64,000 nt of DNA from Nitrospira sp. (GTDB lineage Bacteria > Nitrospirota > Nitrospiria > Nitrospirales > Nitrospiraceae): contig JAURZE010000022.1 of assembly GCA_030653545.1 (NCBI GenBank), positions 372,001 through 436,000 of the forward strand. Direction: 5' to 3'. The notes beneath the pieces were generated by a model. The model was given only the letters and a program-made list of their open reading frames with translations. It was not told the origin of the DNA and made no database searches. Positions 1 through 64,000 of this stretch are shown piece after piece. Within the stretch, counting starts at the first letter, position 1. Each line of letters opens with the position of its first letter. The position numbers were made by a program, and so were the translations under genes.

Positions 1-228
1 GAACAGCTTGTTCTGCACCCAACGTAGCTCTTCTTCGAGGATGCCCGCCGCTGAATACTCGTCGAGCATGTCGGCATTCATCGCGCGCACGACTCCGATT
101 GACGCGTTCAACTCATCGATCGTCCCATAGGCCTCGACCCGCAGACTGTCTTTCCAGACCTGCTGGCCTCCCGCAAGACGCGTTTTACCCGCGTCGCCTG
201 TCCTCGTATAGACTTTGGTAATACGCAT
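1..228 (-). CDS. pduO: PduO-type cob(I)alamin adenosyltransferase, N-terminal part
   Basis: Transfers the adenosyl group of ATP to Co(I) corrinoid, making adenosylcobalamin in the cytoplasm. Only the first 76 residues are in the window; the gene runs off the left edge. The N-terminus carries the PduO/MMAB ATP-binding signature TRTGDAGKT (residues 8-16) followed by RLAGGQ, and then a helix with TIDELNASIG, all typical of this trimeric family. The ATG at 228 follows an AAGGAG Shine-Dalgarno seven bases upstream. It is the last visible gene of the btuB-cobB-cobO run, 11 bases after the CWC gene. This family is unrelated in fold to CobO, so the locus has two independent adenosyltransferases. Family call is firm; the exact substrate cannot be told from the fragment. 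Confidence 0.9.
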   Translation of the reverse strand, partial: MRITKVYTRTGDAGKTRLAGGQQVWKDSLRVEAYGTIDELNASIGVVRAMNADMLDEYSAAGILEEELRWVQNKLF

Positions 229-239
229 GCCTTCGCTCC

Positions 240-446
240 TTATGTCTGAGCCTCTTTCAGCCTCGCCGAAAGAGTTCCCTGGTGTACCTTTTCAAGACAG
301 GTCGGGCACAAGCAATCTTTGTATCGTGCCGCGATCCAATCCATCTGATCTTCCGTGATGCCGATCTTCCCACACCAACATTGATATCCGCCACAGGTGA
401 AGGCCTCGCCGCAAGCTTCGCACGTCTTGGTGACCGGTCCTCTCAA
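240..446 (-). CDS. Small cysteine-rich CWC-family protein
   Basis: A 68-residue protein of unknown function with a tight cysteine pattern: CEACGEAFTC at residues 9-18, then CWC at 23-25, and a CLCPTC group at 45-50. This matches the bacterial Cys-rich CWC family (I recall it as a small Pfam family with no known function) and suggests a structural metal, probably zinc. The only usable start is TTG at 446, which overlaps the cobO stop as TTGA, with GGAG just upstream at short spacing. It lies between two adenosyltransferase genes and is surely co-transcribed with them. Whether it has any role in corrinoid or metal handling is unknown; location is the only hint. Confidence 0.75.
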   Translation of the reverse strand: MRGPVTKTCEACGEAFTCGGYQCWCGKIGITEDQMDWIAARYKDCLCPTCLEKVHQGTLSARLKEAQT

Positions 447-1045
447 AACTCCACCCCCGGCTGCGCCTTAATGCCTTTGCGAAAGGGATGTTTGATCTGC
501 TTCATCTCCGTGACCAGATCGGCTTCTTCTATCAAGACGTCCTTCGCCCCACGCCCCGTCAGCACCACATGCTGCATGGGAGGGCGTGCACGCAGTGCGG
601 TCACTACCTCGGCCACATCCACATAGTCCTGCTGTAGCGCGATATTGAACTCATCGAGAATGACCATCGCATAGGAGGGATCCCGCAAGAACCCACAGAC
701 GGTCTTCCAGGCTTCTTGAGCGAATCTCGCATCTCGCTCACGGTCCTGCGTTTCCCAGGTATAGCCTTCACCCATTCGAAGAAACGTGACGCGATCGCCG
801 AACGATTGCAACGCCCGCTCTTCCGCGGTATCGATCGCCCCTTTGATGAATTGAACCACGGCCACCTTCATCCCGTGCCCGATACATCGGAGAGCCATCC
901 CGAGCGCAGCGGTCGTTTTGCCTTTCCCTGCGCCGGTGTAGATCAGCAGCAGCCCCTTCTCTTCTTGCGCCGCCTCAATGCGCCGATCGACCGAGGCTTT
1001 GAGTCGCTCCATCTTTGCTTTATGTTCATCCTGCTCCGTCATCAT
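443..1045 (-). CDS. cobO: Cob(I)yrinic acid a,c-diamide adenosyltransferase (CobO/BtuR type)
   Basis: Adenosylates reduced corrinoids (cobyrinate diamide, cobinamide or cobalamin) in the cytoplasm. The 200-residue length is normal for the family. The phosphate loop GAGKGKTTAA lies at residues 38-47 after a short basic N-terminal helix, followed by VVQFIKG and, further on, VILDEFNIAL and VVLTGRGA, all hallmark CobO/BtuR segments. The start ATG at 1045 overlaps the cobB stop as ATGA, so cobB and cobO are translationally coupled. The gene stops inside the TTG start of the CWC gene. With CobB upstream and BtuBFCD alongside, it probably serves late corrinoid assembly and salvage of imported corrinoids, under the btuB riboswitch. 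Confidence 0.95.
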   Translation of the reverse strand: MMTEQDEHKAKMERLKASVDRRIEAAQEEKGLLLIYTGAGKGKTTAALGMALRCIGHGMKVAVVQFIKGAIDTAEERALQSFGDRVTFLRMGEGYTWETQDRERDARFAQEAWKTVCGFLRDPSYAMVILDEFNIALQQDYVDVAEVVTALRARPPMQHVVLTGRGAKDVLIEEADLVTEMKQIKHPFRKGIKAQPGVEF

Positions 1046-2427
1046 CGTCCTCCCTGCGTTCCGCGAGCAGACGCGACCAAGGACGCCGCGACCTGTGGCT
1101 GACTGGAGAAATGAAGGTGCGTATAGAGCGCCACCACATTGCCGATCGATAGCCCATCCGGCCCCTTCGATTCTCCTCGAACATCCGTCAGCCCACAGAC
1201 ATGGGTCAACGAGCCTTTCGAAACTACTGTCGAATAATGAAATTCGTGGCCCCGCACCGTCAGGCCCGCTGCGCCAAGAATACAGGGCCGGGTAAGCTCC
1301 ACCGTCCGGTATCCCAGCGTCAAGCCTGGCTTCCGCATCACCGCTTCGGCAGGAAACAACCCGACCATTTCATGGGGCCGCCCCTCGAAGTCGCGAATGG
1401 CTTGCGTGAGGTACATCATGCCGCCGCATTCCGCATAGATCGTCCCACCCCTCCCGGCAAATTCTCTAATGGAGGTACGCATGGTGATATTTTCCGCCAA
1501 CGCCGTGCCGTGCAGCTCAGGATAGCCACCACCGAGATACAGCATGGCCACATCATCAGGTATGGCGTGGTCTGTCAGTGGAGAAAATGGAACCAGCTCG
1601 GCCCCCTCCGCTTCCAGCAGTTCAAGATTCTCAGGATAGTAGAAGCAAAAGGCCTGGTCCCTCGCAACACCTATGCGAACTCCCATCTTCCCCCTCCTTT
1701 GTAAGGAGCGGGACGGGGAGGTAGCATCTTTCATCCCACCGGCCGATCGAGCCATTGCCTCGATTCGATCCAGATCGATGGTGTCAGCAGCAGCCTTCGC
1801 CAGTCGGTCATATAGTTCGCCGGTGCCTTGCTCCATCGCGGTCACCAGTCCGAGGTGACGATCGGCGATCGTGACGGCCTGATCCGACCGCAAATACCCG
1901 ACCACCACCACGTTCGTGTGCTGCTCGACCGTGTCCTTGAGCAGCTGGTAGTGTCCCTCGCTGTCGACCCGATTAAACAAGACACCCGCGACCTTCAACG
2001 TCGTATCGAACTGCGCGTACCCCGACACTATCGCCGCAGCGGAACGCGCCATGGCGCTCCCGTCGATGACAAGCAACACGGGCGCATCCAACTGCTTGGC
2101 CAGTTCAGCCGTGCTGCCGATCTCGTTTACCGGCGAACTGCCGTCGAACAATCCCATCATCCCTTCGACGATCGAGATATCCGCATCGGCTGCAGCCCGG
2201 CCAAAGACTTGGCGATTGAGCGCCGCTCCCAGCATCCAGCCATCCAGGTTGCGAGAGGCACGACCGGTGGCCGCCGTATGATGGCCGGGATCGATAAAAT
2301 CAGGCCCGGCCTTGAACGGCTGCACCCTGCGGCCCCGCTGTCGCAGAGCCGCCAGGATCGCCAACGTGACCGTCGTCTTGCCGACACCACTCGCCGTGCC
2401 GGCAATGACCAGTCTCGGATGAGTCAT
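1042..2427 (-). CDS. cobB: Cobyrinate a,c-diamide synthase
   Basis: Amidates the a and c side chains of (hydrogeno)cobyrinate using glutamine and ATP. The 461-residue protein has the expected two domains: an N-terminal dethiobiotin-synthetase-like ATPase with GTASGVGKTT at residues 10-19 and VEGMMGLFDG around 87-96, and a C-terminal class-I glutamine amidotransferase with the nucleophile C334 in YAECGGMMYL and the GHEFHYS segment near 393-399. The frame is open upstream to 2526, but the ATG at 2427 aligns with the family start, has GAGGT upstream, and lies 10 bases past the btuB stop. It ends in an ATGA overlap with cobO. CobB and CbiA are homologous; which branch is used here cannot be read from this gene alone. 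Confidence 0.93.
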   Translation of the reverse strand: MTHPRLVIAGTASGVGKTTVTLAILAALRQRGRRVQPFKAGPDFIDPGHHTAATGRASRNLDGWMLGAALNRQVFGRAAADADISIVEGMMGLFDGSSPVNEIGSTAELAKQLDAPVLLVIDGSAMARSAAAIVSGYAQFDTTLKVAGVLFNRVDSEGHYQLLKDTVEQHTNVVVVGYLRSDQAVTIADRHLGLVTAMEQGTGELYDRLAKAAADTIDLDRIEAMARSAGGMKDATSPSRSLQRRGKMGVRIGVARDQAFCFYYPENLELLEAEGAELVPFSPLTDHAIPDDVAMLYLGGGYPELHGTALAENITMRTSIREFAGRGGTIYAECGGMMYLTQAIRDFEGRPHEMVGLFPAEAVMRKPGLTLGYRTVELTRPCILGAAGLTVRGHEFHYSTVVSKGSLTHVCGLTDVRGESKGPDGLSIGNVVALYTHLHFSSQPQVAASLVASARGTQGGR

Positions 2428-2437
2428 GCACTCAACC

Positions 2438-4417
2438 TCATGGTTTAGCACTAAATGCGACACGCACGCCGCCAAATATCGAGCGAATCGGAACCCCGGC
2501 ACTGGCGATCTCCTCGTACTTTTCATTGAAGAGGTTTTCCGCGCGGAGGTAGACCTGCACCTGCTTCGTCACATCATACGTAGCCGCCAGCGACCAGACA
2601 TCGAACGCCCGGAGGCTTTGATTGTTTCCTGTGGTGTTAAACCGCGAGCCTACATAACGGCCCGTGACGGTGACCCACATCGGCTCGATGGGTTGATACC
2701 CGATCACCATACTCCATTGATCGATCGGCCATCGCGGGAGACGTGCCGCCGTATCAAGATCTCGAGTCAAAGTATTCGTATACTGCGCCTGGAAAGTGAG
2801 GCCCCGGAGAAACTGTCGCTCGCTGGTATAGGCGTATGACAGACTGGCCTCCCACCCCTTCGTCGACGCGTCACCGAGTTGCTGCGGACAGAACCCGAAC
2901 GTACTAAACGGCGCACAAAACACGGGGTCGTTGGTCGTCACGATCAGATTGCGGTAGCGGTTCCAGAAAAACCCTCCGCTGAGCTTGAGAGACTTAGAAA
3001 GGAAGAACTGATCGACCCCCACATCCATGCTCTGACTCTTTTCCGGGCCGAGATTCGGATTACCGAAATTAGGAAAGTACAACTCATTCATGCTCGGTGC
3101 ACGGAAACCCGTTGAATAGCTGGTACGGAGTTTCGTGTCGGTCTCCTTGCTATAGTAGCCACCGGTCAATCGATAGGTCGTGGCATTGCCGAACACGTTA
3201 TAGCTGTCGTAACGAACGCCCGCCGTCCCAAAGAGACGATCCCAGAGATTGACCTGAGCCTGGGCAAATCCCGCATTCGAACTCAAAATCCGATTGGTCA
3301 GACCGGTATCGTTTTCACCTTGCTGCTCCCGAAACTGATAGCCCCCGCTGAGCAAAAGCATCTCGGTGATACGGAAATCGTGCTGCCATTCGATCCGATT
3401 GGATAACACCCGCGTCTCATTCGGCGTGCCAAAGGGAGTGCTGAATGCGCCCGTGACCAAGTTTCGCTGTAACGTACCAGGCAAGAACAGCGACGCCTCC
3501 TGCGCCCGCGAGAGCGTCAGTTTCTGCGACCACCATTCCGTCAACGGTTGCTGATAGCTTCCGCTAAAAATATAATCCTGGCTCCGACTCTTCGATCCGA
3601 ACACATCACTCGGAGACGTCGCCGAAACACTGTCAAGTGCCACATCGGAATTGGTCCATCTGAAATTGAAATCAAGACGCCCGTCTTTCGGCAGATCCAC
3701 ACCCACGCGAGCAGAGCCCGTCCAGTTTCGATAGGAATCCCGCTCCGTGGCGCCCCGCCGGTAATTGACTGCGGAAAAGCTGGAGGTATCCCAACGAGAC
3801 AGCGCCAAGCTATAGTCCACAATCCCTTGCTTGCCTGAAACCGTCCCGCCTTCACGCACAGTAGCAAACGAACCGTATTCAAGGAAGGCGCCCACGGTCG
3901 GAGGCCCCTGCCCTTTCTTCGTGGTGATATTGATGACGCCGCCCATCGCATCCGCTCCGTACAGCATGCTCTGCGCCCCTCGAAGAATCTCGATCCGCTC
4001 GATGTTGTCGGTCGTCAGGTTGGCGAAATTGTAGCTCCCAGTCGTTGCACTATTGACGATGGCTCCATCGATGAGCACCAGCGTTTGAGCTGACCCGCCT
4101 CCCCGGATCCTGACACTCACGTCTGTCCCCGGACCGCCGCCGGAAAATGCCGCCACGCCCTGAGCCAAACGGAGTGCATCGATCACGCTTCGAAGATTCT
4201 GCCGTTTCATATCCTCAGCCGTGATCACCTCAACTGCACTCGTGACCCGAGTAACCGGAATCGGCGTCTTCGTGGCGCTGACAACGACCTCGGGGGTCTC
4301 AATGATGTCGGCCTGATCGGCCATGGCGACTTCTTGCTGGGCGCGCGCCGAATGGATGGGGATGAGAAAGCAGAGGAGACAGACACACCGAATCAATCGA
4401 TCGATGAACAACAACAT
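2438..4417 (-). CDS. btuB: TonB-dependent outer-membrane vitamin B12 receptor
   Basis: Takes up cobalamin across the outer membrane with TonB energy. The 659-residue product begins with a signal peptide (hydrophobic to about residue 26, cut after SARA), then a TonB-box-like stretch PEVVVSATKTP near 43-53 and a plug domain with RGGGSAQTLVLIDG and RIEILRGAQSMLYGADAMGG. A 22-strand-type barrel fills the rest, ending with the conserved ENLFNEKYEE. The ATG at 4417 has AGGGAG upstream. The cobalamin riboswitch just upstream (4455-4612) makes a corrinoid substrate very likely. Downstream it is followed by cobB-cobO, so outer-membrane uptake and adenosylation share one leader. The C-terminal residue is Pro rather than the usual aromatic, a small oddity. 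Confidence 0.93.
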   Translation of the reverse strand: MLLFIDRLIRCVCLLCFLIPIHSARAQQEVAMADQADIIETPEVVVSATKTPIPVTRVTSAVEVITAEDMKRQNLRSVIDALRLAQGVAAFSGGGPGTDVSVRIRGGGSAQTLVLIDGAIVNSATTGSYNFANLTTDNIERIEILRGAQSMLYGADAMGGVINITTKKGQGPPTVGAFLEYGSFATVREGGTVSGKQGIVDYSLALSRWDTSSFSAVNYRRGATERDSYRNWTGSARVGVDLPKDGRLDFNFRWTNSDVALDSVSATSPSDVFGSKSRSQDYIFSGSYQQPLTEWWSQKLTLSRAQEASLFLPGTLQRNLVTGAFSTPFGTPNETRVLSNRIEWQHDFRITEMLLLSGGYQFREQQGENDTGLTNRILSSNAGFAQAQVNLWDRLFGTAGVRYDSYNVFGNATTYRLTGGYYSKETDTKLRTSYSTGFRAPSMNELYFPNFGNPNLGPEKSQSMDVGVDQFFLSKSLKLSGGFFWNRYRNLIVTTNDPVFCAPFSTFGFCPQQLGDASTKGWEASLSYAYTSERQFLRGLTFQAQYTNTLTRDLDTAARLPRWPIDQWSMVIGYQPIEPMWVTVTGRYVGSRFNTTGNNQSLRAFDVWSLAATYDVTKQVQVYLRAENLFNEKYEEIASAGVPIRSIFGGVRVAFSAKP

Positions 4418-4423
4418 GACGAA

Positions 4424-4443
4424 ACTCCCTTGTGCTCGAAGGG
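4424..4443 (-). promoter_or_regulatory. btuB: Hairpin masking the btuB Shine-Dalgarno
   Basis: Read on the minus strand, CCCTT (4439-4443) can pair with AAGGG (4427-4431) across a 7-base loop. AAGGG is the core of the btuB ribosome-binding site, 9 bases before the ATG. No U-run follows, so this looks like a translational output for the riboswitch just upstream. The pairing is seen in the sequence; the regulatory role is inferred. Confidence 0.5.
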
Positions 4444-4454
4444 TTCAGTCGAAT

Positions 4455-4612
4455 CAACTGCGGGCTGGGTCTCCTGACTTGCGGATCGTCGCTTCTCTGC
4501 GCCTTCCCATATGCCGAAGCACACAGTGGCATGATGCAGACTTACTCCCCGCTGACAGTGGCGGCACCGTGATGGATTTGCACCATCTTCCCCGTCCCCC
4601 GCGTCGTTTCTA
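4455..4612 (-). promoter_or_regulatory. Cobalamin riboswitch in the btuB leader
   Basis: The minus strand shows the B12-element landmarks in order: GGTGCAAATCCATC, then GCCGCCACTGTCAGCGGGGA, GGGAAGGCGC, and the B12 box AAGTCAGGAGACCCAGCC (about 4461-4481). The 3' edge lies some 40 bases from the btuB ATG. Boundaries are approximate, since I placed them by motif and not by covariance model. It controls btuB-cobB-cobO and the genes after them. A weak promoter could lie just upstream (TTTAAC, 16 bases, TAGAAA) but is not convincing. Confidence 0.93.
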
Positions 4613-4708
4613 CAAAACTCCCTTTCACGTTAAAATGATCGTCCCCCCTCACATCAGCCCGTCACGGCCGGGGACATGACCGTGCGGAATTGCATCTAAC
4701 CGAATCGA

Positions 4709-5566
4709 TCAACCCGGCAGCGTGACGCGCGGGCGACCGCTAGACGGATGCGCATCGACGACGACGTCGCAGCCATACACCGCCCGTAAGCTCTCCGGCG
4801 TGATCGTCTCCATGGGCGAACCGATTCGAACAATCCGTCCATCCTTCAACATGATGATCCGATCGCACGACTGACTGGCGACATTCAAATCATGCGAGAC
4901 CAGCACGACCGTGAGCTGCCGTTCATGTTGCAGCCGGCTGATGAGCGCACAAATCTCAATCTGGTGGTTGATGTCGAGAAAAGCCATCGGTTCATCCAGC
5001 AAAAGAACGCTGGGTTCCTGCGCCAATGCCCGTGCAATCATCACCCGCTGGCGCTCGCCACCCGAGAGGTCGGACACGAGGCGCCCGGCCAATGCCACCA
5101 CATCCGTCTCGACCATCGCTTGATGCGCTTGCCGCAAATCATGTTCAGACTCATCACCGATCCCCATCCCCCACCAGGACCCACGGCGATGCGGGAAGCG
5201 TCCCATGAGGACGGTTTCCGCCACCGTAAATGGAAATACCTGCACATATTCCTGCGGAACCACGGCAATGGCACGCGCCAGGAGGGGTGGATCCATCCGT
5301 CCGATCGACTGGTCTCCGAGCCGAATGTGTCCTGAACTTGTCTGTAAGAGCCCTGCCAACAGTTTGAGCAACGAGGACTTCCCCGAGCCGTTGGGTCCGA
5401 CAATGCCCAACATTTCTCCCGCTCGCACATCGAATGAGAGGTCCTCGACCGTCCAGGGCCTCCCCGGTTGATCGGTCCGATAGCGAAACGAGACCCGGTC
5501 GACCTGCATGGCCGTACCTGAAGCGCACGCGACGGGCACGGAGGCCCCTGTTAATTGCCTATCCAC
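4709..5566 (-). CDS. btuD: Vitamin B12 ABC transporter ATPase
   Basis: ATPase subunit of the inner-membrane cobalamin importer. Walker A is GPNGSGKS (residues 57-64), the signature is LSGGE (167-171) and Walker B with the catalytic Glu is SVLLLDEP (186-193), followed by the D-loop LDINHQ and the switch His in VLVSHDL. About 285 residues is slightly longer than E. coli BtuD. The frame begins at GTG 5566, abutting the btuC stop; an in-frame ATG at 5509 with AGG seven bases upstream is the alternative and would trim 19 residues of low-similarity sequence. Substrate is inferred from btuC and btuF next door and the riboswitch upstream of btuF; siderophore and heme ABC ATPases look alike in sequence. 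Confidence 0.9.
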   Translation of the reverse strand: MDRQLTGASVPVACASGTAMQVDRVSFRYRTDQPGRPWTVEDLSFDVRAGEMLGIVGPNGSGKSSLLKLLAGLLQTSSGHIRLGDQSIGRMDPPLLARAIAVVPQEYVQVFPFTVAETVLMGRFPHRRGSWWGMGIGDESEHDLRQAHQAMVETDVVALAGRLVSDLSGGERQRVMIARALAQEPSVLLLDEPMAFLDINHQIEICALISRLQHERQLTVVLVSHDLNVASQSCDRIIMLKDGRIVRIGSPMETITPESLRAVYGCDVVVDAHPSSGRPRVTLPG

Positions 5567-5567
5567 G

Positions 5568-6716
5568 TCACAACATCCGATCTTTGCGCCAGAGCAGGAG
5601 ATACAGAAAAAATGGACCGCCCGCGAGCGCCGTCACGATCCCGACGGGGATTTCAGCCGGCGCCAGGATGGTCCGCGCCAGCGTGTCGGAGATGACGAGA
5701 AACATACCGCCCACCAAGGCCGACGCAGGAAGCAAAAGCCGGTGATCAGACCCCACCACCAGGCGAACCGCATGCGGCACCACCATCCCCACAAATCCGA
5801 TCATCCCGCTCACTGACACCACGGCTCCGGTCAGCAAGGCCGTCAGGACGAACAACTGCTTCTTAATTCGCTCCGTCTCAATCCCCAGGGAGCGAGCCGT
5901 TTCTTCTCCCAGAGTCAGCACATTCAGCGCATTGGCCTTGTGCATCACAAGCGCCAACACGAACACCGCATACGCGACCAACACGCCCAAGGCCGGATAG
6001 CCGGGCGCCGTGAGGGATCCCATCAGCCAGGCCATCAGGCCCGCGGACCTGTTCGGTTCCATGATCGATGTGATGAACATGATCAGCGCGGTGAGAATCG
6101 CGTTCAGAATCACGCCGGCCAGCAAGAGACTATGCACGGGCAAGCGTCCCTGCGACTGCGCCAAACGATAGATCAGGAGCAGCGCCAGCAACCCGCCGGC
6201 AAAACCGCACAGGGGAAGCACGGGCAGCAACATCATCGAGGCCCCGATGCCCAGGAGCATAGCCAGCGCCGCCCCTAAGGCAGCGCCGCTGGAGACACCG
6301 AGCACATAGGGATCGGCCAAAGGATTTCTCAGCAACGCCTGCAAGGTCACGCCCACCGCGGCAAGGCTGCCCCCGACGACAAACCCCATCAACACGCGCG
6401 GCAGCCGGATGTGCAGCATGATGGTGGCCGCGGTATCCCCGCCGGCGGCTTCAGCATTCCCTGCCGTCAACAGCTGCGTCATGACGGACAGCAGCGTCGC
6501 GAGATCGACACGCGTCGCGCCAAACTGGAGGCATAGGATGCATACTGCGACGCTGGCCGCGGCCAACGCCCCCATCATACCCAACCACCGGCGGTGCGTC
6601 AGAATCGTACCCGCGCGCCGCCACTCATCCCGATGACCAGCAGTCCCTCCAGCGAGTCTGTTCGACGCGAGAGAGGGCGATTCGGAAGTCAGCAGTTGGG
6701 GAGATCCAGGCATCAT
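5568..6716 (-). CDS. btuC: Vitamin B12 ABC transporter permease (FecCD/BtuC family)
   Basis: Polytopic permease of the cobalamin importer, expected to form a homodimer with ten helices per subunit. Family landmarks are clear: RLPRVLMGFVVGGSLAAVGV, QALLRNPLADPYVLGVSSGA, and near the end the coupling-helix stretch GFVGMVVPHAVRLVVG, all signature FecCD segments. The N-terminus carries about 45 hydrophilic residues before the first helix, longer than usual. The start is uncertain: the frame opens at TTG 6758, inside btuF, while ATGs at 6716 and 6713 lie just after the btuF stop and are preferred here although their SD is weak. Co-transcribed with btuF upstream and btuD downstream. Confidence 0.92.
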   Translation of the reverse strand: MMPGSPQLLTSESPSLASNRLAGGTAGHRDEWRRAGTILTHRRWLGMMGALAAASVAVCILCLQFGATRVDLATLLSVMTQLLTAGNAEAAGGDTAATIMLHIRLPRVLMGFVVGGSLAAVGVTLQALLRNPLADPYVLGVSSGAALGAALAMLLGIGASMMLLPVLPLCGFAGGLLALLLIYRLAQSQGRLPVHSLLLAGVILNAILTALIMFITSIMEPNRSAGLMAWLMGSLTAPGYPALGVLVAYAVFVLALVMHKANALNVLTLGEETARSLGIETERIKKQLFVLTALLTGAVVSVSGMIGFVGMVVPHAVRLVVGSDHRLLLPASALVGGMFLVISDTLARTILAPAEIPVGIVTALAGGPFFLYLLLWRKDRML

Positions 6717-6729
6717 AAAGAATTCTTTG

Positions 6730-7728
6730 CTACGGTTGGGACGAAGGTCCGGCCGCAATCTCCGGGTGAAGAATGTTCACCAGCATCGTCAGCGCCTGGC
6801 CGATTCGAGGCCCGGGCCGGTTCAAGAGATCCGCGGGGATCTGATGCAGCCGCCCCCGCCGAACCGCTGTCATCGTCTGCCATTGCCGCCAGGCCTGCTG
6901 TTCACTATCCGAAATCCCTTCGGCTTTTCCGATCGGAAAGAGCAAGACTTCCGGGTCCTGTTGCAGCACGACCTCCAAACTCATCCGCGGATACGGGAGC
7001 TGGCTCTGGGCCGCGACGTTGGTGGCTCCCGCGATTCGAAGCAGCTGATCGATGAAACTTCCCGGCCCCACGGTAATCAATGGGTGACTATTGAGCACAT
7101 ACAGCACTCGCACGGGAGACATGTTCTGCATCCTCAGCCGGATAGCCGCCACGTCCTGCCGCAGCGTCATCGCGATGGCATTGGCCTGCACCGAGCGATC
7201 AAGCATGCGCCCCAGTGTCTGAATATGTCCGAGAATGTCCTCCACCGTTGTGGCGGACAGAATAAAGACCGGAACTTTCAACTGCTCCAGCTTCAGAATG
7301 ACGTCGGGCTTTAGAAATTCCTGTGGAGCCAAGACCAGGTCCGGCTGGAGAGCCATCAACGATTCAAGATTCGGATGGGCATACCCGAGCTTCGGCTTCG
7401 CTTTAGCCTCCGGGGGATAGTCACAAAAGTCCGTCACGCCGATGAGTTGCTCCCCGGCCCCGATGGCAAACAACATTTCAGTGACACTCGGCGCCAGCGA
7501 GACGATGCGCACCGGCGTCTTGGCCAAATACATTTTCCGGCCGGCGTCGTCGACAAACGACCGGGACGACACATGCGCCATAAACGGCATGCCGGTCAGA
7601 ATTCCCTGCTGACGCCGCGTCATATCCGCACAGCCCCCCTCACCGCAGGCCCAGGCGATGGACCCACCCGTCACGATGGCAACGGCCAACGTGACACCCG
7701 TCAGAATCCAGCGGCCACACGAGTTCAA
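6730..7728 (-). CDS. btuF: Cobalamin-binding periplasmic protein (BtuF family)
   Basis: Periplasmic solute-binding protein that delivers cobalamin to BtuCD. It has a signal peptide (hydrophobic stretch to roughly residue 25, ending in AWA), then the class III binding-protein fold with VSLAPSVTEMLFAIGAGEQL, GVTDFCDYPPEA and LNRPGPRIGQAL, which are typical BtuF stretches. The frame is open to TTG 7743, but that codon lies inside the stem of the riboswitch terminator (7738-7764). The TTG at 7728, preceded by GGGGA, starts after the U-run and still leaves a full signal peptide, so I prefer it. The C-terminus overlaps the upstream open region of btuC. It is the first gene under the second cobalamin riboswitch. 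Confidence 0.88.
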   Translation of the reverse strand: MNSCGRWILTGVTLAVAIVTGGSIAWACGEGGCADMTRRQQGILTGMPFMAHVSSRSFVDDAGRKMYLAKTPVRIVSLAPSVTEMLFAIGAGEQLIGVTDFCDYPPEAKAKPKLGYAHPNLESLMALQPDLVLAPQEFLKPDVILKLEQLKVPVFILSATTVEDILGHIQTLGRMLDRSVQANAIAMTLRQDVAAIRLRMQNMSPVRVLYVLNSHPLITVGPGSFIDQLLRIAGATNVAAQSQLPYPRMSLEVVLQQDPEVLLFPIGKAEGISDSEQQAWRQWQTMTAVRRGRLHQIPADLLNRPGPRIGQALTMLVNILHPEIAAGPSSQP

Positions 7729-7730
7729 AT

Positions 7731-7764
7731 AAAAAATCCCCAAGGCCTGACAGAGACCTTGAGG
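7731..7764 (-). terminator. Intrinsic terminator, riboswitch expression platform before btuF
   Basis: On the minus strand CCTCAAGG (7757-7764) pairs with CCTTGGGG (7738-7745) to give an 8-bp stem with an 11-base loop, followed at once by A and six U (7731-7736). It sits between the riboswitch aptamer and the btuF coding region, where a ligand-controlled terminator is expected. The stem and U-run are seen; control by cobalamin is inferred. Confidence 0.8.
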
Positions 7765-7827
7765 ATTGCACCCGGTTCTTCATCCTCGCCTGTTCCCCAG
7801 CCCTCGAGGGAACGATGGTCAATTCAT

Positions 7828-7974
7828 TGGGCAGGTCTTCTGGCTCATGGTTCACCCTACTCCCCGCGCCTTCCCATCCACCTGGTGGACAGTGGCAATG
7901 CCGGGTTTCGTCCCCATTCACAGCGGCGGGACCGCGAGGGATTTACACCCTCTTCCCTTACCCAAGAATCCTAA
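7828..7974 (-). promoter_or_regulatory. Cobalamin riboswitch in the btuFCD leader
   Basis: Minus-strand landmarks in order are GGGTGTAAATCCCTCGCGGT, CCCGCCGCTGTGA, GCCACTG, GGGAAGGCGCGGGGAG and the B12 box AGCCAGAAGACCTGCC (7831-7846). These match the conserved B12 element closely. It starts within about 10 bases of the predicted transcript start from the promoter at 7985-8014, and is followed by the terminator at 7731-7764. Edges are by eye. Confidence 0.94.
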
Positions 7975-7984
7975 TTGTGGGGGC

Positions 7985-8014
7985 ACAATAGGAGACCCTG
8001 CTGAATAATGTCAA
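7985..8014 (-). promoter_or_regulatory. Sigma-70-type promoter for btuFCD
   Basis: Minus strand shows a perfect -35 TTGACA (8009-8014), an 18-base spacer and a -10 TATTGT (7985-7990). Transcription would begin near 7978, immediately before the cobalamin riboswitch. The placement relative to the aptamer strongly supports it. Confidence 0.75.
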
Positions 8015-8217
8015 GTCCATTAATGACCGGATCGGTGTGCGACAATCGCAGGATTCAGTATCTCTCTGTTTCTAATCTAACCAGGAGAACAGCCTATCAA
8101 TGCGAGGTTAGAAGAGCTCCCAGGGTCGGCATGGGCCTTGCTGATCTCCATCCAGGCCACATCCGGGAGTTGCAGAAAGTTCTTCCACAACGACACGTAA
8201 CGAGGCTGAATCCATTC
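8015..8217. other. Divergent intergenic region with no clear gene
   Basis: Lies between the btuFCD promoter and the start chosen for the orphan gene at 8218. Its plus-strand frame stays open in phase with that gene back to an ATG at 8008, and an ATG at 8131 has AGGG five bases upstream, so a longer N-terminus is possible. No convincing plus-strand promoter, hairpin or RNA gene was seen. Confidence 0.4.
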
Positions 8218-9609
8218 ATGCGGAACATCATTATCAGCATCTGTATTATTGGACTCTTCCTTGAACTATCAGGCTTGATCTGGTCAGCCAAGAAAGAGAA
8301 GCCCAGTGAGGGATTTGTCAGACTATCGACCCCACCGGCCCGCAGCATCGAACGCCCGCTCGAGAATGGCTATTTTCTTCTGCTTGGGATGGCCGCGGCA
8401 GGTGGATCGAACCCCGTCCAAACCGGATACGACATCTGGAGTGAGACCGGGGCGCGGCCGACGGAACGTGGCTTTGACTTAGACAAACCGGGACGCACGG
8501 AGCTTCGTCTGCCAATCGCTTATGACCGTGTCGTCCCCGAATGGCATACCAGTGACCCCTTGTCGGAATTCCGAAACAAAGAGGCTTCGTTTCGCTCGTC
8601 AGCGCCGCTCTACGCGCCGCTCGTCACCCGATACGAGCACTTTCTCCGGATGAAGTTTGAAGATTGGGGATATGGACATAGGGGCGCCCCCCGCATTGAG
8701 GAGCTCATAGGCGCCCATCGCCTGTTTGTGGCAATCGGATTCGGTGAAGAAATAAGGACCGGCCTCGATCGACTCACACTGGACGTAGCCAAGTGGCGTA
8801 GCGTCCTACGGGAGGCCCGAACTCTTCCGGTCAAGATACTGGCGTCCGTGATGATCGAGGACGATGTCGAACTCTTATCGCGCATGCTGAGTCAAAGCAC
8901 AGTCGACAAGCACGTGCTGGCTCAAGGGCTCAACTTACTGCAGCCCTTGACGGCAACCGAATACTCACTCCGCTGGCCGATTCAGAATGAATTCATGATG
9001 GGCTATCAACGGAGCCGGACGGAGCCAGTCAATGGGCCGCGGCTTGCTCAGGCCGATCCTCAAGCCCTGGGGGCGATCGCAAGCGTGGCCCATCTGCCAG
9101 CCAACGCATTTCAAAAAGTGGCGCACCCCAGAAGCCTCACGGGATTTGGATTCACCTCTCCCGGCCAACGCACCTGGGACGCCTATTCAAGCTACTACGA
9201 TGCAACGATCAAGGCGGCTGAAACGATCCACAGCCCGCTCCCTCGCCTGCAGGACATCGCGAAACAATCGCCACGGACGTTTCTCGAACGGCTGGCCGAC
9301 CCGATGGAATTCGAGCCGCAATGGGAACCCTTCAGTCAGCACCTGGTTGAAACAGACGCGCGGCTGCGCCTGGTCTCGCTGCAAATCCTCATGCGCAAAC
9401 CCACCGCCACGGTGACCATCCCAACCAGACTGGCGGAAGTCGGCTCGATGTACTTCGACCCCTTCACCGGACTCCCCATGCTTTGGAGCCCAACGCAAAA
9501 GAAACTGTATAGTGTTGGAAAAGACCGCCTCGACGATGGGGGGGATCCAAGCTTCGACATCAGCGTACCGCTTCCGCCTGCCTTCACCGCACCTGCACCC
9601 ACGTCTTAG
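8218..9609 (+). CDS. Membrane-anchored protein of unknown function
   Basis: I do not recognise this 463-residue protein. From ATG 8218 it starts with a short basic head and one hydrophobic helix (residues 4-20, IIISICIIGLFLELSGL), so it is a single-pass or signal-anchored protein with a large soluble domain outside the cytoplasm. The soluble part is rich in Arg, Leu and Pro, has no Cys, and shows no nucleotide-binding or protease motif that I can name. A striking GYFLLLGMAAAGG stretch follows the anchor, and the C-terminus is Pro/Ala-rich. The start is uncertain because the frame continues upstream and the SD (GAGG) is 12 bases away. It is the only plus-strand gene in the first 10 kb and is divergent from btuFCD. 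Confidence 0.6.
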   Translation: MRNIIISICIIGLFLELSGLIWSAKKEKPSEGFVRLSTPPARSIERPLENGYFLLLGMAAAGGSNPVQTGYDIWSETGARPTERGFDLDKPGRTELRLPIAYDRVVPEWHTSDPLSEFRNKEASFRSSAPLYAPLVTRYEHFLRMKFEDWGYGHRGAPRIEELIGAHRLFVAIGFGEEIRTGLDRLTLDVAKWRSVLREARTLPVKILASVMIEDDVELLSRMLSQSTVDKHVLAQGLNLLQPLTATEYSLRWPIQNEFMMGYQRSRTEPVNGPRLAQADPQALGAIASVAHLPANAFQKVAHPRSLTGFGFTSPGQRTWDAYSSYYDATIKAAETIHSPLPRLQDIAKQSPRTFLERLADPMEFEPQWEPFSQHLVETDARLRLVSLQILMRKPTATVTIPTRLAEVGSMYFDPFTGLPMLWSPTQKKLYSVGKDRLDDGGDPSFDISVPLPPAFTAPAPTS

Positions 9610-9652
9610 AGAGCAGCGCGCACCCTTGAGTAAGTGCACCGCATCCACGATT

Positions 9653-9916
9653 TCAACGCCGCTTCTGATACTTGAGCTTGAGGACCAAAATCGCGAGTGT
9701 CAGTATAAACGTGATGGCGTTTGTGACAACGATCGGCCACGCCATCAGATACAAACCGTAGATCAGCCACAGAAAGACTCCGGTTGTAAAGGTCAACAAC
9801 ATCGCAAGCGACATATCATCGGCAGACTTTGTCGTCCAGGTCCGCTGTAGTTGTGGCAAGAACGCGATCGTTGTGAGCGTCCCGGCGACAAATCCGATCC
9901 AATTAGCAGTCTCCAT
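9653..9916 (-). CDS. SemiSWEET-family small sugar transporter
   Basis: An 87-residue membrane protein with three predicted helices, the size of bacterial SemiSWEETs, which dimerise to form a sugar pathway. The PQ-loop motif FLPQLQRTW lies at residues 19-27, just inside the first helix as in the family, followed by KSADDMSLAM and a second and third helix. The C-terminus is short and basic. No neighbouring sugar-metabolism gene suggests a substrate, and some small PQ-loop proteins of this type carry other solutes. It is convergent with the orphan gene at 8218 and probably monocistronic. Confidence 0.85.
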   Translation of the reverse strand: METANWIGFVAGTLTTIAFLPQLQRTWTTKSADDMSLAMLLTFTTGVFLWLIYGLYLMAWPIVVTNAITFILTLAILVLKLKYQKRR

Positions 9917-9968
9917 TCCACCCTTCCTAATCGATTCTCAAGACAACCTCCGGCACCCGGCCAGCCAC

Positions 9969-9998
9969 TTGTCACAGTTCATCCTAATGTGCTAATTT
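9969..9998 (+). promoter_or_regulatory. Possible promoter for rpmB
   Basis: TTGTCA (9969-9974), an 18-base spacer and TAATTT (9993-9998) lie about 45 bases before the rpmB start. Both boxes are imperfect, so this is a candidate only. Confidence 0.4.
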
Positions 9999-10041
9999 AT
10001 CGAGCTAATCATTCGCTCGATCACTCAGAAGGAGCACCACC

Positions 10042-10233
10042 GTGGCATTCACTTGCGATCTCTGTCAGAAAAAACCGAAATCCGGGAACAACGTCAGTCA
10101 CGCGAACAACAAGACCAAGCGGGTATTTAACCCCAATATTCAGACTGTTCGTGCAGTTGTAGACGGAGCGAACAAAAAGATTCGCGTGTGCACCCGTTGC
10201 CTCCGCTCAGGACTGGTCAAGAAGGCCGTCTAG
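10042..10233 (+). CDS. rpmB: 50S ribosomal protein L28
   Basis: Structural protein of the large ribosomal subunit. The 63-residue product has the L28 signature [19 protein letters not shown] and the later [15 protein letters not shown]. It carries two CxxC pairs (CDLC at 5-8 and CTRC at about 51-54), so it is the zinc-binding C+ paralog type. The GTG start at 10042 has the strong SD AGAAGGAG seven to eight bases upstream. It stands alone on the plus strand, without rpmG beside it. Confidence 0.95.
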
Positions 10234-10259
10234 GTCCCTTCTCCGCTCCCATTCAATCC

Positions 10260-10574
10260 TCACGGCATTGAGAGCAACACTCGGCCTCCACGCTCTGTCA
10301 GCTTGATTGCCCGTGGGTCATCAGCTGACAGCGTGAGAGTCCTGCTGCCGTCTTTGCTCGTCAAGACAAGGCCCACTTCACCATTGGCGTCCAACCCAAG
10401 TCCGGCTCTGGCTTTCCCCGCCTGATCCAACAATAAGAACTCTTCGGCATTCACACCGTTTGCCTTCTGCGCATGAACGGTCCTGCCGGAAACTAACTGA
10501 TCACTCAACACGCCACCGACGATACCACCCAAAAATGCAGCCATCACGATCACCAGGGGTTGCCCCATCTTCAT
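10260..10574 (-). CDS. Small membrane-anchored protein of unknown function
   Basis: A 104-residue protein with an N-terminal hydrophobic helix (about residues 7-24, rich in Gly and Val), then a soluble part with a repeating pattern in which LLDQAGKARAGLGLDANGEV is followed by GLVLTSKDGSRTLTLSADD. Alternating short strands of this kind occur in many uncharacterised bacterial proteins that read like a small beta-solenoid or sheet. The ATG at 10574 follows GGAGG with good spacing. It is convergent with rpmB. The translation is solid, the function unknown. Confidence 0.7.
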   Translation of the reverse strand: MKMGQPLVIVMAAFLGGIVGGVLSDQLVSGRTVHAQKANGVNAEEFLLLDQAGKARAGLGLDANGEVGLVLTSKDGSRTLTLSADDPRAIKLTERGGRVLLSMP

Positions 10575-10663
10575 GTCCCGTCCCTCCTACATAACTCGTG
10601 TGCATTCTGATGCGCTTCATAAAGAGGACACTGCCTGTTTCATCACGACACCTTCATGAAAAA

Positions 10664-10701
10664 CAAAAAAAGACTTGGAAGCGCATGCCGTCCAAGTCTT
10701 T
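10664..10701 (-). terminator. Intrinsic terminator after tRNA-Gly
   Basis: On the minus strand AGACTTGGA (10691-10699) pairs with TCCAAGTCT (10671-10679) over an 11-base loop, with flanking A-U pairs and a run of seven U and more U-rich sequence after it. It lies 30 bases past the tRNA-Gly 3' end and probably ends the ndk-to-tRNA transcript. Confidence 0.85.
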
Positions 10702-10728
10702 AAGTTCTCACGTGTGACGTCTTAATGT

Positions 10729-10803
10729 TGGAGCGGGCGATGGGATTTGAACCCACGACAACTTGCTTGGGAAGCAAGGACTCTACCACTGAGCTACGCC
10801 CGC
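10729..10803 (-). tRNA. tRNA-Gly, anticodon CCC
   Basis: A full cloverleaf is visible on the minus strand: acceptor GCGGGCG pairing with CGCCCGC, D-arm with TAGCTCAGTGGTAGAG, anticodon stem CTTGC/GCAAG with loop TTCCCAA giving anticodon CCC, T-arm with GGGTTTGAACCC, discriminator U and an encoded CCA (10729-10731). It reads GGG glycine codons. It lies 52 bases after tyrS on the same strand and may be cut out of the same transcript. Confidence 0.96.
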
Positions 10804-10855
10804 TCGCTGTGGTGCATCCTACGCGGGCGACGATTCCAAGTCAAGAAAGGCCACC

Positions 10856-12067
10856 CTACTTGGCCCGTTCCACCAAGGCGAACTTTCGCCGGCCGATTTT
10901 CATTTGATACTGGCGGCCGGCATCGAGCACGACCACCGCATTGGCATCGCTCTGTTTCTTCTGATCGAACTCCACACCGCCCTGAATCACCAGCCGCCGG
11001 GCCTCGCTCTTACTCGTTACCAGACCCGTTTTGGCCACTAGATCAACCAGCCCGATCGACTGGCCGTCCTTGAGATCCTGATCAGTCAAAACTAATCGAA
11101 CATCCGGCTCGTCCGGAAACTCCCGCTCGGAAAACTTGTGCTGAAAAGCGTCCCTCGCCTGCTTCCCCGCTTCTTCTCCATGATAACGGGCCACAAGGAG
11201 TTCCGCCAACGACTGCTTGGCTTCCATCGGATGGAGCGTCTTCACCCGCGCAAGATCTTCCGTGGTCAACAATTCATAGTACCGCAGCATCAACGTATCG
11301 CTGATCGACATCACCTTGCCGAACATGTCTTCAGGCTTATCTTCAAGCGCGATATAGTTACCGACACTCTTACTCATCTTCTTGATGCCGTCGGTCCCTT
11401 CAAGGAGCGGCATCGTGATGACCACCTGCGACTCCTGCCCGAAATCGCGCTGCAGCTCCCGTCCGACCAACAAATTAAACTTCTGGTCGGTCCCGCCCAG
11501 CTCCACATCCGCCTTCATTGCAACCGAATCGTAGCCCTGCACCAGCGGGTAGAGAAATTCATGGACACTGATCGGCTTCTGCTCGTGAAAGCGCTTGTGA
11601 AAATCGTCCCGCTCCATCATCCGCGCCACGCGATAGTGCGCCGCCAGTTGAATCAAGCCTTCGGCCGCCATCGCACCCATCCAGGTACTATTGAACTCGA
11701 TGACGGTCTTCTGCGGATCGAGGATCTTAAAAATCTGTCGCTGGTAGGTCTTGGCGTTCTCCTGCACCTGCTCCTTCGTCAATGCGCGGCGGGTTTCCGA
11801 CACGCCGGTGGGATCGCCGATCATGCCGGTGAAATCACCGATCAGGAACAGCACCTGATGCCCGAGATCCTGAAAATGCTTCAGCTTGTGGATCAAGACG
11901 GTATGACCGAGGTGCAGATCAGGCGCAGTCGGATCGAATCCCGCCTTCACGCGAAGCGGACGATTCTCTTTCAACGAGCGCGTCAGTTTAGCCTCCAGCT
12001 CCGTACGCTGAATGACCTCCACGGTCCCCCGCAGAATGAGATCAAGCTGCCGATTCAAATCACTCAT
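10856..12067 (-). CDS. tyrS: Tyrosyl-tRNA synthetase
   Basis: Charges tRNA-Tyr with tyrosine. The 403-residue protein is a class I synthetase: the HIGH-like motif HLGH is at residues 52-55 within [11 protein letters not shown], and KMSKS is at 230-234 in [11 protein letters not shown]. The C-terminal S4 RNA-binding domain spans about 340-403, with [14 protein letters not shown]. The family is the TyrZ-like branch, in which HLGH replaces HIGH. The start ATG at 12067 overlaps the stop of the comEA-like gene as ATGA, so it lies in the ndk operon. tRNA-Gly follows downstream; no tRNA-Tyr or T-box leader was seen. Confidence 0.96.
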
Positions 12068-12522
12068 ACCGGCCCCTTCTTTCCCTGATCCTGCGTAACA
12101 GGCCTCACCACGGTTACAAATGGCTTCAGTTGGTCCAACTTCTTCGCTCCAATCCCTTTCACCGCCCGCAGATCCTCGACCGCGTGAAAATGCCCGACAG
12201 ATTTCCGATAATCCATAATCCGTTTGGCCAACACAGGACCGACGCCGGGAAGCTGATCGAAGTCGGTTACAGTCGCACTGTTCAGGTCAACCGGTTTCGG
12301 CTTGTTCGACAACCTGCGCGCCTCACTCACCTCGGCAGATGAAATCATAGAATCAACTGCCGTGGCCGTGGTGATCGATGGATTCTCTGATGACAACGAG
12401 GCCGCATGGGTCACCGCAGGGCGCTGCATCGTTTGGGGGACCTGCCAACCGACCCACAACACGACACCCATCGTGAGCGCCAACATGCCCAGCTTGATGA
12501 GAAGCGACTGGAGGACGCTCAT
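12064..12522 (-). CDS. ComEA-like helix-hairpin-helix DNA-binding protein
   Basis: A 152-residue protein with an N-terminal membrane anchor (about residues 7-27), a low-complexity Ser/Thr linker and a C-terminal pair of helix-hairpin-helix motifs (about 78-138): [20 protein letters not shown] and later [17 protein letters not shown]. This is the architecture of ComEA, the DNA receptor that passes DNA to the ComEC channel during transformation; comEC itself is at 45345. A basic tail ends the protein. It overlaps lpdA and tyrS by 4 bases on each side, an unusual place for a competence gene, so a general DNA-binding role cannot be ruled out. Confidence 0.85.
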
Positions 12523-13940
12523 AATTTCTTCTTCATCTGGTGAATCGCACAGCCTTCAGCGTCCTCGACCGCCTCGAGGAAACCTTCCGCGAGTGTCGGA
12601 TGGGCATGAATCATATGGGCGATCTGCGAAACTGTGGCGCCGGTTTCCATCGCCAATGCCGCTTCGTGAATGAGGTCGGCCGCATGGGCTCCCACAATGT
12701 GCGCACCGAGTAACTTACCTGTTGCCGTGTCCGCGATCACTTTGAACAATCCCGTAAGATCGCCGGTTGCCTGGGCCTTACCCAGCGCCGCATAGCGGAA
12801 ACGTCCCACCTTGACGGCCTGCTCTGGATCCTGACCGGCAGCTTGCGCCTGTTCGCGAGCCTGTCGCTCCGTCAACCCGACCCGACCGACTTCCGGCAAG
12901 GTGAAGATACCGGCAGGAATGACCTCGTAGCGAATCTTTGTCGGATGCCCCATGATGTTTTCAACGGCGACTTTCCCTTGCGCTGACGCCACGTGAGCCA
13001 GCATGGCCTTTCCGACCACATCGCCGATCGCGTAGACGCCGGGCACGTTCGTCTCCATCCTGTCATCGACGAGAATCTCGCCTCGCTTACCCAGCGCAAC
13101 GCCGGCTGCCTCCGCCCCGATGTCGCGGGATTGAAACCCGCGTCCGATCGAGACAAGGAGCATCTCCGCTTCAACCGTGCTGCCTTCTTTCAGCTGTGCA
13201 GTGACTATCCCCTCACGCACCTGCGCCTCTTGAATCGTCGTTCCCGTCCTGACATCGACGCCGCGTTTTTTGAGCTCGCGCGCCATCAGCACGGAGACCT
13301 CTTCATCTTCCAGTGGAAGCACGGCCGCTTGCAGCTCGACCATGGTCACCTGCGTGCCCAGGCCGCTGAAGAGCGAGGCACACTCGCACCCCTCGACCCC
13401 GGCGCCGAGAATGATCATCCGCGGCGGAGCCGACTCCAGATCAAGCGCCTGCTTGCTGGTAATAATGGTATTTTCGTCGACAGGAAATTGCGCCAACTGC
13501 GGCCAGGACGATCCCGTGGCAATCAGGATCGCATCCGCCTGCACTTGCCGCTGTGCCCCGTCCTTCGCGGTCACCGTGATCGTGCGCGCATCGACCAACG
13601 CGCCGCGCCCGTCGACCACCTCGATCTTCCAGGCGTTGAACAACGTGGCGATGCCTTTGACCAGCGACGCCACCACCTTGTTCTTCCTGGCTACCATGCG
13701 GGCCAGATCGTAGCGGGGCGAACCGGACAACAGAATGCCGAGATCCTCGGCTTTTTTGAGCTTATCGCCGAGTTCGATGACGGAAAGGAGGGCCTTGCTG
13801 GGGATACAGCCCCAATTCAAACACACACCGCCGAGCGCCTGTTGCTCGATGACCGTGACCCGTGCGCCCAATTGGGCCGCGCGAATCGCCGCCACGTACC
13901 CGCCAGGCCCGGCTCCCAGAATCGCGATGTGTTTCGACAT
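12519..13940 (-). CDS. lpdA: Dihydrolipoyl dehydrogenase
   Basis: FAD enzyme that reoxidises dihydrolipoyl groups with NAD+, the E3 component of 2-oxoacid dehydrogenases and the L-protein of the glycine cleavage system. The 473-residue product has the FAD Rossmann motif GAGPGGYVAA (9-18), the redox-active pair C40 and C45 in GGVCLNWGCIPSK, the NAD-binding GAGVEGCECA near 185, and the C-terminal HAHPTLAEG with the active-site His. gcvH lies 9 bases upstream, so it probably serves GcvH, though no gcvP or gcvT is in the window. The stop overlaps the comEA-like gene by 4 bases. Confidence 0.95.
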   Translation of the reverse strand: MSKHIAILGAGPGGYVAAIRAAQLGARVTVIEQQALGGVCLNWGCIPSKALLSVIELGDKLKKAEDLGILLSGSPRYDLARMVARKNKVVASLVKGIATLFNAWKIEVVDGRGALVDARTITVTAKDGAQRQVQADAILIATGSSWPQLAQFPVDENTIITSKQALDLESAPPRMIILGAGVEGCECASLFSGLGTQVTMVELQAAVLPLEDEEVSVLMARELKKRGVDVRTGTTIQEAQVREGIVTAQLKEGSTVEAEMLLVSIGRGFQSRDIGAEAAGVALGKRGEILVDDRMETNVPGVYAIGDVVGKAMLAHVASAQGKVAVENIMGHPTKIRYEVIPAGIFTLPEVGRVGLTERQAREQAQAAGQDPEQAVKVGRFRYAALGKAQATGDLTGLFKVIADTATGKLLGAHIVGAHAADLIHEAALAMETGATVSQIAHMIHAHPTLAEGFLEAVEDAEGCAIHQMKKKL

Positions 13941-13949
13941 AGAAAAGCG

Positions 13950-14336
13950 TTAGTGTTTCTGACTGGCGAGAAAGGCCTCGTATTGCGCGGCCGTCATGAG
14001 CTGATCCACTTCTCCAGGATTCGAGAGATCAATCACGGCGATCCAGCCCTTGCCATAGGGATCGGAGTTAACGACTTCAGGGTGATCCTTCAGATCAGCG
14101 TTGATCTTCGAGACCGTGCCGCTGACCGGCACGTAAATGGTCGAGGTCGTTTTTGTGGACTCCACTTCGCCGATCTGCTGCCCGGCTGTCACGACGGCGC
14201 CGACTTTCGGCAGGTCGAGAAACACAATATCCCCCAGGGCATCCTGGGCGAAGTGACTGATACCCACCGTCGCTTGCTTCCCGTTGAGACGCACCCATTC
14301 ATGTTCTTTGTGATACCGCAAGTCGCTGGGAATCAT
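13950..14336 (-). CDS. gcvH: Glycine cleavage system H protein
   Basis: Lipoyl carrier that shuttles the aminomethyl group between glycine-cleavage enzymes. At 128 residues it is the usual size. The lipoyl-lysine is K62 in VESTKTTSTI; other landmarks are EHEWVRLNG near the N-terminus, FAQDALGDIVFLDLP, and NSDPYGKGWI near the end. The frame is open upstream to 14399, but the ATG at 14336 has GGAG at a good distance and matches the family start. It lies between the lipoprotein gene and lpdA in the ndk operon. The rest of the cleavage system is elsewhere or absent. Confidence 0.95.
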   Translation of the reverse strand: MIPSDLRYHKEHEWVRLNGKQATVGISHFAQDALGDIVFLDLPKVGAVVTAGQQIGEVESTKTTSTIYVPVSGTVSKINADLKDHPEVVNSDPYGKGWIAVIDLSNPGEVDQLMTAAQYEAFLASQKH

Positions 14337-14411
14337 AGAGTCTCCATCATAATCAAGTGAAGAAACGCCAGAGGAAAGACGCCGGATCGTAGTGGTCAAC
14401 AGCCTGATTTG

Positions 14412-15845
14412 TCAAGGAAGATTGCCCGTACTCCAAGGCAGCAATAAGAGATTACCTTCCCCTCGTTCCCGGGAGACTTCCCCAAGTCCTTCGGTCCACT
14501 CGACGAGCGGTGTCGTACCCGGAACCGTCACGGGCCGAACCAGCCAGAGTCGATCGGACGAACCCACCTGCTGAGCGAACTGTTCCAAGAATGCTGAACT
14601 GTGTGCGTCCTCCACACGAATGGCAAGTTCACTCCCACTCCGTTGGAGCAAGTCGTTGAGATCCTCGCCGTGTTGCTCCAACCCGGCCAACGGCTCACTG
14701 ACCGTTCTTCCGTGAACCTCAATCAACAGGCGCCCGGCCGGCTTGGCCTCACGAATCATCTTTCTGATACGCGCAGCCATCGTGGCATAGCCTCTAGCCT
14801 TCCAGCCCACCCATCGCCAATAGATCGCTTCCCGGTCGTACGCCATCGCCTCTCCGCCAACCACGTCACCCAACAGTTGCTGCGGCGTGAGAGTCAGACC
14901 AAAGGCCAAGTCAAACCGCTGGAAGGATCCTTCAGTAAAGTCTTGCGCAAAGCCCTGCCGGTCTCTTGCCCTCACAAAGATCCCGTCGCAACCGGCTCGC
15001 ACCAGCATCGTCACCCGGTCTTCAACGGCAGCCTGATAGTCAGGGTGCAAGAGATCAGGCAGCGGCGAAGAGAATCCGGCTGACTCATAGCCATTGACGG
15101 CATCGCCCTGCTTTGCAAAGGACTGAGTCAGCCACTCCGGCCTGAGAGCGATACCTCGCCCGTGATGAAGATCCAGTGCGCCCCATACCGAGAGACCGGC
15201 AAGATGCGCCGCACCGACAAACGCCTGCACCGCTTCCGAGTTCCTCTCCTTGCTCCAGTCAGAACCGGCCGGATCCAGCAGCACCGTCGTGACACCGCTC
15301 TTCAGCAATGCCTGCAACCACGCCACCCACGCCGATACCGGAGGGAGCTGGGACAGAGGGAGCCCCACAGCAATCTGACGCACGACTGTGACAGGAGGCC
15401 CGCCTGGAATCTGGCGCAACTGATCAAGCCGATCCAACGCCTGTTGCTGGTAGAGCTGAGTCTGAGAATCGCGTCCTACGTCACCCGTAGCAAGGACGCG
15501 GTATTCGGCCATTGCCGCACGATACTCTCCCATCTGCTCATAGGAACGGCCGAGCCACCAGCGGGCCTCTGCCAGCCGCGGCGCTCCGGCCGCCGTCGAA
15601 TCGACAAATCGCCGGAAGAACAATGCCGCCGTGGGATACCGCTCCTGCACGAACGCCCGATGGGCCTCACGCAGCAAGCTCAATTGCGCATCGCGCGCCG
15701 GATCGGCGTGACTCTGGTCAAGAGGGGTTGATGGGGAAGGAACGGGAACGAATCGCGGGCTACAGGCACACAACAGTGCGAGAGACAGCGTCAACACTGC
15801 CCCTCGCACGAGTTGTTGTCCAGAAGTGAAGGGCAAAGAACCCAT
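14412..15845 (-). CDS. Lipoprotein with TPR-like N-domain and barrel-like C-domain
   Basis: A 477-residue exported protein. From ATG 15845 it has a lipoprotein signal peptide with lipobox LLCAC (Cys near residue 28). Residues about 50-130 read like tandem TPR helices, as in BamD/YfiO-type proteins: AHRAFVQERYPTAALFFRR and SYEQMGEYRAAMAEYRVL. The larger C-terminal part (about 165-440) alternates strands and helices, with SGVTTVLLDPAG, GLSVWGALDLHHG, AGCDGIFVRA and GRLLIEVHG, resembling a TIM barrel of the kind found in PgaB-type glycosidase or deacetylase domains. No catalytic residues can be named with certainty. The frame runs further upstream through ndk, which is not plausible as coding. 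Function unknown; a polysaccharide role is a guess. Confidence 0.65.
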   Translation of the reverse strand: MGSLPFTSGQQLVRGAVLTLSLALLCACSPRFVPVPSPSTPLDQSHADPARDAQLSLLREAHRAFVQERYPTAALFFRRFVDSTAAGAPRLAEARWWLGRSYEQMGEYRAAMAEYRVLATGDVGRDSQTQLYQQQALDRLDQLRQIPGGPPVTVVRQIAVGLPLSQLPPVSAWVAWLQALLKSGVTTVLLDPAGSDWSKERNSEAVQAFVGAAHLAGLSVWGALDLHHGRGIALRPEWLTQSFAKQGDAVNGYESAGFSSPLPDLLHPDYQAAVEDRVTMLVRAGCDGIFVRARDRQGFAQDFTEGSFQRFDLAFGLTLTPQQLLGDVVGGEAMAYDREAIYWRWVGWKARGYATMAARIRKMIREAKPAGRLLIEVHGRTVSEPLAGLEQHGEDLNDLLQRSGSELAIRVEDAHSSAFLEQFAQQVGSSDRLWLVRPVTVPGTTPLVEWTEGLGEVSRERGEGNLLLLPWSTGNLP

Positions 15846-15864
15846 CGCCCTCCGAGAAAATAAA

Positions 15865-16284
15865 CTAACTAAAGATTTCCATGCCTGGAAAGAAATAGGC
15901 GGTTTCGAATGCCGCGGTCTCAGGCGAATCGGATCCATGCACGGCATTGAATTCGATATTCGCACCATGCGCCTTGCGAATCGTATTCGCGTCAGCCTTG
16001 GCAGGATCGGTCGCACCCATCAGCTCCCGGTTCTTCTTGATGGCATTGTCGCCCTGCAACACGATCACGACCGCCGGACCGGACGACATAAAGGTGCAGA
16101 GGCTATCGAAGAACGGGCGCGCCTTATGAACAGCGTAGAAACCTTCCGCAACCGGCTTCGACATCTGCATCAGCTTCATGGCCACCGGCTTCAACCCCGC
16201 CTTTTCGTAGCGGTTGATGATGTCCCCGACGGCATTCTTCTTCACGGCATCAGGCTTGATAATCGCTAACGTACGTTCACTCAT
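15865..16284 (-). CDS. ndk: Nucleoside diphosphate kinase
   Basis: Exchanges the terminal phosphate between nucleoside di- and triphosphates. The 139-residue length is standard. The phosphohistidine is H116 in NAVHGSDS, with the start [12 protein letters not shown] and the nucleotide-binding [15 protein letters not shown] intact. It is the first gene after a near-consensus promoter (16338-16366) with a 5' leader of about 45 bases, and heads the run that continues through the lipoprotein, gcvH, lpdA, the comEA-like gene and tyrS. The start ATG at 16284 has GGAG some 10 bases upstream. Confidence 0.97.
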
Positions 16285-16337
16285 TGTGGCTCCGATTTCT
16301 CCAGAAAGTTAAAGGATACATTGAACAGCGCTGGCGC

Positions 16338-16366
16338 ATTATAAGTGGCTGATAACGGGCTTGCAA
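16338..16366 (-). promoter_or_regulatory. Strong sigma-70-type promoter before ndk
   Basis: Minus strand shows -35 TTGCAA (16361-16366), a 17-base spacer and a perfect -10 TATAAT (16338-16343), about 50 bases before the ndk start. Likely drives the ndk-to-tRNA-Gly operon. Confidence 0.8.
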
Positions 16367-16403
16367 CTGGCTAAACCATCGACAATCAGCTTGGAGAGAC
16401 GTC

Positions 16404-17435
16404 CTACGATGTAAACTGCTTTGCCAGCTCACCCGGCTTGAAGACACCGCGTTCGGTAATGATGCCGGTGATTAATTCAGCCGGCGTCACGTCAAAAGCA
16501 GGATTGTAGACGGCCACGCCGGCGGGCGCGATCGGGTGGCTGCCGTGGATGGTGGTGACTTCTAGCGAGTTTCGTTGCTCGATGGGGATGTCCGCGCCGG
16601 TCTTGGTTTTGAGATCGATCGTCGAGTACGGCGCTGCGACATAGAAGGGAATACCGTGCGCCCTGGCGAGCACCGCCACGGAATAGGTGCCAATCTTATT
16701 CGCCACATCGCCGTTGGCCGCGATCCGATCGGCGCCGACGACGCAGAGCTGAATCTTCCCCTGGCGCATGAGCGATCCGGCCATGTTGTCGGTAATCAGC
16801 GTCACCGGAATCTTGTCCTGCATCAGCTCCCAGGCCGTGAGCCGGGCGCCTTGCAAGACCGGGCGCGTTTCATCCGCAATGACTTGGATCTTCTTTCCCT
16901 GCTCCCAGGCTGCGCGAATCACACCGAGCGCCGTGCCATAACCCGCCGTCGCTAGCGCTCCGGCGTTGCAATGAGTCAGGACGGTCTGACCGCTCGCGAT
17001 CAGCTCCGCGCCGTGCTTCCCCATGGCTTTGCAGAGCGCAATATCCTCATCAAGAATAGCTTGCGCCTCGGCCAGCAGTGCGGCTTTCACGGCAGGCACC
17101 GATTGCGCGCTCAAGGACGCAAGTTTCTTTTTCATGCGATCGATCGCCCAAAACAGATTGACGGCCGTCGGCCTGGTCGCCGCCAGATGCTCGCAGATCG
17201 GCACAAGCGCCTGGGCGAACGTGGGGAACTCCGTCGCGGAGACCGCCTGCGCACCCAAGGCCACACCCAACGCGGCCGTCACACCGATCGCAGGAGCCCC
17301 GCGGACTTTTAATTCACGAATCGCATCGGCCACCGCCCGATAATCCCGGCAGTCGAGAAACTCGACATGCTCGGGCAACCGACTCTGATCGAGAAGCCGC
17401 ACGAAACCATTTTTCCATTCGACGGTGGGAACCAT
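16404..17435 (-). CDS. mtnA: S-methyl-5-thioribose-1-phosphate isomerase
   Basis: Isomerises methylthioribose-1-phosphate to methylthioribulose-1-phosphate in the methionine salvage pathway. The 343 residues include the family motifs [16 protein letters not shown], the catalytic Cys in [15 protein letters not shown] and the catalytic Asp in [18 protein letters not shown]. It is related to eIF2B-alpha, but these active-site residues and the [12 protein letters not shown] stretch point to MtnA. It follows the WecA-like gene by 40 bases on the same strand and could be the last gene of the polysaccharide transcript. No other methionine-salvage gene is present. The start codon has no good SD. Confidence 0.93.
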
Positions 17436-17475
17436 GGAGGGATCTTCTAGCGGGAATGGAGAGAGAGTGCAAGCC

Positions 17476-18657
17476 CTAGCGACGGCGGCCGCTCAATTCC
17501 AGGATGGTCACCATGCCGACAATAAGGCCGGCTTGCCCGAGCAACAGCACGGCCTCCTGAAGACCGGCGTGGCGGAGTGCCATGGCGGAAAGACCGAGGC
17601 AAACGGTGAGCAGGAAAATCATGGCGACACTAGCCTGCCGGGATCCCAATGCCCGTTCTAATCGATGATGCAGATGGTCCTTGCCCACATAGTCCAGCCA
17701 CTCTTTCACGGATTGCACTTTCCCGGTGACCACTCGCTCCACGGTAATATGGATCATGTCGTAGATCAGCACACCGAAGATCAGCAGTGGATTGCTGAAG
17801 GAGACCATCGGACTATGGTTGGCCCAATTCCCTTTGACCGCCAGACAGGCCAGCGTAAACCCGAGGAACGTCGACCCGCCGTCGCCAAGAAATATTTTCG
17901 CCGGCTGAGCACCCCGAAAATTGTACGGAAAGAATCCGGCACAGGCGCCGATGACGGCCATCGCCAACCATCCTACGCCGGGCTGGTCGGTTTCAAACGC
18001 CACTACCCCCATGAAGCCCGCCATGAGAATGGCGAGACCACTGGCCAAACCGTCCATGCCGTCAAAGAAGTTAAAGGCGTTCGTAATCCCGACGATCCAG
18101 AGCAGGGTTAACAGCACATTCGCCGCTTCACCTATTCCCCCTGCCCCGCCTGCCGGGAAGAGGGTGAGCACCTTGCCCGACGCGATCACGATCCCGGCCG
18201 CCACGAGCTGCGCCACGAGTTTCGATGAGGCGGGCAACTCCCGAATATCGTCGATCACTCCGACGATCAACAACAGCGACCCGGCCAACACAATCGCCGT
18301 CATCCAGTCCGGCAGGATTGAATTCATCAGCACGGATCCGACAAAACCCGCATAGACGGCGACGCCGCCGAGCCGGGGCGTCGGCTGCACATGAATCTTC
18401 CGTTCCGTCGGAATGTCGACGAGATTCCAGTGGTGACTGATCTGAACCATCACCGGCGTGAGGGCGACGCTTCCCAGAAACGCAAACAAGAGCACATAGA
18501 GCCAGCGCAGCCCCTCCAGCTGAAACAGGTCGCGTACAGCCGGCACCGCCAATGCCACCGTCCCGACTACCGCCGCCACCATCGCGGGTGTCAGCCAGCG
18601 CCAGGCGCGAGGGCTCTCGGCCATCGACAAATCGTGTTCGATTACTCGCGTCGCCAT
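17476..18657 (-). CDS. Polyprenyl-phosphate sugar-1-phosphate transferase (WecA/MraY superfamily)
   Basis: Integral membrane enzyme that transfers an N-acetylhexosamine-1-phosphate from a UDP-sugar to undecaprenyl phosphate, the first step in building a lipid-linked glycan. The 393 residues form about ten helices with the superfamily's Asp-rich loops: [24 protein letters not shown] and the histidine motif HLHHRL. This set fits WecA/TagO better than MraY, which would sit in a cell-wall cluster. The ATG at 18657 is inside the DegT gene, 16 bases before its stop, with GAGG upstream, so the two are tightly coupled. It is the likely initiating transferase of the large polysaccharide locus. The actual sugar is unknown. 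Confidence 0.9.
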
Positions 18658-19727
18658 TCATCCCTCATCGCCAGAAATATCTGATCCACTTCTTCATCCG
18701 CCAACGACGGATAGAGCGGAAGAGAGAGCGCGTCGTGTTCGGCCGCCTCGCTGGCAGGAAATCCGTCGAGATCGAGATAGCGATGCAGCGACCGGAACAC
18801 CGGTTTCCGGCATTGCACGCCGGCGCGCTCCAATCGACCGATACATGCTCTCAATTCATCCGCACCTGATCCCCTCTTGGACATTCGTACAACGAACCGA
18901 TAATAGATATGCGATCGTCCGGCCGGCACCGCCGGCACCATTGCGGATGTCCCTGCCAGCGCCACGCGATATTCCCGGGCCAGACTCATACGGCGCTCCA
19001 ACAATTCCGGGAGCCGGTCCAACTGCACCAGGCCGACGGCAGCCTGCAGGTCCGTCATCTTGAGATTCGTCGCCTGGGGGATCAACGACGGCGCCCCGTC
19101 ATACTCTCGCAGCGCTCTGGCTCGCTCAAGCAACACGGAATCGTTCGAGAGCACCATCCCGCCTTCCCCCGCACACAGTAACTTGTTCGCATAGAACGAA
19201 CAGACCGTCAGCGTTCCCACGGAGCCGACCGCCCGCCCCTGCTCAGTCGCCCCCAAAGTCTGCGCGCAATCCTCAATGAGCGGTACGCCGAGACGGGCGA
19301 GCGCGGTCAAATCGGCCGGCAATCCAAACAGATGCGGCACAATGATCGCGCGAGTCTTGGAAGTGATCGCCGCCCGGGCCAGGTCGGCGTCGATCTGGAA
19401 GGTTTCCGGCTCGATATCCACCAGACGCGCCTGCGCCCCGACGCGCTGAACCGCCTGCCAGGGCGCCGCACACACATAACTCGGCAGAATCACCTCGTCG
19501 CCGGGTCCTATACCCAGGACTCGCAGCGCGACTTCCAGTGCCATCGTTCCCGAATTGACCGCGACGCCGCCGGCCAGGCCGAGGTAGGCAGCCATCCCCC
19601 GCTCGAACCGCTCGACGACCGCCCCTTGCGCGAGATGGCCGGACTGCAACACCTCGGTGACGGCACGGACCTCCAGCTGGTCGATCAACGGACGGGAGTG
19701 CGGAATCATGGTCGTACTCGTCATCAT
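18642..19727 (-). CDS. DegT/DnrJ/EryC1/StrS-family PLP aminotransferase
   Basis: Pyridoxal-phosphate enzyme of the sugar aminotransferase family, which usually converts a nucleotide-linked keto sugar into an amino sugar. The 361 residues include VNSGTMALEVAL (cofactor phosphate region), the conserved IEDCAQTLGA around 151-160 and the PLP-lysine K182 in CSFYANKLL followed by GEGGMV. The motif after the lysine matches this family well. Start ATG 19727 overlaps the PIG-L stop as ATGA. Next to a deacetylase and a WbqC-like protein, it probably helps make or modify an amino sugar of the polysaccharide. No dehydratase partner lies nearby. Confidence 0.92.
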   Translation of the reverse strand: MMTSTTMIPHSRPLIDQLEVRAVTEVLQSGHLAQGAVVERFERGMAAYLGLAGGVAVNSGTMALEVALRVLGIGPGDEVILPSYVCAAPWQAVQRVGAQARLVDIEPETFQIDADLARAAITSKTRAIIVPHLFGLPADLTALARLGVPLIEDCAQTLGATEQGRAVGSVGTLTVCSFYANKLLCAGEGGMVLSNDSVLLERARALREYDGAPSLIPQATNLKMTDLQAAVGLVQLDRLPELLERRMSLAREYRVALAGTSAMVPAVPAGRSHIYYRFVVRMSKRGSGADELRACIGRLERAGVQCRKPVFRSLHRYLDLDGFPASEAAEHDALSLPLYPSLADEEVDQIFLAMRDEWRRE

Positions 19728-20368
19728 GTTCCAATATTAATAAACAATCGCAAGGGAAGAAACCCTTCTGCGTTTTTCACCCGACCCTGAATCCCGCGAA
19801 AATGCGCCGAGGATCGGATCACGTCCACGATACTCAGGGCTTCAATGTTCGTCTTCCTGACTTGCGATGCATGGGCCTCGATGGCCGCAATCTTTTCGTC
19901 GAGCACTTGATCGATATCGACAAACACGGTCGGCGCAAAGTTTTGCGTCGTCGGACCTTCGTAGAACAAGACATTCTTCGTGTAACGCGTCGCCGAAATC
20001 GCCGCCATGGCCAGATGACGGTGGTCCTGGTGCGTGTCGTCGTGATAATGCACAAAGATAAAATGGGGATCGACTTCCTTGACGACCGCTTCAATCGACT
20101 GGATCAGCTCACGTCCCATCGGCACGGCGGTATCCTGATAGCCGCCCCAAAAAATCCGCTCGGCACAGAGCTGCTTGGCCGCCTGCTCCTGCTCGAACTT
20201 CCGAAGTTCACCGGCGCCGCCCTGCTCCCCCTCCGTCATCACCATCAAAAACACCCGATGTCCATTTTGCGCATACTTGACCAGCGCCCCGCCGCAGCCG
20301 GCTTCGATGTCGTCCGGATGAGCCCCGATCGCCAGAATCCGCATCGCTTCTGTGCCGTCGAATGTCAT
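19724..20368 (-). CDS. PIG-L family N-deacetylase
   Basis: Zinc-dependent hydrolase of the LmbE/PIG-L family, which removes N-acetyl groups from GlcNAc-containing substrates such as GlcNAc-inositol or antibiotic sugars. The 214 residues carry the zinc motif AHPDD (16-20) and the second ligand region HYHDDTHQDHR near 106-116. The ATG at 20368 follows GAGGAGG at good spacing; a later in-frame ATG at codon 9 would also work. Between WbqC-like and DegT genes on one strand, it is a likely sugar or lipid-linked-sugar deacetylase for the locus. The precise substrate cannot be read from sequence. Confidence 0.92.
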   Translation of the reverse strand: MTFDGTEAMRILAIGAHPDDIEAGCGGALVKYAQNGHRVFLMVMTEGEQGGAGELRKFEQEQAAKQLCAERIFWGGYQDTAVPMGRELIQSIEAVVKEVDPHFIFVHYHDDTHQDHRHLAMAAISATRYTKNVLFYEGPTTQNFAPTVFVDIDQVLDEKIAAIEAHASQVRKTNIEALSIVDVIRSSAHFRGIQGRVKNAEGFLPLRLFINIGT

Positions 20369-20381
20369 ACCTGCCTCCTCG

Positions 20382-21098
20382 TCATGATCGCGCTGACACG
20401 GTCGCCCGGACCGGTCGAACCCGGCGACTGCGCAGTTGCTTCAATGCCTCAGGCCCCACGCATAGCAAGAGATCGATGGCCGATAGATTCGGCTCAAATG
20501 GCCCGTACATCTGCCCGTACTCGGGATGGAGAAACTCCTGAATTTCCAACTCCACCCCGCTCGCCTCAAACCGCGACTGATCCATATACCCTTCCGCCCC
20601 GGGCCCCGCGAGATACTGTGTCGCGCCGACCGCCCGACAGAGATCGACGAGGCGGTCGGTCGGCTCTTCGCGCGCGGCCATGTCAGATGCACAGCGCAAG
20701 GGGGTCGTGATGCCATAGGCCTCTAGCAGCCAGCGGATCACCGCCAGATTCAGCTCGGATAGCTTCGTCCAGGGTTCGGCATAGATCGCCCGCAACTCCG
20801 GCAGATACCGGTCGCGGAACGGCGACCGCGCGTAGTGCATCCCCAGCGCCCGCAGATGTTGATCGCGCCAGGCCGCCGTCGGGTTGATCGTCACCTCCTG
20901 CACGCGTTGACCGAAATGATGCAGCACCGGCACCGTCAGCCATTGCCACCCGTCCGCCGTTCTGATCCGGTTCCGATTCTGCCATTCATTCTTCTTGAAC
21001 TGGACCGTGTCCAACACGATAAACAGATCGGCTCGATCGATCTTGTCGAGATAGCCCAGCCACGGCAGAAACTGCGGTTGATGAATCGTGACGCGCAT
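20382..21098 (-). CDS. WbqC-like family protein
   Basis: A 238-residue member of the WbqC-like family, known from O-antigen and other surface-glycan loci; its biochemical activity was not settled as far as I know. Landmarks are the N-terminal IHQPQFLPWLGYLDKI, DLFIVLDTVQFKKNEWQNRN, the Trp-rich WQWLTVPV and the closing HPEYGQMYG. All are well kept, so the protein should be active. It starts three bases after the PHP gene stop and precedes PIG-L by 13 bases. The neighbourhood suggests a role in making an amino sugar or its acyl/formyl derivative. Confidence 0.88.
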   Translation of the reverse strand: MRVTIHQPQFLPWLGYLDKIDRADLFIVLDTVQFKKNEWQNRNRIRTADGWQWLTVPVLHHFGQRVQEVTINPTAAWRDQHLRALGMHYARSPFRDRYLPELRAIYAEPWTKLSELNLAVIRWLLEAYGITTPLRCASDMAAREEPTDRLVDLCRAVGATQYLAGPGAEGYMDQSRFEASGVELEIQEFLHPEYGQMYGPFEPNLSAIDLLLCVGPEALKQLRSRRVRPVRATVSARS

Positions 21099-21101
21099 GG
21101 G

Positions 21102-22718
21102 CTACCCGCGTTCCTTCGTTTGAACATCCACATAGACGGGATTGGTCAACACCTCGCCGCTCCGACCCACCACTTCCAGACGGTAGTATGCCCCACCCGC
21201 TGATACCGCTTGTCCATCCGCCACTCGATACGCCACCGGGGTCTCGGCATTCGTCATATCGATCACTTCTCCCGAACGGATGAGACGGATCATGACCGGG
21301 TGAGGCTTGCCGTCGCGCGCTGAAAGCCGGACCGTCGCGACCGCATGCGAGCCGGACGGCAGAGCCAGATGCTCTCCGACGCTAACGGTTGGCTGATCGC
21401 AGTCACAACCAAGGCTGAATTCGTCCAATGTCAGCATCACCCGCTGATCTCCTTCGGCGGCCGCATAGGCATGGCCGGACCGGATCGCGGACAACAGGCC
21501 GGCAACCGACCGTTCCTTCGCAAAGACCGTCGTCACGACACGGTCGAGGTCCTTTCCTTTATCAGCCAACCCGTGAAAGGCAATCTCGCCGATCATCGTG
21601 GGCACGGCAGACTGTGCTCTTCCCCTGTGCGACTGAATCACCTGATCCCAGAGCCCGCCGGCAGCCGTCACGGTCCTCGTATCCTGATAGAGTCCGCCGA
21701 ATCCGGCATACCCGCTGGTCAACGCCAGCGCTTCAGGATGAGCATCGGTCCTCACCGTCACCGTCCCTAACGGACCAAAGGCATGCGTCTGTAGGTCGCG
21801 CGCCTCCGTCATCGACCAGAGCGCGACCGCGCCGCGTTGATTCGCGGCATCGAGCAAGGCTTGATAGGGTCGATACCCCAGCTGCGACTCGTAGGAGCTG
21901 AAGGGAGGCGTTCCGATCGGCCAGGCATTTACGAACGTGGCCACGGCCAACACAAGGCAGCAGGCGGCGCCCATTCGACGCGCCGCACTGACCGGCTCGC
22001 GCCAGCCATCCGCCAGGGGACGGCGAGGCGTCCATAAGAACAGCGCGGGAATGACCAAGAGCAGAGGCGCGGCATTCGCGAGGCTGGCCGCCTCGACCGT
22101 CAAGGACGCCGGATTGCCACGTGCCGGGAGCGCCCGATAGTCCTCCGCCCTCGTCAGCCCCAACACCAGGAGATTGCGCTGCGCGTCGTGCATCGTCAGA
22201 TCCCCACGCCAGAGGGAGCCGGTCCAATAGTAGTAGGGAGCGACCTCGACTCCCGGCACAATCACTAGCTGCGGGTGGCGCGCTTGCACCGATTGGATTT
22301 CTTCGAGATAGCGCTCGACACCATAAGAGAGAACCGAGGGATACCTGACCGTCTTTTTCAGCAGTCCCGGAAGTGGCTGGAGGCCATACTCGTACTCCAG
22401 AGAGAAATTGTCGGAGAGTACGATCCCATCTAGGCCCTGTTGCTCAGCCCGGGCCGCCAACGCCTCCAGGCTCAAGGTCCCGGTACTGGCCGTGCTATGG
22501 ACATGGATGGCGACACGAAGGGGCACCCGCTGCTCCGCGGCCGACACAATCGGCAACCAGACCAGCCCCGACAGCGTGAGACCAATCCAGGCAGCACCCA
22601 CAGGATGCTCAAAAAGACCGCCCAGCAAGGCCGCAGCAAGCGAAGAGGCGAGGCGTACGCAGCAGTACGTTGAGCCTCTGAGTGAAGCGAGAACGCCGCT
22701 GGCGGACTTTTTCAGCAT
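21102..22718 (-). CDS. PHP-domain hydrolase with internal membrane helices
   Basis: A metal-dependent PHP-superfamily protein: the first metal motif HVHST is at residues 72-76 (H72 and H74), then the DGIVLSDNFSLEYEYG stretch and GVEVAPYYYW. A region of two hydrophobic helices (about 218-235 and 245-265) then interrupts the fold before the second half (ALWSMTEARD, GEIAFHGLAD), so the enzyme seems membrane-held with its catalytic face outside, given the preceding hydrophobic N-terminus. Codons 1-39 are encoded by the 122-bp repeat at 22601-22722. The original start may be the GTG at 22601, which would leave a normal signal peptide ending at VSAA. Substrate unknown; WbqC-like, PIG-L and DegT follow. 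Confidence 0.75.
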   Translation of the reverse strand: MLKKSASGVLASLRGSTYCCVRLASSLAAALLGGLFEHPVGAAWIGLTLSGLVWLPIVSAAEQRVPLRVAIHVHSTASTGTLSLEALAARAEQQGLDGIVLSDNFSLEYEYGLQPLPGLLKKTVRYPSVLSYGVERYLEEIQSVQARHPQLVIVPGVEVAPYYYWTGSLWRGDLTMHDAQRNLLVLGLTRAEDYRALPARGNPASLTVEAASLANAAPLLLVIPALFLWTPRRPLADGWREPVSAARRMGAACCLVLAVATFVNAWPIGTPPFSSYESQLGYRPYQALLDAANQRGAVALWSMTEARDLQTHAFGPLGTVTVRTDAHPEALALTSGYAGFGGLYQDTRTVTAAGGLWDQVIQSHRGRAQSAVPTMIGEIAFHGLADKGKDLDRVVTTVFAKERSVAGLLSAIRSGHAYAAAEGDQRVMLTLDEFSLGCDCDQPTVSVGEHLALPSGSHAVATVRLSARDGKPHPVMIRLIRSGEVIDMTNAETPVAYRVADGQAVSAGGAYYRLEVVGRSGEVLTNPVYVDVQTKERG

Positions 22719-22722
22719 CCTG
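22601..22722. repeat. 122-bp palindromic element with terminal inverted repeats
   Basis: The ends are imperfect inverted repeats of about 26 bp: the left end reads CAGGATGCTCAAAAAGACCG, the right end (reverse complement) CAGGATGCTGAAAAAGTCCG, and both continue with CC(C)AGC. The middle contains GTAC-GCAGCA-GTAC at the apex, so either strand can fold into one long imperfect hairpin. It sits between a GT4 gene and the PHP gene. It supplies the last codons and stop of the first and, in frame, the first 39 codons of the second. No transposase and no clear target duplication are seen. It looks like a MITE- or REP-type non-autonomous repeat; no second copy lies in this window. Confidence 0.75.
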
Positions 22723-23896
22723 CTAACGCTTCCTGGTAGACCGACTCCACAGCATCCACCATGGCCTTCACTCCAAATTCCTGTCCAATCGTGCGCGACG
22801 CGTTCCGACCGAGCCTCTCGGCCAACTGAGGGTCAGCCAGAATGCGGCGCAACGCCTCGCTCAGCCCCCGTCCATCCCCCGCCTCAACCAGCAATCCGTT
22901 CTCTTCGTGGCGTACAATCGCAGGAATCCCGCCCACTCGACTGGCGACAACCGGCAGGCCCGCCGCCATGGCTTCAATCAACGCGCGCCCCATGCCCTCG
23001 TTCAATGAGGGAAATACAAAGCAGTCCATCCCGGCCAGGCACTGCTCGATATCGTCTCGATGCCCGACTAAATGAATACGATCACGGAGGCCCAACGAAT
23101 CCGCTTGAGCGAGCAAGGCGTCATGCTGCCCGCCACTACCCACGATCACCATCTGGAGCTTCGGAAACTCGTCCTTGAGGTAGCCCACGGCTTCGACCAG
23201 GACCCGGTGGCCCTTAATATCCGTTAACCAGCCGATCGATCCGACGATCGTCGCATCAGTGGAACAGTTGAAATCCTGGGGAATCCGCCGGCCTTCAACT
23301 CGCGCGCGGCGAAACCGCTCGACATCGATGCCGCTGGGAATTACGGCAAACCGATCGGCATGGCCGACCGCTCTCGCAAGATGGTCGTCCCGCTCTGCGC
23401 TCGTCAACGCCACCAGCCTGCTCGTCACGCGACACAGAATGCGCTCGACCTGCAAGAAGATCCGGGATTTCCAGGCGCCGAAGTGTCCGTAAAACACATG
23501 TCCGTGCGGCGTATGCACGACCACCGGAACCCGCGCAAACCAGGCGGCCACTCGACCGACGACACCGGCTTTCGACGTGTGGGTATGGACAATCGCCGGA
23601 CGTTTCGCCCGCAGGATACCGACCACTGTCCATAACGCACAGAGATCCATCCAGGGGCTGATCTGGCGAACGAGCGACGGCACGATGACGCAGGAGATTC
23701 CCTCCTTCTCCAGGCGACGACACAGTTCCTCTGTCGCCGCCATGCCGCCCTGCGCATCCCACGATCCGGGATGACCGGCGATCACCACCGGCTCATACTG
23801 CGTCCGGTCATGCCCTAACACAGTCAACATGGTGTTTTGCGCCGAGCCTCCCCGATCGAGCCTGGTAATAATGTGAATGACCGTGCGCGCTTCCAT
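22712..23896 (-). CDS. Glycosyltransferase family 4
   Basis: A retaining GT-B glycosyltransferase of about 394 residues. The N-terminal domain has HIITRLDRGGSAQNT (a GT4 acceptor-side motif) and VHTPHGHVFYG; the C-terminal donor domain has GSIGWLTDIKGH, then SLNEGMGRALIEAMAAGLPV with the EX7E-type glutamate pair. The preferred ATG is at 23896, just after the upstream GT4 stop (23905); the frame is open to 23962. The last codons and the TGA stop lie inside the palindromic repeat. Donor and acceptor sugars are unknown; it belongs to the exopolysaccharide set. Confidence 0.87.
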   Translation of the reverse strand: MEARTVIHIITRLDRGGSAQNTMLTVLGHDRTQYEPVVIAGHPGSWDAQGGMAATEELCRRLEKEGISCVIVPSLVRQISPWMDLCALWTVVGILRAKRPAIVHTHTSKAGVVGRVAAWFARVPVVVHTPHGHVFYGHFGAWKSRIFLQVERILCRVTSRLVALTSAERDDHLARAVGHADRFAVIPSGIDVERFRRARVEGRRIPQDFNCSTDATIVGSIGWLTDIKGHRVLVEAVGYLKDEFPKLQMVIVGSGGQHDALLAQADSLGLRDRIHLVGHRDDIEQCLAGMDCFVFPSLNEGMGRALIEAMAAGLPVVASRVGGIPAIVRHEENGLLVEAGDGRGLSEALRRILADPQLAERLGRNASRTIGQEFGVKAMVDAVESVYQEALAGC

Positions 23897-23904
23897 AGAG
23901 GTCT

Positions 23905-25128
23905 TTAGGCCGCCTTTCGTTCCGACGCCGGTTGTGCTGAAAGCCGGATCAGATCCGCACAATGCTGCACCCAGTTGTACCGGGACTCCACCAGACTGCG
24001 CCCTTTCCTCGACAACCGCTCCCGCTCTACTGGCTCCTCAATACGGCTGAGGACTCGCCCCAGCGCGTCGGCATAGGAACGACTATCCGTCCCGTTTGAA
24101 ATCAAAATGGGGTCGATCTGCCGCAACACTTCGGGAATCGCGCCGACCGGCGTGCCCACGACCGGCGTGCCACAGGCCAGCGCTTCCACCGTCACCAGCC
24201 CGAACCCTTCGAGTTGAGCGGTCGGCATCAAAACCAGATCGGCGGCCTGGTAATACGACACTAACTGCTCCTCCGGAATAAACCCGACCAGCCGAACGAT
24301 CTGCTCCAATCGTCGCTCCCTGATACCGGCCTCCAAACGGGCCCTGAGCGGTCCTTCGCCTCCGATCACCAACAGACAGCGCTGACCGGCGTGCTCCAGG
24401 GAAGCGACGGCTTCCAGCAGCATCTCCAACCCCATCCGCGGAACCAGATTGCGGACAGTGAAGAGAATCGTCCGATCCTCCGGCAACCCCAACGTTCGGC
24501 GCAGCTCTCGTCGAGTGCCAACCGGACGAAAGACGGCAGGATCCGCCGCTCCCGGCACCAGGACTATCCGCTCGGGCGCGATCCCATGCGTCGCCATCAC
24601 CCGCTGCCGCATGAACTCACTCAGGACGACAATCCGATGACACCGCCACATCACCAACCACTCGATACCTCGGCGCGCCAGGACATTCACATGGCGACGC
24701 AGTTTCGACCACGGCGAGGTGGCTGCCACGGCGCGCGTGAGATACTCCTCGTGTGCCAGAGAATGGCAGACATAGAGCCACTCGGCCGCCGCACTCCGCC
24801 TGAGATAGAGAGGACCAAGCCCCGAGAGGGCTTGATGGATAATCGCCAGGTCATAGGGAACTTTCCGGGTCAGACGATCGAACAACTGCATCGCCCCCTG
24901 TACAGTCGATCGCACAAAGCTCCACTCATTCTTCCTCGATACAGGAAACCGCCACTCCTTCGCGCCGCCGATCGCGACCTCCATCGACACAGCCTCATCC
25001 GCGGCCCGCGTAAGGAGATCCACCTGATGCCCCGCTGCGACAAGACCGACAGCCTGCTGCCGCAAAACCCGCTCCGCTCCGCCGATGACCCGTTCGGCCG
25101 AGACTTCCGCTAAAAGCACAACCTTCAC
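23905..25128 (-). CDS. Glycosyltransferase family 4
   Basis: A 407-residue GT-B enzyme with the N-terminal glycine-rich loop IGGAERVLRQQAVGL, VCHSLAHEEY, and the donor domain motif TAQLEGFGLVTVEALACGTPV. The start is GTG at 25128, which overlaps the asnB stop as GTGA, so it is translationally coupled to asnB. It probably adds a sugar to the lipid-linked repeat unit on the cytoplasmic face. Substrates cannot be predicted from sequence. Confidence 0.88.
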   Translation of the reverse strand: MKVVLLAEVSAERVIGGAERVLRQQAVGLVAAGHQVDLLTRAADEAVSMEVAIGGAKEWRFPVSRKNEWSFVRSTVQGAMQLFDRLTRKVPYDLAIIHQALSGLGPLYLRRSAAAEWLYVCHSLAHEEYLTRAVAATSPWSKLRRHVNVLARRGIEWLVMWRCHRIVVLSEFMRQRVMATHGIAPERIVLVPGAADPAVFRPVGTRRELRRTLGLPEDRTILFTVRNLVPRMGLEMLLEAVASLEHAGQRCLLVIGGEGPLRARLEAGIRERRLEQIVRLVGFIPEEQLVSYYQAADLVLMPTAQLEGFGLVTVEALACGTPVVGTPVGAIPEVLRQIDPILISNGTDSRSYADALGRVLSRIEEPVERERLSRKGRSLVESRYNWVQHCADLIRLSAQPASERKAA

Positions 25129-27053
25129 AATGCCTCCACGGCCACAGCCTGTTCAGAGGCAGGCTGAGCGGCTCGTTCATGCCACAGCTCCAACACCATT
25201 AAGGCGTACAGCTGATCCGCGCAATTTCTTCGCCCGCTCTGATGCTCCGCCATCAGCCACCGGACATACTCAGGCGAGACATAACCCCGGCGACGGACGG
25301 CGGTCTCCGACAACAGGTCCTGCGCCATCTCACGCAGATCTTCGCGCAACCAACGAGCCAACGGAATCATGAACCCCTGCTTGGGGCCGTCAAGAATCGC
25401 CTCGGGCACAAGCCCGCGCAGGGCCGATCGCATGAATCCCTTCAAGTGCCCACCCGACAGTCGCAGCGATGGCGCCACTCTCAACGCACAGGCGAGTAGG
25501 AGGTGGTCGCAAAACGGAACGCGGAGTTCAAGCGAATGCGCCATACTCATCCGGTCGCCCATACGCAGCAGATCATCGGGAAGATAGGTCTGTAGATCGA
25601 GGCCCATCGCGCGATCAACCGGGTTACCTGATGGCCATTGGTCAAAGAGCGGCGAGGGCCGGCTCGGAGAAAACCCGTGGGGCAACGCGCTCCTCATCGC
25701 TCCGCTCCAGATGCCGGCCTCCCACTCCGCGGGAATGAACGTCGTCCACCGGCGATATTGCTCGGCCAATGAGCGATGGCCATGCTCCAGAAATCGCTTC
25801 ACTCTGCCCCCGTGATCACGACCGGACCCAGTTTCACGGCAAGCCCGTGCGGCAGAAACAGACAGCCACGATCGCATCGTGCGAGGAAGCCTGTGATAGT
25901 ACGAGGCGAGGCGCATGCCGAGATACCGGGGATAGCCGCCGAACAGTTCATCGCCGCCGATCCCGGACAAGGCCACCGTGACTGAGCGTCGCGCGACTTC
26001 AGACACGAGATACGTTGGAATCGCCGACGAGTCCGCAAACGGCTCCCCCATTCCCTCGACCACTCGGGGAAGGAGCGTACGGATATCAGGCTGTAAGATG
26101 GCTTCCGTGTGATCGGTTCCAAAATGTGTCGCGAGGAGCCGCGCGTTGGCCAGCTCATTGTAGGACTGATCCTGGGGATGCTCGTAGCCGATCGTAAAGG
26201 TCTTGACCGGTCCCCGTTCCTGCATCATGGCCAAGACAGCGGCCGAATCCACGCCTCCGGAGAGAAACAGTCCCACCGGCACATCGCTCACCAGATGCGC
26301 ATGAACCGTGTCGCGGAAGATCTCGACGAACTGTTCCTTCGCCTCGTCAACCGTCGTCCACTGAGACGATGACCGCGATTGTTCCGGTCGATAGTAGCGG
26401 ACGGCCTCAACGCGCCCCTGCCCGACGCGTAACGCTTCCCCGGGCCTGAGTTGATACACACCTTCGTAGACCGTGTCGGGTCCGGGAACGTACAACGATG
26501 TCAGATAGTCGGCAATGGCTTGCGGACGGATGCGCGCATCCGGTAACGCTTCCAGCAAGGAGGGCAACTCGGACGAAAACAACACGTCGGTGCCGGTTAT
26601 TCCCGTTCCCGGACGAGTGGCATAGTAGAGCGGCTTGATCCCCAATCGATCCCGGACCAACAGCGCTTCCTGGCGCTCCCGATCCCAGATCGCGAACGCA
26701 TACATTCCTCTCAGGCGCGCGAGACCATCGATTCCCTCCTGCTCATAAAGATGCACCAGCACTTCGGTGTCGCAGCGGGACGTCAACCGGTGACCACGAT
26801 CCAGTAACTCCTGACGCAAGGCACGATAGTTATAGATTTCCCCGTTCAACACCGCCCAGACCGAGCCGTTTTCATTCTGCACCGGCTGCCGGCCTCCGGC
26901 GGGATCGATCACACGCAAACGGCGAGCCCCGAGCGTGACCCCGCCCTCACGGTGAAGTCCCTGTTCATCCGGACCCCGATGGACCAGCCGCCGGAGCATC
27001 CGGGAGACCAAGGCCTCCTCACTCGAACCGATGATGCCGCAGATTCCACACAT
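25125..27053 (-). CDS. asnB: Asparagine synthase, glutamine-hydrolysing
   Basis: A 642-residue two-domain enzyme: an N-terminal Ntn glutaminase with nucleophile C2 (MCGICGI) and RGPDEQG, and a C-terminal synthetase with the ATP loop SGGVDS (265-270). AsnB enzymes make asparagine, but family members placed inside surface-polysaccharide loci are often thought to amidate uronic acids or other carboxyl groups. Here it lies between an 85-residue membrane protein and a GT4 gene, deep inside such a locus, so a dedicated amidation role is plausible, although ordinary asparagine synthesis remains possible. The stop overlaps the next GT4 as GTGA. Confidence 0.92.
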   Translation of the reverse strand: MCGICGIIGSSEEALVSRMLRRLVHRGPDEQGLHREGGVTLGARRLRVIDPAGGRQPVQNENGSVWAVLNGEIYNYRALRQELLDRGHRLTSRCDTEVLVHLYEQEGIDGLARLRGMYAFAIWDRERQEALLVRDRLGIKPLYYATRPGTGITGTDVLFSSELPSLLEALPDARIRPQAIADYLTSLYVPGPDTVYEGVYQLRPGEALRVGQGRVEAVRYYRPEQSRSSSQWTTVDEAKEQFVEIFRDTVHAHLVSDVPVGLFLSGGVDSAAVLAMMQERGPVKTFTIGYEHPQDQSYNELANARLLATHFGTDHTEAILQPDIRTLLPRVVEGMGEPFADSSAIPTYLVSEVARRSVTVALSGIGGDELFGGYPRYLGMRLASYYHRLPRTMRSWLSVSAARACRETGSGRDHGGRVKRFLEHGHRSLAEQYRRWTTFIPAEWEAGIWSGAMRSALPHGFSPSRPSPLFDQWPSGNPVDRAMGLDLQTYLPDDLLRMGDRMSMAHSLELRVPFCDHLLLACALRVAPSLRLSGGHLKGFMRSALRGLVPEAILDGPKQGFMIPLARWLREDLREMAQDLLSETAVRRRGYVSPEYVRWLMAEHQSGRRNCADQLYALMVLELWHERAAQPASEQAVAVEAL

Positions 27054-27057
27054 CTGG

Positions 27058-27315
27058 TTACTTGTCTTTCCCTTCGGTCACCGTCCGCTCACGCCGCTCC
27101 AGTTCTTCCCGCTCCCGCTCATGCCGGGGTGAAACGGTCTGCGGCGGCACATCGACCGGCTCATACCGCAGATGCTTGGCCGACCCGACTGAGGTCAACA
27201 ACATGCGCACGCCGAGCGCGGCCACTGCGCCGAGCAGACAGACGATCAACACGCTGCCCCAAAATCCGATCCGCCGCTTCCATCGGCGGCGGATCTGCCA
27301 GCTGATCGCGCTCAC
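27058..27315 (-). CDS. Small single-pass membrane protein
   Basis: An 85-residue protein with a basic head (RRRWKRR), one helix of about 24 residues (GSVLIVCLLGAVAALGVRML) and a charged tail rich in Glu and Arg that could form a short coiled coil (HEREREELERRERTV). I do not recognise it. The GTG start at 27315 overlaps the methyltransferase stop as GTGA, and asnB starts 4 bases after its stop. The tight packing argues that it is real and coexpressed with asnB, perhaps as a membrane tether or assembly factor, which is only a guess. Confidence 0.65.
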   Translation of the reverse strand: MSAISWQIRRRWKRRIGFWGSVLIVCLLGAVAALGVRMLLTSVGSAKHLRYEPVDVPPQTVSPRHEREREELERRERTVTEGKDK

Positions 27316-28199
27316 GAGACTCCATCCTTCCGCCGGGCGATCAATTCAAACGATGGTGCCCAAACCAGGCGACCGGCGCTCAGCCGATAGGCCAGATCCG
27401 CCGCCATCGACAATCCCCCTCCAACGAGCCTCCACTTCAGCCGGCGCCCCCAGGAATTGGCGCTCGTGACCGGACCCAGACTCGGTACGGAATTGCGCAG
27501 AGAAAGCACCTCAAAGCCGCTGGTCTCCATGAGCGTCTTCAACGCGCTCGGCGAATAACTGAACAGGTGAAAGGCCTGGTCGTACTGCGCTCCGCACCAC
27601 CGGACAGGCGTTCGCATTCGCTGATGAAACAGCCCATTCGACACTCGCACTGCAATAATCCCTTGAGCTTTGACCTGATGCGTCATAGCTCTCACGATGG
27701 CCGCAGGATCCGTCACCGTTTCCAGGACATTCACCAGCGTCACCACATCGAACGGGCCTCCCGTCGATTGCCCGAGCTCAGCCGGCGACAGGACTCGTAA
27801 CCCTTTCCCCCTGGCTCGCTCGGCGGCTCCTTGGGACACTTCGACACCGGTGCAGTCCCATCCCGCCTCGCGACAGAGCATCAGGAACGCGCCATCGCCG
27901 CAGCCGATATCGAGCAACCGTCCCGGAGGTCTTCGCCACTCCAGCAGATGCGCCAAGACGCTGGCAAACACCGGCTGCCGATCGGCGGAACTTTCCGCGG
28001 CGCCATAGGACCCGTCATAACTCTCCCGATAATATTCCTCCACGATAGAGGAAGAAGGCCGAGGACTCAGAAACACCAGGCCGCACGCCGGACAGGCGAC
28101 ATACCGTCTTGTCGAGGTCTGAAAGACCTCAGACGGACTCCCGCCGCCCCCGCAGGGGCACACCACAGTTTCCATCTCCAGCGGCACCGCGAGGTTCAT
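27312..28199 (-). CDS. SAM-dependent methyltransferase with N-terminal Cys cluster
   Basis: A class I methyltransferase of 295 residues. An N-terminal segment has two CxxC-like pairs (CPCGGGG and CPACGLVFLSPRP), probably a zinc ribbon, followed by the SAM-binding motif LLDIGCGDGAFL and the usual post-I acidic residue. This layout is common in sugar C- and O-methyltransferases of surface-glycan loci. The ATG at 28199 has GGAAGG upstream and overlaps the GT4 stop as ATGA. Target unknown; it is one of six methyltransferases in the locus. Confidence 0.87.
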   Translation of the reverse strand: MNLAVPLEMETVVCPCGGGGSPSEVFQTSTRRYVACPACGLVFLSPRPSSSIVEEYYRESYDGSYGAAESSADRQPVFASVLAHLLEWRRPPGRLLDIGCGDGAFLMLCREAGWDCTGVEVSQGAAERARGKGLRVLSPAELGQSTGGPFDVVTLVNVLETVTDPAAIVRAMTHQVKAQGIIAVRVSNGLFHQRMRTPVRWCGAQYDQAFHLFSYSPSALKTLMETSGFEVLSLRNSVPSLGPVTSANSWGRRLKWRLVGGGLSMAADLAYRLSAGRLVWAPSFELIARRKDGVS

Positions 28200-29353
28200 G
28201 CGACCTTCCTGCTCCATGAGGGTGCATCGATTCCTTCTGCTCGTAAGGCTTCATCAAACACCGCCACCGTCTTTTCGACCATCCGGTCGACCGTAAACCG
28301 CGCCTGCACCACCGCACGCCCGGCTACTCCCAATTGCATCGCTTGTTCAGGATGCTCCAAGAGAGATTCAATCGCACGAGCCAATCCACCCACGTCACGC
28401 GCATTTACCAAGAGGCCCGTCTTCATGTGATCGATCACTTCAGGCACCCCATTTACCCTCGTCGCAATCACCGGCTTCCCCATGGCCAACGCTTCGAGAA
28501 TGACAAACGGGAACCCCTCGGAATGCGAGGGCAGCACCACCACATCTGCCGCAGCATAAAAATCCATCACATTGTCGCGAGATCCGACAAACCGGCACAT
28601 CGACGAAAGCCCCCGAGCACCGGCGAGCGCCTCCAGCGGTTTCCTCAATTCCCCGTCACCCACACATATACAGTGCAGCTGCGGCCATCGTTCCCGCAGC
28701 AGAGCCAATGCTTCAATCAAGTCGCTGTGCCCTTTGGGTTGGCTCAGCCGAGCCACCATGACCAGCAGCGGACCATCGGTGAGGCCAAACTCACGACGCA
28801 CTCTGGCTCGATCAACGTCATTCTGAAACAAGCGGCGGTCGATCCCGTTGTGCACGGTCTCCGCCAGGCTAGCAGCCGCCGGATCGTCTTGAACCACATC
28901 GCGCCGGATGGCGTCGGACACACAGATAATCCGCTTCGACCATGGCAGGGTCGCCCGAAGCGCCGCGGAATACATCCAGCGTTTCAATCGGCTCACCTCG
29001 TAGTCAGCGATCGAATTGTGCGCCGTGGAAATCACCACGGGAACTCCCGCCAACCACCCGGCCACCCGGCCATAAAAATTCGCCCGGGCGCCGTGCGTTT
29101 GAAGAATGGTCACATGCTCTTGAGAAAGCACTTGCACTAATCGCATCAGAGCAAAGGGGTTGAAGAGAGGCTCCAAATGCACCACGCGCACATCCACGCC
29201 CCGGGCCTGCATGCGCCCGACAAACGAACCCGGCTCAGGACAAATCAGAATCGGCCGGAAGCGTGAGGGATCGAGGTGCTCGCAGAGCAATTCCAGATAA
29301 CGCTCACCGCCGCCATAGGAGGCCGACCCGGCCAGTTCTGCAACCACAATCAA
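28196..29353 (-). CDS. Glycosyltransferase family 4
   Basis: A GT-B glycosyltransferase of 385 residues. The N-terminal loop is ELAGSASYGGGERYLELL, with VISTAHNSIADYE; the donor-domain motif is LPSHSEGFPFVILEALAMG, containing the EX7E glutamates. The frame is open back to 29527, but the TTG at 29353 has AAGGAG with good spacing, overlaps the methyltransferase stop as TTGA, and matches where GT4 proteins begin; the upstream 58 codons are Arg-rich and unlike the family. Donor and acceptor unknown. Confidence 0.87.
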   Translation of the reverse strand: MIVVAELAGSASYGGGERYLELLCEHLDPSRFRPILICPEPGSFVGRMQARGVDVRVVHLEPLFNPFALMRLVQVLSQEHVTILQTHGARANFYGRVAGWLAGVPVVISTAHNSIADYEVSRLKRWMYSAALRATLPWSKRIICVSDAIRRDVVQDDPAAASLAETVHNGIDRRLFQNDVDRARVRREFGLTDGPLLVMVARLSQPKGHSDLIEALALLRERWPQLHCICVGDGELRKPLEALAGARGLSSMCRFVGSRDNVMDFYAAADVVVLPSHSEGFPFVILEALAMGKPVIATRVNGVPEVIDHMKTGLLVNARDVGGLARAIESLLEHPEQAMQLGVAGRAVVQARFTVDRMVEKTVAVFDEALRAEGIDAPSWSRKVA

Positions 29354-30141
29354 GCCTTCACTCCTTCTCGCTTTATCCCGAGAATCATTGATCCGTTTCC
29401 CCGCTTCGGCACGAACAGCATCTCCAGCGCCACGGCGAGAAGCACTGCCGGCAAGAGCAACAGTCCGATTCCTCTGACTCCTTTTCGCTCGCCGGATGAA
29501 AACGTCTGCTTGAGAAGTGCCACCCATCGCCCAAACGTGGGCCGTGCATCGAGCACCTCGATGGATCGCCGTTCCAGAGCATGCGTCAGCTGCGACAGAC
29601 TGAACCCTTCATGCACATGGTCGTCTCCGGACCGATGAGTCCGGAAATGATGCGCCATCTCCGTCTCTCCGGAACCAAACCAGGATCGCTGATCCAGACT
29701 CGGCACATGGATGAACAGCAGTCCCCCGGAACGCAGAGCCGTGATCAGTCGATCGAGCGTCCCGTCAAAATCCTCGATGTGTTCAAGCACATCGATGGAA
29801 TAGACCAGATCGTACTCACCCATACTTGCCAGCCGCGCGATGTCCGACTCGATCACCGACAAATTCGTGCGCGGCAGCGCATCTCTTACCTCACGGTCCA
29901 CATGCAAATCCCATCCGACGAAGGAGCAGGTCGGATAGCGCCCCGCCAGCATCGCTGTCAACTGCGCCTCAGGACCACAACCGGCATCCATAACTCTCCG
30001 CCCCCCCTGCCGCAGGAAGGCAGCCACCTTCCATTGCAGATAGAGACCCTTAATGACCAGACCGGCATGAAATCCGCCCAGCCACCGTTCAGATAGAGGA
30101 CTGGCCACTGTTCTATAGACCTTATCGAAGACGGAGATCAT
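29350..30141 (-). CDS. SAM-dependent methyltransferase with C-terminal hydrophobic segment
   Basis: A class I methyltransferase of 263 residues with motif I VMDAGCGPEAQL, an acidic loop in VGWDLHVDREV, and motif YDLVYSIDVLEHI. Near the C-terminus lies an unusually hydrophobic stretch (GIGLLLLPAVLLAVALEMLF), which may hold the enzyme at the membrane where the lipid-linked glycan sits. It lies between another methyltransferase gene (44 bases upstream) and a GT4. Target unknown. Confidence 0.85.
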   Translation of the reverse strand: MISVFDKVYRTVASPLSERWLGGFHAGLVIKGLYLQWKVAAFLRQGGRRVMDAGCGPEAQLTAMLAGRYPTCSFVGWDLHVDREVRDALPRTNLSVIESDIARLASMGEYDLVYSIDVLEHIEDFDGTLDRLITALRSGGLLFIHVPSLDQRSWFGSGETEMAHHFRTHRSGDDHVHEGFSLSQLTHALERRSIEVLDARPTFGRWVALLKQTFSSGERKGVRGIGLLLLPAVLLAVALEMLFVPKRGNGSMILGIKREGVKA

Positions 30142-30184
30142 CGTGTGTGCTGTGCCTCCGCCGTCATTGATCGGGTTCGAGATC

Positions 30185-31027
30185 TCATCGCTTCCGCCCC
30201 ACGATCAACAGACTCCCCCGCAGATGCGGGACGGCATAGAACGGCCACTTGGCCCAATCGATCGCCTGTTGCTGTGCCGTCAGTCGGCAATCCTGCGTAT
30301 CCTCCCCCAGAAAATGCTGCGACTCGGCAATCTCAAACCCTGACGTCCTGAGCATGTCGGCCAGCTCATGCATCGCATATTCGCGAGCATGAGGACGCCA
30401 TTCATCGTTTGGATCGTCATATCCGGGAGGGGCCAAGCGATCATTGAGTGTCCGGCCGGCCAGGAGCTTCATCACATTTCCGATACGGGTGACGTTCGGC
30501 GTCGTGATCACGATGCAGCCGCCCGGCTGGAGAATGCGATGAGCCTCCTCCAGCAGATGAAAGGGCGAGGTCAAATGCTCAATGATCTCCAATGCGAATA
30601 CCAACCTGGCAGTCCCCTGCCCCATCGGCACGGCTGTCGGATAGCCTTTCAGCTCAAACTGCTTGGCAGCCGGATCCAGATTGACCGTCAGGATATCGAC
30701 ATCGACGTCCTGCTTCATCAGGTGCACAAATTCAGGACTGGCCATCAGACCGGCCCCCACGAGCCGGGCCGATCTCGTCGGTTCGGTCAGGCGCAAGAGC
30801 CTCAACAGGCTGCCGGGAAACGGACCGAAATCCACGATGGCCTGCGGTCCCTGCGGCAACCAGCGCAGTCCGCTCCGCAATGCGACGTACAACCGATCCC
30901 GACACTTCAGCGCATGATGCATCGGGGTGGTAAAACGAGGATCCTCGCTTCCGAACACCTCATAGCGTGAAGGACGAAACTCCCGCATCACGCCATCAAA
31001 ACCTGATCTGGTCAATTCATAACTCAT
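30185..31027 (-). CDS. Class I methyltransferase-fold protein with degenerate motif I
   Basis: A 280-residue Rossmann-fold methyltransferase. Motif I is unusual: VDFGPFPGSLLRLL replaces the normal GxGxG pattern, so SAM binding may be changed or weakened. Later motifs are normal, with ARLVFALEIIEHL and a YDDPNDEWRPHAREY loop. It starts with ATG 31027 (GGAG 11 bases upstream) and is 4 bases from the stop of the preceding methyltransferase gene. It may act as a partner or regulator of an active methyltransferase or as a functional enzyme with a divergent site; sequence alone does not decide. Confidence 0.82.
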   Translation of the reverse strand: MSYELTRSGFDGVMREFRPSRYEVFGSEDPRFTTPMHHALKCRDRLYVALRSGLRWLPQGPQAIVDFGPFPGSLLRLLRLTEPTRSARLVGAGLMASPEFVHLMKQDVDVDILTVNLDPAAKQFELKGYPTAVPMGQGTARLVFALEIIEHLTSPFHLLEEAHRILQPGGCIVITTPNVTRIGNVMKLLAGRTLNDRLAPPGYDDPNDEWRPHAREYAMHELADMLRTSGFEIAESQHFLGEDTQDCRLTAQQQAIDWAKWPFYAVPHLRGSLLIVGRKR

Positions 31028-31031
31028 CAGC

Positions 31032-31694
31032 TCAGAATCTCCGCCCGATCAGAAGCAACGTGTCGCACAACCAGGTGAAACCTATGGCAGCCAACGACTC
31101 ATAGCGCTGCCGGAGTCCGGTGACGGTCACGAGCTCAAATCCACCACGAACCACGAGCGCCGCCAGCAAGGCCGCGTTGAACGAATGCAGATGGCGCTCA
31201 TCCGCCGTCACCGATGGGACGCCTCCCCGCAAAGCCTCCAACCGAAATCGCCAAAAGGCGACATTCGGCACCGTGATCAAGACATGACCTCCTGGCCTGA
31301 TGACCCGGTGAAATTCAGCCAGCGCTCGACCCGGCTCCACGAGATGCTCAATCACCTCGCTGGCGACCACCAGATCGAGACTTCCGTCTGCTTCCGGGAG
31401 ACGTTCTACATTGAGATCGACCGCATACTTTCGATCCAGCCCTTCGGCGCGATCGAGCGCCGCGATAGACAGATCGCACCCGTGCACAACGACACCAGGC
31501 AACACCTGCTTGATTGCTCTGGCAAGCCGGCCATCGCCACACCCCACATCCAACATGCGCTCAGGCGCCAGCGCGGCCACCTTCCGACTGATCTGGCCGT
31601 ATCGCCGGACTCCTTCAAACGCACCGGCTGCGGCCTTCCAGCCGTTCCACTCGAGATCATACTGCTCACGTTGGCTCATAGCTTGTGGCATCAC
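31032..31694 (-). CDS. SAM-dependent methyltransferase
   Basis: A compact class I methyltransferase of 220 residues with motif I MLDVGCGDGRLA, an acidic post-I region (GCDLSIAALDRA) and motif LDLVVASEVIEHL. It is close to the minimal UbiE/small-molecule type. GTG 31694 follows GAGG by 7 bases; an ATG one codon later is the alternative. The stop of GT2 is 4 bases upstream. Probably methylates a sugar hydroxyl of the locus product, with other small targets possible. Confidence 0.86.
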   Translation of the reverse strand: MMPQAMSQREQYDLEWNGWKAAAGAFEGVRRYGQISRKVAALAPERMLDVGCGDGRLARAIKQVLPGVVVHGCDLSIAALDRAEGLDRKYAVDLNVERLPEADGSLDLVVASEVIEHLVEPGRALAEFHRVIRPGGHVLITVPNVAFWRFRLEALRGGVPSVTADERHLHSFNAALLAALVVRGGFELVTVTGLRQRYESLAAIGFTWLCDTLLLIGRRF

Positions 31695-31697
31695 TCG

Positions 31698-32642
31698 TTA
31701 TCCTCGTAGTCCTGCCGGAGACATGGCTGCCGATTCAGCCTCGTCATGCCCCAGCCAGACCCGTCGCAAAGTTGTCCACATGGCTTGAATCTCCTGCCGT
31801 CGATCGGAGGCATGCGAGCAGGCGGTCACCATCAACTTGCGCATCACTCCAACGGCAATCCAGCCCTTCATCAGAAATCGTCGGGGTTGCGCAAAATGCT
31901 TTTCCACATAGCGGATGCGGCTGAGTTCCCATTGCTTATTGAGGCCTGGCCGGTTCGTGCGGCTGCTCCGTCCGAGCAGATGCACCACCTCCCCCTCCGC
32001 CACATATCGAATGCGATAGCCCAACTGCTGAACCCGACGACACAGATCGACATCTTCGAAATACATGAAGAACCGTTCATCCAATCCGCCCAGCCGGTCG
32101 AACAACGCTTTGCGAATCATGAGGCAGGCGCCGTTGGCCCAATCGACATCCTGCGATTGCGTGAAGTCCATCGGGGGCACAGTCCCGACTAATCGCCTGA
32201 CGACCAGAGGCAGCGGCTCTGAATACCGTACATGGTCACGAATAGAAGGAAAGGGGAAACACGACTGCAGCACCTGTCCCTGCTCGTCACGCTGGAGGCA
32301 ACTCACAGCTCCGATGTCCAGATGCTGTTCCAGACCGGTCACCATCGTGCGGAGCGTGTGCCGCTGCATCACCGTGTCGCTGTTCAGCAACAAGAGATAC
32401 CGCCCCGAGCTGACGGATGCCGCCTGGTTGCACGCTTTGGCAAAGCCGCAATTCTCGGCATTGGCAATCACCGTGAGGTGCGGGAACCGAGTCCGTACCG
32501 CATCCACACTTCCGTCGTGGGAGGCGTTATCCACCACGATCACTTCGTAATCCACCCCCGTCGTTCTGTCCTGAACCGATTGCAGACAGGCGAGGAGCAG
32601 GTCGCGAGTATTGTAACTAATGACGGCGATCGACAGATCCAC
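31698..32642 (-). CDS. Glycosyltransferase family 2 (rhamnosyltransferase-like)
   Basis: A GT-A glycosyltransferase of 314 residues. The nucleotide-binding start is SIAVISYNTRDLLLACLQSV, with VVDNASHDGS, the DXD-like position LLLLNSDT, and NGACLMIRKALFDRLGG before the acceptor helix; the FEDVDLCRRVQQLGY stretch is the hallmark of this GT2 branch (WbbL and related rhamnosyltransferases). The start is GTG 32642, with AAGG upstream. Likely adds one sugar to the repeat unit. Confidence 0.9.
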   Translation of the reverse strand: MDLSIAVISYNTRDLLLACLQSVQDRTTGVDYEVIVVDNASHDGSVDAVRTRFPHLTVIANAENCGFAKACNQAASVSSGRYLLLLNSDTVMQRHTLRTMVTGLEQHLDIGAVSCLQRDEQGQVLQSCFPFPSIRDHVRYSEPLPLVVRRLVGTVPPMDFTQSQDVDWANGACLMIRKALFDRLGGLDERFFMYFEDVDLCRRVQQLGYRIRYVAEGEVVHLLGRSSRTNRPGLNKQWELSRIRYVEKHFAQPRRFLMKGWIAVGVMRKLMVTACSHASDRRQEIQAMWTTLRRVWLGHDEAESAAMSPAGLRG

Positions 32643-32648
32643 GTGGCC

Positions 32649-33701
32649 TTACTCCTCTTGTTTCACGGCGCTGAGCATCAATTCATTGCCCGCCCATCGC
32701 CAGAAGGGCAACAACCCTTGCTCCAGCCGATGGAGCCCGCGCGCCATCGGGCCGGCATCGCTGGGCCGTAAATTCCCCCGTGCATGTCCCTGGCGCCGGA
32801 TGAGCAGGCTCTTTTCGTAATTCACCTGCGAGAGGAACGGACGTGTCAACATCCGCTCGACACGAAATCCCGCCCGCTCCACACAAGCTTTCAAGGTCTC
32901 GGGTGTAAAGAGCCATAGATGCCGTGGCGGCTCGAGCGCCATCCAGTGATCTGCGAAGAGCCGGCTCATCAGGCCAGAAAAATTCGGTGTTGTCAGGACC
33001 AATCGTCCTCCGTCCTGCAACACCCGATGACACTCGCGCAAATGACTGATCGGATCAGGAACATGCTCGATCGCATGCACCATCGTAGTCACCGCCATAC
33101 TGCGATCCGCCACACCAACCGACTCCAAGGTTCCCACCTTCACCGGGACCCCGTAGCTCTCCCGCGCAATCCGTGCAGCCTGCGGAGAGAGATCGATACC
33201 CAGCACCTTCCATCCCAACGCTTTCATCGCCGACAGATAGCCGCCTGCCCCGCATCCGATATCCAGCAACGTCCCGCCCTCGACAAAGGGAGGACACAGC
33301 TCATCGCGGCCATACCGCGCCCGATCTTGTAGAGCAGGCACATGACCGAGCACCCGCCCGGTCACCGGAGCCCACCACTCCTGCCGCTTGAACTGGGTAT
33401 AGCCAAAGACCTCGCTCAAAATCATGGCCCGCAGGGCATCGCGCATTCCGGCCGCCGGCCGAATCAGGTCTGCGCCCTGCGTGGCCCCCTCGTGGGGTTC
33501 GTAATCGTCCGGATAACACTTCGGAATGTCCTCCATGATCGGTCTCGGACTCTGCCAGACCAATCCACAGGCGGCGCAGCGGGCAAAGCCGAATTCGCCT
33601 TCGACGGAATAGAGCCGGTCATGCAACCCCTGAAACAGTGTCTCACCGGGTGCACCGCACAAGACGCACTGGCTAACAATCTCCGTCGTTAGTGCCGGCA
33701 T
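32649..33701 (-). CDS. SAM-dependent methyltransferase with N-terminal zinc-ribbon-like part
   Basis: A 350-residue class I methyltransferase. The N-terminus has two Cys pairs (CVLC and CAAC, residues 12-15 and 42-45) and a VWQSPRP stretch as in the methyltransferase at 27312, so the two are paralogs with the same zinc-ribbon layout. Motif I is LLDIGCGAGGYL, followed by DLSPQAARIA and the AIEHVPDP segment. ATG 33701 has GAGG upstream and overlaps the GT2 gene by 13 bases. Target unknown. Confidence 0.86.
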   Translation of the reverse strand: MPALTTEIVSQCVLCGAPGETLFQGLHDRLYSVEGEFGFARCAACGLVWQSPRPIMEDIPKCYPDDYEPHEGATQGADLIRPAAGMRDALRAMILSEVFGYTQFKRQEWWAPVTGRVLGHVPALQDRARYGRDELCPPFVEGGTLLDIGCGAGGYLSAMKALGWKVLGIDLSPQAARIARESYGVPVKVGTLESVGVADRSMAVTTMVHAIEHVPDPISHLRECHRVLQDGGRLVLTTPNFSGLMSRLFADHWMALEPPRHLWLFTPETLKACVERAGFRVERMLTRPFLSQVNYEKSLLIRRQGHARGNLRPSDAGPMARGLHRLEQGLLPFWRWAGNELMLSAVKQEE

Positions 33702-34705
33702 ACCACCGCCTCGGCCAGCACCTCAGCCCGCATGTTCGTCGGATAGTGAAAGGCTTCCTGCCCCACAGCCAGTCGTACCCGTTTCGCCAATTCCACACTC
33801 CACCACTGCAAAGAGCGACGCCCCCCCAAGACTTTCCCGAGCCCCCCGATGAGAACGAGCGCGGAATTTAAGGTCAATACCAGCCACAAGACTCCGGCGC
33901 TGAGAAGTCCTGCATGCTTGCGGTAGTACCGGATCAGTCCGATCAAGCTATCGGCCACGCCCTGGTCCGGCATGGCTCCGACTCCCCCGGCTCCGCCGTG
34001 ATGCATCACCTCGGCTTCCGGCAAGAGAAACAGGCGATGCCCTGCGTCCCGCAACCGTCGGCACAAATCCACGTCGTTGTAGAAAATAGGAAACCGCTCG
34101 TCGAAGAGCGTCTCGGTCTCAATCGTTGACCGGCGCAGCATCAAGCAGGCGGCCGGCGGCTGTTCGACTTCCGTTACCACATCGAAAGGTTCGTCCAGCA
34201 TGTAGAAGTCGCGCATCCACCGGTTGCGCGGGGCCACATTCCTGAGCAGCGTTTCGGACCACAAGACGTATGACCATCGCGGCAACCGCTTGTGATACCG
34301 CTGCAGCGTGCCATCCGGATTGCGCAACACCGCCGTCGCACCGGCTCGCCGAGGATCTGCATCGAGAAAATGCACCAGCTGTTTCACCGCACCGCTCCGC
34401 AGTTCCGTATCGGGGTTCAACAGCAGCACATAACGGCCCTGCGCGCGTTCAAACGCTTGATTGTTGGCTCTGGCGAAGCCGGCATTCTCCTGATTGCGCA
34501 GGAGTTCGACCGATGGACACTTGGCTGCAACCAATTCAGCGCTCCCATCGGTAGACCCGTTCTCGACCACCAGCACCTGCGCCGCGAGGCCAGCGACACC
34601 CGTCTCAATGGAAGCCAGACAGCGCTCCAGGAGCGACCGCGTATTCCAATTCACGATGATAATCGAGACATCTATCGGGCCTTTGGCATCAACCCTGGTC
34701 ATCAT
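33689..34705 (-). CDS. Glycosyltransferase family 2 with C-terminal membrane helix
   Basis: A 338-residue GT-A enzyme: VSIIIVNWNTRSLLERCLAS, VVENGSTDGSAELV, the DXD-like site LLLLNPDTELR, and FYNDVDLCRRLRDAG mark the same GT2 branch as the gene at 31698. A hydrophobic stretch near the end (LLSAGVLWLVLTLNSALVLI) probably anchors it to the membrane. The frame is open to 34789, inside the flippase gene, so the ATG at 34705 right after the flippase stop is chosen; its SD is weak. Sugar specificity unknown. Confidence 0.87.
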   Translation of the reverse strand: MMTRVDAKGPIDVSIIIVNWNTRSLLERCLASIETGVAGLAAQVLVVENGSTDGSAELVAAKCPSVELLRNQENAGFARANNQAFERAQGRYVLLLNPDTELRSGAVKQLVHFLDADPRRAGATAVLRNPDGTLQRYHKRLPRWSYVLWSETLLRNVAPRNRWMRDFYMLDEPFDVVTEVEQPPAACLMLRRSTIETETLFDERFPIFYNDVDLCRRLRDAGHRLFLLPEAEVMHHGGAGGVGAMPDQGVADSLIGLIRYYRKHAGLLSAGVLWLVLTLNSALVLIGGLGKVLGGRRSLQWWSVELAKRVRLAVGQEAFHYPTNMRAEVLAEAVVCRH

Positions 34706-34706
34706 C

Positions 34707-36197
34707 TTATGAGCCCCACAGCATGCGCAGGCGGAGAGACTCGCGTGACCACACGTGCCAGCCATAGACACTGATCCCGGCCAGACCACACAACGCGCCC
34801 AGCCACTGCGCGATCCACATCGACGGCACGGCCTGACTCAGGGCCACCCCGCTCCCCACCAGAGCCACCAGGCCGCCGGCCCATCGCAACGGTTCAAACG
34901 CCGATACAACTTCCACGCCCAGGATTTCCACCGTGGCCTTAAGATGCAGGCCGAGCCCCACGAGAAATGTCAGAGCCAAGGCCCACGCGGCTCCTGCCAG
35001 CCCCCAGGCAATCGTGAAGGGAATCACCATCGGAACGTAACAGGCACACATCACCGCCCAAATCTTTGTTTGGAGGTCCGGTCGGTTCACGCCACAATGG
35101 AAGGCCGCCATGACGCTGCAAAAGGCCGCCGCAATCGTAAACAGGCACAACACCCGTAACGGCTCGATCGCCGCCGACCAGGATGGGCCGAACACAAACG
35201 GAACCAGATACGGAGCCAAAATCGCCACGGCCATCGCACTCGGCACGACGATCATGCCGGTCAGGCTCATTTGCAGGCTCAGAGCCCGCAACGCTCCGGC
35301 ACGGTCTTTCTGCATGAGCGCGTAGGTCGGTAGACTGATCTGAGAAATCACACTCATCGCCCGGATCCCGATCATGGTCGGGATCGCCATCGCCAACTGA
35401 TATTGGCCGAGGCCTCCGACCCCCTGTAATCGGCCTACGACAAAATCTCCCCCGCTCATCACGGTAAACAGAAACCACGCCGTGACGTTCTGATACCGGC
35501 CGTAACTCCAGAGACTCTGCAAGGCCGTGCGATCCAGCGACCAACGGATGCGGCAGGGCGCAATCCGGAAGGAGAGGAGCGATCCAAAGAGAAACGCAAC
35601 CAACTGGCCCCCCAGCAACGCCCAGGCACTCTGCCACCACCAGGCCAATCCAATCGTGACGGCTGACTCGACCAGGCGACGACTGAGATCGAACGACACC
35701 CGCCGCCGGAGATCCAGCTGTTTGAGCAGAACGAACAACGCGGGACTGTGCAGCGACTGTAAGAGGACGCCCACTGCATGGACCCGAAGAAAGAAGCCCA
35801 ATTCTGGAATCCGCAGGCTGCCGGCAATGACGTCCGCCAGTCCCCAGAGACCGACGGTCAGGACAACCCCTCGAATCACCGACAAGGTCCAGGCTACGCG
35901 CAGATCGGCGTCGGTCACATTCGGCTTGGCGATCACCGCCGGCTCAAGCCCTAACTCCGAGAACGTCTGAATCGCCAGCAGCACCGCCGCAGAAGCCGCC
36001 ATCAATCCAAAGTCACCAGGCAACAGCAACCGCGTCAGGACGATGAGTTGGAGAAACCCCATCCCTTTCTCAAGGACAAACCCGGCCATGGCCCACCCGC
36101 CGGCTTCCAAAACCCGATGACGAATGCGCACCGCATCGGGGACAACCGTCTCAGATTCGCCCGAAGTGACCGGCTCATGATTTGATGACATCGGCAT
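34707..36197 (-). CDS. Wzx-like lipid-linked glycan flippase
   Basis: Polytopic protein of the MOP exporter superfamily, 496 residues and about 12-14 helices, that should flip the undecaprenyl-linked repeat unit across the inner membrane. The N-terminal LEKGMGFLQLIVLTRLLLPG and DFGLMAASAAVLLAIQTFSE are typical of the polysaccharide synthase (RfbX/Wzx-like) family. The ATG at 36197 overlaps the GT4 stop by one base (TGATG); an upstream GTG at 36206 is possible. Its presence with a Wzy-like protein and a tyrosine autokinase supports a Wzx/Wzy-type pathway. Confidence 0.88.
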   Translation of the reverse strand: MPMSSNHEPVTSGESETVVPDAVRIRHRVLEAGGWAMAGFVLEKGMGFLQLIVLTRLLLPGDFGLMAASAAVLLAIQTFSELGLEPAVIAKPNVTDADLRVAWTLSVIRGVVLTVGLWGLADVIAGSLRIPELGFFLRVHAVGVLLQSLHSPALFVLLKQLDLRRRVSFDLSRRLVESAVTIGLAWWWQSAWALLGGQLVAFLFGSLLSFRIAPCRIRWSLDRTALQSLWSYGRYQNVTAWFLFTVMSGGDFVVGRLQGVGGLGQYQLAMAIPTMIGIRAMSVISQISLPTYALMQKDRAGALRALSLQMSLTGMIVVPSAMAVAILAPYLVPFVFGPSWSAAIEPLRVLCLFTIAAAFCSVMAAFHCGVNRPDLQTKIWAVMCACYVPMVIPFTIAWGLAGAAWALALTFLVGLGLHLKATVEILGVEVVSAFEPLRWAGGLVALVGSGVALSQAVPSMWIAQWLGALCGLAGISVYGWHVWSRESLRLRMLWGS

Positions 36198-37393
36198 CAG
36201 GCACACACCCGTTCACGCAGTGGTTCAACAGGACACACCCCTAAGACTCGCTCCAATTCGACCGCTCTCGCCTCCCAGGTATGGGCACCCACGACAGCGC
36301 GACGACCGGATTGTCCCATCTTGCTTGCCGCCGACGGATTTTGGATCAGATCGCACAGTCCTTTCGCCAGGGCACGCACATCGTCAGCTTTCACCGATAC
36401 ACCAGCGCCCAGCGCTTCCACGAGATCGCCGTAGCCTTCTCCTGCCGTCGCCACCACCGGTCTCGCACAAGCCAGATATTCCCAGAGCTTCATGGAATCG
36501 CCCGGATAGAAGCGAACAGGACGATGGAGCACGACGCAGAGATCACTCGCTCCGATCCACCAGGACACGTCGTCAAATGGCACGCGCCCGACGAACGACA
36601 CGGCCTCCTCCAGTCCCTGTCGGCGCACCAACGCTTCCAGTACCGGCTTCGTCTGGCCATCACCGACCAATAGCAGCATGGCGTCCGGGTGTTCGAGACG
36701 GACCAGCGCCATCGCCTCCACGAGCGTATCCAGCCCATGCCACGGAAAGAAGCCTCCGACAAATCCGATGTACGGACGATCCTGGCTCAGGCCCAGGCGA
36801 CGGCGGGACTCCGCCTTGTCGCGCGGGACACAGACTAAAGGATCTACTCCGTTTCGAATCACGCGGCACCGGGCCGGCTCGACTCCCCATTCGCGCTGCA
36901 TCCATTGCGGGATCTCCCGACAGACGCTGACAACGGCCTGCGCCTGCTGTGCCGACACACGCAACGCCCGTTGCACCAGACCGCGGATCGGAGCCCAGCC
37001 CCATAGGCCGGTCAATTCTTCCGCCGGCAATCCATTCACAAACAGCACATAGGGACACCGCATCACCCGGGCGCACCAGAGGGGAGCAATCTGGCCCGGC
37101 GAGTCGAACCAGAGAAGGATCTCCGGCTTCTCTCGCCACATCGCCAGACACAGAGCGACCGCCGAGGCCACGAGATACAGCAATGGTCGAAGCAGAGGAA
37201 GCCGGAGCACCCACACCCAGACCGGGTGCGCATCACCTAACCGAATCGCCTTCTCCGTTCCAGCCTGGGGTTTCGGAGCGACGACACGCACCGCATGCCC
37301 TCGAGCTGCCAGGGAGCGCACAAACTCCACCACCTGACGGCTTCCGCCACCGGCGACCCCCAACTCCTCATCGCAATAGACCAGAATATTCAT
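36197..37393 (-). CDS. Glycosyltransferase family 4
   Basis: A GT-B glycosyltransferase of 398 residues with the N-terminal ELGVAGGGSRQVVEFVRSL loop and the donor-side IGFVGGFFPWHGLDTLVEA and SMKLWEYLACARPVV segments. The last motif (KxxEYLA) marks the subgroup that lacks the SEGFP-type loop. A hydrophobic stretch near residues 62-84 could associate it with the membrane. Starts with ATG 37393; overlaps the flippase start by one base. Substrates unknown. Confidence 0.88.
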   Translation of the reverse strand: MNILVYCDEELGVAGGGSRQVVEFVRSLAARGHAVRVVAPKPQAGTEKAIRLGDAHPVWVWVLRLPLLRPLLYLVASAVALCLAMWREKPEILLWFDSPGQIAPLWCARVMRCPYVLFVNGLPAEELTGLWGWAPIRGLVQRALRVSAQQAQAVVSVCREIPQWMQREWGVEPARCRVIRNGVDPLVCVPRDKAESRRRLGLSQDRPYIGFVGGFFPWHGLDTLVEAMALVRLEHPDAMLLLVGDGQTKPVLEALVRRQGLEEAVSFVGRVPFDDVSWWIGASDLCVVLHRPVRFYPGDSMKLWEYLACARPVVATAGEGYGDLVEALGAGVSVKADDVRALAKGLCDLIQNPSAASKMGQSGRRAVVGAHTWEARAVELERVLGVCPVEPLRERVCA

Positions 37394-37399
37394 GTCACC

Positions 37400-38308
37400 C
37401 TAGGAAACAGCTCTAAGCGATGGCGACTCGCGCCTGACCGTCATCGCCACAGGGTTGGCCGCAGACCGTTGCCAGAAGGCCCCGGTCCAGTCGATGAGCT
37501 GAATCGGGTCGGTAATGCCCTGTGCCTGACGAAAATCTTCAATCGCCGCACGACAGGTCGGTAACCCATAATCATCGACAATCACATATCCGCCGACCGA
37601 GACCTTGGAATACAGGGCGACTAACGCCTCCATCGTGGACTCATACAAATCTCCGTCGAGTCGCAACACGGCTATTCTTTCCACCGGCGCCCTCGGCAGC
37701 GTGTCGCGAAACCATCCCGGCAAGAATGCCACCTGCTCGTCCAGAAGTCCGTAGCGCGAAAAGTTCGCCTTCACCTGTTCCAGCGGAATGGCCAACTCGG
37801 AGTACTTCCAGAGCGTGTCACCCGCATCGACCGGATAACGAGTCGGATCCGGTGGCGGCAAACCTCGGAATGAATCGGCCAGCCAGACTTTCCGCGACGT
37901 ATCGCCGTAGGCTTTGAGAATGGCGCGCATAAAGATCGAGGAGCCGCCCCGCCAGACCCCGGTTTCAATAAGGTCGCCGGCAACACCGTTTCGAATGATG
38001 GATGTGACGCACTGTTGAAGATTCTCCAGCCGCTTGAGGCCCACCATCGTCTCTGCTTCCAGCGGCCAGTCTCGTCCTTCCTGACGGGCATCGGTTCGAT
38101 CCGGCTCGACGTGGACCAGCTCCATCTGTGCCTGCCGGGCAAGATGCTGCAGCGGTTTCAGGATAAGCCCCCGCCATCCGTTAATAGACGCGGCAATCGG
38201 CCGGTATTTTTCCCGCCAGAGCATTCTGGTCAGACATTGCTTCATCAGGTGCAGATATAACTCCTGGGGCGTCGTACCACTGACTGGTTCCGGCATAAGC
38301 TGATTCAT
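37400..38308 (-). CDS. TylF/MycF-type sugar O-methyltransferase
   Basis: Member of the macrocin O-methyltransferase (TylF) family, metal-dependent enzymes that methylate sugar hydroxyls. The 302 residues have the family's GDLIETGVWRGGSSIFMR motif, the WLADSFRGLPPP loop, LRLDGDLYESTMEAL and the VIVDDYGLPTCRAAIEDF segment with its acidic metal ligands. A 90-residue N-terminal extension precedes the fold. It overlaps the next GT4 as ATGA. Of the methyltransferases here, it is the most confidently sugar-directed. Confidence 0.9.
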   Translation of the reverse strand: MNQLMPEPVSGTTPQELYLHLMKQCLTRMLWREKYRPIAASINGWRGLILKPLQHLARQAQMELVHVEPDRTDARQEGRDWPLEAETMVGLKRLENLQQCVTSIIRNGVAGDLIETGVWRGGSSIFMRAILKAYGDTSRKVWLADSFRGLPPPDPTRYPVDAGDTLWKYSELAIPLEQVKANFSRYGLLDEQVAFLPGWFRDTLPRAPVERIAVLRLDGDLYESTMEALVALYSKVSVGGYVIVDDYGLPTCRAAIEDFRQAQGITDPIQLIDWTGAFWQRSAANPVAMTVRRESPSLRAVS

Positions 38309-39507
38309 GCTCTCTCACCTGCATTGTTAATAAGCGCTCGCTGTTGACTCTGTTGGTGGGGGACCATCTTCTCGACGAGGTCGCGGAGCCTCTGTACGAT
38401 TGCCTCCCATCCACATCGTGCTTCGACAAAGGTACGGCCATCCTGGCCCAACCGCTGGGACTCCTTGGGCCTGTCGAGCAATGCGAATACGGCGTCAGCC
38501 AGAACCTCAGCGCGATTCGGCTCGACCAGGACAACGCCATTCGACAGGGCAAACAACGCGGCAACTGAGGGGATCGCGCTCGCCACCACGGGTTTTCCGC
38601 AGGCCAGATAGTCGAATATTTTGACCGGCGAGGTCTCTCCCCGCCCCCCGCAGAACGGTGCCACACACACATCCATCGCACCAATGCACGTGGGAACGCG
38701 CGAATAAGGAACTCGGCCGGTCCAGGTGATCCAACCAGTAAGGCCTCGCTGAGCAGCCTGCTCGCGAAGGGCCGCGGCTTCCTCGCCGTCCCCTACCATC
38801 AAGAGCCGCACAGCCGGACGTCTCGCATGCAGCCGTTCAAACGCCTCCAGCAATGTTCCTAATCCCTGATACCGATAGAAGCTCCCGACAAACCCGATAT
38901 ACTCACAGGCCGGATCCAACCCCGCCTCTTGCACACAGCGGTTTTTCTCCATTGGATGGAACAACGACGTATCCGTCCCGCTCGGGAACAGCGCCACGCG
39001 ATCAGCCAGCACCCCGTACTCCGTTTGCACGAGTCGGCTCAATCCTTCCGTCAACACGACCACGCGATCACAACGTCGCAGCGCAAACGAAGCCAGCGCG
39101 TGCGTCAAGCGGCCTCGCCATCCAGCGACGCCCCACGGTGGAACCGGCTCTCCGTTTATTTCACAAATACAGACTGCACCATAGATCCGTGCAAGCAGGA
39201 GCGGATGAAGACTTTCCATCCAACGGTAGTAGACCACCGTCGGCCGCTTGCGGAAGCCTCGCCAGAGCCCCGAGATGAATGCCCCTACTGCGTAGCTGAT
39301 CGGACGAATGACCGATCCCGGCAGCATGGGAATCGGCACCACCTGCGATCGCCTCGGCATCAACGCCGACCGATACCTCGGAGCAAACACGGTGACCTCG
39401 TCGCCGACGGACACTAACGCATCGGCTACCGCCCAGACCCGCACCAACCCAACCGGGTCGGTCGGCGCATCCGGTTCATGCCAATAACAACAGATCCACC
39501 AGTTCAT
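38305..39507 (-). CDS. Glycosyltransferase family 4
   Basis: A 400-residue GT-B enzyme: YWHEPDAPTDPVGLVRVWAV near the start is the acceptor-side loop of a WbuB-like GT4 subgroup, followed by TVVYYRWMESLHPLL and the donor-side IGFVGSFYRYQGLGTLLEA and SPVKIFDYLACGKPVV. ATG 39507 overlaps the Wzy-like gene stop as ATGA; the stop overlaps TylF similarly, so three genes are translationally coupled. Sugar specificity unknown. Confidence 0.89.
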   Translation of the reverse strand: MNWWICCYWHEPDAPTDPVGLVRVWAVADALVSVGDEVTVFAPRYRSALMPRRSQVVPIPMLPGSVIRPISYAVGAFISGLWRGFRKRPTVVYYRWMESLHPLLLARIYGAVCICEINGEPVPPWGVAGWRGRLTHALASFALRRCDRVVVLTEGLSRLVQTEYGVLADRVALFPSGTDTSLFHPMEKNRCVQEAGLDPACEYIGFVGSFYRYQGLGTLLEAFERLHARRPAVRLLMVGDGEEAAALREQAAQRGLTGWITWTGRVPYSRVPTCIGAMDVCVAPFCGGRGETSPVKIFDYLACGKPVVASAIPSVAALFALSNGVVLVEPNRAEVLADAVFALLDRPKESQRLGQDGRTFVEARCGWEAIVQRLRDLVEKMVPHQQSQQRALINNAGERA

Positions 39508-40886
39508 ACGAGCCTCGCTTCACCGGCGACCGGCTCTTCGGCCTTCGAGAGCCGCGGCAGAATCATCACCAGCCCCGCGCACAACCAGAACGGCTCCATG
39601 ATTCGTATGATGATAAAGGTGTTCGCCCCCACGGCATGGGCCAGCATCGCAATAAGGCCGAGCCAGACGCCTAAGGCCAATCCTTTCGCAAACGGATCCT
39701 CCTCCGATGCATAAATCATTCGAGTGCTCAGCCATAGCCGTACGGTAATCACAATGAACGCAAGGAGGCCGGCTAGACCGGTCTCACCGATAATCTTGAC
39801 GTACTGCGCGTCAGCCCAGGCATAGCCGGTAATCCCTCGGCCAAGGATCGGATTATGGACCCAATCCTGCAGCACATAGGCCCAAGACCGAAGACGTTCC
39901 GATGTCGACAAATCCAATCCGACTTTCCCGACTTGAATCTCGCCGCCGTACTGGCGGCCGAAGAAGGTTTCGTTGATGCGAGTCTTCACATTGTCGGGAG
40001 CAAAGAGCGGCAGGAGTGCCATGGCGAGCAACAGCAGGACCACGACCCGCGGTTTTCTCCACTGAGACGCTCCGACGGCCACGATCAATACCGCTCCGGC
40101 CAGATACGAAGAGCGTGAGAGTGTGGCCATCAAGGCCAGCACCCCGCATCCGCCCAAAACCAACAGCGCGATACGGATCGGACCCGTTTTCATGTGAATC
40201 AATAATCCCGTCACAATAGCGAGGAGAAACACGAGGTAGCCGCCCAGCGTATTGGGCTCGCCGACTTCGCCCTCAAACGGCGCGGTCGCCCGTTGCCCGC
40301 TCGGAATCTGGTAAATCGCATAGAGGCTGATCATGAAGCCGGTGATGAGCAGTGCGGTCACCAATCCGACAACCTGCTGTTTGGAGGTCACATGATTCAC
40401 CACCATGAAATATACGAAGAAATATTCGAAATACTTCAACACGAAGAAGAACCCGGTGACCGGTTGTACCCGACCGGCCATCACCCCCATGAGCGTCGCC
40501 ACCACGCAGACGATCATATACGCCGCGATGGGGCGATTCAGCGGCGTCTCGCGGAACAAGGCCAACTCTCGATAGACCGCCATCTTGACCAGCCAGCCGA
40601 ATCCGATGATGACTAGAAATACATCGTCCAGTCTGAAAGACAATTCGCGAACCCCGACGCCCCGCCCCTCGACTCGGCCAACGGCGATTTCCGGCGAGAG
40701 GAGCATGGAAAAGATGAGCAGATACAGCGCGGCCGGCACCGACGTAAAAGCGATGACGACGATAAAGAAGCCTAAGGTGGCCTGCAATCCGACGATCGGA
40801 GTGGTCAGCGTCAAGCCAAGCGCGAGGATCACGGCTAATGCCGTGACGACGATTACATCGTTCGGTTTAACAGCGGCGTAATACAC
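39504..40886 (-). CDS. O-antigen ligase/polymerase family protein (Wzy-like)
   Basis: A polytopic membrane protein of 460 residues and 11-13 helices with a large periplasmic loop (about 300-350) that has RLRSWAYVLQDWVHNPILGRG and a conserved GRGITGYAWADAQYVKIIGE, the Wzy_C signature. Such proteins polymerise repeat units (Wzy) or ligate glycans to lipid A (WaaL); sequence alone does not separate them. Next to the autokinase and export lipoprotein, the polymerase role is preferred. Starts with GTG 40886 behind GGGAG. Confidence 0.87.
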   Translation of the reverse strand: MYYAAVKPNDVIVVTALAVILALGLTLTTPIVGLQATLGFFIVVIAFTSVPAALYLLIFSMLLSPEIAVGRVEGRGVGVRELSFRLDDVFLVIIGFGWLVKMAVYRELALFRETPLNRPIAAYMIVCVVATLMGVMAGRVQPVTGFFFVLKYFEYFFVYFMVVNHVTSKQQVVGLVTALLITGFMISLYAIYQIPSGQRATAPFEGEVGEPNTLGGYLVFLLAIVTGLLIHMKTGPIRIALLVLGGCGVLALMATLSRSSYLAGAVLIVAVGASQWRKPRVVVLLLLAMALLPLFAPDNVKTRINETFFGRQYGGEIQVGKVGLDLSTSERLRSWAYVLQDWVHNPILGRGITGYAWADAQYVKIIGETGLAGLLAFIVITVRLWLSTRMIYASEEDPFAKGLALGVWLGLIAMLAHAVGANTFIIIRIMEPFWLCAGLVMILPRLSKAEEPVAGEARLV

Positions 40887-40908
40887 AGAATCCGGACTCC
40901 CATCTCGC

Positions 40909-43047
40909 TCACCGATATTCGTAACGGTACAGCCCGTACTCAGGAGTCACTTCCGACTTCACATTGGTGAGCACCACCCCCATGATGTTCGCCTGTGCAT
41001 GATCCAACAGGAACTTGGCGCGTTTCAGTGCATTCCGTCCGATTCTCCCGACTTGATACACGAGAATCGTGCCATCGACGCGCGAGCTGAAGGCGACCGC
41101 ATCCGTAACCGGCAGGATCGGAGGCGTATCGAAGAGCACCATGTCATAATCCTGCTGCATTTCATCAACCAGCAGTTTGATCTTATTCAGGTTCAAGAAT
41201 TCATTCGGGTTGCCCGACTCAGATCCGCTCGTCAGGACATGCAGATTATCCAGTCCGGGCGTATTCATCATCCGGTCTGCGCCGATGGGCCCTAACATCA
41301 GATCCGAGGCCGACCGCACGTAGGATCGCCACGACGTGGTTCCGATCAAGGCATCGACCAATCCCGGTTCGCGATCCAGGCCCAACCGCTGATGGACGAT
41401 GGGCTTCCGAAGATCTGCGTCGACCAGCAGTACTCGCTGTCCTTCCTGCGCCATGGTGATCGCCAGATTGATGACCGACGTACTTTTCCCTTCGCCGAGT
41501 CCTGCGCTCGTAAAGAGTATCGACTTCACTTTTCGATCCATGCTGGCGAACTGAATATTCGTGCGGAGCGACCGGAGACTCTCCGACAGCACCGATTTGG
41601 GATCGACCAGGCAGATCAACCGCGACAAACTTTCCACAGTGGCCGGTGGCGTCGAGGCAGGCAGCGCCGCCTTCGCCTGCTCCACCAATTCACGATGATC
41701 GAATTGCGGAATAATTCCCAGCACAGGAACCTTGAGAAATTCCTCTACCCCTTCGATGGTGCCGATCGATGTATCGAACGATTCCCGGGCAAACGCCAGC
41801 ACCACCCCCATAAACAGCCCCATCAGCGAACTGACCATGATGTTCAAGAGCATATTGGAAGCGTTGACTGCCGCTATCGGCGTAATCGCTGGTGCGATGA
41901 TGGTCACTTCCTCGATCTGTCCTGCGCTCTTGATCAAGAGTTCCTGATGTTTGACTTTCAGCGATTCGAGAAGGTCCGCGTTGACCTTCACGTCGCGCTC
42001 CAGCCGGCTCATCTGAATGGCGGCTTTGGGAAACGCCATGTACCGTTCCCGATACAGGCGAATCTGTTGGCCCAGAGCAATGCCCCGCTCATCCAGGGTT
42101 TTTTGCTTCGAGCGTAACTCCCGCACCATTTCAGCCTTCACACCCGCAATCTTCTGCGAGAGCTCTTTCACCACCGGATGACTCTCCGTATAGTTAATCA
42201 ACAAGGCCGTTCGCTCCTGCCCGAGATCCAGGAGGCGCTGATTCAGCGCCGTCAATTGCGCGTACTGCTCTTCGGTAAAGATACGAATATTGTCCTGCTC
42301 CAGTGTGCCGTCATTCCGGCTCAAGACCGCGATCTGCCGTTCCGCCTCGCCCCGGTTGCGCACAACGGTATTGTGCTGATCTTCCAGCTTCGTGAAGGTC
42401 TCCAGCGCGGCTTTCGCCTCGTCGGTGAGAAAGACCTGGCCTTCCCGCTCCTTGAAGCGTCGCAGCGCTTCCTCAGCCTCGGCCAGCTGTCTCTCCAGCT
42501 CACGAAGCTGGTCCTCCACAAATCGTCGAGACTCTGTGACCAACCGGTTCCTGGCCGCGATATTTTCCTGGCGATAGGACTCCGCGACGAGATTGGCCAT
42601 CTGTTCGGCCATGCGCGCCTCGCCCGCCGTAGCGGTGATTCTGATGATGTTTGTATCGCCTTCCCGTTGCGTCTTGATCTGCTGGCCGAAGTCATAAATC
42701 AGATTCAAATGTTCTGCAGACCGCTTCTGCTCCGGCGTCAGATCGGATGGCACCACGCCCAACTGCATCGCCACCCGCTCCATGACGGGGAAACTCCGGA
42801 TAAACTCGGACTGCGTAATCAGATCGTTGGCGTTGGAGAAAGACATCGACTCCAAGAGCTGTTGCACCACGGTCGTCGACCGGTCAAATTTCACTCGCGA
42901 CGACGCTTCATACACAGGCGGCGGTTGCAGCAGCTGGGAAAAGAGCACCGTAAATCCCACGACCAGCGCGGCCGCAAGCATGATGAGGTACTTGCGCTTT
43001 TTGATGATCAGCCAGTAATCGATTACATTCAGCTCATATTGTGCCAT
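40909..43047 (-). CDS. Polysaccharide co-polymerase/tyrosine autokinase (Wzc-like)
   Basis: Inner-membrane protein controlling chain length and export of the polymer. The 712 residues show a Wzz domain with TM1 (about 20-40), a long periplasmic coiled coil, TM2 (about 400-420), and a fused cytoplasmic BY-kinase: Walker A GLGEGKST (516-523), Walker A' VLLVDADL (539-546), Walker B MVLFDTPP (636-643) and a C-terminal Tyr cluster at Y704, Y707, Y709 and Y711. This is the Gram-negative fused type. It is 18 bases after the Wza-like gene. A separate phosphatase was not seen nearby. Confidence 0.95.
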   Translation of the reverse strand: MAQYELNVIDYWLIIKKRKYLIMLAAALVVGFTVLFSQLLQPPPVYEASSRVKFDRSTTVVQQLLESMSFSNANDLITQSEFIRSFPVMERVAMQLGVVPSDLTPEQKRSAEHLNLIYDFGQQIKTQREGDTNIIRITATAGEARMAEQMANLVAESYRQENIAARNRLVTESRRFVEDQLRELERQLAEAEEALRRFKEREGQVFLTDEAKAALETFTKLEDQHNTVVRNRGEAERQIAVLSRNDGTLEQDNIRIFTEEQYAQLTALNQRLLDLGQERTALLINYTESHPVVKELSQKIAGVKAEMVRELRSKQKTLDERGIALGQQIRLYRERYMAFPKAAIQMSRLERDVKVNADLLESLKVKHQELLIKSAGQIEEVTIIAPAITPIAAVNASNMLLNIMVSSLMGLFMGVVLAFARESFDTSIGTIEGVEEFLKVPVLGIIPQFDHRELVEQAKAALPASTPPATVESLSRLICLVDPKSVLSESLRSLRTNIQFASMDRKVKSILFTSAGLGEGKSTSVINLAITMAQEGQRVLLVDADLRKPIVHQRLGLDREPGLVDALIGTTSWRSYVRSASDLMLGPIGADRMMNTPGLDNLHVLTSGSESGNPNEFLNLNKIKLLVDEMQQDYDMVLFDTPPILPVTDAVAFSSRVDGTILVYQVGRIGRNALKRAKFLLDHAQANIMGVVLTNVKSEVTPEYGLYRYEYR

Positions 43048-43065
43048 CGGACCGTCGTCTCCTTG

Positions 43066-43863
43066 CTATCGAATCGTGGCGGTGGGAAAGAACGCCGGAA
43101 TCAAGAATGCCGGATAGAATGGGGCAATCGCCATTTGTACGATCGGCATAATCTTCTTGGCGGCCTCCGAGGCATCGCCCAAGTGTTCTCGCGGAACAAA
43201 GATCACGTCATTTTCTTCAAGCGCGACGTTTCTCGACAGATCGCCATACGTAAAGGTTCTGGCCAGATCCGCCGTTACGATGACAGGACGATCCAGTCCG
43301 CCACGTACAATACGGATTTCTTCCAGCAGCGCCGTTTCGTTATAATTCTCCACGGCCGCCAGGGCCTGCAGCACTGTCATGCTTCTCGGCATCGGCACGG
43401 CTCCCGGTTTCCGAACATCGCCAAACACAAACACCCGCTTAATCTTGAGCGACTTCTTCCTGAGCACAACCTGGACTCTGGGATTCCGCATATACGGAAT
43501 GACCTGCTCTTGAATCCTCCCCTCGGCCTGCTGGGCCGTCAGCCCGCTCACCATCACTTCCAAGAACGAGGCTCCAATCAGTCCATTTTCCCGGACGACA
43601 CTCGTAAATTTCTCTTCACCCGCCCCGCGGCGAATGACGATGTCGAGCGTGTCGCCGGGCTCAATCGGCGTCTCCGCCGTGGGTACGGCCTCGTCCGCGT
43701 AGACATCGCCCTTCGGCATCGGGGGCAGCGGTTGCGCCGCAGGACTGATGGCCGAAGGCGGCAGAGATGATTGTCCGGGATTCCGGCAACCCGGCAAGAG
43801 CTGAAGTCCTACCGCAAGAGCGAGAAGGGTCCACCCGATCGATGTCTGATTGCGAATGCTCAT
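43066..43863 (-). CDS. Polysaccharide export outer-membrane lipoprotein (Wza-like)
   Basis: A 265-residue lipoprotein of the polysaccharide export family that forms the outer-membrane conduit. The signal peptide ends with lipobox LLPGC (Cys near residue 26). The polysaccharide-export domain IEPGDTLDIVIRR is followed by SLBB-like repeats with KIKRVFVFGDVRKPGAVPM and a further VALEENDVIFVPREH. It is shorter than E. coli Wza. ATG 43863 has AGGAGGAG upstream. First structural gene of the cluster after HD-GYP. Confidence 0.93.
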   Translation of the reverse strand: MSIRNQTSIGWTLLALAVGLQLLPGCRNPGQSSLPPSAISPAAQPLPPMPKGDVYADEAVPTAETPIEPGDTLDIVIRRGAGEEKFTSVVRENGLIGASFLEVMVSGLTAQQAEGRIQEQVIPYMRNPRVQVVLRKKSLKIKRVFVFGDVRKPGAVPMPRSMTVLQALAAVENYNETALLEEIRIVRGGLDRPVIVTADLARTFTYGDLSRNVALEENDVIFVPREHLGDASEAAKKIMPIVQMAIAPFYPAFLIPAFFPTATIR

Positions 43864-43881
43864 GGCTCCTCCTAATTCCTC

Positions 43882-44901
43882 CTACGCGGCACGCGTCTCG
43901 GGCAACACTTCGACAATATGCATGGACGTTTCGTGACAGAGATCCACTGCCTCTGATTCCCTATTCGTCTGCCCCTCACGATTGCGCTGAACCAGCAAGA
44001 TCGGCCTGAGGGGATAGCGGGGATTTACCTTCGACACAATGCCGACATGACCATCGTTCAATCGCACCGATGTCCCGATCGGATAAAGCGAGAGCTGATC
44101 CACCAACGTCTTGATAAGGCGGGGCTGGAAGGCCTGTTTGTGCTGGACCAACAGCGAGCGCAGCGCCTGATGCGGGGCAACCCGTGCGTGATAGGGCCGC
44201 GGACTCATCATGGCGTCGAGCACATCGGCCAGTCCGATGATTTGCGCAACTTCGGTAATCGCTCCGCCCTTCAGCCGACAGGGGTACCCACTGCCATCCC
44301 ATCGCTCATGCTCTTGAGCGATGGCGGTTGCCAGCCAATCAAAAGGCTCGCCCATCTCGGCCACCATACGGCGCCCTTGCTCGGGATGCGCATGAATGCC
44401 GGACCACTCATCCGCACTCAACGAACCGGGCTTCTCGACGATCTCTTGAGGCAGCAGCCACATGCCTAGATCGTGCAGCAGCCCCGCCATGGCCAATCGT
44501 TGCAGTGCCGCAGAGTCATAGTTGAGTCCCTGGCCGATCTTCACACTGAGAATAGCGACATGAATTGCGTTCGCCACCTGATAGGCCTTCACATTCTCCT
44601 GCATCATGCGCAGAATCAAGTCATCGCTCGTCGCGAGCACCTCGACGAGCGCTTCGGCCAGTCTGAAGCACCGCTCGGTCGTCATCCCGCGGTTTCCACG
44701 AAGATCCTCTCCGATCGCAGCCATGTCCTTGTGCGCACGCCCATACCAATCAACACGGGCATCGGCCTCTCTAAGCGGCACCACGTTCTCCCCCAAAGAC
44801 TTCTTCGTCTCGGATAGCGGGCTTGGCAAGCTTGACCGTCGACCGGTAAGGCCCTCGTGAGGGTCCGGGATTTGGTCGCGCACTAAATCTGAAAGCCGCA
44901 T
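43882..44901 (-). CDS. HD-GYP domain protein with C-terminal extension
   Basis: A 339-residue protein of the c-di-GMP phosphodiesterase family. The HD pair is at residues 143-144 in GLLHDLGMW, with HAHPEQG near 170-176. The GYP loop is HERWDGSGYP (198-207); it is preceded by QE rather than the usual second His, so the first His of the HHE group is replaced by Glu, which may alter metal binding. A C-terminal region of about 85 residues contains YPIGTSVRLNDGHVGIV. It sits at the head of the exopolysaccharide genes, so it may tune polymer production through c-di-GMP; whether it is catalytic is unsure. ATG 44901 has GAGG upstream. Confidence 0.9.
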   Translation of the reverse strand: MRLSDLVRDQIPDPHEGLTGRRSSLPSPLSETKKSLGENVVPLREADARVDWYGRAHKDMAAIGEDLRGNRGMTTERCFRLAEALVEVLATSDDLILRMMQENVKAYQVANAIHVAILSVKIGQGLNYDSAALQRLAMAGLLHDLGMWLLPQEIVEKPGSLSADEWSGIHAHPEQGRRMVAEMGEPFDWLATAIAQEHERWDGSGYPCRLKGGAITEVAQIIGLADVLDAMMSPRPYHARVAPHQALRSLLVQHKQAFQPRLIKTLVDQLSLYPIGTSVRLNDGHVGIVSKVNPRYPLRPILLVQRNREGQTNRESEAVDLCHETSMHIVEVLPETRAA

Positions 44902-44928
44902 GTCGTCGTTCCTCGCGAGCGTGACAGG

Positions 44929-45111
44929 CTAGGACGATTTGCCGGATGGTCGTCGACTATTGGCCACCAGCTTCAATTCAGGTTTTTTCAACTCACGTTC
45001 TAACATCGCCCGAATAAAGCCGCTGGTCGTATAGCCTTGCGATTTCAAGGCATCCAGTTGTTCCTTCAGTTCAAGCGGCAGTTGAATGACAATACGAACA
45101 AGATTAGCCAT
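44929..45111 (-). CDS. Ribbon-helix-helix DNA-binding protein
   Basis: A 60-residue protein with the RHH pattern: a short strand (VRIVIQLP), then ELKEQLDALKSQGY and TTSGFIRAMLEREL, which form the two helices of a CopG/MetJ-type fold, and a basic tail. Solo RHH proteins regulate promoters or act as antitoxins; no toxin gene lies beside it. The ATG at 45111 has GAGGAG 10 bases upstream; the frame is open to 45162. Lies just before HD-GYP, so it may autoregulate the polysaccharide operon. Confidence 0.8.
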   Translation of the reverse strand: MANLVRIVIQLPLELKEQLDALKSQGYTTSGFIRAMLERELKKPELKLVANSRRPSGKSS

Positions 45112-45162
45112 GATGGTCATACTCCTCAGGTCATAGGTTCCCAGAGCATGGGATGTGTGCAC

Positions 45163-45190
45163 ATGCTATGCCTTGCTAGCATTATGACAA
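45163..45190 (-). promoter_or_regulatory. Possible promoter for the RHH gene and polysaccharide locus
   Basis: TTGTCA (45185-45190), a 16-base spacer and TAGCAT (45163-45168) lie about 50 bases before the RHH start. A TGTGCACA palindrome and ATGGGATGTG-type sequence lie just downstream and might be an operator. Both boxes are imperfect. Confidence 0.35.
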
Positions 45191-45344
45191 TAGTGAGGAA
45201 ACTCGCGGACTTGTGATGGGATACCCCAGCATTATGGACAAGAATGGACATAAACAACCATTCCTACGCCATCAATGTACGGAATTGGCTAAGACCCAAT
45301 CTGAGCAGGAGTGGAGGAACCATGTAGGTGGAACAGCTTATTTT

Positions 45345-47876
45345 CTAGAACTCATGCGCCTGCGTCCACACTCGATGCCAGTTGCGCCACTCGCAATCCC
45401 AGAGACACTCTCGCGGTATCACCGGTTGCAACACGAGATCGCGCATTCTCCGCACCTGGATGCCAGAGGTCGAGAGCCGGCCTGTCACGATGATCGCCCC
45501 GTCTCGATCTGTTCTGACCACTTCACTCTCAATGGCTGAATAGGCTTCAACCACGTCAGGAACAGGATGCCCGTATGAATTATGCCGCCCGACCGAAAAT
45601 ACGGCGTAGCGCGGTCGAGCCAGCGCAATCCATTCGCGATCCAACGAACTGCGTGCTCCGTGATGGGGAACCTTAAGCACGGTCACCGGGCTTTGTCCCA
45701 TGACTGTCAGCCGGTGGAGCCCGTCTGTTTCGATATCAGCGGCAAACAAAACACTCTGATAACCGCAGATCAGTTGCGCGACCACAGACTCATTATTGAG
45801 GAATGTCCCGCTAAGACTCTGGATGGAGCCTCCATTGTCGCGCGGCCTGATCGGATTCAGCACCGTAAGTCGGCAGGACTCTCCCCGAACCACTTCATCC
45901 CCGCGTGTCGCAACATAGGCTTGCACGTTCCGCTCTGCCACAGCCTGGCGCAACTCTCTGAAGAGCGGCTCGGATCGCTCAATGCCCGTATGCCAGAACG
46001 CTCCCACATCAAGGTGGCGAATAATCCAGGGAAGCCCGCCGACATGATCCAGTTGCGGATGCGTGGCAATCACATGGTCCAGCCGGCGAATCCCCTGATT
46101 CAGCAGAAAGGGACCTATCACACCGCGCCCCATATCGAACCGCTCAAACCGTCTTCCCCCATCAATGAGCACGGTCTTCCCATCTGGAACTTGAATCAGC
46201 GCACTGTCTCCCTGCCCAACATCCAGAAAAGTGACGCGCCAGCGATTCCCGTCTGCGATCGGAGTCCCAGACAGGATCCACCCACCTAACGCCATCCCCA
46301 CGAGCGCCGTCCCGATGGCCCGGTGATACGACAACCGTATCGTACCCACTATGAGGGGAAGGCCTAGATAAAACACGGCCATACCCCAAAGAGGAGGTGC
46401 GGACACACGCCAGTCGCTCCCTGGGAGCGTCGCACACCAATGCAAGGCATTTACGATCCACTCCAGTAAACGCTCTTGGATAAACGCAAGCGGGAGGTCT
46501 CCGGAAACATTCACAAGCGTCACCAGTGCGGACAGCAGACCGAACGGAACAAGGATCATTCCCGTGAATGGAACGGCGACCAGGTTGGTCGCCAGGCCCA
46601 GCCAGGGCACCTGATTGAAATACCAGGCCACTAGCGGGGTCGTCACCAGTGTCACCGCGGCCCCCAGGATAACCGCCTCTCGAACGTGACGACCCCACAC
46701 TTTCCACTTCGTGCCGGGTTGTTCTTCAGTATTATCCTGGCAAGACGGAGAGGCCACGATCCAGATGATTGCCAGGACTGATAGAAACGACAGTTGAAAC
46801 GAGATATCTCCAATCGCGCGCGGATCGTGCAAGAGAATCAAGCACGCCGCCCCAGCCAGGGCATGCAAGAGATGGCGCTCCGAACCGATCCAAATAGTAG
46901 CCAGCCCCAAGCAAATCATGACCCAGGCCCGCATGGTCGCGAGTTCCGCGCCCGCAAGCAGAGCGTAGAACGTCACGATCAGCCAGGTGCAGAGGATGGC
47001 CACACGAGTCGGCGTGGCAAATCTCGACATTCCCAAAAGCATTAAGGCAGGCAGAACGGTGAGGGCTCGACGGATCGTCCCAAACACCACCACCGCGATC
47101 AGGCCTAAATGCGACCCCGAGATTGACAACAGGTGAATGGTCCCCGTGGTCATGAACCATTCTTGCAAATCCTCCTGGACATACCCCCGCTCTCCGATCA
47201 CGATCCCCAGAAACAGACCGCAGGTCGGCTGGGGTAACGATTGGAGCGCTTTCTCTCGAATGACCCCTCGCCAACGATCGATGTGCCCCCAACCTCTCCA
47301 CCACCAGTTCGGCTCAGTTGCCAACGGAAGCAGGTGAACGGCTTCAGGCCCTGTGACGGTCCCCACGGCTTCGATGTTTTGCCGTTCAACATAGGCGGCA
47401 TAGTCGAATCCTCTGGGATTGAGAGATCCCGTCGGAACGCGCAACCTCGCTCGAAACACAATCTGATCGCCCGCCCGTACGGCCTCCCCAGGGTCTCGCC
47501 AGGTCAGCTTAATCCGGCCCGTAAGCGGTACTCCCTCAGAGCCTGACATGATTTCAACCAACATCGTCTGGCGAGATGGCCCATGCTGCACGAGGCCGAC
47601 AACTCTCCCCGTATACTCCAAGCTTGAAACCGACAAGAGATCATCACGGGCAGAGTCAGCGATCGGCGGCGTCATCGCTGTCCAATAGACCACTCCCAGA
47701 CAGAGGACCGCAGACCACATGAAGCTTTTAGGCTGGTCGATGGCTCCGGCTCGTTCAAGAGCCGAAAGAATCAACATGAATACAAGTAAAACGAAGAGTA
47801 GAGCGATGGGAAAGAATGGAAGGAACGAACCGAGCACAAGCCCGGTGAGAAAGGCGACACAAAGGGATGGCAGCAT
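45345..47876 (-). CDS. comEC: ComEC/Rec2 DNA-uptake channel protein
   Basis: Inner-membrane channel that imports one DNA strand during natural transformation. The 843 residues comprise N-terminal helices, an OB-like periplasmic part, a Competence transmembrane domain (about 215-490) with LLSISGSHLGLIAVVVFGTI, and a C-terminal metallo-beta-lactamase domain with DVGQGDSALIQVPDG and the metal motif ATHPQLDHVGG, where Gln replaces the usual His. TTG 47891 is possible, but the ATG at 47876 has GGGAAGG at a proper distance. It is 27 bases after glmM. A ComEA-like gene is at 12064. Confidence 0.93.
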   Translation of the reverse strand: MLPSLCVAFLTGLVLGSFLPFFPIALLFVLLVFMLILSALERAGAIDQPKSFMWSAVLCLGVVYWTAMTPPIADSARDDLLSVSSLEYTGRVVGLVQHGPSRQTMLVEIMSGSEGVPLTGRIKLTWRDPGEAVRAGDQIVFRARLRVPTGSLNPRGFDYAAYVERQNIEAVGTVTGPEAVHLLPLATEPNWWWRGWGHIDRWRGVIREKALQSLPQPTCGLFLGIVIGERGYVQEDLQEWFMTTGTIHLLSISGSHLGLIAVVVFGTIRRALTVLPALMLLGMSRFATPTRVAILCTWLIVTFYALLAGAELATMRAWVMICLGLATIWIGSERHLLHALAGAACLILLHDPRAIGDISFQLSFLSVLAIIWIVASPSCQDNTEEQPGTKWKVWGRHVREAVILGAAVTLVTTPLVAWYFNQVPWLGLATNLVAVPFTGMILVPFGLLSALVTLVNVSGDLPLAFIQERLLEWIVNALHWCATLPGSDWRVSAPPLWGMAVFYLGLPLIVGTIRLSYHRAIGTALVGMALGGWILSGTPIADGNRWRVTFLDVGQGDSALIQVPDGKTVLIDGGRRFERFDMGRGVIGPFLLNQGIRRLDHVIATHPQLDHVGGLPWIIRHLDVGAFWHTGIERSEPLFRELRQAVAERNVQAYVATRGDEVVRGESCRLTVLNPIRPRDNGGSIQSLSGTFLNNESVVAQLICGYQSVLFAADIETDGLHRLTVMGQSPVTVLKVPHHGARSSLDREWIALARPRYAVFSVGRHNSYGHPVPDVVEAYSAIESEVVRTDRDGAIIVTGRLSTSGIQVRRMRDLVLQPVIPRECLWDCEWRNWHRVWTQAHEF

Positions 47877-47902
47877 GAGCCTTCCCGGCAACGGAACGGC
47901 TA

Positions 47903-49252
47903 CTACGTGAGGTGCGTACGCACAAGGCGCGCGAGATCCTCGGCAACTTCTTTGATCACGCTATCCCGCTCACCTTCGACCATAATCCGGAGAAGCGGTT
48001 CTGTCCCGGAGTAGCGGACCAGAACACGACCGCTCCCGTTCAACCGGCGTTCACTCTCGCGAATCGCACGGTCAAGCTCTGGCACTGACTCCAATTTTGG
48101 CTTCTGCTTGACCTTAATATTGAGCAGAATTTGCGGAACAGCGGACATGGCCTGAGCCAATTCGGAAAGCGGTTTCCCCGTCCGCTTCATCAACGAGATC
48201 ATCTGGAGCGCGGAGATGAGACCATCGCCCGTCGTATTGTGGTCCAGAAAGATGAAGTGTCCGGATTGCTCGCCGCCGAAGTTATAACCTTCAGCAAGCA
48301 TACGTTCGAGAAGATAGCGATCACCCACGGGAGTCCGAAGCAACGTGACGCCCGCTTTGGCCATGCAGAGCTCAAGCCCGAAGTTACTCATGACCGTTCC
48401 GACCAGGGTTTGCTTGGCGAGGAGTCCATTCTGATGCAAGTCCAGCCCCAATGCCGCCATGACATGATCGCCGTCGACAATGGTTCCCTGCTCACACACA
48501 AAGATCGCTCGATCGGCATCCCCGTCAAGCGCAATCCCGATGTCCGCCTTATGACGACGCACGGCTTCCTGCAGTTGCCCTGGATGCACCGCCCCGCATC
48601 CGGCATTGATATTCATGCCGTTGGGCTCGCACCCGATCACCTCGACCTTCGCCCCAAGTTCTCGCAACACCTTCGGCGCCAACTTGTAGGCCGCGCCGTT
48701 GGCGCAATCGACCACTAACTTGATTCCCTGAAAGTCCAGCTCGCGCGGCAAGGAGCGCTTGGCAAATTCAATGTAGCGTCCCTCCGCATCATCGATACGA
48801 AACGCCTTTCCGATTAAATCCGCGGTGGGGCGGAGATGACTGATCTCGTTTGATACGATCAAGTCCTCAATGCGTGCTTCCATTTCGTCCGGCAATTTAA
48901 AGCCATCATTCGAGAAAAACTTAATGCCGTTGTCTTGATACGCATTGTGCGACGCCGATATCACGACCCCCGCATCCGCACGAAGACTCCTGGTTAAAAA
49001 CGCAATGGCCGGCGTCGGCATCGGTCCCACCAGCAACACATCCACACCCATGGAACAGATGCCGGCGGTGAGCGCGGATTCCAGCATGTAGCCAGAGATG
49101 CGCGTATCCTTCCCGATCACGATCTGATGGCGTCCCGCGCGGCGCATAAACAAATGCGCGGCCGCGCGCCCGAGTTGCATCGCCATTTCGCTCGTCATGG
49201 GCTCCAGATTGGCAACCCCGCGAATCCCATCCGTCCCGAATAGTTTACGCAT
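47903..49252 (-). CDS. glmM: Phosphoglucosamine mutase
   Basis: Interconverts glucosamine-6-phosphate and glucosamine-1-phosphate for UDP-GlcNAc. The 449 residues have the family start [13 protein letters not shown], the phosphoserine S101 in [16 protein letters not shown], the metal loop DGDADR (243-248), and near the end [15 protein letters not shown]. The frame is open to 49300, but the ATG at 49252 has AGGAAG upstream and matches the family; it overlaps folP by 8 bases. It feeds cell-wall and probably polysaccharide synthesis. Confidence 0.96.
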
Positions 49253-50117
49253 AATCTTCCTGTTTCGAGGTAAGAGACGCCGCACGTATCGCTGCGGCAA
49301 CCATCACGACATCCTTCATGCTCGCCACATCATGCACTCGAATAATCGAGGCGCCACGATCCACTGCCAGCGCGACAGCCGCAGCCGTTCCCCATTCCCG
49401 ATCCTGCACCGGGCGATCCAGAATTTTCCCCAGAAAGGCTTTTCGCGACACCCCTGCCAGCACAGGACAGCCCAATTGGTCGAATGAGGACAAATGGTTC
49501 AACAATTCCAAGTTATGTATCAGCAGCTTACCAAAACCAAACCCCGGATCAAGCACGATCTGGCTTTTCGCAATCCCGGCGCGCTCCGCAGCGGCGATTC
49601 GCTCGACAAAAAAACTACCTACATCGTTGACTACGCTATCATACCTAGGAGCTTCCTGCATGGTCATCGGCATGCCCTGCATATGCGTCATCACAACTCC
49701 GGCGCCAGACTGCGCCACCACGGCGGCCATGTCAGGGTCGAAACGCAGGGCCGTCACGTCGTTGATGATTGAGGCACCCGCGTCAAGCGCTTCCCGGGCC
49801 ACCCGGGACTTCATCGTATCCACAGAAATCGGCACGGCCGTCCGCTTCATCACCTCATGTAAGACCGGCAGTAAACGATCCATCTCCTCCTGCTCACCGA
49901 CTGGCATGGCCCCAGGCCTCGTCGATTCTGCGCCCAGATCGAGAATATCCGCGCCCTGTGCGACGAGTGCCATCGCCCGTTCGACAGCCTGATCCACCGT
50001 CACATAGCGTCCCCCGTCGGAAAAGGAGTCCGGAGTGACATTCACGATACCCATCAGGAGCGGACAGTCCAGGATTGGAATCAGCCGGCTCTTGGCAAAT
50101 ACGGTATAGCTTTTCAC
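49245..50117 (-). CDS. folP: Dihydropteroate synthase
   Basis: Condenses p-aminobenzoate with a pterin diphosphate in folate synthesis; the sulfonamide target. The 290 residues keep [37 protein letters not shown] and [10 protein letters not shown]. The frame is open to 50210, but the GTG at 50117 has GGAGG with a 6-base spacer and gives the normal N-terminus. Downstream of ftsH by a hairpin-containing gap, and overlapping glmM, so it belongs to the ftsH-folP-glmM-comEC run. Confidence 0.94.
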
Positions 50118-50248
50118 CAAAGTCCTCCGGACATACACCGTTCTCACAACGCTGAGCCTGATAGATATCAGAGGCCAGCGCTCCGACCGCGATAAAAGAA
50201 TAGACCGCAATCGGTTGTCGCGTCTATCGGCGTCTATAGAATGACTGA

Positions 50249-50284
50249 TGCCGCGCTTCCGGTGCCCAAACTGGAAGCGCGGCA
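50249..50284 (-). promoter_or_regulatory. 12-bp stem-loop between ftsH and folP
   Basis: A perfect inverted repeat (TGCCGCGCTTCC at 50249-50260 and its complement at 50273-50284) with a 12-base loop lies just after ftsH. No U-run follows on either strand, so it is not a standard terminator. It could stabilise the ftsH mRNA or act as a weak or Rho-assisted stop. Confidence 0.55.
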
Positions 50285-50299
50285 GAAATTTGGAGCAGA

Positions 50300-52111
50300 C
50301 TAGGCAGGTACGGTCTGAGAGGATGACTGCAACAGAATCGCATCGATTTCCGGTGCATCGAGTACTTCTTTTTCAAGCAACGCTTCAGCCAGGGCCTTCA
50401 AGCTGACCATGTTCTCAGTCAGAATCCGCTTGGCACGGTCATAATTCTCCGTCACAAGACGTCGGACCTCAAGATCAATATCCAGTGCAACTTGATCGCT
50501 AAAATCCCGCTTCGTGGCGATTTCACGACCCAGGAAAATCTCTTCTTCTTTCCGTCCGAACGTCAGCGGACCTAGCTTTTCGCTCATTCCCCACTCACAG
50601 ACCATCTTTCTCGCCAGATCCGTCGCCCGTTCAATATCGTTCCCAGCCCCGGTCGTGACATGGTGGAGCACCAACTCTTCAGCGACTCGTCCTCCCATCA
50701 AGATGGCGAGGTTGTTGTACAGGAAGTCCTTTGAGTAATTGTGCCGGTCATCGGTCGGCAACTGCATCGTGACGCCCAACGCGCGTCCGCGCGGGATGAT
50801 GGTGACCTTGTGAACAGGATCCGTTCCTGGCAGGAGCTTGGCCATCAACGCATGGCCCGCCTCATGATAGGCCGTCGTGCGCTTTTCTTCATCGGTAAGC
50901 ATCATGCTCTTCCGTTCGGCCCCCATGAGGACCTTGTCTTTGGCCATTTCAAAATCAACGACCTCGACTTCTTTTTTATTCTGACGGGCAGCCCAGAGCG
51001 CAGCCTCGTTCACCAGATTTTCCAGATCCGCTCCGGAGAAACCGGGTGTCCCACGAGCAATCTTTTCCAATTCGACGTTGGCCGCTACCGGCACCTTCTT
51101 CGTGTGCACCTTCAAAATTTCAGAACGGCCTCTCAAATCAGGCCGATTCACCACGACCTGCCGATCGAACCGGCCAGGCCGCAACAACGCCGGATCCAGC
51201 ACGTCAGGCCGGTTCGTGGCGGCAATCAAAATCACGCCTTCCGTCGTATCGAAGCCGTCCATCTCAACCAGCAATTGATTGAGCGTCTGCTCCCGTTCAT
51301 CGTGCCCGCCGCCTAAACCCGCGCCACGCAACCGTCCTACCGCATCGATTTCATCGATAAAAATAATACAGGGCGCGTGTTTTTTCCCCTGCTCGAATAA
51401 GTCGCGCACGCGTGAGGCACCGACCCCCACGAACATTTCAACGAAATCAGAACCGCTGATGCTGAAGAACGGCACTCCGGCTTCGCCGGCAATCGCCTTG
51501 GCAAGCAACGTCTTGCCGGTTCCCGGAGGACCAACGATCAGAACGCCTTTGGGAATCCTGCCACCAAGCTTTTGGAACTTGCGCGGATCCCTCAAAAACT
51601 CGATGATTTCAAGAACTTCTTCTTTCGCCTCTTCAATCCCCGCCACATCTGAAAACGTGACCTTCTTGCGGTCTTCCGTCAACATCCGCGCTCGACTCTT
51701 CCCGAACGACAAGGCTTTATTGCCCCCGACTTGCATCTGCCGCATCAGGAAAAACCAGAGCCCGAGGAACAGAATGAACGGCCCCCAAGTCACCAAGAAG
51801 GTAATGTACCAAGGACTCTCTTCCGGTGGCTTGACCTCGATCTGCACATCCTTCTCGCGCAAGACCTTCACCAGGTCCGGATAATCCGGCGAAAAAGTCC
51901 GGATCCGCGTCTTGTCTTTCAAGACCGAACTGATGTGATTCCCCTTGATGATGGCCTTTTCGACGTCGCCTTTTTCAATCTTGGCCATGAAGTCGCTAAA
52001 TATCACATCTTCTTCAGGCGCGTGAGTCGGCACGCTGAACAGATTGAACAGCAAAATCATAAACAAGCCGACAACCACCCAAAAGAGCAGGTTCTTCACC
52101 CTGGAATTCAT
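50300..52111 (-). CDS. ftsH: ATP-dependent zinc metalloprotease FtsH
   Basis: Hexameric membrane AAA+ protease that degrades unfolded membrane proteins and regulators. The 603 residues show an N-terminal helix (about 8-25), a periplasmic part, a second helix (about 103-123), Walker A GPPGTGKT (194-201), Walker B IIFIDEID (249-256), the arginine-finger region RPGRFDRQ (311-318) and the zinc motif HEAGH (416-420). The start ATG 52111 has AAGGAG upstream. The hpt stop lies 113 bases upstream, with a possible promoter in the gap. Confidence 0.97.
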
Positions 52112-52179
52112 CCAGATCTCCTTCGTGGGAACGTTAAATCAGAGGAAGATACGTCACATGACACCACTGAATGTGGGTG

Positions 52180-52209
52180 ATGTTAACACAGGGTCGACAA
52201 AAGTGACAA
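52180..52209 (-). promoter_or_regulatory. Possible ftsH promoter
   Basis: TTGTCA (52204-52209), an 18-base spacer and TAACAT (52180-52185) lie in the hpt-ftsH gap, some 70 bases before ftsH. Imperfect boxes; read-through from hpt is an alternative. Confidence 0.4.
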
Positions 52210-52224
52210 CATCAAGTCCAAAGC

Positions 52225-52764
52225 TTACGCCTCTTCATCCGCGAGATCCAAGACGGCCAGATACGGCAAATTTCGATATTGCTGCTGATAGTCCAGTCCA
52301 TACCCGACCACATAATGATCGGGAATCTTGAAGCCCTCGTAATCGACCTGCACCGTGACTTGCCGCCGGTCCGGCTTGCTCAACAGCGTACAGACCTTCA
52401 GCGACTTCGGCTTCTTCTTCGCGAAGGTTTTCAGCAAGTACTGAACGGTCAACCCCGAATCAACGATGTCCTCGACCAACAGGACATCCTTGCCCTTAAT
52501 CGGTTCCGTAAGGTCGGTGACGAGCTTCACCTTCCCCGACGTTTTGGTCTTGCCACCGTAACTGGATACTACGATAAAGTCGATGTGAATCGGAATCCGG
52601 ATGGCGCGAGCCAGGTCCGCGTAAAAGGCATACGCTCCCTTGAGCACCCCCACGAGTACCAAATCTTTGCCTGCATAGTCGGCGCTAATCTGCTTGCCCA
52701 ATTCCCGGATGCGGGTTCGCATCTGTTCCTGCGTCACAATCGGCCGGCCAAACACACGCTCCAT
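52225..52764 (-). CDS. hpt: Hypoxanthine phosphoribosyltransferase
   Basis: Salvages hypoxanthine (and often guanine) to the nucleotide using PRPP. At 179 residues it has the PRPP-binding motif VLLVEDIVDSGLT (94-106) and the purine-specific VVGYGLDYQQQYRNLPYL near the end. The frame is open to 52800, but the ATG at 52764, just after the tilS stop, matches the family start (MERVFGRPIV); GGGAG lies 10 bases upstream. The tilS-hpt-ftsH order is a common bacterial one. Confidence 0.94.
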   Translation of the reverse strand: MERVFGRPIVTQEQMRTRIRELGKQISADYAGKDLVLVGVLKGAYAFYADLARAIRIPIHIDFIVVSSYGGKTKTSGKVKLVTDLTEPIKGKDVLLVEDIVDSGLTVQYLLKTFAKKKPKSLKVCTLLSKPDRRQVTVQVDYEGFKIPDHYVVGYGLDYQQQYRNLPYLAVLDLADEEA

Positions 52765-52765
52765 G

Positions 52766-54244
52766 CTACTGCGCTCCCTTCGTGACTGACACCTTCTCAA
52801 GACTGATGGCCAAATATCGGCGCGTGTGGGCGCTCACTTGAAACCGCCCATCCGGCCGAAATCCCAACACACCTACAATTCCTTGAGGGGAATCCAAGAT
52901 CGGAATTCGTCTCCGTTGCGCCGCAGGGACCTTGAGATCCACAAAGTAATCCTGCAACTTCTTGGATCGTCCCTTCATGCCCGCCGGGGCAAATCGATCC
53001 CCGGGTCTCCAGGTTCGAATGTGCAGCGGATACGACAACAGATCCGCATCGACGATCATCACCCATCCCTGGGAAGCGGACAATTGATGGGCCGCTTCAC
53101 GAGACCCTTCTTGTACTCGAATTCGTTGTCCCGTTCCAGTCCATTCGATGACGGAAGGGATCTGCACCGAGCGCCGTTCGAGTCCCGCCTTAGACTCCTG
53201 CGGGAGAGCAACCGCTTGAGCCGGCTGCATGAGCAGCGCGTTCTCAGTCACCCGAATGTGCACACCCCCGACAAAGTGCGTAGCCCCTCCTCGATGTGAC
53301 GAGAGCAGCCGCCGCACGGCCTCAACCGTCGCGAGACTCGAGGCCCGCCGAATCGGATGCATCCGGCGAAACACCTCGCGCAAAACCCTCCGTTGCAGGG
53401 CCAGCGGTTGCGCCTGAAGACGAAGCCGGTCGATGGAATATCCCTCGGCACCATCCGGCTGAACCAGCGAGGCGCATACCATGATCGTCTGGTCTTCCAG
53501 ATACCGATCGTCCTCACGGCACAAATCACCCATCCGGCAAAGCGCATCGACGGCCCCAGGTACAATCTGATTGAGTACGGGAAGCAACTGATGACGAATA
53601 CGGTTACGCGCGTAGATCAGCTTCGCATTACTGGAATCCTGTCGATACGCTTGCCCCATCGCGCCAAGAAATTCCAGCACCTCCCGGCGCCTAACCTCAT
53701 ACAGCGGGCGAACAATCATCCCATCGCGTTGAACCGGCATACCCGCCAGACCCGTGAGTCCGGCTCCACGCAACATCCAAAGCACAATCGTTTCCGCCTG
53801 ATCATCCGCTGTATGGCCGACGACCATGCGATCCGCACCGACCTCTTCGGCCAGCTTGGCCATGGCACGGTACCGTACGTCGCGCGCCTGGACCTGAAGA
53901 GAAATTTGCGGCGGGCGAGTCCGAACGTCCAGCGGCACGCAGCGAAGCGGCACCTGAAGCGCCTCGCACAGCGACATCACAAACGCCTGATCCTCATCGG
54001 ACTCGCGTCCACGAAGGCCGTAATTGAAATGGACCGCCGTCAGCCGCAATCGCCAACGGGGGACCAGCCGATGGAGGAGCGTCAACAGCGCTACGGAGTC
54101 CGGGCCGCCAGACACCGCTACGAGCAGGTGGTGCCCCGGCTCAAACAACCCGCGCGCCCGCACCGTCTTGACGACCCGGTGCAGCAACGGAGGCCAGGCT
54201 CTCCGCGAGACGCGTTGTTCGACCATTGCCATACCCGCCATCAT
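52766..54244 (-). CDS. tilS: tRNA(Ile)-lysidine synthase
   Basis: Converts C34 of tRNA-Ile(CAU) to lysidine so it reads AUA. The 492 residues have the PP-loop SGGPDS (45-50) and the HFNYGLRGRESDEDQAF and GHTADDQAETIVLWMLRG motifs, with a C-terminal domain of WRPGDRFAPAG and SKKLQDYFVDLKVP. ATG 54244 overlaps the ribF stop as ATGA. Slightly longer than average but complete. Confidence 0.95.
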   Translation of the reverse strand: MMAGMAMVEQRVSRRAWPPLLHRVVKTVRARGLFEPGHHLLVAVSGGPDSVALLTLLHRLVPRWRLRLTAVHFNYGLRGRESDEDQAFVMSLCEALQVPLRCVPLDVRTRPPQISLQVQARDVRYRAMAKLAEEVGADRMVVGHTADDQAETIVLWMLRGAGLTGLAGMPVQRDGMIVRPLYEVRRREVLEFLGAMGQAYRQDSSNAKLIYARNRIRHQLLPVLNQIVPGAVDALCRMGDLCREDDRYLEDQTIMVCASLVQPDGAEGYSIDRLRLQAQPLALQRRVLREVFRRMHPIRRASSLATVEAVRRLLSSHRGGATHFVGGVHIRVTENALLMQPAQAVALPQESKAGLERRSVQIPSVIEWTGTGQRIRVQEGSREAAHQLSASQGWVMIVDADLLSYPLHIRTWRPGDRFAPAGMKGRSKKLQDYFVDLKVPAAQRRRIPILDSPQGIVGVLGFRPDGRFQVSAHTRRYLAISLEKVSVTKGAQ

Positions 54245-55188
54245 CCTGCCGACAGCGCACTGCGATGCTCTTGTAAAATCGCTTTGGCTCGCTCCACATC
54301 GATCGCAATTTGACGGCTCAGATCAGCGCCGCTGGGGAACTTGGTGTCGCCGCGCAGCCGCTGAAGAAACCGCACCTCGATCGACTCTCCGTACAGATCC
54401 TGCCGCTCATTCAATAAATGGACTTCCATCAGCCGCTCGCCGGCATCAAACGTCGGCCGGGACCCGATATACGCAACGGAATCGAACCGCTGCTGATTCC
54501 AAATCGTCACCGTCGCATACACTCCGTTCGGCGGAATCACCCGCTCAACCGGCAATCGCAGATTGGCCGTCGGCCAGCCCAACTCCTGCCCCCGCTGAGC
54601 ACCCGGCATGACGACTCCCTGCATCGCATACTGGCGTCCCAGCAACCGGGCCGCGAGATCGACCTGCCCCTCTTGCACTAATTTACGCACACGCGTGGAA
54701 CTGACGATGCCGCCGTCGGCAATCACCGGCGAGACAGGATTCACGGAAAATCCGAATCGTTTCCCCATCACCGTCAACGAGGCGACATTGCCCGTACGCC
54801 CCTTGCCGAAGACAAAATGCTGCCCGACAAAAATCTGCCGCAGGTGCAACCCGCGATACAAGACCAGCTCCGTGAAGGTTTCCGGCGAGAGACTCGCGAA
54901 CGCCGGATCGAACTCCAGGACAATGACTTCATCGATGCCCGCATCCTCGAAACGTTGCAACTTTTCTTCAGGGCTTGTGAGAAACTTCAAATCCACATGA
55001 GGAGCAAGAATCTTGACCGGATGGGGATCGAACGTCAGCACAAGCGCCGTGCCCTCCATCCGACGCGCGGTCTCTACGACCGTCTGCAGCAGCGAGCGAT
55101 GGCCGAGATGATGCCCGTCAAAATTGCCGACCGTGGCCACCGGGTAGGGCCGCCCTTCGCCGCCTGAGTATCCGCGCGTCACCTTCAT
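54241..55188 (-). CDS. ribF: Bifunctional riboflavin kinase/FAD synthetase
   Basis: Makes FMN and then FAD from riboflavin. The 315 residues have the N-terminal adenylyltransferase (TVGNFDGHHLGHRSLL, VVLTFDPHPVKIL-like ALVLTFDPHPVKIL, and ISSTRVRKLVQEG-type SSTRVRKLVQEG) and the C-terminal kinase (GWPTANLRLPVERVIPPNGVYA). ATG 55188 matches the usual N-terminus; an in-frame ATG at 55218, inside hemB, has AAGG directly before it and is possible. It ends in an ATGA overlap with tilS. Confidence 0.93.
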   Translation of the reverse strand: MKVTRGYSGGEGRPYPVATVGNFDGHHLGHRSLLQTVVETARRMEGTALVLTFDPHPVKILAPHVDLKFLTSPEEKLQRFEDAGIDEVIVLEFDPAFASLSPETFTELVLYRGLHLRQIFVGQHFVFGKGRTGNVASLTVMGKRFGFSVNPVSPVIADGGIVSSTRVRKLVQEGQVDLAARLLGRQYAMQGVVMPGAQRGQELGWPTANLRLPVERVIPPNGVYATVTIWNQQRFDSVAYIGSRPTFDAGERLMEVHLLNERQDLYGESIEVRFLQRLRGDTKFPSGADLSRQIAIDVERAKAILQEHRSALSAG

Positions 55189-55195
55189 GCGGGTA

Positions 55196-56167
55196 TCAAT
55201 GGAGCTGCCGGACGGCATCCTTCGCGAAGTAGGTCAAGATGAGATCGGCCCCGGCCCGCCGGATCGAGAGCAGCGATTCCATCATGGCGCGCGTTTCATC
55301 CAGCCAGCCGGCGCGCCCCGCCGCTTTGATCATGCTGTACTCACCACTGACTTGGTACGCCGCGATGGGAAGCAAGGTCCGCGCGCGAGCCTGGGCGATA
55401 ATATCCAGATAGGGCATGGCCGGTTTGACCATCACGATATCCGCCCCTTCCTCCACGTCCGAATCGATTTCGCGCAGCGCTTCCCGTCCGTTGGCCGGAT
55501 CCATCTGATACGACTGGCGATCGCCAAACTGCGGGCTCGAATACGCGGCATCCCGAAACGGGGCATAGAAACAAGACGAGAACTTTGCGGCATACGCCAT
55601 GATCGGCAGTTCGGGGAAACCCGCCTGATCGAGCTCCGCACGAATCGAAGCCACCCGTCCATCCATCATATCGGAAGGGGCCACCATATCGGCGCCGGCT
55701 TCAGCATGCGTGCGGGCCATCGTGCGCAAACACTCCAGCGTTTCATCATTGAGAATTTTGCCGTTTTTCACAATACCGCAATGGCCATGATCAGTGTATT
55801 CATCGATACAGACATCCGTAATGACAGCCAGCCCAGGCACTTGATCCTTCACCGCCTTAATCGCCCGCTGCACGATCCCGTTAGGCTCGTACCCTGATGT
55901 CCCCCGGTCATCTTTTTTCGCAGGAATACCGAACAGGATAATTGCGGGAATGCCAAGAGACTTGACCTCCGCCGCCTCTTTCACCAATAGATCGACCGAC
56001 AGACGGAACTGGCCGGGCATCGACCCGATCTCCTCACGCCGGCCCTGCCCCTCGACGACGAACAAGGGGTAGATGAAATCCGCCGGAGACAGCACGGTTT
56101 CCCGCACCATCCGCCGAAACGAGTCCTGTTGCCGGAGCCGCCGTAACCGCTGGATCGGAAACGCCAT
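55196..56167 (-). CDS. hemB: Delta-aminolevulinic acid dehydratase (porphobilinogen synthase)
   Basis: Condenses two aminolevulinates to porphobilinogen. The 323 residues contain both Schiff-base lysines, K195 in AYAAKFSSCFYAPFRDAA and K248 in VMVKPAMPYLD. The metal loop is DVCIDEYTDHGHCG (118-131), with C120 and C130 kept but the middle Cys replaced by D122, so it is between zinc-type (CxC...C) and Mg-type (DxD...D) enzymes. CBS-protein gene is 6 bases upstream; ribF overlaps or nearly abuts its end. Confidence 0.96.
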   Translation of the reverse strand: MAFPIQRLRRLRQQDSFRRMVRETVLSPADFIYPLFVVEGQGRREEIGSMPGQFRLSVDLLVKEAAEVKSLGIPAIILFGIPAKKDDRGTSGYEPNGIVQRAIKAVKDQVPGLAVITDVCIDEYTDHGHCGIVKNGKILNDETLECLRTMARTHAEAGADMVAPSDMMDGRVASIRAELDQAGFPELPIMAYAAKFSSCFYAPFRDAAYSSPQFGDRQSYQMDPANGREALREIDSDVEEGADIVMVKPAMPYLDIIAQARARTLLPIAAYQVSGEYSMIKAAGRAGWLDETRAMMESLLSIRRAGADLILTYFAKDAVRQLH

Positions 56168-56173
56168 ACAATC

Positions 56174-56566
56174 CTACTTCCTTGGCAAATTCGTCAGAAA
56201 GACCACCAAATCACGAACAGAAATCACACCGACCAACTTCCCCTCGCGCGTCACGCCCAGGTGGCGCACATGCGCCTGAGCCATCAGGTCGTTGGCATCC
56301 AGCAGTGTCTTGCTCTCCTCGATCGTCATGATCGGAGCCGACATGATCTGTTCCACCGTTGCCTTAGTCGCATCCGACCCCGACGCCACCACCCGGCGCA
56401 TCATGTCCGTGTCGGTCACGATACCGATAATCTCTTTGTCGTTGGTAATGAACAAGCTGCCGATCCCGCGATCACGCATAATCCGCGCCGCCGTCTGGGC
56501 GTCGGTATCACGGGCCACGGTGACAAATTTCTCTCGAGGAATCATGAACGATTTCACAGGAACCAT
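56174..56566 (-). CDS. CBS-domain pair protein
   Basis: A 130-residue protein made of two CBS repeats: one with AARIMRDRGIGSLFITND and GIVTDTDMMRRVVA, the other with DANDLMAQAHVRHLGVTRE and GVISVRDLVVFL. Such stand-alone pairs bind adenosyl nucleotides and act as regulators or partners of other enzymes. It lies between the cobA-hemD fusion and hemB, so it may respond to energy charge in tetrapyrrole synthesis; that is inferred from context only. ATG 56566 has GGAG upstream. Confidence 0.92.
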   Translation of the reverse strand: MVPVKSFMIPREKFVTVARDTDAQTAARIMRDRGIGSLFITNDKEIIGIVTDTDMMRRVVASGSDATKATVEQIMSAPIMTIEESKTLLDANDLMAQAHVRHLGVTREGKLVGVISVRDLVVFLTNLPRK

Positions 56567-56611
56567 TGGATACTCCTCCCTTTTGCTGTGTATCTGCCCG
56601 TCATCACACCG

Positions 56612-58180
56612 CTACGGCGCCGTTGCCGTAGCCACCGACACGCCCTTCCCAAAATATCCTGCCATCGCCTCGACCAACGCCGGAATCGTATTCTCGTTGG
56701 GCATAATCGCAACCGAAAATCCCGCCTCTCGCGCGGTCTGTGCCGTGATCGGTCCGATACAGGCTACTGCGACCGATTGTACCAGGACCCGTGCCTGCGC
56801 TTCACCCCCGACCAACTCAATAAAGTTTCGGACCGTCGACGAACTGGTAAAGGTCACGCACTCGATCTCCCGGTCCACCAACAACTGCTTCCAGCTCTCG
56901 ACGGAGTCTCGTGGAACTTCTGTGCGATACACCGGAACGACGTCGACCACCGCCCCGCGAGACCGTAACTCCTCAGGCAGGAGCTCGCGCGCGACTTCAG
57001 CCCGCGGGATGAGCACGCGGGCCCGCGACAGATCCGACTCAGCCAGCGTCGCCAGGACCCCCTCGGCCTGATACTCAGCCGGAACCATATCCGCATTGAG
57101 GCCATACGTCGCCAACTCCTCGGCCGTGCGGGGCCCGATACAGCAAATGCGTCGCCCGGCAAAACTGCGCGCATCATGCCCGCATTTCTGCAGCCGCTTC
57201 ATAAACTGCGCGACGCCATTGACGCTGGTAAAGATCACCCAGTCATACTGGCCGAGCGCGTCAATCGCTCGATCGACCGGCGCCCAATCATTCGGCTCGA
57301 CGATGCGAATCGTGGCCCCTTCGATCGGTTCCGCGCCGGCGGCTGCAAGTAAGCCGGCCAGCTCTCCCGCCTGCTCTTTCGCACGCGTCATCAACACACG
57401 CTTTCCGAACAGCGGCCGCCGCTCGAACCAATTCAACTGCTCTCGAAGCGTGACCACCTCTCCGACGACCACGACCGTCGGTGGCTCCAGCTTCGCCTGC
57501 CGGGACTGCTCCACAATATCGGCCAGCGTCCCGACTACGGTGCGTTGCGCCGCTTTGGTTCCCCATCGAATCAATGCGACCGGGGTCGTCGCCGGACGGC
57601 CTTCGGCGATAAGATTCGACACAATCGAAGGAAGGTTTTTCATCCCCATCAGGAACACCAGCGTGCCGTGACTACTAGCCAGCCGTGGCCACTCGAGCGC
57701 AGTGGTGAGCTTATCGGGATCCTCATGGCCAGTGACAAACGTCACGGTCGATGCCATCGTCCGATGGGTTACGGGAATTCCGGCATAGGCGGGAGCGGCT
57801 ACGGCCGCCGTCACACCGGGAACCACTTCAAAATAGACTCCCGCGGCGGCCAACGCTTCCGCTTCTTCTCCCCCGCGACCGAATACGAACGGATCGCCGC
57901 CCTTCAGGCGGACCACGACCTGTCCCTGCGTCGCCCGCTCAATGAGCATGCGGTTCGTGGTTTCTTGGGGTTGGTATTGTCCGCGCCCCCGCCGGCCCAC
58001 GTAAATGCGCTCGGCCCGGAGCGGAGCATGAGACAACAACACGGGATTCGCGAGGTAATCGTAGAACACCACATCGGCCTGCTCAAGGCATTCCTTGCCC
58101 CGCAAGGTCAAGAGCTTCGGATCTCCCGGACCCGCTCCGACCAGATAGACTCTGCCACTGTGGGGCTTACCTGACATCAA
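56612..58180 (-). CDS. cobA-hemD: Uroporphyrinogen-III C-methyltransferase/uroporphyrinogen-III synthase fusion
   Basis: A two-domain enzyme of 522 residues. The first half is SUMT (CobA), which methylates uroporphyrinogen III twice to precorrin-2: VYLVGAGPGDPKLLTLRG (11-28), VVRLKGGDPFVFGRGGEEAE and VVPGVTAAVAAPAYAGIP. The second (from about residue 260) is uroporphyrinogen-III synthase (HemD): RVLMTRAKEQAGELAGLL and VIFTSVNGVAQFMKRL. The fusion puts making uroporphyrinogen III and its first corrin/siroheme step on one chain, feeding siroheme, heme d1 or corrinoids. It overlaps hemC as ATGA. Confidence 0.95.
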   Translation of the reverse strand: MMSGKPHSGRVYLVGAGPGDPKLLTLRGKECLEQADVVFYDYLANPVLLSHAPLRAERIYVGRRGRGQYQPQETTNRMLIERATQGQVVVRLKGGDPFVFGRGGEEAEALAAAGVYFEVVPGVTAAVAAPAYAGIPVTHRTMASTVTFVTGHEDPDKLTTALEWPRLASSHGTLVFLMGMKNLPSIVSNLIAEGRPATTPVALIRWGTKAAQRTVVGTLADIVEQSRQAKLEPPTVVVVGEVVTLREQLNWFERRPLFGKRVLMTRAKEQAGELAGLLAAAGAEPIEGATIRIVEPNDWAPVDRAIDALGQYDWVIFTSVNGVAQFMKRLQKCGHDARSFAGRRICCIGPRTAEELATYGLNADMVPAEYQAEGVLATLAESDLSRARVLIPRAEVARELLPEELRSRGAVVDVVPVYRTEVPRDSVESWKQLLVDREIECVTFTSSSTVRNFIELVGGEAQARVLVQSVAVACIGPITAQTAREAGFSVAIMPNENTIPALVEAMAGYFGKGVSVATATAP

Positions 58181-59124
58181 GCCCTTCCATAAATCTCGCC
58201 CAGAATCTTGTCCGCACCCCGCGCGAGCAACCGTTCCGCCAGCCTGGTACCCAAGATCTGCGCCTCGGCCCTCGTTCCTTGCACGGCATCTCGAATGACG
58301 GTCTTGCCATCCACACTCGCGACCAGCCCCTCCAGATGCACCTGGTCATTCGTCAATGTCGCATAAGCCGCGATCGGCACCTGACAACCGCCTTCCAATC
58401 GATGCAACAACGCACGTTCGGCCGTCACCGCCACCTGCGTCGGCTGATGGGTCAGCCGGCTCAAAATGGAGCGCACGAACTGATCATTCGACCGCCCCTC
58501 AATGCCCAAAGCCCCTTGCCCGATCGCCGGGAGACAGAGTTGCGGATCGAGATATTCGGTGATTTCTTCCGTCCATCCCAAACGCCGTAGTCCGGCTGCG
58601 GCCAGGATAATCGCATCGAACTGCCCTTCTTTGAGTTTCTTCAACCGGGTATCAAGATTGCCCCGGAGCATCTCGATCCGGAGATCCGGTCGCGCGTGAA
58701 GAAACTGCGATTGCCGGCGCAAGCTGCTCGATCCCACACGGGCTCCGACGGGTAACTCCTGAAAGCGGCAACCAGTTCGGCTGATCAACGCATCCCGCGA
58801 ATCCTCGCGCGGAGGCACACAGAGAATCTCCAGCCCGTCCGGCAACTGCGTCGGGACATCTTTCATGCTATGCACCGCAAAATCAATTTCGCCGCTCAAC
58901 AGGGCCTCTTCGATTTCCTTGACGAACAGGCCCTTTCCGCCGATCTTCGCGAGGGGCACATCGACGATCTTGTCGCCCGACGTTTGTATCCGGGTGAGCG
59001 TCACCGTGATATCAGGCGCAATCGCCTGTACTTGCGCCTGAAACCACTCGCTCTGCTGTAACGCCAGCTTGCTCGCCCTGGTGCCCAGAACCAGGGTGGT
59101 TCGTGCGGCTGTTGGTGTCGACAC
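58177..59124 (-). CDS. hemC: Porphobilinogen deaminase (hydroxymethylbilane synthase)
   Basis: Polymerises four porphobilinogens to hydroxymethylbilane. The 315 residues have the family start VLGTRASKLALQQ, the DFAVHSMKDVPTQLP loop, GARVGSSSLRRQSQ and the dipyrromethane-cofactor cysteine C247 in LEGGCQVPIAAY. The frame is open to 59202, inside hemA, but the GTG at 59124 has GGAG eight bases upstream and gives a normal N-terminus. 22 bases after the hemA stop and coupled to cobA-hemD by ATGA. Confidence 0.95.
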   Translation of the reverse strand: MSTPTAARTTLVLGTRASKLALQQSEWFQAQVQAIAPDITVTLTRIQTSGDKIVDVPLAKIGGKGLFVKEIEEALLSGEIDFAVHSMKDVPTQLPDGLEILCVPPREDSRDALISRTGCRFQELPVGARVGSSSLRRQSQFLHARPDLRIEMLRGNLDTRLKKLKEGQFDAIILAAAGLRRLGWTEEITEYLDPQLCLPAIGQGALGIEGRSNDQFVRSILSRLTHQPTQVAVTAERALLHRLEGGCQVPIAAYATLTNDQVHLEGLVASVDGKTVIRDAVQGTRAEAQILGTRLAERLLARGADKILGEIYGRA

Positions 59125-59146
59125 AGGTCTCACTCCTACATCAGTT

Positions 59147-60535
59147 CTACGGTTGCTTCCGACCGGCCGTCCGGGAAGGAACCTGCTCAATGAGAGGCTC
59201 ACTCAAATCGTGGGCGAGACAGGATGATGGTTCGACCGTTGAGTCTCCACGCGGCTCGGGAGGCTGTGCCGCTTCAAGGCTGAAAAAGCGGCGCGCGGCT
59301 TCGACAAACGCCGCCCCGCTCGACGAATTCACCTCGGACTTCAACGTCACCATCGTCCCGTGAATCATCTTGTTCACAATCGACGACGCTAACCCCTCGA
59401 CAAGCTCCCGATCCTGGGCCGGCAGGTGTGCGAGCCGCCCCAAGGTCTTGTCCAATTCGCTGCGCTTGATCTCATCCGCCCGCTGCTTCAACGCGACAAT
59501 CGTCGGCGTCACTTCCAACGACTTCATCCACTCGCGCAATACCCCGACCTCTTCCACCACCATCTGCTCAGCCTTATCGGCTTCCTGCAAACGCTCGGCG
59601 CGATTTTTTTCCACCCGCTGCTTCAAATCGTCGATATCGAACAAAAACGCATTGTCGACATGCCGCACCGCCGGATCGATATTGCGCGGGACCGAAATAT
59701 CGATCAAAAACATCGGCCGGTTCATCCGCGCAGTCACCGCCCGCTGCACATCATCGGCGCTGATGAGATAGTGCGACGCGCCCGTCGAGACCAGCACGAT
59801 ATCGGCCGACGCCATATCGTCCTTGTATTGCTCGAACGGCACCGCCGTCCCGCCGAACTTCTCCGCCAAATCGACGGCATGTTGCGGGGTCCTGGTGGTA
59901 ATCCGCACCTGGCCGACCCCCTGCGCAATGAGGTGTTGGGCCGCCAACTTGGCCATTTCCCCCGCCCCGACCAGCAAGACGGTTCGATGCCCGAGGTCCG
60001 AAAAAATCTTCTTGGCGAGTTCGACCGCCGCATAGCTGACCGACACGGCCATCTCGGCAATCTTCGTTTCGGTCCGCACGCGCTTGGCGACGGAAATGGC
60101 TTTCTTGACGACCTTGTTCATGATCAGCCCGGTCGTCTTATGCGCCAGCGCCGATTCAAACGCCTCTTTCAACTGCCCGAGGATCTGAGATTCACCCACG
60201 ATCATCGAGTCGAGACTGGCCGCCACACGAAACAGATGCGTGATGGCTCGGTCGCCGGCATGCCAATACAAATGCGGGGTCAGCTGTTCAGAGGAGAGAG
60301 AGAGATGGGTATCGGCCAGGAATTCCTGGATCCGCCCATACCCCTGCTCGATATCGTCGACGACAGAATAGACTTCGACACGATTGCAGGTGGACAGAAG
60401 CAAGCCTTCTTTCACGCCGGAATAAGACGTCAGCCGGCTGAGCGCCTCGCCCATCCGGCTCTCCGGCACCGCCAGCTTCTCGCGAATTTCGACGGGCGCC
60501 GTCTTATGACTGAGCCCGACTACGATTACATGCAT
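59147..60535 (-). CDS. hemA: Glutamyl-tRNA reductase
   Basis: Reduces Glu-tRNA to glutamate-1-semialdehyde, the first committed step of C5 tetrapyrrole synthesis. The 462 residues include VVGLSHKTAPVEIREK at the start, the catalytic Cys C50 in LSTCNRVEVYSVV, the NADPH loop LLVGAGEMAKLAAQHL, the IDISVPRNIDP motif and the C-terminal dimerisation helix. The ATG at 60535 fits the family start; the frame is open to 60574 inside the CcsA-type gene. It follows that gene by 1 base. Confidence 0.96.
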   Translation of the reverse strand: MHVIVVGLSHKTAPVEIREKLAVPESRMGEALSRLTSYSGVKEGLLLSTCNRVEVYSVVDDIEQGYGRIQEFLADTHLSLSSEQLTPHLYWHAGDRAITHLFRVAASLDSMIVGESQILGQLKEAFESALAHKTTGLIMNKVVKKAISVAKRVRTETKIAEMAVSVSYAAVELAKKIFSDLGHRTVLLVGAGEMAKLAAQHLIAQGVGQVRITTRTPQHAVDLAEKFGGTAVPFEQYKDDMASADIVLVSTGASHYLISADDVQRAVTARMNRPMFLIDISVPRNIDPAVRHVDNAFLFDIDDLKQRVEKNRAERLQEADKAEQMVVEEVGVLREWMKSLEVTPTIVALKQRADEIKRSELDKTLGRLAHLPAQDRELVEGLASSIVNKMIHGTMVTLKSEVNSSSGAAFVEAARRFFSLEAAQPPEPRGDSTVEPSSCLAHDLSEPLIEQVPSRTAGRKQP

Positions 60536-60536
60536 C

Positions 60537-61340
60537 TCACGACACCGTCCCGTAGCTCTTGAGGACCACGCCAATCAGCGTCAAAATGACTCCCGCGAAC
60601 CCGATTACGGTTAAGTAGGCCGCCCGTTTCGCGCGCCACCCCACGGTCAGACGTCCAAGAAGCACGACAAAATAGAATAACCAGGTCACCAGCGCCCAGG
60701 TTTGTTCGGGGTTCCAACTCACATAGGCCCCCTTGGCAAACTCCGCGGAAATCGCACCGGTGATGATCCCGAGCGTAAGGAGCGGAAACCCGAGAATGAT
60801 GGATTGCTGGTTCAGATGGTCAAGAAAATCCAACGCCGGCAGCTTGGCATACAACACGTTGAACCGTTTCGACTTGAGAAGGCGGTCTTGGATGAGATAC
60901 ATCACACCCGCAACGAACGCGACGGCAAAACCCACCGTCCCCAACATGCTCAAGGCGACGTGGAGCCAGAGCGTTCGAAACATCGGCTGCAGGGTCGGAG
61001 CCGTATCGGGCAAGGCCGCGGCTGAGATGAGAGACACCAGCGCAAGCGGAACAATGAAAGAACCTAATACGTGAATCCGGTGGCGGAACTCGACGGCGAG
61101 AAATACTAGAATGAGCATCCAGGAGAAAAACGAGAGCGCCTCATGGACACTCGGAGGCGCGGCAGCAGAACTCCCGACCATCCGTGCAACCAGCGCGAGG
61201 GTATGCATCACAAACCCTGCCGCGGTAATGGCCAAAGAGACTTTTGACAGGGCTTCAGAGCGCCGCAATAGATAGGCAAGAAATGAAATAGTCGCGACGA
61301 AGTACAATCCCATCGTCACCATGAAGCAGACTACGGCCAT
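60537..61340 (-). CDS. CcsA/HemX-type cytochrome c assembly membrane protein
   Basis: A 267-residue polytopic protein with about eight helices and the GAYVSWNPEQTWALVTWLFY stretch, a Trp-rich periplasmic motif of the cytochrome c assembly (CcmC/CcsA) superfamily, plus conserved His residues in helices (VALSMLGTVGFAVAFVAG context). It heads the operon before hemA, where HemX-type proteins often sit, so it could regulate HemA or carry heme for cytochrome assembly. No CcsB (ResB) partner is beside it. ATG 61340 has GAGGGA upstream. Confidence 0.87.
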   Translation of the reverse strand: MAVVCFMVTMGLYFVATISFLAYLLRRSEALSKVSLAITAAGFVMHTLALVARMVGSSAAAPPSVHEALSFFSWMLILVFLAVEFRHRIHVLGSFIVPLALVSLISAAALPDTAPTLQPMFRTLWLHVALSMLGTVGFAVAFVAGVMYLIQDRLLKSKRFNVLYAKLPALDFLDHLNQQSIILGFPLLTLGIITGAISAEFAKGAYVSWNPEQTWALVTWLFYFVVLLGRLTVGWRAKRAAYLTVIGFAGVILTLIGVVLKSYGTVS

Positions 61341-61407
61341 GCGGGCATTCCCTCTTTTGCGACGAACGACGAACCGTATCTTGCGGGATTAAAAGAGAAT
61401 TATAGCG

Positions 61408-62145
61408 ATGCGACGAGAACAGAGTCAACAAAGCCGAGCGGTGGAACTCCCCAGCCGGCCGGCGAAGAAGCCTGTCGGTTCACTCTATCTGATTGGAGTC
61501 CCCATCGGGCATCCCGATGACATCACGATCCGTGCACTTAGGACTTTTAACCGGGTGGATGTAATCGCCACTGAGGATCCGATCGCCACGCAGGAACTCT
61601 TACGCCATCACAACCTGTGCGCCGCACTCACGAGCTATGGACCGACCAGGATCAAAGAAAAAGTTGCGGTCCTGATCGACCGACTGCAACAAGGCGCATC
61701 CGTTGCCTTGGTCTCAGATTGTGGTTCGCCTGTGATCTCGGACCCTGGAAGCCTCCTGGTTGCCGCAGCACACAAATACTCCATTCCCGTGCATTCGATC
61801 CCCGGCCCTTCAGCCGTGACCGCTGCGATGGCTGCAGCAGGTTTTTCCGCCGAGGCATTCCACTTTTATGGAAACATGCCTGCACCGACCGGCTCGGGTA
61901 AGCACCGGCTCGCAATGGCTCTGACGCATGCAGAGCCGACGATCCTCTTCTGTCAGACCACCTCATGCCTGGCGATTCTAGAGGCCATTGCAAAAACAGC
62001 CCCGCGCCGCAAAATCGCACTCGCATGCGACCTCACACAACAGCAAGAAACGCTTATGAGAGGAACCGCCCGTCTGATTCTAGAACAGCTGAAACGGATC
62101 CGACCGCCGCGGGCAATTACCATGATCGTGGCAGGAACAAGCTGA
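61408..62145 (+). CDS. rsmI: 16S rRNA (cytidine(1402)-2'-O)-methyltransferase
   Basis: Methylates the 2'-OH of C1402 in 16S rRNA with SAM. The 245-residue product has the tetrapyrrole-methylase fold with GSLYLIGVPIGHPDDITIRA near the start, VALVSDCGSPVISDPGSLLV (the family's VSDAG motif with Cys) and HSIPGPSAVTAAMAAAGF, all diagnostic of RsmI. It is short at the C-terminus compared with longer homologs. It is one of few plus-strand genes, divergent from the hem operon; SD weak (AAAGAGAA). It converges with the TusA-like gene. Confidence 0.93.
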   Translation: MRREQSQQSRAVELPSRPAKKPVGSLYLIGVPIGHPDDITIRALRTFNRVDVIATEDPIATQELLRHHNLCAALTSYGPTRIKEKVAVLIDRLQQGASVALVSDCGSPVISDPGSLLVAAAHKYSIPVHSIPGPSAVTAAMAAAGFSAEAFHFYGNMPAPTGSGKHRLAMALTHAEPTILFCQTTSCLAILEAIAKTAPRRKIALACDLTQQQETLMRGTARLILEQLKRIRPPRAITMIVAGTS

Positions 62146-62176
62146 TAGGGAAAAAGGAAGGAACTCGATCAACGAA

Positions 62177-62443
62177 CTAGTCGGTCTCCTCTCGCCTGAT
62201 GCGCACCCGAAACGCGGCCCCGACCCGATCTTGCGCAAGTACCGTATGCCCCTCATTCTCTACGCTGCGCGGAACATTCTTAATGGGATCCCCATCATCC
62301 AGCAAGACGGCTAAGACCTGTCCCTGATCCATCGTCTCGAGCTTCAACTTCGTCTTCACAAAATTATACGGACAGATGACCCCGCGGAGATCCAACTCGA
62401 TATCCGTCGAAATCCCCGGTTGCACATTAGCATTCTTATCCAT
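62177..62443 (-). CDS. TusA-family sulfur-carrier-like protein
   Basis: An 88-residue protein of the SirA/TusA/YedF fold with the characteristic LDLRGVICPYNFVKTKLKLE segment, in which Cys of the CPx motif is the persulfide site (CPY here), and a QGQVLAVLLDDGDPIKNVPRS stretch. It may carry sulfur for tRNA thiolation or sulfur metabolism, or act in another thiol role; no partner gene is adjacent. ATG 62443 has GAGG 8 bases upstream; the frame is open to 62473. Confidence 0.9.
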   Translation of the reverse strand: MDKNANVQPGISTDIELDLRGVICPYNFVKTKLKLETMDQGQVLAVLLDDGDPIKNVPRSVENEGHTVLAQDRVGAAFRVRIRREETD

Positions 62444-62546
62444 CTTCACGCCTCGCCAATCAATACCAGTCAAGCTTCCGCCTCGATAAGGAATCTACGT
62501 TACCAGCAAGAACCCACGACAACAAGACAGCAGGACTCTGATCAAC

Positions 62547-62580
62547 GCAAAAAAAAGGGGCAGCCGAAGCTGCCCCTTTC
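62547..62580 (-). terminator. Intrinsic terminator after the secreted-protein gene
   Basis: Minus strand shows GGGGCAGC-TTCG-GCTGCCCC, an 8-bp GC stem closed by the stable UUCG tetraloop, followed by eight U. It lies 25 bases past the stop of the gene at 62605-63351 and will end its transcript. Confidence 0.95.
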
Positions 62581-62604
62581 CAAAAACAAGAAACCAGATC
62601 AGGT

Positions 62605-63351
62605 CTAGTTCAAGCCCTTCACGAGGTTAGGCTTGGTGTAATCAGCCGCTCCGTAGTCAGACTTGCTCTGGCCGGAGAATCCGATGCCGGGCTGCGGCTC
62701 GCAGTTCCAGCAAGGCGCTGCACCGGTAAACTCACTGATCGTGGTATCGACGGTCCCCGTCACTTTGCCTGGGAGCACTGACCCAGCCACGCCACCGGTG
62801 ATTCCACCGCTATTGGTTTCAATCGCGCGCTCAGTCATGGGGTTCGGGCGCTGGCCCAATCCACCGAAACCGGCAAGCTTCTCATTTCCACGAAGGACTG
62901 TAATCTCCCGAACGATCTTCCGACCGGTACCGAACGGCTGAGCCGTCGACGTCTCTTCAAATGCTTGCACCGTCACATCGTCACCCGCCTCAAGGATTCG
63001 GACCTGATCCATATTGGTATTGGAATCAAAGTACACCGTGCGATAGTTCATTGTCCCTGAACCAGCTCGACCTTCGTCGTGCGAGCTTCCACCGCTCTCA
63101 AGATGCATCTTCCTGGCGGGGATATCAATGCCAATCACACGCCCATACACAGTCTCAGGCTGAGACAACCGATCGAGAAACGAATTGCGATCAAAGGCCT
63201 GAACGCGGTTGGCGCTTCCGGAAATGTCGCCGACTCCGGTTCCTACGCCCATCGCTGATCCGCCAGACTGCTGCAACCGCTCTTGCGCGACCGCAACACC
63301 CACAGAGCCGACAAAAAGAATTGTGGCTCCCAGTGCCAACACCTTACGCAT
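62605..63351 (-). CDS. Secreted protein of unknown function
   Basis: A 248-residue exported protein I do not recognise. The signal peptide (about residues 1-22) ends with AVAQ. The mature part is Gly- and Ser-rich, with a middle segment (about 66-160) of alternating strands: TVYGRVIGIDIPARKMHLES, YRTVYFDSNTNM and VRILEAGDDVTVQAFEE, perhaps a small OB-like or bacterial surface fold. Near the C-terminus there is a CWNC pair (CxxC) within the Pro/Gly-rich tail. ATG 63351 has AAGGAGG upstream. It is a single-gene unit with its own strong promoter (63448-63476) and terminator (62547-62580), so it should be well expressed. Confidence 0.8.
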   Translation of the reverse strand: MRKVLALGATILFVGSVGVAVAQERLQQSGGSAMGVGTGVGDISGSANRVQAFDRNSFLDRLSQPETVYGRVIGIDIPARKMHLESGGSSHDEGRAGSGTMNYRTVYFDSNTNMDQVRILEAGDDVTVQAFEETSTAQPFGTGRKIVREITVLRGNEKLAGFGGLGQRPNPMTERAIETNSGGITGGVAGSVLPGKVTGTVDTTISEFTGAAPCWNCEPQPGIGFSGQSKSDYGAADYTKPNLVKGLN

Positions 63352-63447
63352 GTGCTGCCTCCTTGTGAGAAAGATAATGTGTGGAGATGATGAACAACAA
63401 GATTCCTTGAGTGATCACGTACATGAGTCCGTTCTAATGACCGCGGA

Positions 63448-63476
63448 ACTATAGGCCAACAGGGGAAACCTGTCAA
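63448..63476 (-). promoter_or_regulatory. Strong sigma-70-type promoter for the secreted-protein gene
   Basis: Minus strand shows a perfect -35 TTGACA (63471-63476), a 17-base spacer and -10 TATAGT (63448-63453). Expected start near 63441, leaving a leader of about 90 bases. Confidence 0.85.
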
Positions 63477-63546
63477 GAGGGTTTTCTACTATAAATTGGG
63501 TTGTGACCAGACCGATGACTACCATCGCATGTGTTATCCGTAAATG

Positions 63547-63633
63547 TGGTGCCCAGAGGGAGGGTCGAACTCCCACTCTCTTACGAGAACCGGATTTTGA
63601 GTCCGGCGCGTCTGCCAGTTCCGCCATCCGGGC
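63547..63633 (-). tRNA. tRNA-Leu, anticodon CAA
   Basis: Minus strand shows a class II tRNA: acceptor GCCCGGA with TCTGGGC, D-arm with TGGCGGAACTGGCAGACGCG, anticodon stem CCGGA/TCCGG with loop CTCAAAA (anticodon CAA, reading UUG), long variable arm (TTCTCGTAAGAGAGT), T-arm with GGGAGTTCGACCCTCCC and encoded CCA (63547-63549). Confidence 0.97.
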
Positions 63634-63667
63634 ACATCAAGAATACGCCATGATGTAATGCGCCCCT

Positions 63668-63696
63668 CTTCTAACATGAAGCCTCGGAAGGGTCAA
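63668..63696 (-). promoter_or_regulatory. Probable tRNA-Leu promoter
   Basis: Minus strand has TTGACC (63691-63696), a 17-base spacer and TAGAAG (63668-63673), about 35 bases before the tRNA 5' end. Confidence 0.5.
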
Positions 63697-63730
63697 TCGG
63701 AACCGCCTCTTTTCTTCAGAAGAATACGTC

Positions 63731-63739
63731 TGCTAGAAT
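63731..63739 (+). promoter_or_regulatory. Possible extended -10 promoter for the YggX-like gene
   Basis: TGCTAGAAT gives a TGn extended -10 with TAGAAT, some 90 bases before the start; the -35 position (TTTCTT) is poor. Confidence 0.35.
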
Positions 63740-63830
63740 GCGGTCGCGTCGCAATGGGAACCGTGGCATTTTGGTTTGTTCACGCCGTCGAGCATCCGGA
63801 CACATATTCGTATAAAGGAGCATGGCAGAT

Positions 63831-64000
63831 ATGACAGAGGTAGCGTGCGTCACATGCGGACAAACCGGAGAAGCAATCACCGCTCCCCTCTTTCTCGGCA
63901 AGCTGGAACAGGACATCAAAGCAAAAGTCTGCACCGCCTGCTGGAAGAAGTGGGAGGGCATGCGGGTAATGGTGATCAATGAGTATCAGGTCAACCTCGG
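63831..64000 (+). CDS. YggX-like Fe(II)-trafficking family protein with two CxxC pairs, N-terminal part
   Basis: About the first 56 residues are visible; the gene runs off the right edge. The product matches the YggX (Fe(II)-trafficking, oxidative-damage protection) family, with LGKLEQDIKAKV, WKKWEGM and MVINEYQVNL (the MLINE-x-LN segment). Unlike E. coli YggX, which has a single N-terminal Cys, it has two CxxC pairs (CVTC and CTAC), suggesting a bound metal. The ATG at 63831 has GGAG 10 bases upstream; the ATG at 63822 is too close to the SD. Monocistronic as far as can be seen. Confidence 0.8.
   Translation, partial: MTEVACVTCGQTGEAITAPLFLGKLEQDIKAKVCTACWKKWEGMRVMVINEYQVNL

Follow-up and report, generated by a model that had tools for sequence, protein, structure and literature searches.

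A MITE hairpin in place of the native stop and start signals at a coupled glycosyltransferase–PHP gene junction in Nitrospira

Remodelling of genes by MITEs and similar mobile repeats is already known. In enterobacteria, the mobile repeats RU-1 and RU-2 replace stop codons or form part of N-terminal signal peptides (PMC2759123), and in Coxiella the elements QMITE1 and QMITE2, which are found at gene 3' ends, confer stops or C-terminal residues (PMC5896051). YTAR is the reported duplication motif of IS5 elements (PMC10359306). The hairpin described here is located between a glycosyltransferase gene and the gene of a PHP-domain protein in Nitrospira, and both the present stop and the only good start of the junction come from it. 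It resembles IS5-family MITEs in being short and non-autonomous, in sharing a terminal repeat with IS5-family elements of relatives and in the YTAR on both sides of full-length copies; it differs from them in its left end, a long branched hairpin with a phylum-wide core, and the copy studied here lacks the right end. Like RU-1 and RU-2, it is a mobile repeat supplying stops or N-terminal parts, but its sequence is unrelated, one copy does both at a single junction, and relatives reveal the native start that was displaced. QMITE1 and QMITE2 are also MITEs at gene 3' ends which give stops; however, their sequence is different, their direct repeats are 2-3 or 7-11 nt long, and QMITE2 carries a GTAG REP. 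The hairpin family itself appears to be undescribed, as no description of it was found in the literature searched, the coverage of which was incomplete.

The stretch of DNA analysed (64,000 nt, hereafter the window) contains one copy of the element, 122 bp long. A simple gene caller places 56 of the 57 genes of the window (1-64000) on the minus strand, and the plus-strand GC skew is -0.12. The features of the locus are presented in Table 1. From 22726 downwards the minus strand reads TTAG/CAGGATGCTGAAAAAGTCCGCCAGC...GTAC TGCTGC GTAC...GGTCTTTTTGAGCATCCTG/TGGG, with slashes at the borders of the element. The ends, CAGGATGCT-G-AAAAAG...CTTTTT-G-AGCATCCTG on the minus strand, are complementary over ~26 bp with few mismatches. 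These inverted repeats and the apex had been described from the sequence alone and are indeed present; the fold is far better than that of dinucleotide shuffles (z -5.7 for the minus strand and -7.8 for the plus strand), and the copy scores 138 bits with the covariance model R1. No canonical intrinsic terminator (a short GC stem with an unpaired T run directly behind it) was found; the T run of the element pairs with an A run within the stem.

Table 1. Features of the glycosyltransferase–PHP junction (positions in the window)
Feature	Position	Strand	Basis
Glycosyltransferase group 1 gene, last codons and stop inside the element	22712..23962	-	Pfam PF00534
PHP-domain protein gene, present frame from the element ATG	21102..22718	-	Pfam PF02811 (weak, below cut-off); syntenic orthologues
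MITE hairpin (left terminal repeat, branched core, internal inverted repeat)	22601..22722	-	Covariance model R1, family alignment
TTAG, YTAR target-site half at the left end	22723..22726	-	YTAR left of 105/169 copies
Left-repeat ATG that overlaps the TGA in ATGCTGA; most likely PHP start at present	22716..22718	-	Native ATG absent in comparison with relatives
TGA in the left terminal repeat, present glycosyltransferase stop	22712..22714	-	Several other copies end a gene likewise
39 codons supplied by the element (MLKKSASGVLASLRGSTYCCVRLASSLAAALLGGLFEHP), in the PHP frame	22602..22718	-	Translation
Apex GTAC-GCAGCA-GTAC	22655..22668	not assigned	Stem kept phylum-wide, loop varies
GTG, candidate natural PHP start of the sequence-only reading	22599..22601	-	Homologous to an internal codon of relatives

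Both coding contributions of the element which the sequence-only reading had proposed are confirmed. The glycosyltransferase frame ends ...GCG TTA GCA GGA TGC TGA within the element, and the PHP frame is open from the ATG at 22718 through the whole hairpin, a run of 39 codons before the GTG at 22601. That reading also took the element to lengthen the PHP protein; comparison with relatives demonstrates that an intact gene was not lengthened and that its start was replaced. Glycosyltransferase and PHP genes are neighbours in many relatives, and the element is found at the junction in none of those examined, close or distant. In eight close relatives (80-93% identical over the 691-nt PHP 5' region) both genes are adjacent and the element is absent; the relatives compared at the locus reach at most 93% identity, with no strain above 95%. 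The closest is G085 (93% nucleotide identity over 691 bp; junction sequence GCCTTGCAGGCCCATGCATAATTTCGTATGGCAAACCGGGGTAGGTGTCGCATCCTGGATTGGTCTC), in which the glycosyltransferase ends in ...ALQAHA, with its stop TAA enclosed by the PHP start ATGCATAA, and the PHP protein begins with MHNFVWQTGVGVASWIGL. In all eight relatives the PHP ATG overlaps the glycosyltransferase stop and is followed by a short signal-peptide n-region. In farther relatives the overlap is kept, and the n-region is often arginine-rich (MRRAGRR). PHP homologues without the element do not have the 39-residue N-terminus.

A stretch of 38 nt of G085, GCAGGCCCATGCATAATTTCGTATGGCAAACCGGGGTA (GCAGGCCC to GGGGTA), is missing in the window. 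In its place AG and the hairpin are found between GCGTT and the PHP sequence, which resumes with GTG GGT GCT GCC TGG ATT GGT; the native PHP start of relatives lies upstream of the point where the homology resumes. The native glycosyltransferase stop, PHP start and n-region were therefore lost together, with ~38 nt replaced by the hairpin. The PHP reading frame is intact and constrained (dN/dS 0.186 against G085, a pairwise value in which constraint before and after the insertion is pooled).

Concerning the rest of the genome, 88 matches were obtained with a covariance model based on 39 diverse copies; nearly all are full length, and two are second-strand duplicates, leaving ~86 copies. BLAST of the assembly finds ~40. 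The expectation of further copies elsewhere in the genome, with no other in the window, is thus borne out. In a sample of the phylum, 84 of 245 genomes have a match, including 61 of the 62 in the same family; matches in other orders and classes of the phylum are weaker. The view of a non-autonomous mobile repeat in many copies is supported. Among the matches listed by an exact-pattern scan of named genomes, every record is labelled Nitrospira, Nitrospiraceae, Nitrospirales or Nitrospirae/Nitrospirota. Searches of plasmids, phages and viral contigs for the hairpin gave no match, and neither did an Rfam search of seven loci (up to E 0.1). Genomes of the genus g12 (G164, G278 and others) show on a first look ~200+ hairpin candidates each, far above the number in the present genome.

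Many copies run ~80 nt past the hairpin to a right terminal repeat: after the hairpin come ~65 nt, then GTTTTTCCGCAGCCTG, which is the inverse of the left end, and then YTAR, so that the length of the element varies from 122 to ~206 bp. The palindrome is therefore the left hairpin of a longer element, and 22601 is the end of the hairpin, not the right end of an original full-length MITE. The extent given by the sequence-only reading (22601-22722) is correct for the palindrome but not for the whole element. Terminal inverted repeats (CAGGATGCTGAAAAA left and TTTTTCCGCAGCCTG right) are present in 78 of 169 non-redundant copies. Among these 78 full-length copies, YTAR is found on the left in 59 and on the right in 56, and an exact 4-bp YTAR duplication in 28 (2000 shuffles: mean 15.6, at most 27). 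For a putative short form, mobile as the hairpin alone, the count is not above chance: YTAR directly follows the hairpin in 4 of 90 hairpin-only copies, with 2 exact duplications. The window copy has only the left terminal repeat, and its right flank, TGGG, does not contain a YTAR half matching the left TTAG; the mechanism of its insertion is consequently read from the family.

IS5-family elements of ~1.3 kb in relatives carry matching terminal repeats and YTAR. The ends of one of these (L257) are CTAGCAGGCTGCGGAAAAA (left) and TTAGCAGGCTGCGGAAAAA (right), and a second (L235) has CTAGCAGTCTGCTGAAAAA at both ends. The transposase of L235 matches NF033581 (NCBIfam IS5) with 251 bits against a cut-off of 140; that of L257 has an interrupted frame, the first half of which is just under the cut-off. 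A transposase with matching ends was not found in the present draft genome, which contains one DUF772/DDE_Tnp_1 gene with no matching repeat within ~1.5 kb. The element, too short for a transposase and present in ~86 copies, qualifies as a MITE, and the family is classified as IS5-type MITEs because of its terminal repeats, the YTAR duplication and the IS5-family partners in relatives.

The hairpin is usually located flush behind gene stops across the family. YTAR contains TAR, so that a copy inserted at a stop codon can preserve it, which is why copies bordering or providing a gene stop are common. In 66 of 160 copies the left-end TAR terminates, in frame, an open frame of at least 120 codons; the other two frames give 9 and 18, and at random YTAR sites each of the three frames has a rate of 9-13%. 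For genes running toward the left end, the median distance between stop and element is 0. About nine copies, including the window copy, end a long frame with the TGA of the left repeat. In the window, 12 of the 48 YTAR sites outside gene interiors fall at stops, so purifying selection accounts for a part of this location and probably not for the whole. Flush positions at a stop are more frequent in copies without the right end (55/82) than in the others (26/67, p 0.0009); in the former, the bias of left over right flush positions follows in part from the missing end itself, and among full-length copies this bias is not significant (21 vs 13). The sequence-only reading regarded the donation of both a stop and an N-terminus as unusual. 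The precedents (PMC2759123, PMC5896051) and the common stop-bordering copies qualify this; loss of the native start is seen only in the window copy among those of the family. Also, in two regions (L369 2913-11239, that is C22:450913-459239 of the same contig as the window, and L370 2746-13230) each of several consecutive genes is followed by a separate hairpin copy that abuts the stop or nearly so; all copies have one orientation, and a second species shows the run in synteny.

The hairpin structure is conserved in the copies. Among 40 copies of this genome, both sides have changed in 24 of 40 pairs (86 cells against 22.5 shuffled), and in the model alignment in 28 of 44 pairs; a G-G mismatch at column 10/122 is retained in most copies. 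In four orthologous element pairs between this genome and G022, 17 base pairs stayed Watson-Crick after changes on both sides, and 7 broke; for one of the four element pairs, with an identity of only 69%, strict orthology is uncertain. In distant relatives the core (CGTTCTCG, ACGTAC...GTACGC, CTGCGGCCTTGC) is kept, and the arms are rewritten yet complementary. These paired changes point to selection on the hairpin structure.

A tentative but serious alternative for the family as a whole is accordingly a structured nucleic acid kept behind stops for a function, with candidate roles in 3' end formation, RNA stability or as single-stranded DNA; the window copy would be a displaced member, which is compatible with the MITE reading of the window. 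The strong covariation, also between orthologous loci of two species, is in line with this, as are the core conserved across the phylum with rewritten arms, the consecutive genes with flush copies in conserved synteny, and the more frequent flush position of copies without the right end. However, template switching can homogenise palindromes and give paired changes without selection, Rfam contains no match, and the pairing is better on the strand opposite the adjacent mRNA. In 149 of 162 copies this opposite strand gives the more stable fold, with a mean difference of ~7 kcal/mol, and in the family alignment of these 162 copies both wobble pairs and folding energy favour it. The bias stays when the G-U vs A-C counts are restricted to pairs shared by both strand folds, without a pair that is mostly C-A; in a thinned set of 16 copies the counts are 14 vs 24 (p 0.14, not significant), while folding energy significantly favours the opposite strand in 14 of 16. 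The better pairing of the opposite strand argues against a simple mRNA terminator. A wider proposal, which we consider rather unlikely, is that the core is a phylum-wide structured element of Nitrospirota (ssDNA or RNA) with various arms, selected behind stops, for which the IS5-type MITE would be one vehicle; the window would then show this core taking over a gene junction. A locus in another family of the class (L282, G197) has the same core with unrelated, fully complementary arms (GAGCCTGCCGGGAATG...CATTCCTGGCAGGCTC). The family is of wider interest as a large group of hairpins in nitrite-oxidising bacteria and their relatives, with a target containing stop codons and a structure conserved at orthologous sites.

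Returning to the window, the reading we consider likely is that a copy of an IS5-type MITE replaced the junction, the glycosyltransferase now ending at the element TGA and the PHP protein most likely beginning at the element ATG. From the family and from the empty sites in relatives, we infer the course of events, including their order, the action of a transposase in trans and the actual start codon. An IS5-family transposase using YTAR targets probably moved the element in trans, and insertion would have occurred at TTAG near the glycosyltransferase 3' end in this lineage. Loss of ~38 nt of the junction, together with any right part of the element, would have removed the native glycosyltransferase stop, the native PHP start and the signal-peptide n-region; insertion may have preceded the deletion, or both may be a single event. 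The terminal repeat CAGGATGCTGA holds by chance an overlapping ATG and TGA, re-creating a coupled stop-start in a similar arrangement and a different relative frame. The 39 element codons, with KK near the start, would now stand ahead of the surviving hydrophobic stretch. A conserved coding frame in the element is ruled out by its mixed exit phases and variable loop length: the frame is open in 91 of the 129 family copies having the ATG, with exits in phases 0, 1 and 2. As the frame is not conserved among copies, the PHP N-terminus represents an accidental coding use. At this locus the states before and after a mobile element replaced stop and start of a coupled junction can be compared clearly, with the native sequence visible in relatives.

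The sequence-only reading had suggested that PHP naturally starts at the GTG 22601 at the edge of the element, in which case the 39 codons would be an untranslated leader. This is unlikely. The hydrophobic stretch does come after this GTG, and the ribosome-binding sequence near the ATG 22718 is poor; the hairpin at this ATG could also hinder initiation. The codon is internal in relatives, however, with the native start at the upstream ATG overlapping the glycosyltransferase stop in all eight, and the n-region is deleted here, so that a signal peptide beginning at the GTG would have no basic residue. Since a start at the GTG would leave no n-region, the 39-codon extension is the reading needing least: the ATG 22718 is the most likely PHP start, and the 39 element codons are predicted to be translated.

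REP/BIME elements with RAYT are likewise abundant palindromes behind genes, but their tag, transposase and target do not fit here. A REP/BIME-type element moved by a Y1 (RAYT) transposase is very improbable and mostly refuted: the hairpin is a palindrome in many copies, mostly outside genes, with a conserved tetranucleotide on one side, but the tag is YTAR, neither GTAG nor CGTC, the single Y1 transposase gene of the genome has no hairpin copy within 1.5 kb, and full-length copies have YTAR on both sides and IS5-family partners. Equally improbable is an attC-like recombination site of a cassette array, to which the flush position behind stops, the same orientation in gene runs and the better fold of the opposite strand would correspond, but most copies lack the RYYYAAC/GTTRRRY core pair, CTAG flanks dominate, and the array examined consists of ordinary metabolic genes, in synteny between species.

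Next to hairpin copies, the gene starts or ends assigned by automatic gene finders may be wrong. In two copies of the same genome (L004, L028) the element extends the downstream frame mechanically, with a plausible start located past the element in both. Several hairpin copies carry an insertion of a second small GC-rich repeat (containing GGGYGGGYGAGAA), in the right arm or at the apex (L029, L046, L122, L124, L145, L142, L369:9386-9553, L121 and L112).
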